Virus record (IMG/VR): IMGVR_UViG_3300035670_001000
Span: 1 to 29,022 of that record
Source of the DNA: a virus
Direction: 5' to 3' (one strand)
DNA: 29,022 nucleotides
The notes under the pieces are model-generated. The model was not told the DNA's origin. It worked only from the letters and a program-made list of their open reading frames with translations, and made no database searches. The position numbers and the translations under genes were made by a program. How positions within the stretch are numbered: the stretch's first letter is position 1; the number at the start of each line of letters is the position of its first letter. Positions 1-29,022 of the stretch are shown here, in pieces.

Positions 1-240
1 CATGTTGTGTGCCATGCGTCCGAGTTTGACGCAGACCATGAAGGTGATGGCTTGTTGGACGGTGAGTTGGATGCCGGTCATTGAGTAGAACAGTTCTTTG
101 ACGCGGTAGTAGTCATCGAATGGGTGTGAGTATGCCTGTTGGCGTGGCCCGTTGATGAGGTGGTGGGCTTCGGTGAGGATTTCGGAGCCGTTCGGTTGGC
201 TGGTGGTGTCGTCTACAGGTTTGGCGTAGTCGTGGTTCAC
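1..240 (-). CDS. DUF6378-like phage protein, 3' end cut by window edge
   Basis: The frame is open from a GTG at 240 down to base 1, so at least 80 residues are encoded and the C-terminus lies outside the window. The N-terminal third is polar. It is followed by ILTEAHHLINGPRQQAYSHP, then FDDYYRVKELFYSM and a helix ending KLGRMAHN. This pattern (EA-x-x-LING-x-R-x-x-x-Y-x-HP, later KL-x-R) is what I recall of the DUF6378 family, found widely in phages and lacking a settled biochemical role. The start is well supported: GTG overlaps the stop of the preceding gene as GTGA, and AAGGAG sits about eight bases upstream. Family assignment is from recalled motif similarity. No function is inferred beyond membership of the early or metabolic gene block. 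Confidence 0.62.
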   Translation of the reverse strand, partial: MNHDYAKPVDDTTSQPNGSEILTEAHHLINGPRQQAYSHPFDDYYRVKELFYSMTGIQLTVQQAITFMVCVKLGRMAHNM

Positions 241-461
241 AGTTCAACTCCTTGGGCGATGTGGAGGCGTAAGCGTTCCACGGTGGCGGTGAGGTGGCTG
301 ATGTGGGTTTTGTGGGCGTCAAGTTCGTGGATGGCTGCGTTGAGTGAGTCTTCCAGGTTGTCTCGTTGTTCGGTGACGGCAGCGAGTGCGGTGGACAGTT
401 CGCTGATGCGAAGCTGCGCCTCCTCGTTCATCTGACGTAACGCGTCAGGGTCATAGGTCAT
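237..461 (-). CDS. Small coiled-coil protein (74 aa), hypothetical
   Basis: This is a 74-residue, highly charged and heptad-rich protein. From about residue 10 to 70 it is continuously helical-looking, with regularly spaced Leu, Ile and Val, for example around EAQLRISELSTALAAV and HLTATVERLRLHIA. A two- or three-stranded coiled coil is the likely structure. AAGGAG lies just upstream of ATG 461. The gene overlaps its upstream neighbour by ATGA and its downstream neighbour by GTGA, so it is translationally coupled in a run of tiny genes. I recognise no family. It could be an oligomerisation partner, but nothing in the sequence shows a target. Confidence 0.7.
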   Translation of the reverse strand: MTYDPDALRQMNEEAQLRISELSTALAAVTEQRDNLEDSLNAAIHELDAHKTHISHLTATVERLRLHIAQGVEL

Positions 462-589
462 TTCTTGTTTCTCCTTGATAGTTCGGTGTGTAGGGCTTTG
501 ATTGCTGCTTCGAGGCGATCTACGTCTCCCGGTCCGACGAACAGTCGTTGGAGGAACTCAATCGCATCACGTATTTCTTGCTTGGTCAT
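458..589 (-). CDS. Very small protein (43 aa), hypothetical
   Basis: This short frame starts at ATG 589 and ends in a TGA that overlaps the next start codon (ATGA). The product begins MTKQEIRDAIEFLQRLF and ends with a basic ELSRRNKK tail. It looks like two amphipathic helices separated by a GPGDVD turn, similar in size to small phage regulatory or inhibitor peptides. An in-frame TAA at 614-616 rules out a longer N-terminus. The Shine-Dalgarno match (AGAAAG) is weak. Support comes from the precise overlap with the next gene and from the otherwise unexplained gap. Function is unknown. Confidence 0.6.
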   Translation of the reverse strand: MTKQEIRDAIEFLQRLFVGPGDVDRLEAAIKALHTELSRRNKK

Positions 590-613
590 AACGGGCTTTC
601 TGATGGGTTGTAG

Positions 614-700
614 TTATTCACGGTTCTTCCCTGGCAGACGCAGGGCCAGCCAGAGAAGAACCGCACACTCAACGGCGATGATGCCGAGGAGAGTAATCAC
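614..700 (-). CDS. Micro-protein with one membrane segment (28 aa)
   Basis: This is a 28-residue frame from GTG 700 to TAA 614. It encodes a hydrophobic helix (ITLLGIIAVECAVLLWLALRL) followed by a short basic end, PGKNRE. The GTG overlaps the TGA of the upstream OB-fold-like gene as GTGA, the same coupling used by its neighbours, and it fills a gap between two convincing genes. A single-span inner-membrane peptide with its basic C-terminus inside is the simplest reading. Peptides of this size can regulate membrane enzymes or lysis, but nothing links this one to a partner. It is too short for family recognition. Confidence 0.5.
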   Translation of the reverse strand: MITLLGIIAVECAVLLWLALRLPGKNRE

Positions 701-1104
701 CACATTTCGGCTGAGGCATCCTGAACAGGAGCATCAACCTTGGCGGCGTAGAGCTTCGGTGCGTTGAACGCAGCCGACTTCTTTTCACCGTCACCCGTGT
801 ATCGGACGCTGAGCGTGGAGCCGACGAGCGTTTTGACGCCAGCCTTCTCTGCTGCTTCGCGTACTGCTTTGACCATCTGGCCGCGCACCCACAGGTTTGA
901 GGCACCTGTCGGGGTGTCGAGGGTGAAGACGAACACGTAGCGTTTGTCGCCGTTGTCGTACAGCTTCGGGTTCCCTGCCGGGTCTTTGTCTTCCAGTTTC
1001 GTCACCTCGGTAACGACACCTGTGTGGGTGTCACCTACCTTGGCGAACTTGAGTGCAGGCAGTTTGGGGCCGCCTGCGGTTGACTCCATGAAGTCATCGG
1101 ACAT
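697..1104 (-). CDS. Possible OB-fold single-stranded-DNA-binding-like protein (135 aa)
   Basis: After an acidic N-terminus (MSDDFME) the protein is beta-rich. It has FAKVGDTHTGVVTEV, then an YVFVFTLDTP strand, a helix VRGQMVKAVREAAEKAG, and strands ending LSVRYTGDGE; the tail contains KLYAAKVDAP and an acidic-aromatic end, DASAEMW. The alternation of strands with one central helix, and the loops rich in Lys, Arg and Thr, resemble phage OB-fold proteins encoded beside recombination nucleases, as here beside RecB-like and resolvase-like genes. The assignment is inference from layout and context, not from a diagnostic motif. AAGGAG precedes ATG 1104. The gene overlaps the previous one by 11 bases, and its TGA is shared with the following micro-protein start. 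Confidence 0.45.
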   Translation of the reverse strand: MSDDFMESTAGGPKLPALKFAKVGDTHTGVVTEVTKLEDKDPAGNPKLYDNGDKRYVFVFTLDTPTGASNLWVRGQMVKAVREAAEKAGVKTLVGSTLSVRYTGDGEKKSAAFNAPKLYAAKVDAPVQDASAEMW

Positions 1105-1504
1105 TGCATATCTCCTTCGTGATGTAGTGGTTGCTTACTGGGATGTATTGCAATTCGACTCGGTTGGCGTAGATGTCTTGGAAGGATGACCAAACACGTT
1201 CGGCATCACTCCATGACAGGTCCGCCAGGGCGAGTCCTGCGTTTCTGTATTTCTTGCCCGTCCGAAGTTCGCAGATGCTTCGGATGAGATCGTTGTCGAT
1301 GGTCGCATCGTTTTCTGCGACTTCGAGAAGTATGCGTGCTATGCCGACCCGCCGTTCGGTGGGTGGGTTCATCGTGATGGAACCGTTGGCTTGGTCAGCG
1401 ATGTCACGGATGATGTGCCGGATGGGGTCGTCAAGTACTGCGAACCGTGATTTGAGTTCGTTGACGCACGAGTCATCGACGAGGCGGCCTTCTGCTGATG
1501 TCAT
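1094..1504 (-). CDS. Hypothetical protein (136 aa)
   Basis: I do not recognise this protein. It is soluble and mostly helical. It starts with an acidic stretch (MTSAEGRLVDDS), then contains a helix around DDPIRHIIRDIADQAN, a segment PPTERRVGIARILLEVAEND, and a C-terminal helix rich in Trp and Arg (LSWSDAERVWSSFQDIY). The start is fixed by an ATGA overlap with the RecB-like nuclease gene upstream, and its end overlaps the OB-fold-like gene by 11 bases. Co-translation with the nuclease suggests membership of the same DNA-metabolism operon. It could be a nuclease accessory subunit, but only position supports that. Confidence 0.6.
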   Translation of the reverse strand: MTSAEGRLVDDSCVNELKSRFAVLDDPIRHIIRDIADQANGSITMNPPTERRVGIARILLEVAENDATIDNDLIRSICELRTGKKYRNAGLALADLSWSDAERVWSSFQDIYANRVELQYIPVSNHYITKEICNVR

Positions 1505-2622
1505 TTCTTCACCGGCTTCTTGACGGCAGGTTTCTTGGCTGGGGCACGCTTGGTGGGTTTGATTGCTGGTGGCGGTGTCTCGTTGTTCGGGAGGAACGGT
1601 GCCGAGAACTCAGTCTCCAACTGATCCAAACGAATCATCAGGATGTCCAACTGTGCCTCATCCAAGTCAGGCAACTTCACACCAGGTGCAGGCCAATGCT
1701 TCTTCAACAACTCTTGCGCTGGGGCTGGGAGGTTTTGGATGCGTTGGAGTGCGTCGGTGCGATTCAGGTCGGGTGCCGTGTTGCTCGGTTGAGAGGTTTT
1801 CGTATCTGTTGTGGTGTCGGCGTGGACTTTGATGTGTAGGTCTTTGCGTTTACGCCAGGCTCGCACTTCCATCGCCATCTGTGCTGCTTCCCATCCGGCA
1901 ACGAGGTCGACTTCATAGAGAGATAGTTCACCTTTCCCTGCTGGTAGGTGGAGGATGACGCCACGAGTTTTGTCGATGTCGGGTAGGTCGGTGCAGCTCT
2001 TGGTGCGCCAGTCGTAGATGTATTCGGCGTTGGCGTACATTGCCATCTGTACGGCGATGGCGTTCATCGCATAGTCGATTGAACCAGTTTTGAGGTCCAT
2101 GACTTGTTTCTTTTTGCGTGTGTTGAATCGTGCGATGCGGTCAGCGGTTCCTGCGTACTGATATTTCTCGTTGACGAGGAGGATTTCTACGAAGCGTGGG
2201 TCAATCACAACTCCGAAGCGTTGTATCCCTGTCGTGTACGCATCAACATCAGCCTGGAGACCGGGCAGGATTGCTGGCTTCTGCCCGATGTCAATCGCTT
2301 GGGTGAGGGCGTGGAGTGCGGTGCCGATGTTGGCCTTGCTGGATGCTCCTGCTGCTTCGATTGCTTGTTGCACGATGCGGTCGAGTGAGTTGCGGTCTTC
2401 AAGTGCGGCTGATGCTGCGACGAGTAGGTCGTTGCGTTGCACGAGTCCTGTCGCCGTCATGCGACCTTTCCACGCTGTTAGTGCTCCTTCGTCGTCCAAA
2501 CATTTGGCGATGGTGGTGACACGCGGGAATGATGTTTCTTTTCCTGTGCGTGTTGAGATGAGGTAGCGACCCCATCTGTCTTTTGGTGCTTCACCGGTCG
2601 TGAAGTCGTCGGTTGCGGGCAT
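1501..2622 (-). CDS. Cas4/RecB-like PD-(D/E)XK exonuclease
   Basis: This 373-residue protein has the ordered motifs of the RecB/Cas4-type nuclease fold. They are GTALHALTQ with the conserved His near residue 104, EKYQYAGTADRI with acidic residues near 152 and 161, the catalytic DLK near 176-178, and QMAMYANA with Gln 192 and Tyr 196. No Fe-S cysteine cluster is evident, unlike classical Cas4. Phage members resect DNA ends for recombination or replication. The C-terminus is a low-complexity Pro-Ala-Lys tail (about residues 345-373) that resembles histone-H1-like DNA-binding tails. I chose ATG 2622 over the in-frame start at 2697 because AAGGAG lies just upstream and the longer form would overlap the previous gene. 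The ATGA overlap couples it to the next gene. Confidence 0.82.
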   Translation of the reverse strand: MPATDDFTTGEAPKDRWGRYLISTRTGKETSFPRVTTIAKCLDDEGALTAWKGRMTATGLVQRNDLLVAASAALEDRNSLDRIVQQAIEAAGASSKANIGTALHALTQAIDIGQKPAILPGLQADVDAYTTGIQRFGVVIDPRFVEILLVNEKYQYAGTADRIARFNTRKKKQVMDLKTGSIDYAMNAIAVQMAMYANAEYIYDWRTKSCTDLPDIDKTRGVILHLPAGKGELSLYEVDLVAGWEAAQMAMEVRAWRKRKDLHIKVHADTTTDTKTSQPSNTAPDLNRTDALQRIQNLPAPAQELLKKHWPAPGVKLPDLDEAQLDILMIRLDQLETEFSAPFLPNNETPPPAIKPTKRAPAKKPAVKKPVKK

Positions 2623-2671
2623 CTCGTTTTCTCCTTGGTGTTGTGGGCTTACTGGGATTCGTATTCGTACC

Positions 2672-3025
2672 TTATCGGTTCGGTGTAGGGCGGTCAAGCA
2701 TTGCTAGTAGCTCTGCCCAAACTTTGGCGGGGAGGACAGCGTACCAGTCGTCCACGTTTTCTGATCCACGCCGTTTGACGATGACGGCTCCTGTCCATGC
2801 ACGGGCGTTGGCCATCTCGACTTCGAGTTCACGCAGGTAGCCAGGTAGGTCTATCTTCTTTTCGGCTTTCACTTCCACGCAAACACCTGGCATCCCGTCG
2901 ATGTCGCCACGGTCATCAGTCCACCCGGCACGACTCCGCTCAGCATGAACCCAGCCGAATGTGCGCAGCCATTTGGCTACGAGCAGTTCGGCACGGTTGC
3001 CTTTGCGTTTATTTGGATGAGCCAC
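2672..3025 (-). CDS. Holliday-junction-resolvase-like PD-(D/E)XK nuclease
   Basis: The core begins at NKRKGNRAELLVAKWLRTFG, the typical first helix with its catalytic Glu (residue 13). It continues with DDRGDIDG (Asp 41) and VCVEVKAEKK (Glu 51, Lys 53), matching the E...D...ExK order of archaeal Hjc-like and related phage resolvases. At about 117 residues it has the usual size. Such enzymes cut branched DNA before packaging, or act with a RecB-like exonuclease such as the one encoded next. The start is uncertain. GTG 3025 gives the family-like N-terminus and a 17-base overlap with the WhiB gene. ATG 3100 would add 25 residues unlike the family and lacks a ribosome binding site. Confidence 0.75.
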   Translation of the reverse strand: MAHPNKRKGNRAELLVAKWLRTFGWVHAERSRAGWTDDRGDIDGMPGVCVEVKAEKKIDLPGYLRELEVEMANARAWTGAVIVKRRGSENVDDWYAVLPAKVWAELLAMLDRPTPNR

Positions 3026-3305
3026 GAAGCCTAATTCTACGACGCCGTTCACGACGCCGTTCAGTGGTTGTGAGTCCACCCCACACGCCGATCTCTTCAT
3101 GCTCGATGGCGAACTCTAGACAGTGGATGCGCACCGGGCAACGAACACAGTATGACTTCGCTTCAATGACGAGCCGTCGCACACCTTCTTCAAAGAACAG
3201 GTCGCCTGATACGCCGTAGCAGACTGCTTCGTCGTACCACTTCGGGAGTCGTCCGATGAATACGTTGTCTTCGTTGTTCCAGTTAGCGATTGGTTCGTCG
3301 GTCAT
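3009..3305 (-). CDS. WhiB-family Fe-S transcriptional regulator
   Basis: This 98-residue protein carries all WhiB hallmarks in order. There is a first cysteine (AVCYG, about residue 29) followed by DLFF, then the CVRCPVRIHC cluster with cysteines 53, 56 and 62, the turn GVWGG at 73-77, and a very basic C-terminal helix (TERRRERRRRIRLR) for DNA contact. WhiB proteins bind a [4Fe-4S] cluster and usually act with the primary sigma factor. Phage copies can alter host or phage transcription. WhiB is confined to Actinobacteria and their phages, so this gene is the best host clue here. I chose ATG 3305, which has GGAG a few bases upstream; the in-frame start at 3353 would lengthen the overlap with the upstream gene. 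Its tail overlaps the resolvase gene. Confidence 0.93.
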   Translation of the reverse strand: MTDEPIANWNNEDNVFIGRLPKWYDEAVCYGVSGDLFFEEGVRRLVIEAKSYCVRCPVRIHCLEFAIEHEEIGVWGGLTTTERRRERRRRIRLRGSSK

Positions 3306-3525
3306 GACGCTCCAATGCACGTTTGATTCGGTCGTTGTATTGCGATTGCACATGCTGGCTGTACCAGCGCACCAGAATCACGACACCGCCGACAATGGTT
3401 GCTGCGAAGAACAGCCATTCGAGAATGTGGTAGTTGCCGTTTCTATCGTCGGGCATGAACGCCCACATCAGTATCCATCCTGCGAGTAGCGGTGCTACCA
3501 CAACTATCTTTTCCATTGGTTTCAT
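3283..3525 (-). CDS. Two-span membrane protein (80 aa), possible holin or accessory
   Basis: There are two clear hydrophobic segments: IVVVAPLLAGWILMWAF at about residues 7-23 and WLFFAATIVGGVVILV at about 37-53. They are joined by a short polar loop, DDRNGNY, and followed by a strongly charged tail, QSQYNDRIKRALERHDRRTNR. Size and topology fit class II holins, and the gene lies directly after the secreted transglycosylase-like gene. However, two other holin candidates exist upstream (6498-6692 and 5679-5927), so a role in lysis is only an inference. The ribosome binding site AAGGAGG before ATG 3525 is one of the strongest in the window. The end overlaps the WhiB gene by 23 bases. Confidence 0.72.
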   Translation of the reverse strand: MKPMEKIVVVAPLLAGWILMWAFMPDDRNGNYHILEWLFFAATIVGGVVILVRWYSQHVQSQYNDRIKRALERHDRRTNR

Positions 3526-3564
3526 ATCCAGCCTCCTTTTGGTTGGTAATCACACCGTAGGGCA

Positions 3565-4209
3565 TCAGTGACCCAAGGTGGTGGATGCCAGTTTCATCGT
3601 GGACCATTGCTTCCAGCCGCCCACCCGCCAGATTTCTAGCCCAGCCCGCAGGTTGGTAGTCGGGTCCATCAGTTCATCGCAGTGGCTGATGATGCCTTGA
3701 GCCTGCAGGTAGCCGTCTGGCCAGTACCGGTTGGGGCGGCACCAGGAGGTGGTGTGGATTTGCATGAGGCTGAACGACTTGTCTTTGTCGCCTTTGATGT
3801 CTGCCTGGCAGCGGGACTCGAAGTAGATCACCGCAGCGACCATCGGCAGCTCTTCCTGCGGCCAGCCGACCTGGTAGGCGATGTCTAGCCAACCTGGGCA
3901 GGATTCGCCTGCCGCCGTTTGGCGTTGCGCCAGAGACGGCTCCAGACGCGTTGGGAGCGTTTCTGAGGGCTGGTTGAGGGTGGGTGGGGTGGTTGGAGCG
4001 GTGACGCTTTGTGGGGCTTCCTGTGGGGCTTCCGCAGCGTGGGCTGGGATGAGTCCGAGGATGGCCGTGATGGCGAGTATGGCTCCTATGGTGAGGGCTT
4101 TCATGGGGTGATGCCTTTCAGAGAATAACCGCACAGCCAAGGAGGAAACTGTGCGGGGTAGTCGCTGCTTGACGCCCGCCGAGGCAGAGGACTGACCAAA
4201 GCCAAGCAT
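3565..4209 (-). CDS. Secreted lytic-transglycosylase-like (SLT/lysozyme fold) protein
   Basis: From an internal Met (ATG 4102-4104) the protein shows a textbook signal peptide, MKALTIGAILAITAILGLIP followed by AHA-AE, then a Pro/Thr-rich linker. The C-terminal catalytic domain has IYFESRC with the candidate catalytic Glu (about residue 96 from that Met), SFSLMQIH typical of the SLT fold, and C-terminal NLRAGLEIW. Three or more cysteines suggest disulfides outside the cytoplasm. It probably cleaves peptidoglycan glycan strands, during lysis or as a wall-remodelling enzyme. The start is ambiguous. ATG 4209 has a strong AAGGAGG about eight bases upstream and adds 35 residues before the signal peptide. 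ATG 4104 has only a weaker AAAGG. I give the longer form because otherwise an unusual 138-base gap would be left. Confidence 0.78.
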   Translation of the reverse strand: MLGFGQSSASAGVKQRLPRTVSSLAVRLFSERHHPMKALTIGAILAITAILGLIPAHAAEAPQEAPQSVTAPTTPPTLNQPSETLPTRLEPSLAQRQTAAGESCPGWLDIAYQVGWPQEELPMVAAVIYFESRCQADIKGDKDKSFSLMQIHTTSWCRPNRYWPDGYLQAQGIISHCDELMDPTTNLRAGLEIWRVGGWKQWSTMKLASTTLGH

Positions 4210-4242
4210 AGTGGACACCTCCTTGTGATGTCGCTTTTGACG

Positions 4243-4503
4243 CTAGCGAAGGTCTGTGCGGTTCACAATGCTTACTTTTATGACCATTCCGAGCGGTATG
4301 GAGAGGACGCTGTCAACTTGGTCGTCGCTGCCGATGCTTTGGACTAGGACTACGTGGTCGCGTTTGGCGTCGGGGATGAGCCAGCCGGCTGATTTGACGG
4401 CGTATGGGTCTTGGTCGAGGTGTTCTAGGTCCATCCAGTCGGGTTCTGAGTGGGTGTCGTGCCAGGTGACGACAGCGAACAGGGCTTCGTTTACGTCAGC
4501 CAT
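4243..4503 (-). CDS. Hypothetical phage protein (86 aa)
   Basis: This small soluble protein starts with VVTWHDTHSEPDWMDLEHL. It then has a GWLIPDAKRDHVVLVQSIG strand pair and ends with IPLGMVIKVSIVNR. The combination of a WHD motif, a GWL strand and a final PxGMV strand occurs in short proteins I recall from many tailed phages, none with a known function. The fold is probably a small beta sheet with one helix. It overlaps the metallophosphoesterase gene by 13 bases, so the two are likely expressed together. No catalytic motif is visible. Confidence 0.68.
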   Translation of the reverse strand: MADVNEALFAVVTWHDTHSEPDWMDLEHLDQDPYAVKSAGWLIPDAKRDHVVLVQSIGSDDQVDSVLSIPLGMVIKVSIVNRTDLR

Positions 4504-5498
4504 ACCACGTACTCCGCGGTCACTTGCCCTTTGTCTGGGTTGACGAAGTGGAGGCGTTGGGATGGTTTGCCTGTGGCGGCCACGAACTCTTTTGCGTACT
4601 CGGAGTCCGATTCAGGGCTGCCGGATACGAAGACTCGTCCGCCGTTGGCGAGGGTCATCGTGATGTTCTGGTGGTAGTGGCCCATGTAGCAGTCGCCGAA
4701 CTCGCCGATCACACCTGATGCCCAGGCGTTGACTTTGCGCATGATGCCGAACGCTGGGACATTGCCACCGAATGACTTCACTTCGTCGCCGTGGACAAGA
4801 AGGACCTGATAGTTGCCGATGGAGAACCGCTGATACCAGGCGTCGGAGTGTTGCCATGTGGCAGGCAAATCTTTGCAACGGTCTTGGGCGATACGGTACG
4901 CCATGCGGTCGACGTTGTCGCCTGCGTAGGTTCCGTCACCGTAGCGACCCAACCTGCCGTGGTTGCCCCATTCGCAGACGATGCGAATCGGCTTAGCAAA
5001 GTTCGCTTGGAGCGTTCGCACCATGCGCTCGATGATGCGAGCAGTTTCAAAGAGCTGCTCAAACAAGTGTGCTTCAATTTCCCACACCTGTGTCGGGAAG
5101 ACGTTGCCGCCACCTTCCACCATGTCGCCACCGAACATGATGACGCATTCGTCCACAGGGTGGTCTTTGCGTTGAATGTCGGTGAGCGTGATGATTTTGT
5201 CGGTGAACTCAGCGATGCGACGGTCGGCCACCGCTATGTTGTACGACGAAGTCTTTTTGCCTAACTGCCAGTCGGTGGCGTGAACCAACGCGACCTCATG
5301 TCCTTTGCGTCGCTTGTCCACGGCAGGTCGCTTGGCAACCTGTCCTCGACCGGAAGCCTTGGCGGCCTCATACGCCGCCTGGTAGATCGCTTGGACGATG
5401 TCGTCGGTTCGCCGCTTGTTTCGGGCTGCGTCACCTTGCGCCTTTTTGAGGAGTCGCTGAAGTTCATCTATCTGAGCCTGCTCGTCGTATGCGCTCAT
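4491..5498 (-). CDS. Metallophosphoesterase (SbcD/Mre11-like calcineurin fold)
   Basis: This 335-residue protein carries the five metallophosphoesterase motifs. They are HATDWQLG (Asp 76, with Gln 78 replacing the usual His), GGDMVEG (Asp 125), WGNHGR (Asn 179, His 180), LLVHGDE (His 236) and MGHYHQN (His 274 and 276). The first 60 residues form a charged helical region (QIDELQRLLKKAQGD), which may be a coiled coil or DNA-binding arm. Related proteins are nucleases or nucleotide phosphatases acting on DNA ends. No SbcC-like ATPase lies in this window, so the phage protein may work alone or with a host partner. ATG 5498 was chosen because it overlaps the upstream stop as ATGA; the open frame runs 44 codons further without support. 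Confidence 0.85.
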   Translation of the reverse strand: MSAYDEQAQIDELQRLLKKAQGDAARNKRRTDDIVQAIYQAAYEAAKASGRGQVAKRPAVDKRRKGHEVALVHATDWQLGKKTSSYNIAVADRRIAEFTDKIITLTDIQRKDHPVDECVIMFGGDMVEGGGNVFPTQVWEIEAHLFEQLFETARIIERMVRTLQANFAKPIRIVCEWGNHGRLGRYGDGTYAGDNVDRMAYRIAQDRCKDLPATWQHSDAWYQRFSIGNYQVLLVHGDEVKSFGGNVPAFGIMRKVNAWASGVIGEFGDCYMGHYHQNITMTLANGGRVFVSGSPESDSEYAKEFVAATGKPSQRLHFVNPDKGQVTAEYVVWLT

Positions 5499-5728
5499 GC
5501 TTTGGCAATCTCTTGACGCATCCGTGAAAGCGCAGAATACGAAATCTTGAACCCTTTGTTTTTGATAACGCGATGAATGACCGCATTGTTGATGGCGGGG
5601 TCTTTGCAGGCTTTCACGTAATCTTTCCAACTTGCTTCGCCGAGGAACTCTTTCAGACGTTCCTCGAACTTGTGTCGGCTAGGACACTTTTCTGCTTCCA
5701 GTTTTATTGCGTCGAATAGCTCTCCCAT
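5495..5728 (-). CDS. Small helix-turn-helix-like protein (77 aa)
   Basis: This basic, fully helical small protein has a C-terminal half, AVIHRVIKNKGFKISYSALS followed by RMRQEIAKA, that looks like a helix-turn-helix with an S-x-x-x-L-S recognition helix. The N-terminal half is amphipathic (LFDAIKLEAEKC, FEERLKEFLG). AAGGAGG precedes ATG 5728. The stop is shared with the metallophosphoesterase start (ATGA), so the two are tightly co-translated. It may bind DNA to guide or regulate that enzyme, or act as a repressor-like factor. The HTH call is based on residue pattern only. Confidence 0.65.
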   Translation of the reverse strand: MGELFDAIKLEAEKCPSRHKFEERLKEFLGEASWKDYVKACKDPAINNAVIHRVIKNKGFKISYSALSRMRQEIAKA

Positions 5729-5927
5729 TATTGGCCTCCTTGATGTGCCACTCTAGATGTGAGTCCACCTTACCCTCGACTCTGTCCATTGTGTGGGATA
5801 CCCGATTCAATGCGTCCACGACAGCGGCATGGTCTTTATGGTTCTCTTTGCGGAACTGTTGGATGACTGCGACGATGATCGCCCCAACCGCTGCGATAGT
5901 GGCGACGATGATGGGAACGTAATCCAT
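5679..5927 (-). CDS. Membrane-anchored coiled-coil protein, holin-like (DUF2746-like)
   Basis: The N-terminus is a single hydrophobic span (VPIIVATIAAVGAIIVAVIQQF, about residues 4-25). Next comes a charged helix with heptad spacing, HAAVVDALNRVSHTMDRVEG, ending in the signature-like VDSHLEWHIKEA, and a basic tail. The TM plus coiled coil plus HLEWH layout matches small proteins found beside endolysin genes in actinobacteriophages, often labelled DUF2746 and suspected of assisting lysis. Its place directly after the M15 endolysin gene supports this. The last 50 bases overlap the following HTH-like gene in another frame, which is long for this genome. The ribosome binding site is weak. Confidence 0.65.
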   Translation of the reverse strand: MDYVPIIVATIAAVGAIIVAVIQQFRKENHKDHAAVVDALNRVSHTMDRVEGKVDSHLEWHIKEANNGRAIRRNKTGSRKVS

Positions 5928-5939
5928 AACCCGCTAATC

Positions 5940-6491
5940 CTAGTCAATCACCCTCGGTGGTTGTCCAGTCACATATCGGATGTGCCACGGTTCAATCTTC
6001 GGTATCTCCCACGACCAACCAAGCCTCGGTGCCCACTCCGCCAAGAACTCCAACCCTGACCGCTTCGCTCGCGCAGGTTTCGTGGTGATGCTCACCACAG
6101 TTCCGTTCTTCAACCGCAACGCAGCATCAATCGCCAAACCGAGTCCATGATTCGACGTACCCGGTGTGGCGACAGGCGCACCAACATGCAGGTACCAGAC
6201 CTGACCGTTCCAACGGCGAGTCGTTTGCGTCTGCCGTTTCGCATCAGGGAACGTGCGCATCCGCTGCTTGAACAACGCAACCTGATCCTCAAGCGGCCGA
6301 TAGTCACCTACCTGGGCGAGCACCAACTTCTCATCCAACGCCTTGACTCTCAACATCTCCCACGCTTCCGCAGCCCAATGATGCAACCTGCCAGAAGGCT
6401 CAATCGGCTTCAACAGTTTCCTTGGCAGTTCACCGTTGGTGACACCTCGAAGGTCAGGAGGCAGCTTGACCGGAACAACCGGCAGCAGCAT
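5940..6491 (-). CDS. Endolysin, M15-family peptidase (VanY/D-Ala-D-Ala carboxypeptidase-like)
   Basis: The 183-residue enzyme shows the M15 zinc-peptidase signature SNHGLGLAIDA (His 115 and Asp 122 as zinc ligands) and the C-terminal EPWHIRYV, with Glu 167 and His 170 completing the site. Upstream, VGDYRPLEDQVALFKQ is the typical substrate-side motif of this family. It should cleave peptide stems or cross-links of peptidoglycan. There is no signal peptide, so export must depend on a holin such as the protein encoded immediately upstream (6498-6692). No separate wall-binding domain is evident; the first 35 residues (LLPVVPVKLPPDLRGV) could contribute. ATG 6491 lacks a clear Shine-Dalgarno sequence, so the N-terminus is only moderately certain. 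Confidence 0.88.
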   Translation of the reverse strand: MLLPVVPVKLPPDLRGVTNGELPRKLLKPIEPSGRLHHWAAEAWEMLRVKALDEKLVLAQVGDYRPLEDQVALFKQRMRTFPDAKRQTQTTRRWNGQVWYLHVGAPVATPGTSNHGLGLAIDAALRLKNGTVVSITTKPARAKRSGLEFLAEWAPRLGWSWEIPKIEPWHIRYVTGQPPRVID

Positions 6492-6497
6492 GACGGG

Positions 6498-6692
6498 TTA
6501 GTACGAGCCGCGACCGAAAGCGGGGTCGTTCGGATTTATCCAACGAATGATCGGTGGCAACGCAGCCGCCAACGCAGCCTTCACCAAATCATCAGGAGCC
6601 GTACTACCCGTCGCCACCACAGCCACAACAGCGGCCAACACCGAACGCGCATACGACAACAACATCTGCTTGTGTTCGTCTTTGATGAACAT
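6498..6692 (-). CDS. Putative holin (64 aa)
   Basis: This short membrane protein has a first hydrophobic helix, YARSVLAAVVAVVATG (about residues 14-29), and a second, less hydrophobic one, LVKAALAAALPPIIRWI (about 36-52). It ends NPNDPAFGRGSY. The closing R-W-I-N-P-x-D-x-A-F-G-R pattern is typical of small holin-like proteins I recall from actinobacterial and freshwater phages. The gene directly precedes the endolysin with a six-base gap, the classic holin-lysin order. A GAGG lies about 12 bases upstream of ATG 6692. Another holin or antiholin could be one of the other membrane proteins in this block. Confidence 0.72.
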   Translation of the reverse strand: MFIKDEHKQMLLSYARSVLAAVVAVVATGSTAPDDLVKAALAAALPPIIRWINPNDPAFGRGSY

Positions 6693-6707
6693 GACTACGA
6701 CTCTACC

Positions 6708-6965
6708 TCAACCAACCAGAGCGGAAATCTCGTCATCGGTCAATCCTAATGCGGCAAGTTTCGCTAATGCGCTTGCACGTGAGGCGATTTTTGCGTCTGC
6801 TGCTGCAGCAATTTCGGCTGCAACGGCAGGCCATTCTGCATCGAGTGATGTTTTTGACGGTTTCGCACCGCCATCAAGCATCGTAAGGGTGTCATAGTCG
6901 TTGGCGTTGATTGTCCATTCGCGTCCAACGTGACGGCGGCTCAGTACTGCTGCGTAGTCGGTCAT
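6708..6965 (-). CDS. Small tail-associated protein (85 aa), hypothetical
   Basis: The N-terminus RRHVGREWTINANDYDTLTM followed by LDGG is beta-rich. The second half is a long alanine-rich helix (PAVAAEIAAAADAKIASRAS) that ends LAALGLTDDEISALVG, a small helical hairpin pattern common at the C-terminus of phage tail and fibre accessory proteins. The gene overlaps the preceding fibre-like gene as ATGA. It probably belongs to the distal tail and may act as a fibre chaperone or attachment protein. That role is inferred from position and shape, with no catalytic motif. Confidence 0.65.
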   Translation of the reverse strand: MTDYAAVLSRRHVGREWTINANDYDTLTMLDGGAKPSKTSLDAEWPAVAAEIAAAADAKIASRASALAKLAALGLTDDEISALVG

Positions 6966-7630
6966 GGTGTCACTTCCATGACGGTAATCGTTGACGCTGC
7001 ACGACCACGACCAGGATCGTCAGTATCACTTTCGGCACGATTGATGTGCATAGTGTTTGCACCAGCTTGGCTGGCAATCTGTATTTTGTAGGTTGTTGCA
7101 CTTGTTGTTGCTGGACTATCCAAAAACGTGATAGTTGAAGAAATAGTGTTCCCAATAAAAATCCCTGCTGCAATCATCGCTGCGACGGTAGTGCGGGTGC
7201 CGGATGCGTCACCTGCAGCAATACTTGTAGCACCTCGCAACAAACGAAGATACATACCAGCAGTGCTGGCTGTGCCTTGCCCGTTCACATTTACAATCAC
7301 CAAAACTTTATTGCTTGCACTTGTTGGAGTAATTGAAACGCTTAGACCCGTAACATCCGCAAAAGTAGAGCTAGACATTGTGAACGTATCGGTTTTTGTA
7401 GTGCTTTTGACCTGCACAACAGAACTAACGGCACTCCAAGCCGACCCGTTATACACCTGCAAACCTGTCGCAGTTGAGTAGGCGGTCATCCCTGTTTCTG
7501 GCGTGGGCAACGCCGAGCCACGCTCAGCAGTACCAGCAAACACCATGACGGCCTGATCCATCAAATAGTTTTGAACATTGCTTGCAGTCAGGATTTCACC
7601 TGACTGAAATGTACGGAACCCTGCACCCAT
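6962..7630 (-). CDS. Tail fibre / receptor-binding-type virion protein (222 aa)
   Basis: The N-terminus contains GEILTASNVQNYLMDQAVMV followed by F, a segment widely seen at the start of short phage fibre or baseplate proteins. It is followed by MTAYSTATGLQVYNGSAW, the short motif that often caps fibre repeat domains. Residues 75-222 are Thr/Ser-rich and strongly beta, like a C-terminal jelly-roll head, ending STITVMEVTP. The gene lies at the end of the tail module, before lysis, where receptor-binding proteins are usual. Its base composition looks more A/T-rich than the neighbouring tail genes, which would fit recent exchange of a host-range determinant. AGGA precedes ATG 7630. The specific receptor cannot be inferred. 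Confidence 0.75.
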   Translation of the reverse strand: MGAGFRTFQSGEILTASNVQNYLMDQAVMVFAGTAERGSALPTPETGMTAYSTATGLQVYNGSAWSAVSSVVQVKSTTKTDTFTMSSSTFADVTGLSVSITPTSASNKVLVIVNVNGQGTASTAGMYLRLLRGATSIAAGDASGTRTTVAAMIAAGIFIGNTISSTITFLDSPATTSATTYKIQIASQAGANTMHINRAESDTDDPGRGRAASTITVMEVTP

Positions 7631-7635
7631 GCCAG

Positions 7636-8250
7636 TTATCCTAGCCCAACCAACTCATCGTCAAGTTCGTCAGTGTTCAGAATGAACTCGGTGTATAGGT
7701 CTGCTGGTGAACACTGCAAAACGACGGTGTGATTCGAGGGCGAAATCTTGTGGTCAATACCCTCCACAAACAAGTCCTCCACCACCGGGTTAGCCACATT
7801 CGGGAACCGCTTCGACACCCGAATCTGGTCACCAATCTCCAACACGGCCACCACATCCCGCTGCGCCTCACTGATGCCGTTCATAGAAATCTCAATGTTG
7901 CTGAACCAATACTGCGGCAGTTCGCGCACCAGATACCCGGCAAGGTCCTGGGCGAACGCCACGCCCGTCTCAGGGTTGATGGAGTTGTCCAGAATCGTGA
8001 CAACCTGCGCCGAAGTTTCACCGAACGAAGAAACCGATGTAGCCGAAGTTGCCGTAACAGCCTGCAAATCGGTTGTCGTAGGAGCCGTAATCGCATTCGT
8101 ATCCGAAACCACAACCTGCACATTGTTGACCACACCCTGATCCAAAGTGAGCTGCTGCGAAAACGATTGAGTGTTCTGCTGAGCCAACCCAGCCAACAAC
8201 AAGTCGTAGTCATCAGCAGGTAGCAGTTCAGAAGTAAAAACAAGTGTCAC
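7636..8250 (-). CDS. Minor tail protein (204 aa)
   Basis: This soluble protein has a polar N-terminal third, QQNTQSFSQQLTLDQGVVNN. A Ser/Thr-rich middle follows, and then a C-terminal beta-rich domain with EIGDQIRVSKRFPN and VEGIDHKISPSNHTVVLQCS. The last segment, IGDxIxV followed by ...VExIxHxIxxxxHxVxLxLSP, is the conserved end of a minor tail protein type I recall in actinobacterial siphoviruses, usually encoded two or three genes after the tape measure. It starts at GTG 8250, sharing GTGA with the preceding gene. It is likely part of the distal tail or baseplate hub. Confidence 0.72.
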   Translation of the reverse strand: MTLVFTSELLPADDYDLLLAGLAQQNTQSFSQQLTLDQGVVNNVQVVVSDTNAITAPTTTDLQAVTATSATSVSSFGETSAQVVTILDNSINPETGVAFAQDLAGYLVRELPQYWFSNIEISMNGISEAQRDVVAVLEIGDQIRVSKRFPNVANPVVEDLFVEGIDHKISPSNHTVVLQCSPADLYTEFILNTDELDDELVGLG

Positions 8251-9035
8251 TTGTACACCACCTCAAAACTGCGGAACGGAATATCGCCGTCACCAACATC
8301 AGAGAAGTTCGCCACAATGTTCAACACCTCACGACCAGTACGAGCCTGCGCCACCAAAGCACCAGACCTGTCGATAAAGATGCGACCCTGCTCGGCGGTC
8401 TGAATACGGCCAAAATACTCCGACACCTTCACTCCACCCTCAACCAACTGAGTGCCCAACTTTGCGACACCCGCCTCAATGACACGTTCACCCGGCAACA
8501 CAAACAGTTGCACCTCAGCACGGTCCAGAATCGCCTCAACGCGAGCACCCGACAGTTGAGCCGTAGGAGTATGCCGATTTATGGAAACCTTGTCCAACAC
8601 CTTCAAATCGTCGGTAGCAGTCACCGTCACATACGACTTGTTATCCAACGTGATCTGCTGATTGTACGACTGAATCTGCCCCACGAACAGCTCCTCACCG
8701 TCACGAGTCACCTTCACCCGCTTCGTTGGAGTGAAACCGAGACGGTCCTCCACCGTGTCCCAATACGGTGACGCAGAGTTCACCACCGAGAAATCACCGT
8801 TCACGTCATCAATAACAATCGTGCAACGCCCAGCGTCAATCGGTTGACGGAACTCGTTACGACCACGAGCAATGTTCACCGACAACACATACTCAGTCAC
8901 ATCAAAGAACTCGGTCGTCCCATCCAACACATCCGTCCCATCCAACGTCGATGAATCCAACACGAACGCATCCGTCAGAAACCCGGCATCCAAAAACACG
9001 CCATACTCACCGAAGTTCAACAGGTTCTTCGCCAC
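8247..9035 (-). CDS. Minor tail protein (262 aa), baseplate hub-type
   Basis: The order of motifs matches a common siphovirus minor tail protein. It has FDVTEYVLSVNIARGRNEF, then DAGRCTIVIDDVNGDFSVVN, a SPYWDTV segment, KRVKVTRDGEELFVGQI, and a C-terminal region with ILDRAEVQLFVLPGE and LVAQARTG. The gene lies directly after the tape measure, the usual place for distal-tail components. It starts with GTG 9035, which shares one base with the tape measure stop (TAGTG), so it is co-translated. The protein probably forms part of the tail tip complex linking tube, tape measure and fibres. Confidence 0.8.
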   Translation of the reverse strand: MAKNLLNFGEYGVFLDAGFLTDAFVLDSSTLDGTDVLDGTTEFFDVTEYVLSVNIARGRNEFRQPIDAGRCTIVIDDVNGDFSVVNSASPYWDTVEDRLGFTPTKRVKVTRDGEELFVGQIQSYNQQITLDNKSYVTVTATDDLKVLDKVSINRHTPTAQLSGARVEAILDRAEVQLFVLPGERVIEAGVAKLGTQLVEGGVKVSEYFGRIQTAEQGRIFIDRSGALVAQARTGREVLNIVANFSDVGDGDIPFRSFEVVYK

Positions 9036-11113
9036 TACAGAACCTGCACCTCAAGCGGCCCGAAGTTGCGGTTATAGGTGCGCAACGCATCCACCAACTT
9101 CTCAGGCAAATCAGCGTCAGCAATCGTCGAATACACATTCACCACCGTGTCACCCATCATCATCTGACCGTTGTTGCCGTAAGCCGCAATCGGGTCAACC
9201 GTTGCCGGCATCGGAATCAGCCCCGAAGCAGGACGATTCGCAGCAATCTTCGGGAACATCTTGGCTGCATCAGCCAACTCCTGAATCGCCGTCTTGTAAT
9301 CATCAAGAGCTTTCGTTTGAGCCTTGATGGCTTCCGTGTACTCCTCAGCAGCAGCAGTCTGGGCACGTTGAGCCACCTCAACAGCACTCTGCAACGGCAA
9401 CAACTCCTCGTCACCTTCACGCAAACCATCGGTAGCAATACGCAACTGGCGACGAGCCTCAGTCAACCCGTTCGTGGTTTCAATCTGCCGATCCTCAGAA
9501 TCAGCAACCGTGAACTTCGCTTCAGCCAACTCAATCTCGGCACGACGAATATCATCCGCAGTAGCCGTAGGATCGCCACGAACCTCAGCAAGTTTTCGTT
9601 CAGCGTCACGAACCGCAATGATTGATTCCTCATGCGCAAACTTCGAGCGGGCCACAGTACGTTCAGCAGCCGCCACAGCACGTTGAGCGTTCGCAATATC
9701 CTCAGCCGAACCACCCTGCTGCGCTTTGAGCAACGCCTCGTTCGCCGCAGCCAACGCATCGTTAGCATCAGCAACCGAACTCGTTGCACCCGACACACGC
9801 TTCTGAGCAGCACCAAACGAATCCGACGCACCCTGCGCAGACTTCAACACCTGCGTATATTGCGCAACCTTCTCTTTGGCGGTTTGCACCGTCTTGGCTG
9901 CACCACCAGTCTTCTCATCAAACTGACCTGTCTTGAATGTGGTGACGCCGTAGGAGCGGGCAAGAGCTTCCAGGCGGTTCGTTTGCGTGTTGAGAGTGTT
10001 GACGGTTCTTGACAGGCTGGAATTGAGTAGCAGCACCTTGCCAGTCAGATAGATGTAACTATTCCCGGCTGCCCGAACGATGCCATCAGAACCAGCAACA
10101 GCGGCCTGCATCTTCTTCGTTGCTGCTTCGGCTTTGAACATGTTTTGCGCCAACATGGCAGTCGCCGCAGCCAGGGCACTGAACGCGATAAGGAACCCAC
10201 CGATACCTGAAGCGGTAATCGACACACCAAACGCCTTCGTCGCAGCTGCAGCCAATCCAGCCGCCACCGCATAACCCTTCAAAGCAAGCCCGCCGAGGGT
10301 AATCATCCCAGTGAAACTAATGAGCGCAATCAGGGCCGTAGAGAACAGAATTGAGTTGTCCTCAATCAGTTGCGCAAACTTCGTCAACGGTCCAATGACC
10401 GCCGTGATTGCAGGTATGAACGCTGCACCAATCGACTCCTTCGCCTCATCAATACTGTTGCGAAGAATCTTCATCTGACCAGCAGTCGTATTCGCAGCAG
10501 CCGCAGCCGAACCAGAGAACGTAGAACTCAACTCGGTGAACACCTGATCCAACGATTGACCTTCTTTGACGTTGTCACGCAACGCTGGAACCAACGCCAC
10601 CAACGACTTGAAGTTGTCTACGTTCGCACGCGCCAACGCATTCGACACCTCAACGAGCGGAGCCCCGGTAGCGGCAGCAATGTCTTGAGCCAGAATGACT
10701 TGCTGCTGAGCCTTACCCAAATCACCAGTAGCACGAACCAGTTGCTCAATCGAGGGACGCAACTCAGAATCCGTGAAACCCGTTTGGCGAGACTGTGCCT
10801 TGATGAACTTCTCAGTTTCGGCAACCGCTTCCTTCGTCGCGCCAGCAACGTTCTGAAGGGTCTTGGCTAACTTCTCCTGCTCAGCCTGGTCTTCAATCGC
10901 AGCCTTCGCAGCACCCGTAGCGAACGCGGCCATACCAGCCAGGGCAACAGCCGACACCGCAGCAATCTTCTGGAAACCCGGTACAAGTTCATTGACTTTC
11001 TTGTTCGCTATGCCGTAGGCATCCGTTGCCGCTTTGCCGACTTCACCGAAGGCTTTGAGCAAGTCCTTCGGGTCGGCAATGAGCTTGACAAGAAAAGAAC
11101 GTTCAACGGCCAT
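9035..11113 (-). CDS. Tape measure protein (692 aa)
   Basis: This is the longest gene of the tail module. It has a short N-terminal domain (RSFLVKLIADPKDLLKAFGE), a small hydrophobic helix (SAVALAGMAAFATGAA), a large alpha-helical part, and a cluster of hydrophobic segments near residues 255-330 (ALIALISFTGMITLGGLALK and following). From about 400 to 630 it is Ala/Gln/Glu-rich coiled coil. These features, together with its place after the tail chaperones and before minor tail proteins, identify the tape measure. Using the usual ratio of roughly 0.15 nm per residue, the tail would be about 100 nm long; this is an estimate. The central hydrophobic region is often linked to membrane passage of DNA. 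No lysozyme or peptidase domain is visible. Confidence 0.92.
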   Translation of the reverse strand: MAVERSFLVKLIADPKDLLKAFGEVGKAATDAYGIANKKVNELVPGFQKIAAVSAVALAGMAAFATGAAKAAIEDQAEQEKLAKTLQNVAGATKEAVAETEKFIKAQSRQTGFTDSELRPSIEQLVRATGDLGKAQQQVILAQDIAAATGAPLVEVSNALARANVDNFKSLVALVPALRDNVKEGQSLDQVFTELSSTFSGSAAAAANTTAGQMKILRNSIDEAKESIGAAFIPAITAVIGPLTKFAQLIEDNSILFSTALIALISFTGMITLGGLALKGYAVAAGLAAAATKAFGVSITASGIGGFLIAFSALAAATAMLAQNMFKAEAATKKMQAAVAGSDGIVRAAGNSYIYLTGKVLLLNSSLSRTVNTLNTQTNRLEALARSYGVTTFKTGQFDEKTGGAAKTVQTAKEKVAQYTQVLKSAQGASDSFGAAQKRVSGATSSVADANDALAAANEALLKAQQGGSAEDIANAQRAVAAAERTVARSKFAHEESIIAVRDAERKLAEVRGDPTATADDIRRAEIELAEAKFTVADSEDRQIETTNGLTEARRQLRIATDGLREGDEELLPLQSAVEVAQRAQTAAAEEYTEAIKAQTKALDDYKTAIQELADAAKMFPKIAANRPASGLIPMPATVDPIAAYGNNGQMMMGDTVVNVYSTIADADLPEKLVDALRTYNRNFGPLEVQVL

Positions 11114-11128
11114 GACAGCCGATTCTAC

Positions 11129-11866
11129 TCAGTCAAAAGACAACGACTTTCGCAGTTCAGCAAACTCGCCACGCAACGCCACCGCAACCTGCTGCCGAGT
11201 CATCCCATCAAACCGAGACAAATCCTGCGGCTCATTCCACCACGACTCATTCTGCCAATAATGCTGCGCTTTCCTCGGCCTACTTTGCGCAGCCTTCGGC
11301 ATCGTCGCAGCAACAGTGAACCGTGGCGCAACAAACAGTTCACCCAACTCGGCATCCAGAAACTCGCCCTGACCAATCTTGCGTTCAGGGATACGACCTC
11401 TCTCATATTGCGGCAGATAGAAGATTCGAGCAGGGTCTTTAGTCGCCGGGTCACCAACCACATTGATGCGTTCATGCAAACGAGTCCACACCTCACCCCA
11501 ACGATCGGCTGGCACAGGATGTTTCAACGGCAACACAAGATGCCAGTGCTGATCGTTCGGACGATGCGACCAAGTCGTGTACGCCATCCACTCCAAACCA
11601 TCCAGACGGGCATGGTCAAACGCTTCACCGTCCATGTCAACGACGAGACACGTGACAGCCTCCACGTTGCGATTGCCGCGAGTCGTACCAGGCGTGTAGA
11701 TGACGGGTGACCACAAGGCGCGACGGTCCTTGCGATACGACTCTTTGCTGACGCACAAGCGTGCGAATAGTTGCACCCATGAACCAGCGAACGGTTTGGG
11801 TACTACTGCTTTGGTGAAGTCGAATCTGACTGCACGGACGTTGTCTAACTCAATAGCAGGAAACAT
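11129..11866 (-). CDS. PrimPol-like (archaeo-eukaryotic primase fold) protein, stand-alone
   Basis: Residues 70-155 carry the pattern of plasmid and phage AEP-type primase-polymerases. There is a hydrophobic strand ending in a DxD (CLVVDMDG, Asp 77 and Asp 79), then MAYTTWSHRPNDQHWHLVLP with the conserved SH and following HxH, and finally KDPARIFYLPQ. The length (245 residues) covers only this catalytic module; no helicase, zinc finger or winged-helix initiator is fused. The family synthesises primers or begins plasmid replication. The C-terminal 60 residues are Trp/Gln-rich and end in a helix. I chose ATG 11866, which has AAGGAG just upstream, over the in-frame start at 11914. Its position within the tail genes, between the gp10-like gene and the tape measure, is unexpected for a replication protein. 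Confidence 0.72.
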   Translation of the reverse strand: MFPAIELDNVRAVRFDFTKAVVPKPFAGSWVQLFARLCVSKESYRKDRRALWSPVIYTPGTTRGNRNVEAVTCLVVDMDGEAFDHARLDGLEWMAYTTWSHRPNDQHWHLVLPLKHPVPADRWGEVWTRLHERINVVGDPATKDPARIFYLPQYERGRIPERKIGQGEFLDAELGELFVAPRFTVAATMPKAAQSRPRKAQHYWQNESWWNEPQDLSRFDGMTRQQVAVALRGEFAELRKSLSFD

Positions 11867-11894
11867 GGCGGGCTCCTTACAGGTCAGCGTAGCG

Positions 11895-12431
11895 TCACTT
11901 GGCTCCCGAGGCAAGCTCTTTCAAAACACGGTCAATTGCCTCGCTGTATTCCTTGGCGATGAAACTCTTCGAGTCCCGGACAGCCTGCCAAAAGAAGTAG
12001 CCCTGACGGCCACGATGACGCAAGAACTGTTTGGTTGTGGGTTTGCGACCGCCACCGAACTCGGCACCGAAGAACACGTCACCAGCGTTCACCTTCGTCT
12101 TGCGTTTGCGATTCGGGCGGGACGCTGACACAAAGCCACGGTTATGATCCAGTTTGATTGTCGGTATCCGGTCGCGTCGAGCACGCAATTTGTCCACCAC
12201 GGCAGCAGCCTGGGATTTACCTGAAGAGCCGGGGCGATTCGGGCCGTGCTTGGGTTGAGCGTTCGCATTGATTTTCGCTCTATCCACAACATGCTGCGCA
12301 ACCTCTTGCGCAGCGATACGCATCAACTTGTTGAACTCTTTATCAGCCTGCCCTGCGATACGAAGAAACTCAAACAACCCATCGGCAGCGAACTGAACAT
12401 CACCGGCACGACCAACCGCTTGAACAGCCAT
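11895..12431 (-). CDS. gp10-like tail/neck component (178 aa)
   Basis: The N-terminal helix contains LMRIAAQEVAQHVVDRAKI, followed by a very basic, Gly/Pro-rich middle (PKHGPNRPGSSGKSQ). The C-terminal half has DVFFGAEFGGGRKPTTKQFL, then RGRQGYFFWQAVR and a closing helix, EYSEAIDRVLKEL. The EFGG...QF...GYFFW layout is typical of HK97 gp10-like proteins in actinobacterial siphoviruses, which act at the head-tail or tail completion step. In most such genomes the gene precedes the major tail gene; here it follows the chaperone pair. The start ATG 12431 is one base after the GT frameshift stop. Confidence 0.7.
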   Translation of the reverse strand: MAVQAVGRAGDVQFAADGLFEFLRIAGQADKEFNKLMRIAAQEVAQHVVDRAKINANAQPKHGPNRPGSSGKSQAAAVVDKLRARRDRIPTIKLDHNRGFVSASRPNRKRKTKVNAGDVFFGAEFGGGRKPTTKQFLRHRGRQGYFFWQAVRDSKSFIAKEYSEAIDRVLKELASGAK

Positions 12432-12432
12432 A

Positions 12433-12857
12433 TCAACGATTGTACGGTGTGTTCGGGTTCTGCTTCACACTCTTCCAACGCAGATACGCAAACATCGTGT
12501 ACAACATGCGTGGACTTTCAGCCAGCAACACTGACGGGGCAATACCCGTCTCAACCGCCAGGTAGGCGATCAACCAGTGGGCTGACTGTTCCCCAAAGGG
12601 AGTATCTTATTATCCTCCGAATCGCCGAGACTTACCATTGCCACACCTTCACGCCACTGTTCAAACGACAAAGCGTGAACCTTGTTTCGTTTCTCACAAT
12701 GCCACGCCAACCAGCCCAAGTCACGGACTTTCATGTCCGCTTCAATCTTGGCCATTGAACAGTTGTGGACTTCTTCAAATGCGCAGAAATCTGCGTATTG
12801 AACGACAGCGAGTCGTTGCTTGCCGTCGTGGTCCTGAACGAGCAGACCTAACTTCAT
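12433..12857 (-). CDS. Tail assembly chaperone GT, made by -1 ribosomal frameshift
   Basis: The upstream part is chaperone G. At 12591-12600 the coding strand reads CCCTTTGGGG, split by the G frame as C CCT TTG GGG. Two overlapping X-XXY-YYZ slippery heptamers are thus present in the correct register, CCCTTTG and TTTGGGG. A slip back by one base continues as EQSAHWLIAYLAVETGIAPS and so on for 52 residues, to TGA at 12433-12435, giving about 141 residues in total. The extension (later VLLAESPRMLYTMFAYLRWK) resembles the T domains of siphovirus GT chaperones. Its stop lies one base before the next gene, which explains the otherwise empty 138 bases. The arrangement G/GT just before the tape measure region is a conserved feature of siphovirus tails. 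Confidence 0.85.
12570..12857 (-). CDS. Tail assembly chaperone G (zero-frame product, 95 aa)
   Basis: This small protein has MKLGLLVQDHDGKQRLAVVQ, then a helix with MAKIEADMKVRDLGWLAWHC and EKRNKVHALSFEQWREG. The DLGWLAWHxxKR...SFEQW pattern is the signature of siphovirus G-type tail chaperones, which help the tape measure protein fold and set tube assembly. Reading in frame ends at TGA 12570, six codons after the slippery site, so most ribosomes should make this short form and a minority the GT fusion. GGAGG sits seven bases before ATG 12857. It is transcribed directly after the major tail gene. Confidence 0.88.
   Translation of the reverse strand: MKLGLLVQDHDGKQRLAVVQYADFCAFEEVHNCSMAKIEADMKVRDLGWLAWHCEKRNKVHALSFEQWREGVAMVSLGDSEDNKILPLGNSQPTG
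12591..12600 (-). other. Programmed -1 frameshift slippery site (CCCTTTGGGG)
   Basis: On the coding strand the ten bases CCCTTTGGGG contain two overlapping slippery heptamers, both in the zero-frame register required for tandem tRNA slippage (C CCT TTG and T TTG GGG). Either slip gives the same next codon, GAA. A short downstream stem is possible (CAGT with ACTG around a six-base loop), but it is weak and not claimed as a stimulator. Confidence 0.82.
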
Positions 12858-12888
12858 TATCTACCTCCGCAGGTAAGGGTTGATGTGA

Positions 12889-13299
12889 TTAGGCTCCGGT
12901 TGACTTGGTGATCGCACCAGAGATTGGGAACGTCACATCGGCTGTGGCAAGTTCGCCAACTGCACCGTTCACTGGAGTCCACTCGGTTACGAGAACCGAG
13001 CAGGTGTAGGAAGGGTTCGCCGAAGAAGCGGCAGCGGTTCCGTTTGGCTTGATGACGCAAGTGACTGCGGTTGAGCCGACAAGTGGGAAGAAGATTCCAT
13101 CAATGGCGTTGTAGTCGTTGTGAATTGCGAACGTCACCGAGTTATCAATCAGACCCGACACGCGAGTGATTGCTGTCGAACCGAATGCGGTTGTTGCAAC
13201 TTCAGCAGCGGAGGTGGTGAGCGTTACCGCTGCCACGTTCGCAGAAATGTCCGTGCCGTTGAAAACCACGTTGACATCTTTGAGGACCAACTTTGCCAT
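12889..13299 (-). CDS. Major tail tube protein (136 aa)
   Basis: The protein starts MAKLVLKDVNVVFNGTDISA, continues with VTLTTSAAEVATTAFGSTAI, and has the conserved central block DNSVTFAIHNDYNAIDGIFF followed by PLVG. It ends with YTCSVLVTEWTPVNGAVGEL and VTFPISGAITKSTG. This order is typical of the small HK97-type tail tube proteins of actinobacteriophages. Copies stack as hexameric rings around the tape measure. Codon choice is C-ending and looks optimised compared with the surrounding genes, as expected for a protein made in hundreds of copies. The gene is preceded by an 85-base gap, one of the few in the operon, with AGGAG about twelve bases before ATG 13299. Confidence 0.92.
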   Translation of the reverse strand: MAKLVLKDVNVVFNGTDISANVAAVTLTTSAAEVATTAFGSTAITRVSGLIDNSVTFAIHNDYNAIDGIFFPLVGSTAVTCVIKPNGTAAASSANPSYTCSVLVTEWTPVNGAVGELATADVTFPISGAITKSTGA

Positions 13300-13384
13300 G
13301 ATGTTTTATATCTCCTGCCTTTTGGGCACTAGAAGGATTCTTGCTGACTCAACTCTACCCGACCATGCGGGTCAAGTCCACAGG
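13300..13384 (-). promoter_or_regulatory. Leader of the major tail gene, possible promoter
   Basis: This 85-base gap is unusual in a compact operon. On the coding strand it holds TGGACT, a 17-base spacer and TAGAGT. That gives four of six matches to each sigma-70-type consensus box, about 45 bases before the ribosome binding site. A small inverted repeat (ACCCG...CGGGT) overlaps the spacer. An extra promoter to boost the tail tube gene would make sense, but the match is modest and could be chance. Confidence 0.25.
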
Positions 13385-13792
13385 CTAAGCGTACACCAAC
13401 AGTTGAAAATCCACCGTCAGATACAGGGTGTCGTTTGCATCAATGTTGGTGATGTTCGTGGCACCAGTAACAATCAGGTCTTGGACGATGCCACCCAGAG
13501 TACGGTCGGCTTCGAGAGCTGCACGAACCGACTGCGCACCGTCATAGGCGACATACCCGTCTAGTTTGTCCTGGGCGGTACGCTCCGAGGCTCGTTGCAC
13601 CACCACCGTCACCGTAAACCTGTTGACGATGTTCCCTGCACCCATCGCCCCGTGATACGTAATCTCATCCAACGTCGCAAACGCAAACGGTGGGTTCACC
13701 TGGTCAGGCTGATAGTCGTAGGCCCGTAACCCTGGGATTGTTTGGATGGCTGTTTTGATGCCGTCTTTGATTTGGCTTGGGGTGGCGGTCAT
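13385..13792 (-). CDS. Tail terminator / tail completion protein (135 aa)
   Basis: The sequence IKDGIKTAIQTIPGLRAYDY at the N-terminus, then PPFAFATLDEITYHGAMGAG, VNRFTVTVVVQRASERTAQD, and RAALEADRTLGGIVQDLIVT follow the layout of tail terminator proteins of siphoviruses (lambda U / HK97 gp10-neighbour class). These cap the tail tube and join it to the head. The size and the position between the connector and tail tube genes agree. The start overlaps the previous stop as ATGA. Confidence 0.8.
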   Translation of the reverse strand: MTATPSQIKDGIKTAIQTIPGLRAYDYQPDQVNPPFAFATLDEITYHGAMGAGNIVNRFTVTVVVQRASERTAQDKLDGYVAYDGAQSVRAALEADRTLGGIVQDLIVTGATNITNIDANDTLYLTVDFQLLVYA

Positions 13793-14415
13793 GCAAACAT
13801 CCGCATCCGACGATACGGCTCAACCAACTGAGCCATGTCAGGGTCAAGGAATCGAGAGACACGAATAGCACCCAGATCACCGAAGCCGGCTACGCCGAGC
13901 GGCGAATCGTAACGCTTGAAGATGCGTGACGACTGGATGATGCAAGCCTGCGTTATCGGGTCAGGTACCGCAGCCCAACCCCACTTCGCTGTCACCTGCA
14001 CCAACGCCTGCTCACCATAGTTCGCATTCACGGTCGGGAACAGATAGTCGCCGATGGCACGAATCTTGTCATAGGACCACGTAAGGCCATCGAGCACACC
14101 GTTCAACGGCTCCAACTGGTAGTCGGTGGTTTGCCACGTGACATCAAAGTTTCCGTCAGCGAACGACGAAGTCTTCAACACGAAATCTGTGGTCGTATAG
14201 AAGTCGTCGCAGTCAGTCCAGTATTCGTTGTTCGCTTGGAACACGCGAGGCGTAGCAGTAGCCACAGCCCAGAACTGACGGTTGCAATATCCGTCAATGA
14301 GACGTGATGCGGCACCAACACAGTTCTCAATCAGCGTGTCATCAGCCGTGTCGGCAGTGCCGATCCGCAAAGCTGCTTTGACTTGATTGAGTGTGGCGTA
14401 GCCGTTTGTAATCAT
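13789..14415 (-). CDS. Head-tail connector protein (gp6-like adaptor, 208 aa)
   Basis: The N-terminal region, YATLNQVKAALRIG followed by DDTLIENCVGAASRLIDGYC and NRQF, is the classic HK97 gp6-like connector motif. A beta-rich insertion follows (TDFVLKTSSFADGNFDVTWQ), then QVTAKWGWAAVPDPITQACI and the RIFKRYDSPLGVAGFGDLGA segment near the C-terminus. The protein forms a ring below the portal. A separate head-tail stopper gene is not evident nearby. GGAG about eight bases upstream and an ATGA overlap with the HNH gene define the start. The connector normally follows the capsid gene directly; here it is separated by about 5 kb of sugar-modification genes and an endonuclease. Confidence 0.86.
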   Translation of the reverse strand: MITNGYATLNQVKAALRIGTADTADDTLIENCVGAASRLIDGYCNRQFWAVATATPRVFQANNEYWTDCDDFYTTTDFVLKTSSFADGNFDVTWQTTDYQLEPLNGVLDGLTWSYDKIRAIGDYLFPTVNANYGEQALVQVTAKWGWAAVPDPITQACIIQSSRIFKRYDSPLGVAGFGDLGAIRVSRFLDPDMAQLVEPYRRMRMFA

Positions 14416-14912
14416 TCCTGAATCTCCGACAATTTGAGCAGTTGCTGTTCTCCTACATTAGTGCCTTTGCGACGGTTGCATCTCCTACAAGACAATGCAA
14501 TATTTGATGGGTCAGACGACCCACCCCGTGAAACGGGAATCAGATGATCCAATTCTGCATTTTTCAGAGATATATTTTGAGCGCACATATAGCACTTTCC
14601 GCCATCTCTCTCATAGATTTCGTATCGTCTGGCGATAGAGACAGTTCGAGTACGCGCACGATGTTTGGCCGTATGATCCATTGATTTACAGGTTTTGCTG
14701 CAATATATTGCGTGAAATTTGCGTTCTTGCAAAGAGCCAGAACATCTACGACATTTACCCATATTGATCATCCTGCGCACCTTGCGTTTGTTTTGATTCG
14801 TATATGAGCAAAAGTAAGAACAAGCCATATGACTTGGCCTAATTTGTGTAAATATTGAGTCGCAAATAAGGCATTTAGCAGTTTTTCCGCGATGCCACTT
14901 CTCAATTGTCAC
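14412..14912 (-). CDS. HNH homing-type endonuclease with N-terminal zinc motifs
   Basis: The C-terminal 65 residues carry the HNH core: CYMCAQ, then AELDHLIPVSRGGSSDPSNI and ALSCRRCNRRKG, with the two CxxC pairs that bind structural zinc and the DH catalytic dyad. The N-terminal 80 residues contain further cysteine pairs (CLICDSIF, CRRCSGSL, CSKTC), which probably form DNA-binding zinc ribbons. This is a free-standing endonuclease of the homing type common in phages. Base composition is visibly richer in A and T than the flanking genes, supporting recent insertion. It starts with GTG 14912, four bases after the methyltransferase stop, with only a weak ribosome binding site. Confidence 0.88.
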   Translation of the reverse strand: MTIEKWHRGKTAKCLICDSIFTQIRPSHMACSYFCSYTNQNKRKVRRMINMGKCRRCSGSLQERKFHAIYCSKTCKSMDHTAKHRARTRTVSIARRYEIYERDGGKCYMCAQNISLKNAELDHLIPVSRGGSSDPSNIALSCRRCNRRKGTNVGEQQLLKLSEIQE

Positions 14913-14916
14913 CGTT

Positions 14917-15597
14917 TTATGCTACCCCACCCGATTTGCCGATAAGCCACTGATTGCCAACAACCTCAACCTGCGCACCAACCGACTCAGCAAACCTGTA
15001 GACATCGGTACGAACCGCATCCCACCCCAAGTCGTCACCCATCAGCACACCACCCGCAGCCAACAAACGCCACGCCGCAGACAACTCCAAAAACGTCTCA
15101 TCGGCCTCATGCGCCGAATCCACATACACCACCTCCGGGCGAACATCCAACACCCGTTCCAGCAACCTCATCCCCACAATCGCCGAAGCACAAATCGGGG
15201 TAATCACATCAGCAAACCCAGCCAACTTCACATTCGCCAGGAACCGTTGCCGAATCGTCGGAGCACCATTCTCCAACGCCAGAAACCGCCACTTCCCTTC
15301 ACGCACCAACTCCTGCTCCCACACCCACATGTTGACATCGCCAGTGAACGGATCAATACAAACGATGTCCAAGTCGTGACCCAACTGTTTCGCCGTGGAA
15401 GCAACCACCAACGCCGACCCACCCAACATCGACCCCACCTCAACCCAAAACTTTGGGGAACGCTCCCTCAACACACGCTTCACCAAATCGGCAGTCAGAT
15501 TCGTATGCGGATACCCGTTATCAGACGGACCGTAATCCGCGTACACATCCTGCGAACCAAACAACGTCGCCCGCAACTTGCTCGTCAACACACCCAT
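14917..15597 (-). CDS. Class I SAM-dependent methyltransferase (Methyltransf_24-like)
   Basis: The 226-residue protein has the SAM-binding glycine motif FWVEVGSMLGGSALVVA (about residues 50-66). An acidic end of beta strand 2 follows (DIVCIDPFTGD), and then EVVYVDSAHEADETFLELSA and AAGGVLMGDDLGWDAV. This spacing, and the DSAHE segment in particular, are typical of Methyltransf_24/cephalosporin-hydroxylase-like enzymes, several of which O-methylate sugars or sit in polysaccharide clusters. It is the last of six genes in the sugar-modification cassette. ATG 15597 overlaps the previous stop as TGATG, so it is preferred over the start at 15627. The methyl acceptor is unknown; a glycan attached by the neighbouring transferases is the simplest guess. 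Confidence 0.8.
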   Translation of the reverse strand: MGVLTSKLRATLFGSQDVYADYGPSDNGYPHTNLTADLVKRVLRERSPKFWVEVGSMLGGSALVVASTAKQLGHDLDIVCIDPFTGDVNMWVWEQELVREGKWRFLALENGAPTIRQRFLANVKLAGFADVITPICASAIVGMRLLERVLDVRPEVVYVDSAHEADETFLELSAAWRLLAAGGVLMGDDLGWDAVRTDVYRFAESVGAQVEVVGNQWLIGKSGGVA

Positions 15598-16271
15598 CAG
15601 CCGACATCCCTCAACCGGGCAGGCCACTCCGACCCACGAATCACCCGACCAGCCTTCACATCCTCAAAGAACCGACGCACCTCAGCAACAGCCGCATCAT
15701 CAGGATGCCACGACACCTGCTCCTCATCCTCAAAATGAAACATCTTCGCACGCTTATCAAAATGAACCTCAGCACCCCACACCCGCAACTCCAACCAACC
15801 AATCCAATCCCGCCACTTGTGGCACCTCTCAGGCACCTCCCTCAACACAGCCATCCGAGTTGCCCTGAACCCAGGCATATGATTCCCTGTCTGCAACATC
15901 GCATCCCACTCAACCGTGTTCGCATGACACTCACCTGAAGCATGACGACACGACACATGCACAGCATCACCCCTCAACTCCAACCCAACCAAAAAATCTG
16001 GGTCCAGCCGCTCATCAACACCAATCAGCATCACCCACTCAGATTCGACATGCTCCAACGCCTTATCAAACGCAGGCCACACCCGCTCATCCCAGAACGG
16101 CACCACCGTCCACCAATCAGGGAACTCTGCCTCAACATCGGTAACAAGAATCAGTTTCGCTGGGCGAGGATTCATAGCCTCAGCCATCTGCGTGAACGAC
16201 GCACCAAACTTGTCCCAATAGCGCTGATTGCACGCCGAATAGATACTGATTCGGTCGTCAACCGCAATCAT
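15597..16271 (-). CDS. GT-A-like glycosyltransferase (divergent GT2 fold)
   Basis: The sequence begins ISIYSACNQRYWDKFGASFT, resembling the start of GT-A enzymes, and continues with KLILVTDVEAEFPDWW. It then has DKALEHVESEWVMLIGVDER (a strand leading to the acidic VDERLDPD in the place of a DxD), and later PGFRATRMAVLREVPE and WIGWLELRVWGAEVHFD. Together these fit a nucleotide-sugar transferase with reduced or divergent metal motif. Absence of a canonical DxD leaves open that it is a non-catalytic relative. Start and stop overlap both neighbours as TGATG. It is flanked by two methyltransferases. Confidence 0.62.
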   Translation of the reverse strand: MIAVDDRISIYSACNQRYWDKFGASFTQMAEAMNPRPAKLILVTDVEAEFPDWWTVVPFWDERVWPAFDKALEHVESEWVMLIGVDERLDPDFLVGLELRGDAVHVSCRHASGECHANTVEWDAMLQTGNHMPGFRATRMAVLREVPERCHKWRDWIGWLELRVWGAEVHFDKRAKMFHFEDEEQVSWHPDDAAVAEVRRFFEDVKAGRVIRGSEWPARLRDVG

Positions 16272-16786
16272 CAGCGCGTCTTGAAAACGAAGATGTGACT
16301 CAACTCGGCAGGCTGATCCTCAATATGCAACAGCTCACAACCAGCGAACATCTCCAACACATCGTTCACCGTGAAATCATGCAGGTGATGTTCGTTCATG
16401 TGTTTCGTCGGACGGGTAGGAACCGAACACACCACCAACCGTGAAGCCTTCGCCAACTCCTTAGCCAACCGGACAGGGTTCTGCACATGCTCCAAAGTCT
16501 CAAACGTAATCGTCACATCCCACGCTTCATCAGCAACCCACTCATCCAAATTGACACCACCCAGAAACCTGCCATGCGCAGCAAACGTCCCTGAAGACTG
16601 AATCTTGTCAATCCCCAAATAGTCAACCTTCTTTGTCTCAGCAATCACCTCAGCCCCGTAGCCGATACCGCACGCCACGTCATACACCTTCTCACCCTCG
16701 ACAAGCCACCCGGCAGCCAACTGGTAGCGGTAGATGTGGCCGTCCCAGCCACGCCAAGAATCCTCGGGGATGCGCTCAATAGTCAT
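16271..16786 (-). CDS. Class I SAM-dependent methyltransferase (Methyltransf_11-like)
   Basis: A short methyltransferase of 171 residues. Motif I is KVYDVACGIGYGAEVIA (about residues 33-49), an acidic strand 2 is YLGIDKI, and motif II/III is WDVTITFETLEHVQNPVRLA, followed by RLVVCSVPT. The sequence up to the SAM site (YRYQLAAGWLVEG) is typical of sugar or small-molecule methyltransferases next to glycosyltransferase genes. It lies between two glycosyltransferase genes and is tightly coupled to the next (TGATG), so it likely modifies the same glycan. Substrate specificity cannot be read from sequence. ATG 16786 is nine bases after the upstream stop. Confidence 0.83.
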   Translation of the reverse strand: MTIERIPEDSWRGWDGHIYRYQLAAGWLVEGEKVYDVACGIGYGAEVIAETKKVDYLGIDKIQSSGTFAAHGRFLGGVNLDEWVADEAWDVTITFETLEHVQNPVRLAKELAKASRLVVCSVPTRPTKHMNEHHLHDFTVNDVLEMFAGCELLHIEDQPAELSHIFVFKTR

Positions 16787-16795
16787 TCAAAGAAC

Positions 16796-17398
16796 CTACC
16801 AGCGGTGACGCATACCGAGCGTCGACCCATGACCAACATGATAAATCCACGTCACCGCAGGACTGTTCACAAACTTCGCCCCAGCCGCAGCACACTTCCT
16901 CACAAAATGAAAGTCGTAGCCAATCCGATTGTTCTCCGAATCCACCACATACGAATCCGCATCAAACCCGCCAGCGAAACCGCCAACCTCCTCCCACAAA
17001 GACCGACGCATCAGAAACACGTTCGTAATCTGTCTGGGATGATTGTTGTCAAACGGCACCCCACGCCACCTCTCCAAATGGCCGCCATCCCCACACGACG
17101 AATACGCGAAATGAGTGAACGCCAAATCTGCCGAGTTGTCCTCAACCAGCGACCACAACGTCTCCAAATGATGAGGCAGCCACTCATCGTCATCGTCCAG
17201 GGTGGCTACCCATTCCATTGTGGAGCCACGCACAGCAGAATCTAATGTTGCTGGACCGCCACGCCTATTGTGATCCACGCTGATGATGTGCTCCTCGGGT
17301 CGCATCGTCTGAGCCTGCACCGAACGCACAGCCCTCGACAGCAACTCCCCACGAGGAGGAATCGTCGGAGTACACACCGACACAGGAATCAGTCCCAC
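16796..17398 (-). CDS. Glycosyltransferase family 2 (GT-A fold)
   Basis: The N-terminal half is canonical GT2: PVSVCTPTIPPRGELLSRAV, QAQTMRPEEHIISVD, and the metal- and nucleotide-sugar-binding WVATLDDDDEW at about residues 63-73. Later, VFLMRRSLWEEVGGFAGGFD and GYDFHFVRKCAAAGAKFV correspond to the acceptor region with its ED/YD motif. About 200 residues is short but complete for a cytoplasmic GT2 without membrane anchor. It should add one sugar to a protein or growing oligosaccharide. I chose GTG 17398, which overlaps the upstream stop, over ATG 17428, which would overlap by 40 bases. The exact start remains uncertain. Confidence 0.85.
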   Translation of the reverse strand: MGLIPVSVCTPTIPPRGELLSRAVRSVQAQTMRPEEHIISVDHNRRGGPATLDSAVRGSTMEWVATLDDDDEWLPHHLETLWSLVEDNSADLAFTHFAYSSCGDGGHLERWRGVPFDNNHPRQITNVFLMRRSLWEEVGGFAGGFDADSYVVDSENNRIGYDFHFVRKCAAAGAKFVNSPAVTWIYHVGHGSTLGMRHRW

Positions 17399-18039
17399 GA
17401 CAAATCCAGCCTTCTCTGCAAATCCCAATCCAACGCAACGTCACCAGTCATGCGTTGCTCAAACAGTATTCGGTTTGCATCAAACGTCGCCTGATTCAAC
17501 TGCTTGAACTTGTCCGACGAATTGAGCGTGGACGAGTTCCGATGGAAGATAGGTGCAGTCGAATACTGGATGTCTACACCTTTGCGTTGCGCACGAATCT
17601 GATAGTCGTTGTCCTCAAAATATGCAGGATGGAAACCTTCACAGAACAACCCGACCTTCTTCACCACCTCAGCACCCAGCCAGAAACATGCCCACGGTGG
17701 TTTCCCACCCAACACCAGATTCTCTGGTGTGGCCTGCATGAAGAACTCTTCCACACCGTTCGCACCGAACCCGATGTCATGATTCACAATCATCCACCCG
17801 CTCGACTTGCATGTCGCTTTGATACCGAGATTCCATGACGCAGCCACACCAAGGTTCGTTGGCATCCGATAGTGGTAGATGTTCCGAGCCTTGTCCGTGT
17901 ACGGCATCCACCTCGGATGGTTGCCGTTATCAATCACCACCAGGTCGCCAATGAACCCGTCAAACGACGCAAGCATCCTGTCCACCCGATCATGCTCGGT
18001 GAGCACCGGCACGATTACGACTGGGACGAACGGCACCAC
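17389..18039 (-). CDS. Glycosyltransferase family 2, rhamnosyltransferase-like
   Basis: Motifs in order are VIVPVLTEHDRVDRMLASFD, DLVVIDNG, the MPTNLGVAASWNLGIKAT block typical of rhamnosyl-type GT2 enzymes, then GWMIVNHDIGFG with its acidic ND/HD pair. Near the C-terminus is GFHPAYFEDNDYQIRAQRKG, carrying the ED catalytic-base motif. It should transfer a sugar from a nucleotide donor. AAGGAG about eight bases upstream supports GTG 18039 as the start. The longer frame (TTG 18069) would overlap the upstream gene by 55 bases. Adjacent GT genes suggest sequential addition of sugars. Confidence 0.86.
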   Translation of the reverse strand: MVPFVPVVIVPVLTEHDRVDRMLASFDGFIGDLVVIDNGNHPRWMPYTDKARNIYHYRMPTNLGVAASWNLGIKATCKSSGWMIVNHDIGFGANGVEEFFMQATPENLVLGGKPPWACFWLGAEVVKKVGLFCEGFHPAYFEDNDYQIRAQRKGVDIQYSTAPIFHRNSSTLNSSDKFKQLNQATFDANRILFEQRMTGDVALDWDLQRRLDLSWD

Positions 18040-19316
18040 GCAGCAATCTCCTTCATCGCAGGCTTCCAATACTGGTCGTACACAACATCGGCGTCGTACT
18101 GCTTAGCAAAATCCACAGCCTTCTTTGACGGCCCGCGAGGAGCGTTGTACGCCTCCTCCAAAGCGTTCAAAATGCTTGCCACATTCGGCGTAAAGAAGAA
18201 CGCGCCCTGTAGCGGGTCCCACCACGGCTGACCCTCAACAATCCAACCATCCCCAACCAACTCAGGCTGAGCCGTGAAATTAGAAACAATCACACGAGTC
18301 CCGCACGCCTGAGCCTCCACCACAGGAATACCGAACCCTTCACCCATCGACGCAGCCAACAGAACGTCAGCATCGCTGTATAGGGCCGCCATAGCGTTGT
18401 GAGGAAGCCCAATGCGGTACAGGTAAGGGTCCACCCATTTGATGCGCTCTGGCGCTATCCCAACGGCTGTGGCGAGGGCTGTGAGATTGATACCACCCAT
18501 CGACTGGGTCGCCTCACTGTGCATATACAGAACCGCATCAGGATGCTTCGCAGCAAACATGCTGAACGCCATAAAGTTCTCAGCGAACGCCTTACGGCTC
18601 GGAGAAACACCCTTATTCGCCGCAGTCATCATCACCACAAACTTGTCCTTCTCAAACCCCATGATGTCCCGACCAGTCAACACCTGATTCGCACTATCAC
18701 GCACCGAAGGAGTCGGCTTGAATATCGGCTCAATACCGTGGGGCACATACAAGCTGCGAACATTCGCCTGGTCAAACTCATTCTTCCCAAACTTCGACAT
18801 CGCAATCGGCATCACATTCGAACGCACACACCACTTCAACACATCCGGCGGACACGGCGCATGATCCACAGGAACCCACGACGCAATATTTGGCACCTTC
18901 TCCAGATTCGGAGCCTGCAACACCCACACATCAAACAACGTCATCAACAACTTCGGCAACGTGCTCGCCTGAGTCCACTCCATCCAATGCGCAACAAGCA
19001 CATCATCGCTATACGGATTCAATCCTCTCGGATAAATCTTTATCCCATTCCACGTAGATGTCGAACCCTCAAGTCCGTACATTGCGTGAATCGCTACTTC
19101 GTGCCCTTCTTTGATGAGCCTTTGGACCGCTTGCTGGGTTTGCTGACCGTAGCCCGTTCCCGCCCACGGCGCGTTGGAGTACCAGAGCGCCCTGACTGCG
19201 TCCGAGGTTCTACGACTGACTCCTCCCACAAGTGAGCCACGCCCCGCTGCAAGAGCAGGGTCGCCTCCAACTCCGGCAAGTCCACTGGAACGTTCTTTAT
19301 CACTACTCGCATTCAC
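18015..19316 (-). CDS. Glycosyltransferase family 4 (GT-B fold)
   Basis: This 433-residue protein with two Rossmann-like halves begins its N-domain with VRALWYSNAPWAGTGYGQQT, the donor- or acceptor-site glycine motif of GT4 enzymes. The C-domain carries VDPYLYRIGLPHNAMAALYS and the diagnostic GEGFGIPVVEAQACGT (about residues 325-340), whose Glu residues hold the nucleotide sugar. It lacks membrane segments. The first 40 residues (Ser/Gly-rich, ending SRRTSDA) look disordered. The gene opens the sugar cassette, directly after the terminator that follows the capsid gene, with AGGAGG five bases before GTG 19316. It may transfer the first sugar to a virion protein or build on a host glycolipid. 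Confidence 0.88.
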   Translation of the reverse strand: MNASSDKERSSGLAGVGGDPALAAGRGSLVGGVSRRTSDAVRALWYSNAPWAGTGYGQQTQQAVQRLIKEGHEVAIHAMYGLEGSTSTWNGIKIYPRGLNPYSDDVLVAHWMEWTQASTLPKLLMTLFDVWVLQAPNLEKVPNIASWVPVDHAPCPPDVLKWCVRSNVMPIAMSKFGKNEFDQANVRSLYVPHGIEPIFKPTPSVRDSANQVLTGRDIMGFEKDKFVVMMTAANKGVSPSRKAFAENFMAFSMFAAKHPDAVLYMHSEATQSMGGINLTALATAVGIAPERIKWVDPYLYRIGLPHNAMAALYSDADVLLAASMGEGFGIPVVEAQACGTRVIVSNFTAQPELVGDGWIVEGQPWWDPLQGAFFFTPNVASILNALEEAYNAPRGPSKKAVDFAKQYDADVVYDQYWKPAMKEIAAWCRSSQS

Positions 19317-19354
19317 GAAACCCTCCTATGCAGGTCAACTCAAACTCTAGCCTA

Positions 19355-19403
19355 CAAAAGTCAAAGCGGCCCGACACCACCCTGCGTGTGGGTGCCGGAC
19401 CGC
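19355..19403 (-). terminator. Rho-independent terminator after the major capsid gene
   Basis: On the coding strand a 13-base-pair stem (GCGGTCCGGCACC with GGTGTCGGGCCGC, two G-U pairs) encloses a 12-base loop and is followed by TTTGACTTTTG. It lies about 45 bases past the capsid stop and 40 before the first glycosyltransferase gene. Partial termination here would lower expression of the downstream cassette relative to the capsid protein. Confidence 0.85.
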
Positions 19404-19446
19404 TCGACTTATGAGTCCCCATCAAGGGACTTCATCTACAGCGTTA

Positions 19447-20625
19447 TCAGCTGTTGTTGATGAAGTACTTGACGTGGCTTGTTTGTGGCAGGTTGCCGTC
19501 TACGCGCATTGAAGCACGGAAGGTAACGAGATCCGCATTGAATGCGAAGTCGTCGCTTCGGTCTAGACGCAGACCGCCAGCCATACGCACGTAGTACGAA
19601 GGCAGATGGCCGAAGATAACCGACTTTGCAGCCGATGCTTGAGCAGCCATTGCTGGGTTTTCGTACACAGGGAAGGCAAGCAACTGGTCGTTGCCATCTG
19701 CCAGCGCTGGGCTGAAGATGTAATAACCAGCAGTGTCCTTCAACTTGCGCACTGCACCCAACGATGCGGTGTTCATCATCCAGCCGACGCCAGGCAGACG
19801 ACGCGCTGCGCCGTTCAGGCTGTACGCCAAGTCGATGAGGTTGTCGGCAGTGAAGAGGCCGCCAGCGGTCGTGCCAAGCACGCCCGAACCAGCAGCAGCA
19901 ACGATGCCTTTTGGCTTCGATGATCCGTCACCAGTGGTGAGGTCAGCGTTCACTTTGAAGCCCAACGCATTACCCGTCTGGGTTGCGATGAACGACAAGA
20001 TGTCGACGCCTGCATCTTCGATGAGTTCACGGCTCAATTGCACCAGGAACGAGTACTTGTAAGCACCCAAGGTGATGAAGCTGTTGAACGTCGGGTCTGA
20101 CTCGTCGATTGCGGTGCCTTCACCCGTGATGGCTGCTGTTGACCAGCCAGCCTGTGATGGGATTTGAAGGTTCTCGCCACCGGCAGTGCGAAGCACTGTG
20201 GAGGTGTCCAGCATTGGGCCGACCAAACGAGCCTGCTCAATGACCTGGTTGTAGAACGAGGTTGGAACTGGTGAACCAGTCGAGGTCTTGACAACGTCAC
20301 GAGTCTCGAACGTGTGGCTGCGGATTTCGCCGCGTGCCATCGCACGGAGTGTGTCTTCGTCGCCACGAACTGGCTGAGCCTGTGGACGAACCTGTGCCGC
20401 AATTTCGCGGGTGGCCATCTCCACTTTGACTTCACGCTCTTGATCCGCCTTCAAGGCTGCAATCTTTTCTGCGCGCTCGTTCAATTCAGCGTTCATCTTC
20501 TGGTAAGAAGCCTCTTCTTCGGAGGTGAGGTCACGCTTTTCGGCTGCGGCCGTGTCGAGAAGAGCCTTTGCTGCTTCCCAAGCACGCTGACGCTGCTCGA
20601 CTTGACGGTTGATGTAATCATTCAT
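19447..20625 (-). CDS. Major capsid protein, HK97 fold with N-terminal delta domain
   Basis: Residues 1-105 are charged helices (AWEAAKALLDTAAAEKRDLT and on), the scaffolding delta domain removed by the protease encoded upstream. The mature part begins near the segment VKTSTGSPVPTSFYNQVIEQ. It shows the HK97 landmarks LQIPSQAGWSTAAITGEGTA, FLVQLSRELIEDAGVDI, the TTGDGSSKPKGIV loop, WMMNTASLGAVRKLKD, and FAFNADLVTFRASMRVDGN. Sequence and length (392 residues) are typical. Codon use is distinct from neighbours (CGT, AAC, GAC, CTC preferred), consistent with very high expression. GAAAGGAC lies about nine bases before ATG 20625. No separate scaffold gene is needed. Confidence 0.95.
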   Translation of the reverse strand: MNDYINRQVEQRQRAWEAAKALLDTAAAEKRDLTSEEEASYQKMNAELNERAEKIAALKADQEREVKVEMATREIAAQVRPQAQPVRGDEDTLRAMARGEIRSHTFETRDVVKTSTGSPVPTSFYNQVIEQARLVGPMLDTSTVLRTAGGENLQIPSQAGWSTAAITGEGTAIDESDPTFNSFITLGAYKYSFLVQLSRELIEDAGVDILSFIATQTGNALGFKVNADLTTGDGSSKPKGIVAAAGSGVLGTTAGGLFTADNLIDLAYSLNGAARRLPGVGWMMNTASLGAVRKLKDTAGYYIFSPALADGNDQLLAFPVYENPAMAAQASAAKSVIFGHLPSYYVRMAGGLRLDRSDDFAFNADLVTFRASMRVDGNLPQTSHVKYFINNS

Positions 20626-20748
20626 GATGTTTGTGTCCTTTCAGGACTTAGATATTTTTGGGTACGCAAGGATTTGCATTACACCCCGACAGGCTCCTGA
20701 ACGGGCACTCTCGCTGACGGCTCCGTCACACGATGTGTAACAGAAAGA
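20626..20748 (-). promoter_or_regulatory. Leader of the capsid gene with overlapping inverted repeats
   Basis: This 123-base gap between protease and capsid genes holds two perfect or near-perfect inverted repeats that share bases. GTTACAC-ATC-GTGTGAC lies at 20725-20741 and TGACGG-AG-CCGTCA at 20715-20728. Because they overlap, only one hairpin can form in an RNA at a time. Neither has a U-run, so they are not simple terminators. They could be an RNA-processing or regulator-binding site that sets capsid expression. I see no convincing promoter boxes. Confidence 0.35.
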
Positions 20749-21456
20749 CTAGGCGATGTCCTTCACTAAATCAAGTTGCTTCTGCAACACCGACAACTTC
20801 GTCGTCACATGCTCCGGCTGCTTACGCAACTTCGCCACAACCTCACTCAACAAACCAGCCTGATCGTCATTCAGCTCCGACCCAGCCTCCAACACCGTGA
20901 TTGCCTCAGCCAACTTGTCGGCATCCGTAGCAGTCCTCTGAGCCAACACATCCACCGAACGCACCGTAGCCGCAGTCGCCTGATACGCAGGAAACCCAGT
21001 CACCACAGAAACCTCATACAGGCGCACCTCTTTCAGTTGACGCACCATCCCATCATCAGACCACGAATCGCCACGCTGCGGAACACTGAACCCGAACGAC
21101 ATCGAATCCACATCCCCACGCTTGATAAGCGTCGACAAGTCACGACCAATCGTCGTGTTCGGCAAATCTGCATCCACCTTCAACCCACGCTCATCCTCAG
21201 CAAGACGCAACGTCTTGGCCTTCGTCGTCGCCAACAACATTGACGAATCATGGTTCAGATACATGCGCACATTGTTCTTCGAGCGCAACGACTTCTTGAA
21301 CGCACCCGGCAAGATTCTTTCGGTGAACGGCAACGGCTCAGAATCAGAATTGAACACTGCCGCATAGCCAGAGAACGACATGCCATCCCCATTGGGGCCT
21401 TCACGCAACTCAAACTCGTTGACAGTAAGACGGCGGGTTTCAATGTTCTCGGTCAT
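20749..21456 (-). CDS. Prohead protease (HK97 U35 family)
   Basis: Characteristic motifs are SFSGYAAVFNSDSEPLPFTE followed by RILPGAF, then NVRMYLNHDSSMLLATT with the catalytic His. Further on come ERGLKVDADLPNTTIGRDLS, and DVDSMSFGFSVPQRGDSW with the nucleophilic Ser, followed by VRLYEVSVVTGFPAYQATAA. The C-terminal 60 residues form a helical tail typical of self-cleaving proteases. The enzyme trims the capsid delta domain inside the procapsid. It is encoded immediately upstream of the capsid gene, as expected. The ribosome binding site before ATG 21456 is not obvious, and a 28-base gap separates it from the previous gene. Confidence 0.92.
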   Translation of the reverse strand: MTENIETRRLTVNEFELREGPNGDGMSFSGYAAVFNSDSEPLPFTERILPGAFKKSLRSKNNVRMYLNHDSSMLLATTKAKTLRLAEDERGLKVDADLPNTTIGRDLSTLIKRGDVDSMSFGFSVPQRGDSWSDDGMVRQLKEVRLYEVSVVTGFPAYQATAATVRSVDVLAQRTATDADKLAEAITVLEAGSELNDDQAGLLSEVVAKLRKQPEHVTTKLSVLQKQLDLVKDIA

Positions 21457-21484
21457 ATCAACTAAGGCTAGTAGATTACTCGCC

Positions 21485-22570
21485 CTATTTGTCCAGAAAC
21501 AAATCAGTCATCCGACGCAACACATTCAGATACGCCACCCGACCCTCAGCCTCTTTCACCTTCTCCGCCTGACGTTCAAACCAGCGCAACGCAGGCGACG
21601 GATCAAGCGGATCAATACCCCACAAATAGAACGCCACCGCACCAGCACCAGGAAACTCATCATTGTTGGCGTTGCTATTCTTCGGAGCTTCCAGGTCTAC
21701 CAGGTGTCGTGCTCCCCAAGCGTTTGCACGAACGACCTTATCCTCGCTAATTCTTCCCGCAGCCATCTCACGGGCCTCACGAACAGTTCGAGCCACAAGA
21801 CCATCACCAGCGAGACCCTGCCCGTAATAGTCCAAACCTTTCCGTGCTGCTTGACGGATGTACACCGGCACATCGAATGACAGTTGACGGTCGTACACGT
21901 TCGGCCAGTTGTAAACATCCTCATCGTTGACATCTCCGCTCTGAACTTCCTGCCCAGGGTTCGCATTCGGTGAACCCTCAACCGACTCCCACCTGTTGCA
22001 ATAGTACGCAGGCGAAACCTGCGCATCCCACAAACGACAATATGTCCGCTCGTAGTAGCCGCAGTTCCCACAGTTATGATTCGCAGGCACATCCGCCGTT
22101 GACGCAGGACGATAGTTGTCAGGCAACGCCCTATCTTCCATCTCGTCATCAGGTTCTTCCAACTCGCCGATACGAGTCAACGTCGAGAACTTGTGACCGA
22201 CAATCACATCAGTGTCTTCCCAACCACCCTCAACTTTTTGATACACCTGAATCAAGGCCACCGGGTCATCCTCGGAGGCTTCCAACTCGAAGTCGGTACC
22301 TGGCACCCGCACCGTACCCGAACGGAAGATTTCCTGAATCTCACCACGCGCACGACCACCCGAACTATTCCACGAAACATAATCACCAACCTCCAACGCA
22401 TCAGGCAACGCCCGCTCACCACCAGGCTCAATACCCTCAGCGACAGACACCGCCACCATCTGATCTATCGCATCCTGCTTCGACCCATGACAACCAATCA
22501 CTTCACCATCATCCTTGACTGTCGCCCAACCAGCGCAATCAGGAGAAGCATCAGTGACGAAATACGGCAT
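21485..22570 (-). CDS. Multidomain head-region protein with HVA1/Tudor-like and four-cysteine modules
   Basis: The N-terminal 50 residues (YFVTDASPDCAGWATVKDDG followed by EVIGCHGS) match a module found at the start of several phage capsid-associated proteins. Residues 57-135 resemble the HVA1/hypervirulence-associated Tudor-like domain: LEVGDYVSWNSSGGRARGEI, then the VTV-type strands and DTDVIVGHKFSTLTRI. Residues 164-195 hold four cysteines (NCGNC, YCRLW, YYCNRW), a possible small metal or Fe-S site. The last 130 residues (YIRQAARKGLDYYGQGLAGD, VVRANAWGARHLVDL, GAVAFYLWGIDP) resemble a helical module often seen in phage head gene clusters. Start coupling is TGATG. It may be an internal head or morphogenesis factor; its actual function is not known. 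Confidence 0.68.
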   Translation of the reverse strand: MPYFVTDASPDCAGWATVKDDGEVIGCHGSKQDAIDQMVAVSVAEGIEPGGERALPDALEVGDYVSWNSSGGRARGEIQEIFRSGTVRVPGTDFELEASEDDPVALIQVYQKVEGGWEDTDVIVGHKFSTLTRIGELEEPDDEMEDRALPDNYRPASTADVPANHNCGNCGYYERTYCRLWDAQVSPAYYCNRWESVEGSPNANPGQEVQSGDVNDEDVYNWPNVYDRQLSFDVPVYIRQAARKGLDYYGQGLAGDGLVARTVREAREMAAGRISEDKVVRANAWGARHLVDLEAPKNSNANNDEFPGAGAVAFYLWGIDPLDPSPALRWFERQAEKVKEAEGRVAYLNVLRRMTDLFLDK

Positions 22571-22833
22571 CAGAGCGTCTGCTGCAAATACGAAAGAACA
22601 TGACCTTCTTTGGTTGACACCGCATACAGACGATCACCCTGACTCAACGTGATAGTGATACGTTCCTGCTTCAACAAAGCCAAACCGTTACTCGTCGTAA
22701 CAGCAGCACCACCCAAATACATCGTGTCCGTGTTGTCATTGTTTGCAACATGAATCACAATCGGATTACTTGACGAACCATTGATTTGCGTAGCGGCCGT
22801 ACCAACCGAAACCGTGCCAGAAGAAATACTCAT
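22570..22833 (-). CDS. Small beta-sandwich virion protein (87 aa)
   Basis: The whole chain is beta-like: VSVGTAATQINGSSSNPIVI, VANNDNTDTMYLGGAAVTTS, GLALLKQERITITLSQGDRL and YAVSTKEGHVLSYLQ. The TMYLGGxxVTTSNGxxL core is common in short surface or decoration proteins of actinobacterial and marine phages. It is coupled to both neighbours by ATGA and TGATG overlaps and lies among head genes. It is probably displayed on the capsid or on a head fibre, perhaps together with the repeat protein encoded just before. No enzymatic motif is visible. Confidence 0.65.
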   Translation of the reverse strand: MSISSGTVSVGTAATQINGSSSNPIVIHVANNDNTDTMYLGGAAVTTSNGLALLKQERITITLSQGDRLYAVSTKEGHVLSYLQQTL

Positions 22834-24503
22834 AGCATCAACAATACTTGCAAGTCATCTTCTTCACCTGAGAACGTAATCTCCGCCTGAGCAGACGCAC
22901 CCAAACGACCCAACGAAACACCACCCCGACCCGACACCACACTCGGCACAAACTCAGACACAACCTCAACAACAGACTCAGAAACAACAGCCTTGACCTT
23001 CTGCTTCCTGCGACGCGGCACCAGATACGGATTCGGAGCACCACCACCCTGCACCGGCGTAACATCACCAACCGTCGCACGCGCAACCAACGCACCCAAC
23101 GCAGCCGACCCAGTCGCCGTATGAGACACCAACGCCACAGCCGACGCAGCAACCCCACCCAACGCAGCCGACGCAGACGAATCATCAGCAACCTGCGCTG
23201 AAGCCGACGCAGACAAACCACCCAACGGTGCATCAGCAGAAGCCAGATGGAGAATTGTCGCCGACGCTGACGAAACCAGCCCACCCAACTCCGCCACCAA
23301 CACAGCGAACTCGGTAACACTCGCTGTCGCAGACGCAGACAACCCGCCAAGCTGCGCCGAAGCAGATGCGCCCTCAATCACATCAGCCGAAGCCGACGCA
23401 ACCAACCCACCCAACGGAGCATCCAACACCGCAAACTCCGTAACATTCGCCGACGCTGATCCACTCAACCCACCGAGCGCAGCAGTAGCCGACGCCACAT
23501 GCGTCACCGTCGCCGAAGCCGACGCAGACACCCCACCCAACGGAGCATCAGCAACAGCCAACACAGTCGGCACAACCACCGCAGACGCAGACGCCGACAA
23601 CCCACCCAACGCCGCGTCAGCATCAGCCAGGTGAGTCACCGTCGCCGAAGCACTCGACGCCAAACCACCCAACGGTGCAGCCAACGTCGCCGAAACAATA
23701 TTCACCACCTGCGCCGAAGCCGACGCACTCAACGCACCCAACGCAGCCGACCCAGTCGCAAGATGCTTCACCGTCGCCGACACCGATGTCGTGATACCAC
23801 CCAACGCCGCAGCAGCAGTTGCCGTCACCGGCGCATCAGCAAACGAAAACTCGAAATAGACAGAACTACCTTGAGCAGGCGCAATACCACCTGTTGGAGT
23901 TACCGCAGCAACATTCGCCGACGCACTCTGACGATACGTTTGAAACCCTGCGTCAGTACCAGTCGTGGTCGTCGCAACAGTACCCACCGTGTAACCAGAA
24001 GCAGCAGTCGGAAATGTTGTGTTGTCGGCCTTCGACATAAACACAATCGCCAAACGATTTCCACCAGACACCGTGATCGCAGGCAACTCAGGGTTCGCCA
24101 ACGCAGACAACGCAGTCTGCGCAAACTCATCAAACGGATTACCAGTAGTGATTGCACCACGAATCACATACGCCCGACCAGCCCAACACGTATCCGTACC
24201 CGTATCCCAGCTCGCTGGACGAGTAATCGTTACCGTAGAACCAAGCGAAGCATTAGATGTTGCACGCGCCCACCAACACGCATGCTCTTCATCAATCGGG
24301 TTACCAGCAGTGACGTTCGGAGAGTTCTTCGTCCACGGCGAAGCCAACGACTGCGTGTTCGTACCAGTCGTAGTATTCGGAACCCAACCAACCGTATTGA
24401 TGACAACGATGTCATTCGTGTCATATGCAGGCAGCGTAATAACAAGGTTGCCGGTCGTAACGGCAGCAATATCACCTTGCGCTTGAAGTGTTGGAGCGGC
24501 CAT
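22830..24503 (-). CDS. Repeat-rich virion surface protein (jelly-roll head plus 12 tandem ALGGLSASASA repeats)
   Basis: Residues 1-230 form a beta-rich domain with GNLVITLPAYDTNDIVVINT, ARATSNASLGSTVTITRP, YVIRGAITTGNPFDEF and GGNRLAIVFMSKAD. This resembles jelly-roll modules of phage and extracellular adhesion proteins. Residues 231-486 are twelve head-to-tail repeats of 21 residues (two of 23), consensus DAPLGGLSASASATVTHLAS, so regular that a fibrous or beta-solenoid rod is likely. The last 70 residues are basic then Val/Glu-rich and include one worn repeat near RGGVSLGRLGASAQA. There is no signal peptide. Placed between portal and protease genes, it is probably a head or neck fibre rather than a tail fibre. 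Repeats may change copy number by recombination. Confidence 0.75.
   Translation of the reverse strand: MAAPTLQAQGDIAAVTTGNLVITLPAYDTNDIVVINTVGWVPNTTTGTNTQSLASPWTKNSPNVTAGNPIDEEHACWWARATSNASLGSTVTITRPASWDTGTDTCWAGRAYVIRGAITTGNPFDEFAQTALSALANPELPAITVSGGNRLAIVFMSKADNTTFPTAASGYTVGTVATTTTGTDAGFQTYRQSASANVAAVTPTGGIAPAQGSSVYFEFSFADAPVTATAAAALGGITTSVSATVKHLATGSAALGALSASASAQVVNIVSATLAAPLGGLASSASATVTHLADADAALGGLSASASAVVVPTVLAVADAPLGGVSASASATVTHVASATAALGGLSGSASANVTEFAVLDAPLGGLVASASADVIEGASASAQLGGLSASATASVTEFAVLVAELGGLVSSASATILHLASADAPLGGLSASASAQVADDSSASAALGGVAASAVALVSHTATGSAALGALVARATVGDVTPVQGGGAPNPYLVPRRRKQKVKAVVSESVVEVVSEFVPSVVSGRGGVSLGRLGASAQAEITFSGEEDDLQVLLML
23046..23813 (-). repeat. In-frame tandem repeat array, 12 units of 63-69 bp
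   Basis: The coding strand contains twelve consecutive units of 63 bases, two of them 69, each encoding a variant of xAxLGGLSASASAxVxxxxx. Length is always a multiple of three, so the frame is kept. Units differ at many synonymous and nonsynonymous sites, so the array is old rather than freshly duplicated. Units sharing the ending TEFAVL (two copies) or HLA (three copies) suggest partial higher-order duplication. Confidence 0.9.
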
Positions 24504-24517
24504 CGCCGACTCCTAAA

Positions 24518-24901
24518 TTAGGACGCGAGCGTCAGAGAGACGGTCAAGTTCCCCGAAGTGATCGTGTACGTATCGCCAGCAACATAAGCGTTCGCCGTAA
24601 TAGTTCCAGAGAACAAAAAGTTTCCAGACGTAGAAGCATCCCACGCAGCGAAATGAGTTGCGTCCTGCGAACCAGCAATGTTCGTCCAAGTCACATCCGC
24701 ATCCGAAGCCATCGAACCGCCCGACGCAGCAGCAAACGAAACAGACTTACGAGTTGTCTCCGTCGCGGCATTCGATGTACCAGCAGCACCAGGATCACCA
24801 ACAGCGAGAGAAATGTATGCGGTGCCAACAGCGAACGAAGCGTTGTTGCCGACAGCGTCAAGCCACTTGTTCGCCAAATATGAAGATATGCCTACAGCCA
24901 T
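24518..24901 (-). CDS. Virion structural protein of the short tail-fibre/neck type (127 aa)
   Basis: The motifs ISSYLANKWLDAVGNNASFA, AYISLAVGDPGAAGTSN, TRKSVSFAAASGGSMASDAD followed by VTWTN, and THFAAWDASTSGNFLFSGTI occur in this order in a widespread phage protein family found near portal or tail genes. In those proteins YLANxxLD...VYLALxxxDPG...RxxVxFAAAS...HFxxWDAxxxGxLLFxG is conserved. The fold is probably a compact beta sandwich. It is coupled to the portal stop (TAATG) and precedes the repeat fibre gene, so it may be its anchor or part of a surface complex. The precise place in the virion is unknown. Confidence 0.78.
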   Translation of the reverse strand: MAVGISSYLANKWLDAVGNNASFAVGTAYISLAVGDPGAAGTSNAATETTRKSVSFAAASGGSMASDADVTWTNIAGSQDATHFAAWDASTSGNFLFSGTITANAYVAGDTYTITSGNLTVSLTLAS

Positions 24902-26466
24902 TAGTCGTCAGTCCTCTCGGTGATTGATTTTGTCCTACCATCCTCATCCCGTTCAACGGTACGAGTGATAGTACGAGGCTCAGGCACGTTCACAATAGGT
25001 GCAGGGAAGTGGGCCACAGGCGTCGGAACATTCACAATCGGAGCCTCAACATTCACAATCGGGGCAGGAATCGTGATACGCATAGAACCATCCGAAGCAG
25101 CCTCAATCGAACGGGAACCCGAATCATAAACCGCTGCAGGGTTCGCAGGGTCAATCGCCGACACAGGCTGAAGAGCTGCAGTCGGCACACCAGTGTGCTC
25201 AATATCCTGCATATCCAAAGCCTTCAACACGGCAGCCGGCTGAAACCCTGACGCAATCAGACGTTGCGCAATCACCGACTTACGCTCCAACTCAGCAAGG
25301 TTCGCCGCCTGAATATCGATATTCGTCAACGGCACCCGATACACATCTCCGCCCTCAATCGGTGACATGTCCTCCAGGCGACGCACATCATTCACCGACA
25401 TGTAGCCGTTCGCAAGACCAGTAGCGAACGAAGCGTTACGAGCCGCAATATCGCCACGCAACAACCCAGCAGTAGAGAAACGGATGAACGCACGACCCGC
25501 CAACAACACACTGTACTCACCCTCAATTTTTGACAAATATGGTGTGAGTGTGTGCTGCAAGAAATGCAACTGATTCGCCTCAACCGACGCATACGACATC
25601 GCACCAGGCGTAGTCACACCAATCATCGAAGGAGGCACACGGAAGATGCGTGCAATCTCCTCAACGGAAAACTGACGCGACTCCAAGAACTGTGACTCGT
25701 TCGGATCAACACCCGTCTTCTGGAATGTTGCACCACCAAACAAAATGCCTGGACGATGCGAACGACGCAAACCTTTGTGGCCATCCTCAAAAGCGTCAAC
25801 AAGATTCTTTGCCTGCTCACGCGACAAGTTCCCAGGGAACTGAATGATGCCAGTCGTAGACGAACCCTGACCAAAGAACCGTGCAGCGAACTCCTCCAAC
25901 GCACGAGCCAGACCAAGCTCTTCCTTCACCAAATCAATACGCGACTTGCCACGCAACTCACCCGGCAGAGTCAAATCTTTGATGTGGATCATGTCCACAT
26001 CCTCGATACGGTCACGAGCGTCATACACGTAGAACAAGCGACCCGACCCGTCACGGCGAACCTCAACACGTTGCGGATTCAACACCGACAACGCCAACAC
26101 ATCCCCAGCCTCATCACGGATGATGCGCGTAAACGAGTTGCCATTCAACAGCAGCGAAACAAGCAACTGCTGAAAGTGGTCTTCGCGTGTGACTCCGATG
26201 TCGGGTGCATCCAACCAGACAGGACGAGGACGATACTGCAACCGCACACCATCCTGGCGTATGTACGAATCCACTGGCAAAGTTGAAATCGTGTCAGCAA
26301 TCAAACGCACACATGCGTACACTGCACCAATCTTCAACGAATCTTCTTGCGTTACATACGTCCCCGAATTAGTCGTGAAGGTAAATCCGTCACCAAGTGC
26401 GAACAGCGACTGATACGAAATCGCACGCTCCTCCTCAGCACGCTTCGTCAGACGGTCAATAATCAC
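24901..26466 (-). CDS. Portal protein (HK97 family, 521 aa)
   Basis: The motifs VYACVRLIADTISTLPVDSY, then LLVSLLLNGNSFTRIIRDEA, LNPQRVEVRRDGSGR, and DVDMIHIKDLTLPGELRGKS, followed by FFGQGSSTTGIIQFPGN, define an HK97-type portal. It forms the dodecameric DNA channel at one capsid vertex. The C-terminal 65 residues are unusual, with repeated PAPIVNV-type units (PAPIVNVEAPIVNVPTPVAH and on), followed by a charged Arg/Glu tail. The protein starts at GTG 26466, sharing GTGA with the small membrane protein before it. Length is within the family range apart from the extra tail. Confidence 0.94.
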   Translation of the reverse strand: MIIDRLTKRAEEERAISYQSLFALGDGFTFTTNSGTYVTQEDSLKIGAVYACVRLIADTISTLPVDSYIRQDGVRLQYRPRPVWLDAPDIGVTREDHFQQLLVSLLLNGNSFTRIIRDEAGDVLALSVLNPQRVEVRRDGSGRLFYVYDARDRIEDVDMIHIKDLTLPGELRGKSRIDLVKEELGLARALEEFAARFFGQGSSTTGIIQFPGNLSREQAKNLVDAFEDGHKGLRRSHRPGILFGGATFQKTGVDPNESQFLESRQFSVEEIARIFRVPPSMIGVTTPGAMSYASVEANQLHFLQHTLTPYLSKIEGEYSVLLAGRAFIRFSTAGLLRGDIAARNASFATGLANGYMSVNDVRRLEDMSPIEGGDVYRVPLTNIDIQAANLAELERKSVIAQRLIASGFQPAAVLKALDMQDIEHTGVPTAALQPVSAIDPANPAAVYDSGSRSIEAASDGSMRITIPAPIVNVEAPIVNVPTPVAHFPAPIVNVPEPRTITRTVERDEDGRTKSITERTDD

Positions 26467-26612
26467 TTGTCATCCTTCACAACTCTCGACATCGCAAACG
26501 CAGACACCAAACACGCAACACCAATCACGGCCATACCAAACGCTGGGGACACCAGCCACGCCGCACCAATCAAACATCCCAAACCGACCAGCTCCAATAC
26601 AAAGACTCGCAT
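26463..26612 (-). CDS. Small two-span membrane protein (49 aa)
   Basis: This short frame encodes MRVFVLELVGLGCLIGAAWL followed by VSPAFGMAVIGVACLVSAFA and a basic end, MSRVVKDDK. Two adjacent hydrophobic helices are joined by an SPAFG turn. The ribosome binding site AGGAGG lies five bases before ATG 26612, and the TGA overlaps the portal start (GTGA), giving good support for a real gene. A membrane hairpin between the terminase and portal genes is often seen in actinobacteriophages with no known role. It might help host takeover or superinfection exclusion, but nothing in the sequence shows that. Confidence 0.72.
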   Translation of the reverse strand: MRVFVLELVGLGCLIGAAWLVSPAFGMAVIGVACLVSAFAMSRVVKDDK

Positions 26613-26647
26613 ACGTCCTCCTAGGTTACTTCAGTTATCCAAACAGT

Positions 26648-27193
26648 CTAGGCACACCTGCGAGCCCGAAACTCAACCATCAATGAATCCTGCTTTGATG
26701 AATTGCAAGTACCGCACAGGGATTGCAGATTGCCGATTGAATGCCGACCGCCTCGATTTAGAGGAACTATGTGATCCAAAGTCAGATTCTTTTGAGAGCC
26801 ACAAACCGCACATTCCTTGGATTTGAGTCGCCTAATCTCCTTCGGCAGAATGTCGTAGACCCCGTTTTGACGCTTCAGTGCTCGGCGTTTGTGATGTTGA
26901 AGTTTTCTCCTATCGGGATTATTGCGAGCCCAAGCCCTGGCCCTACTGCTTGCTACTTCCCGATTTTTTTCTGCCCACATCCTGGATCTCTGCCTATCCG
27001 GTTCGGGATTCGACAAACGAACAGCACGAATCTTTGACTTTGCGTATTCAGAATTATTTTTGTACCAACGCTGTGAACGTCCTCGTGTACAAGATTTGCA
27101 TTCGTAGGCGTGGCCGTCTTTTGCGTCAATGCGTTTATGGAAATCAGAAAGAGTTTTTACTTCTTTGCATTTTTTGCATGTCTTGCTGGTCAT
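26648..27193 (-). CDS. HNH homing-type endonuclease (181 aa)
   Basis: The N-terminus is a zinc-ribbon, CKKCKEVKTLSDFHKR...YECKSC, typical of phage HNH proteins. A long basic helical linker follows (RSQRWYKNNSEYAKSKIRAV and on), then the C-terminal HNH core CAVCGSQKNLTLDHIVPLNR, GGRHSIGNLQSLCGTCNSSK. The DH and N residues of the HNH motif and both CxxC pairs are present, so it should be active. It is coupled to the large terminase stop (ATGA) and is more A/T-rich than the flanks, both suggesting a mobile element inserted without damaging its neighbours. HNH proteins next to terminase genes can also help cos cleavage; that alternative remains open. Confidence 0.88.
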   Translation of the reverse strand: MTSKTCKKCKEVKTLSDFHKRIDAKDGHAYECKSCTRGRSQRWYKNNSEYAKSKIRAVRLSNPEPDRQRSRMWAEKNREVASSRARAWARNNPDRRKLQHHKRRALKRQNGVYDILPKEIRRLKSKECAVCGSQKNLTLDHIVPLNRGGRHSIGNLQSLCGTCNSSKQDSLMVEFRARRCA

Positions 27194-28656
27194 ACGACAA
27201 AGAACCCAGGCACGGGTTCCTCCACAGGTTTCATCGTCGCCCGGTCGGCAGCCATTGCTAAAGCAATCACAGCGTCAATCTTACGCTTCGACTTTCCTTT
27301 GCTGAGCGTCCATCCCGAATCTCTCATTCGCTGCGCAGCAGAGAGCACCTGATCGGTGAACACAGGATTCCCATCATGAGCCAGCTTCTGATTCACAATC
27401 AACTCGTACAGATTGCCGCACGCAGGAATCATCCGCTGCGGAGACTGAGCGAACTCCACCATCGGAAACCCGTCCTCAGCCAGGGCTTCAGCCGAGCGTT
27501 GAAAGAACGCTGGGTCATACGCAATCTCCTGCACATTGAACTTCTGCGTCAACTCACGCAGATACGACTCAACCGCACCAACGTCCATGATGCCGCCATC
27601 AGGCAACCAAATCTTGGACACGGCCACCAGACGCTCACCATTGAAGCCACAATGCACCACAGCAATCGAATCGTGCTTGAGTGCCATATCCACACCCACC
27701 CACACCGTGTCACCATCTGAGAGCGTCTCATCAGACCGACACAACTCCCACGCACCCTGCGGCAACCACGAGTCGGCTGCAGTACGAACCCACTGGTTGA
27801 GGCGATACCTGCGCACCGCAACCTCAGAGGTTTGACGCACCGCAATCTCCATGTCCTCCGGGTCAAGCAACCCTTCAGCAATGTTCGGATTCGCATCAGC
27901 CCACGCCTGACGGTCGCCCAAGTCGCAACCCTCCGCAGCCTCCCACCACCAAAATCCGAACGTCTCATCCTGAATCTCGCCGCGACACACCTTCTGGCCG
28001 TAACTGTAAAGAGTTCCACAAATGCTCGACATGTCATACCCGGCAGTCGTAATCGCCACAATCTGCGGATCACGACGAGCACCCGAACCCAACGTCAACG
28101 CATCCCACAACTCCGAGTTCGGCTGCACATGCAACTCATCAAACACCACCGTGCTTGGATTCAAACCTTGCTGAAGTTTCGCATCACTCGACAACACCCG
28201 ATAGATGCTGTGCGTCGAAGGAACCTCAATCACATCCCGATACACCTTGCAAATCCCGCTCAACGCAGGCGACTGCTGCACCTGCCACTTCGCCTCATCA
28301 AACACCACCCGCGCCTGGCGTCTATCACCAGCAGCCGAATACACCTCAGCACCATGCTCACCCTCAATCAGGCCATACAACGCAATCAGCGAACCGAGCA
28401 ACGACTTCCCGTTCTTGCGACCCAACCCAATCACCGAACGCTTATAGCGAAGCATCCCATCGTTACGACGCTCAAAGAGATTCTCAATCAACTGCTTCTG
28501 CCAAGCCGTCAACACCAACGGCTCACCAGCACGCATCCCTTTGGACACATGCATAAAAGTCTCCGCAAAATCGGCGACCTTATGCCCGTCAGTCCTCGGA
28601 TACCTCCACGGCGTCGACCACCTTGGTGTTACGGCGACGGAATTGGTCAAGTTCAT
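27190..28656 (-). CDS. Terminase large subunit
   Basis: The ATPase half contains VLTAWQKQLIENLF, Walker A in VIGLGRKNGKSLLG (about residues 76-88), then VYSAAGDRRQARVVFDEAKW, and Walker B TVVFDELHVQ (about 169-178) followed by the coupling motif AITTAGYD. The nuclease half has the acidic residues of the RNase H fold in WVGVDMALKHDS, EIAYDPAFF and KIDAVIALAMAAD. Length (488 residues) is usual. The protein cuts and pumps DNA into procapsids with the small subunit encoded upstream. ATG 28656 with AAGGG six bases upstream is preferred to the TTG two codons earlier. Its first 68 bases overlap the small-subunit gene. Confidence 0.95.
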   Translation of the reverse strand: MNLTNSVAVTPRWSTPWRYPRTDGHKVADFAETFMHVSKGMRAGEPLVLTAWQKQLIENLFERRNDGMLRYKRSVIGLGRKNGKSLLGSLIALYGLIEGEHGAEVYSAAGDRRQARVVFDEAKWQVQQSPALSGICKVYRDVIEVPSTHSIYRVLSSDAKLQQGLNPSTVVFDELHVQPNSELWDALTLGSGARRDPQIVAITTAGYDMSSICGTLYSYGQKVCRGEIQDETFGFWWWEAAEGCDLGDRQAWADANPNIAEGLLDPEDMEIAVRQTSEVAVRRYRLNQWVRTAADSWLPQGAWELCRSDETLSDGDTVWVGVDMALKHDSIAVVHCGFNGERLVAVSKIWLPDGGIMDVGAVESYLRELTQKFNVQEIAYDPAFFQRSAEALAEDGFPMVEFAQSPQRMIPACGNLYELIVNQKLAHDGNPVFTDQVLSAAQRMRDSGWTLSKGKSKRKIDAVIALAMAADRATMKPVEEPVPGFFVV

Positions 28657-29022
28657 TTGCAACCCTTATCTCGGCGAGACCGAGTCTTGCTCGGTCAGAT
28701 GGTGTAAATCCTAACAGTGACAACCATGCTGTGATCTGCGCATTCAATTCCGACTTCTGCTTCACCAACGGATGCGTCACCAACTGGCCGTTCGCCGTCT
28801 CATAAAACCAGCGACCCACATCCACACCAAGCCAAGCCTCAATCCGAGCCACATTCTCAAACGCGATACACAACCGCTCGACAAGAGCAGCGTCATGCTT
28901 CTCGCTCAGATGCCTGCGACCCGCATCCCAAAACATCAGCCAGTAGGCAGCACCGAATTCGCTCAAAGTCTTAGGAGGCTGAGGCAACTCGCCATCTTTG
29001 ATGACAGCCAGGGCAAACTCTG
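28589..29022 (-). CDS. Terminase small subunit, P27-like (5' end cut by window edge)
   Basis: The frame remains open to the right edge without a convincing start, reading EFALAVIKDGELPQPPKTLS and then EFGAAYWLMFWDAGRR; the true start is probably outside the window. A TTG near 28987 could be used but is poorly supported. Conserved P27-type features are LSEKHDAALVERLCIAFENV, the HPLVKQKSELNAQITAWLSL helix and LGFTPSDRARLGLAEIRVAN. This subunit recognises the packaging start site and stimulates the large terminase. The gene overlaps its partner by 68 bases. Packaging type (cos or pac) cannot be judged from the window. Confidence 0.85.
   Translation of the reverse strand, partial: EFALAVIKDGELPQPPKTLSEFGAAYWLMFWDAGRRHLSEKHDAALVERLCIAFENVARIEAWLGVDVGRWFYETANGQLVTHPLVKQKSELNAQITAWLSLLGFTPSDRARLGLAEIRVANELDQFRRRNTKVVDAVEVSED

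Follow-up and report, generated by a model that had tools for sequence, protein, structure and literature searches.

A probable virion-glycosylation cassette, constant at its start and variable at its end, behind the capsid gene of a siphovirus-like genome

Analysis of an IMG/VR virus record of 29,022 bases with siphovirus-like gene content (the whole stretch is called the window here) raised the question of what six consecutive genes for sugar- and methyl-transferring enzymes do between the major capsid protein (MCP) and the head-tail connector, and what their products modify. On the minus strand the genes follow the order terminase, HNH/endonuclease VII, portal, prohead protease, MCP, the six-gene block (14917-19316), HNH endonuclease, gp6-like connector, tail terminator, tail tube and tape measure. 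No DNA similarity of the window to known phages was found. The presence of a WhiB gene points to an actinobacterial host.

Enzymes of the cassette

The features of the locus are listed in Table 1. An earlier note, made from the letters of the window alone, had named the six genes as GT4, GT2, GT2, methyltransferase, GT-A-like and methyltransferase. The corresponding open reading frames were present on the minus strand, matches to Pfam and PHROG families agreed with these names, and the flanking capsid, HNH and connector genes were confirmed.

Table 1. Features of the window discussed in the text, with their positions and supporting matches.
Feature	Position	Strand	Evidence
Major capsid protein (MCP), HK97 fold, 392 aa	19447..20625	-	PF05065 1e-56, phrog_10 5e-67
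Capsid-GT4 intergenic RNA element	19317..19446	-	hairpin about 19361-19404, loop ACGCAGGG
GT4 glycosyltransferase, 433 aa, GTG start	18015..19316	-	PF00534 2e-12, phrog_2170 2e-35
GT2a, GT2-family glycosyltransferase, second gene	17389..18069	-	phrog_29879 6e-36
GT2b, GT2-family glycosyltransferase, variable slot	16796..17428	-	PF00535 1.2e-9
MT1, class I SAM methyltransferase, variable slot	16271..16786	-	PF13489 1.5e-8
Fifth gene, predicted GT-A/GT2-fold glycosyltransferase, variable slot	15597..16271	-	AlphaFold2 pLDDT 90, Foldseek
MT2, SAM O-methyltransferase, variable slot	14917..15627	-	PF13578 1.8e-12 (Methyltransf_24), RMNT_CmcI 1e-4
HNH endonuclease	14412..14912	-	PF14279 4e-14
gp6-like head-tail connector	13789..14415	-	PF05135 1.6e-5, phrog_442 9e-18
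WhiB	3009..3353	-	PF02467 2.6e-18

Neighbouring genes of the cassette overlap or sit within about 10 bases of each other, with start positions picked by alignment with relatives, which gives tighter overlaps than the longest open reading frames suggest. GT4 carries the EX7E motif (E326, E334). The likely start of GT2a lies near 18036-18039 and its DNG, NLG and FxDNDY motifs are invariant. GT2b contains a DDDD motif and probably starts at a GTG at 17398, overlapping the stop of GT2a; for MT2 an ATG at 15597 is the likely start.

The fifth gene had no match in Pfam, PHROG or NCBIfam. Its GT-A-like assignment was borne out by structure prediction, with the fucosyltransferase WrtF as best Foldseek match (E 3e-9), followed by TarS and SpsA (to 4e-8), and on this predicted model the protein is a GT-A/GT2-fold glycosyltransferase. 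The model of MT2 (pLDDT 78) had as its best PDB match MeT1, a mycobacterial enzyme of methylmannose polysaccharide synthesis, with SpnH and MycF next. Catechol-type and tRNA enzymes scored about as high as these two sugar methyltransferases, and by its model MT2 is described here as sugar-O-methyltransferase-like.

All six proteins look soluble, with hydrophobic peaks only as single short stretches and no convincing membrane segment in any of them. No flippase, lipid-linked glycosyltransferase or sugar-nucleotide gene was recognised by Pfam/PHROG annotation, nor was there a Pfam match in the window to the GtrA flippase or the membrane-bound GtrB/GtrC of the serotype-conversion gtr cluster.

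Enzymes of this kind could in principle act on hypermodified bases of the phage DNA, adding sugars or methyl groups to them, and so evade restriction, and protection of phage DNA is among the roles suggested for glycosyltransferases of freshwater actinophages (PMC10202952). For the present cassette this seems very improbable: it lies among virion genes, its enzymes match glycan and not DNA-modifying families, and the thymidylate-synthase/dCMP-hydroxymethylase family was found in 0 of 18 records (the window, which may be incomplete, phage phiPsal1 and 16 related records).

A constant start and an exchangeable end

Loci were fetched by GT4 and by MCP and compared by tblastn. GT4 has 207 relatives in IMG/VR. 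Of 142 distinct loci long enough to judge, a set biased toward GT4-bearing loci where these were fetched by GT4, 131 have the GT4 gene directly behind MCP; in nine the slot is empty, MCP and connector being 153-174 bp apart, and two carry a GT2 alone. The MCP-GT4 adjacency likewise holds for the large majority of loci that MCP alone had retrieved (L128-L207). Pairwise distances of GT4 correlate with those of MCP (0.92) about as those of MCP do with the connector (0.91), so that GT4 behaves as a core structural gene would, while GT2a follows less closely (0.82). Linkage alone explains part of the GT4-MCP signal, since the correlation between GT4 and the connector (0.94) is equally strong.

In a quick MCP tree with midpoint root, the empty-slot loci occupy two or more positions within the GT4-bearing phages, as if the cassette had been lost independently at least twice. 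Six empty-slot records had no GT2- or GT4-family match anywhere on the record. The block had been described as inserted into the head operon of a siphovirus. For this lineage that description was abandoned, because GT4 is inherited with MCP and the empty slots look like nested, separate losses; the slot itself is conserved. The window has the features of the lineage of phiPsal1: GT4 behind MCP, GT2a in the cassette, a gp6-like connector next and a WhiB gene.

Homologues of GT4 also adjoin far more distant capsid genes, in contigs of metagenome-assembled genomes (MAGs) labelled Actinomycetota, Steroidobacteraceae, Pirellulales and Chloroflexi; the bins of phage contigs with this arrangement include Actinomycetota, Chloroflexota, Planctomycetota and other MAGs, labels that do not prove the host. 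A 318-kb contig labelled Pirellulales has the order MCP, GT4, two open reading frames, connector. For a related contig, the bin was a MAG of the Microbacteriaceae.

Beyond its second gene the cassette is hypervariable, with 18 distal gene-content types in 60 loci, as delimited by a simple longest-ORF caller with which single counts are possibly off. Among pairs of loci with MCPs at least 95% identical, the distal set differs in 63%, and in 40% no distal family is held in common. Nucleotide similarity between the window and its relatives ends at the stop codon of GT2a and resumes at the start of the connector gene, the right border of the variable slot; the exceptions are patches of similarity where a relative has the same module. 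GT2a mostly terminates in TGGGATTGA, and the start of the next gene overlaps this stop, whatever gene comes next. At the other border a GTAGGATTGA-type box precedes the connector in 38 of 61 intervals. The window has no such box, its place being occupied by the HNH gene. This gene is absent from the other 60 intervals; it was rejected as a constant part of the cassette and is probably a homing-type late arrival at the junction of cassette and connector.

The distal set of the window is a mosaic. GT2b has relatives at 67-82% identity in L047, L048, L006 and L009, and in the first two of these it adjoins a counterpart of MT1 (80% identical), as in the window. The GT-A enzyme recurs in L015, L017, L022, L024 and L046, and MT2 in L012, L026 and others. 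Across the relatives the distal pool consists of glycan enzymes: GT2, GT17, GT-A, methyltransferases, a 2OG-Fe(II) oxygenase and an MptE-like protein.

Such variability could also be expected of a cassette that acts on the host, adding methylated sugars to the cell-wall glycan late in infection and thereby keeping progeny from re-adsorbing or other phages from superinfecting; the distal genes would then track the variability of host surfaces. Surface glycans are variable among aquatic actinobacteria, as in Pontimonas, with its 28 glycosyltransferases and much horizontal transfer (PMC6106888); sugars bearing methyl groups fit the envelopes of actinobacteria; and superinfection control is one published suggestion for the glycosyltransferases of freshwater actinophages (PMC10202952). 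We nevertheless regard modification of the host surface as unlikely. The conserved enzymes are the first two, the opposite of what a variable acceptor on the host predicts, and the place behind the capsid gene is maintained even in phages binned with other phyla. The solubility of the proteins and the lack of a recognised flippase or lipid-linked glycosyltransferase likewise speak against it.

An RNA element between the capsid gene and GT4

The block had also been said to be preceded by a terminator. The strong hairpin behind that statement is real (folding energy of the element in the window -36.5 kcal/mol, z -5.2), but it belongs to a conserved RNA element that in many relatives has kept its paired stem and its loop but has no U-tract, so that a plain intrinsic terminator was retained only in part as an explanation. 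Ordinary U-tract terminators occupy the same spot in other clades and are present in empty loci as well. A simple terminator scan of the window gave 10 candidates against 7.5 in shuffles, no better than chance sets.

The element was compared in 57 sequences, most close relatives carrying it ahead of the cassette, and consists of a hairpin of 12-16 bp with a nearly invariant loop, ACGCAGGG. The stems differ greatly between clades: 27 distinct stems were paired in 324 of 324 cells, against 0.65 with the arms shuffled, counts that were scripted on per-sequence hairpins, the MAFFT alignment being off register between loop types. Choosing the best hairpin per sequence flatters this count; with equal freedom given to the control, the stem score was 28 against 7 in shuffled flanks.

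Downstream of the hairpin, just ahead of the GT4 ribosome site, lies a complement of the loop (GACCTGC in the window, CCTGCG in most sequences). A complement of 5-7 paired bases was present in 54 of the 57 sequences; when the downstream sequence was shuffled, the figure was about 18%. In one clade GTGCAG pairs with CTGCAC, a compensated change of loop and complement, and two sister sequences have lost the complement. Loop and complement form a candidate pseudoknot.

No Rfam family matched the element of the window at the gathering score, local hits being weak and sub-threshold. Among the matches listed by a database-wide pattern scan, those with the hairpin all lay in the MCP-GT4 gap or at a contig end next to one of these two genes; the rest had none. 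By these comparative data the element is a previously uncatalogued phage motif with strong covariation and likely a regulatory leader or a modified terminator.

Virion decoration and known systems

Taken together, the block is most probably (at roughly 60%) a cassette by which the phage glycosylates its own virion, constant at its start and variable at its end; for it we infer the acceptor, the reaction order, the identities of the sugars and the function of the RNA. Decoration of the virion is favoured because the first enzymes are conserved and inherited with the capsid gene, because the enzymes are soluble, with neither a flippase nor a gene for DNA-base modification detected, and because mycobacteriophage Che8, with reported virion glycosylation, has a similar locus of glycosyltransferases, Methyltransf_24 and HNH. 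GT4 and then GT2a would draw on nucleotide sugars of the host in the cytoplasm and begin the chain on an unchanging acceptor, for which the MCP made just upstream is the likeliest candidate and the tail tube the second choice. GT2b, MT1, the GT-A enzyme and MT2 would extend and O-methylate the chain. Because relatives swap the distal genes, near-alike capsids of closely related phages would carry different glycans. The hairpin and pseudoknot probably hold expression of the cassette below the level of the capsid. The multi-step pathway to a methylated glycan on the virion that the earlier note had put forward fits all these findings; by the sequence evidence its acceptor is more probably a virion protein than the host surface.

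The earlier note had further proposed comparing related phages with and without the block. Empty-slot relatives do exist, but no residue of MCP, tail tube, connector, tail terminator or portal separated them cleanly from cassette-bearing phages as a glycosite. MCP T163 and tail-tube T88 looked promising as acceptor sites, yet both vary in GT4-bearing phages too and were rejected. The acceptor might then be a tail fibre or another minor virion protein instead of capsid or tail tube, as the comparison, which covered the five proteins named, gave no glycosite signal specific to the capsid. We consider this quite improbable, as the cassette adjoins the capsid gene and stays there although tail genes are close by.

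A more far-reaching reading, which we advance tentatively and with the odds somewhat against it, is that a constant capsid-linked glycosylation core with an exchangeable enzyme slot may be the phage counterpart of bacterial serotype loci, so that virions otherwise nearly identical would differ in their methylated glycans, and a new RNA pseudoknot would couple expression to the capsid message. Virion glycosylation by phage enzymes is reported for a few mycobacteriophages, and the effect described there concerns antibodies. If the present reading is true, virion glycosylation would be a lasting feature across a large group of aquatic actinophages, which do not encounter antibodies, the glycan itself would diversify fastest, and virion decoration would join DNA protection and superinfection control as suggested roles of freshwater actinophage glycosyltransferases (PMC10202952). 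With natural relatives that have an empty slot, and with many types of cassette, the role of a capsid glycan in nature would become testable.

The nearest named relative of the window is phiPsal1 (MG835450), found with Pontimonas salivibrio and with a host in the Microbacteriaceae (PMC6106888); its genome was deposited but is not discussed in that paper. Its gene order is MCP (49% identical to that of the window), GT4 (46%), methyltransferase, GT2 (the GT2a homologue, 38%) and gp6-like neck protein, and it too has a WhiB gene. Its cassette is shorter, however, with the methyltransferase on the opposite strand. In place of the invariant-loop RNA, the phages closest to phiPsal1 (L128-L131) carry a U-tract terminator of the ordinary kind behind MCP. 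The architecture and the glycosyltransferase annotation were thus already known from this deposit; what is new, as far as the published papers examined go, is the organisation into a constant core and a variable end, how widely it occurs, and the RNA element.

The virions of Che8, Corndog and Myrna are reported to be glycosylated on capsid and tail tube (PMC12363180, PMC12619734). In Che8, gp108 is a fusion of GT2 and Methyltransf_24/TylF, followed by GT2, GT25 and HNH (the gp108-110 locus). Che8 and the window thus share co-encoded glycosyltransferases, a Methyltransf_24-type methyltransferase and an HNH gene afterwards. Unlike in the window, the Che8 locus lies at the right end of the genome and lacks GT4, and the capsid gene is followed directly by the adaptor (gp6-gp7, about 11 bp). 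Homology between the glycosyltransferases of the two phages was rejected, none being detectable: no BLAST match of gp108-110 to the cassettes was better than E 0.2, and hhalign of gp110 with the GT-A family gave a probability of 0.1. The best reading of this analogy is that the cassette would be functionally like the Che8 locus though its enzymes have no detectable homology.

Two phages of cyanobacteria carry comparable blocks. Synechococcus phage S-CBS4 has annotated glycosyltransferase, galactosyltransferase (GT2a-like, 33% over 62%), methyltransferase and HNH genes (gp014-017) inside its head-gene cluster, but this block, known from annotation, lies between portal and head protease and not behind MCP. 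Microcystis phage Mae-JY09 has a GT4 homologue (39-42%) between MCP and head-tail adaptor, but with one gene between MCP and GT4 and an NAD-dependent epimerase among the companions. Among bacteria, the hypervariable loci for O-antigen and surface glycans resemble the cassette in having constant borders with sugar enzymes swapped inside. The cassette differs in being phage-borne and in having soluble enzymes only, with neither polymerase nor flippase, and its likeness to these loci is one of behaviour, not of membership.

Hairpin ahead of GT4 and box ahead of the connector gene

A hairpin with strong covariation was found in the gap between MCP and GT4 of the window, with a nearly invariant loop, ACGCAGGG. 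It is also present in the related loci L005, L025, L037, L127 and others. The sequence CCTGC(G), complementary to this loop, is placed ahead of the GT4 ribosome site. The hairpin has no entry in Rfam and, together with CCTGC(G), is a candidate for a new phage RNA motif.

Of the 61 loci compared (the window and 60 others), 38 share a conserved GTAGGATTGA box that precedes the connector start by approximately 10–15 bases (e.g. at 10204 in L005 and 9313 in L024), whichever gene lies ahead of the connector. Possible readings of the box are a promoter −10 element or a ribosome site. In the window, the box is absent ahead of the connector and its place is occupied by an HNH gene.

Features of the window and of two related loci
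Feature	Position	Location or content
HNH gene	14412-14912	cassette/connector junction
GT4	18015-19316	
Hairpin with CCTGC(G)	19317-19446 (minus)	ahead of GT4
361-aa protein	21485-22570	upstream of S78 protease; N-terminus phrog_80 protease-like, plus TUDOR-like domain (PF11160)
557-aa protein	22830-24503	between portal and protease
Second HNH/endonuclease VII gene	26648-27193	between terminase and portal
2OG-Fe(II) oxygenase	L006:3154-3912	within cassette
Additional GT2-family match	L037 record (G003) 21948-22292	outside cassette; one relative

Head-region proteins and gene content of relatives

The 557-aa protein gave no match in Pfam or PHROG, and its conservation is low (35–47%) among relatives close in other respects. 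Some cassettes contain a 2OG-Fe(II) oxygenase (L006, L011 and L067), which suggests that the acceptor or sugar is hydroxylated or oxidised. A WhiB match is missing in most records with no cassette genes, or just a GT2, between MCP and connector (L156, L178, L184, L192, L194, L206); these may be fragments or phages of other hosts. In the L190 record a WhiB match is present, with an internal stop.

GT4 extension and HNH gene compared with known phages

GT4 carries an N-terminal extension of about 40 residues (GGDPALAAGR...), common to the window's clade and possibly a docking tail, whereas GT4 of phages phiPsal1 and Mae-JY09 lacks it. The HNH gene at the junction, within a GC-poor stretch (0.48), was found in the window only among the 61 intervals, and may help cassettes move. 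Phages Che8 and S-CBS4 likewise have an HNH gene after their GT locus.
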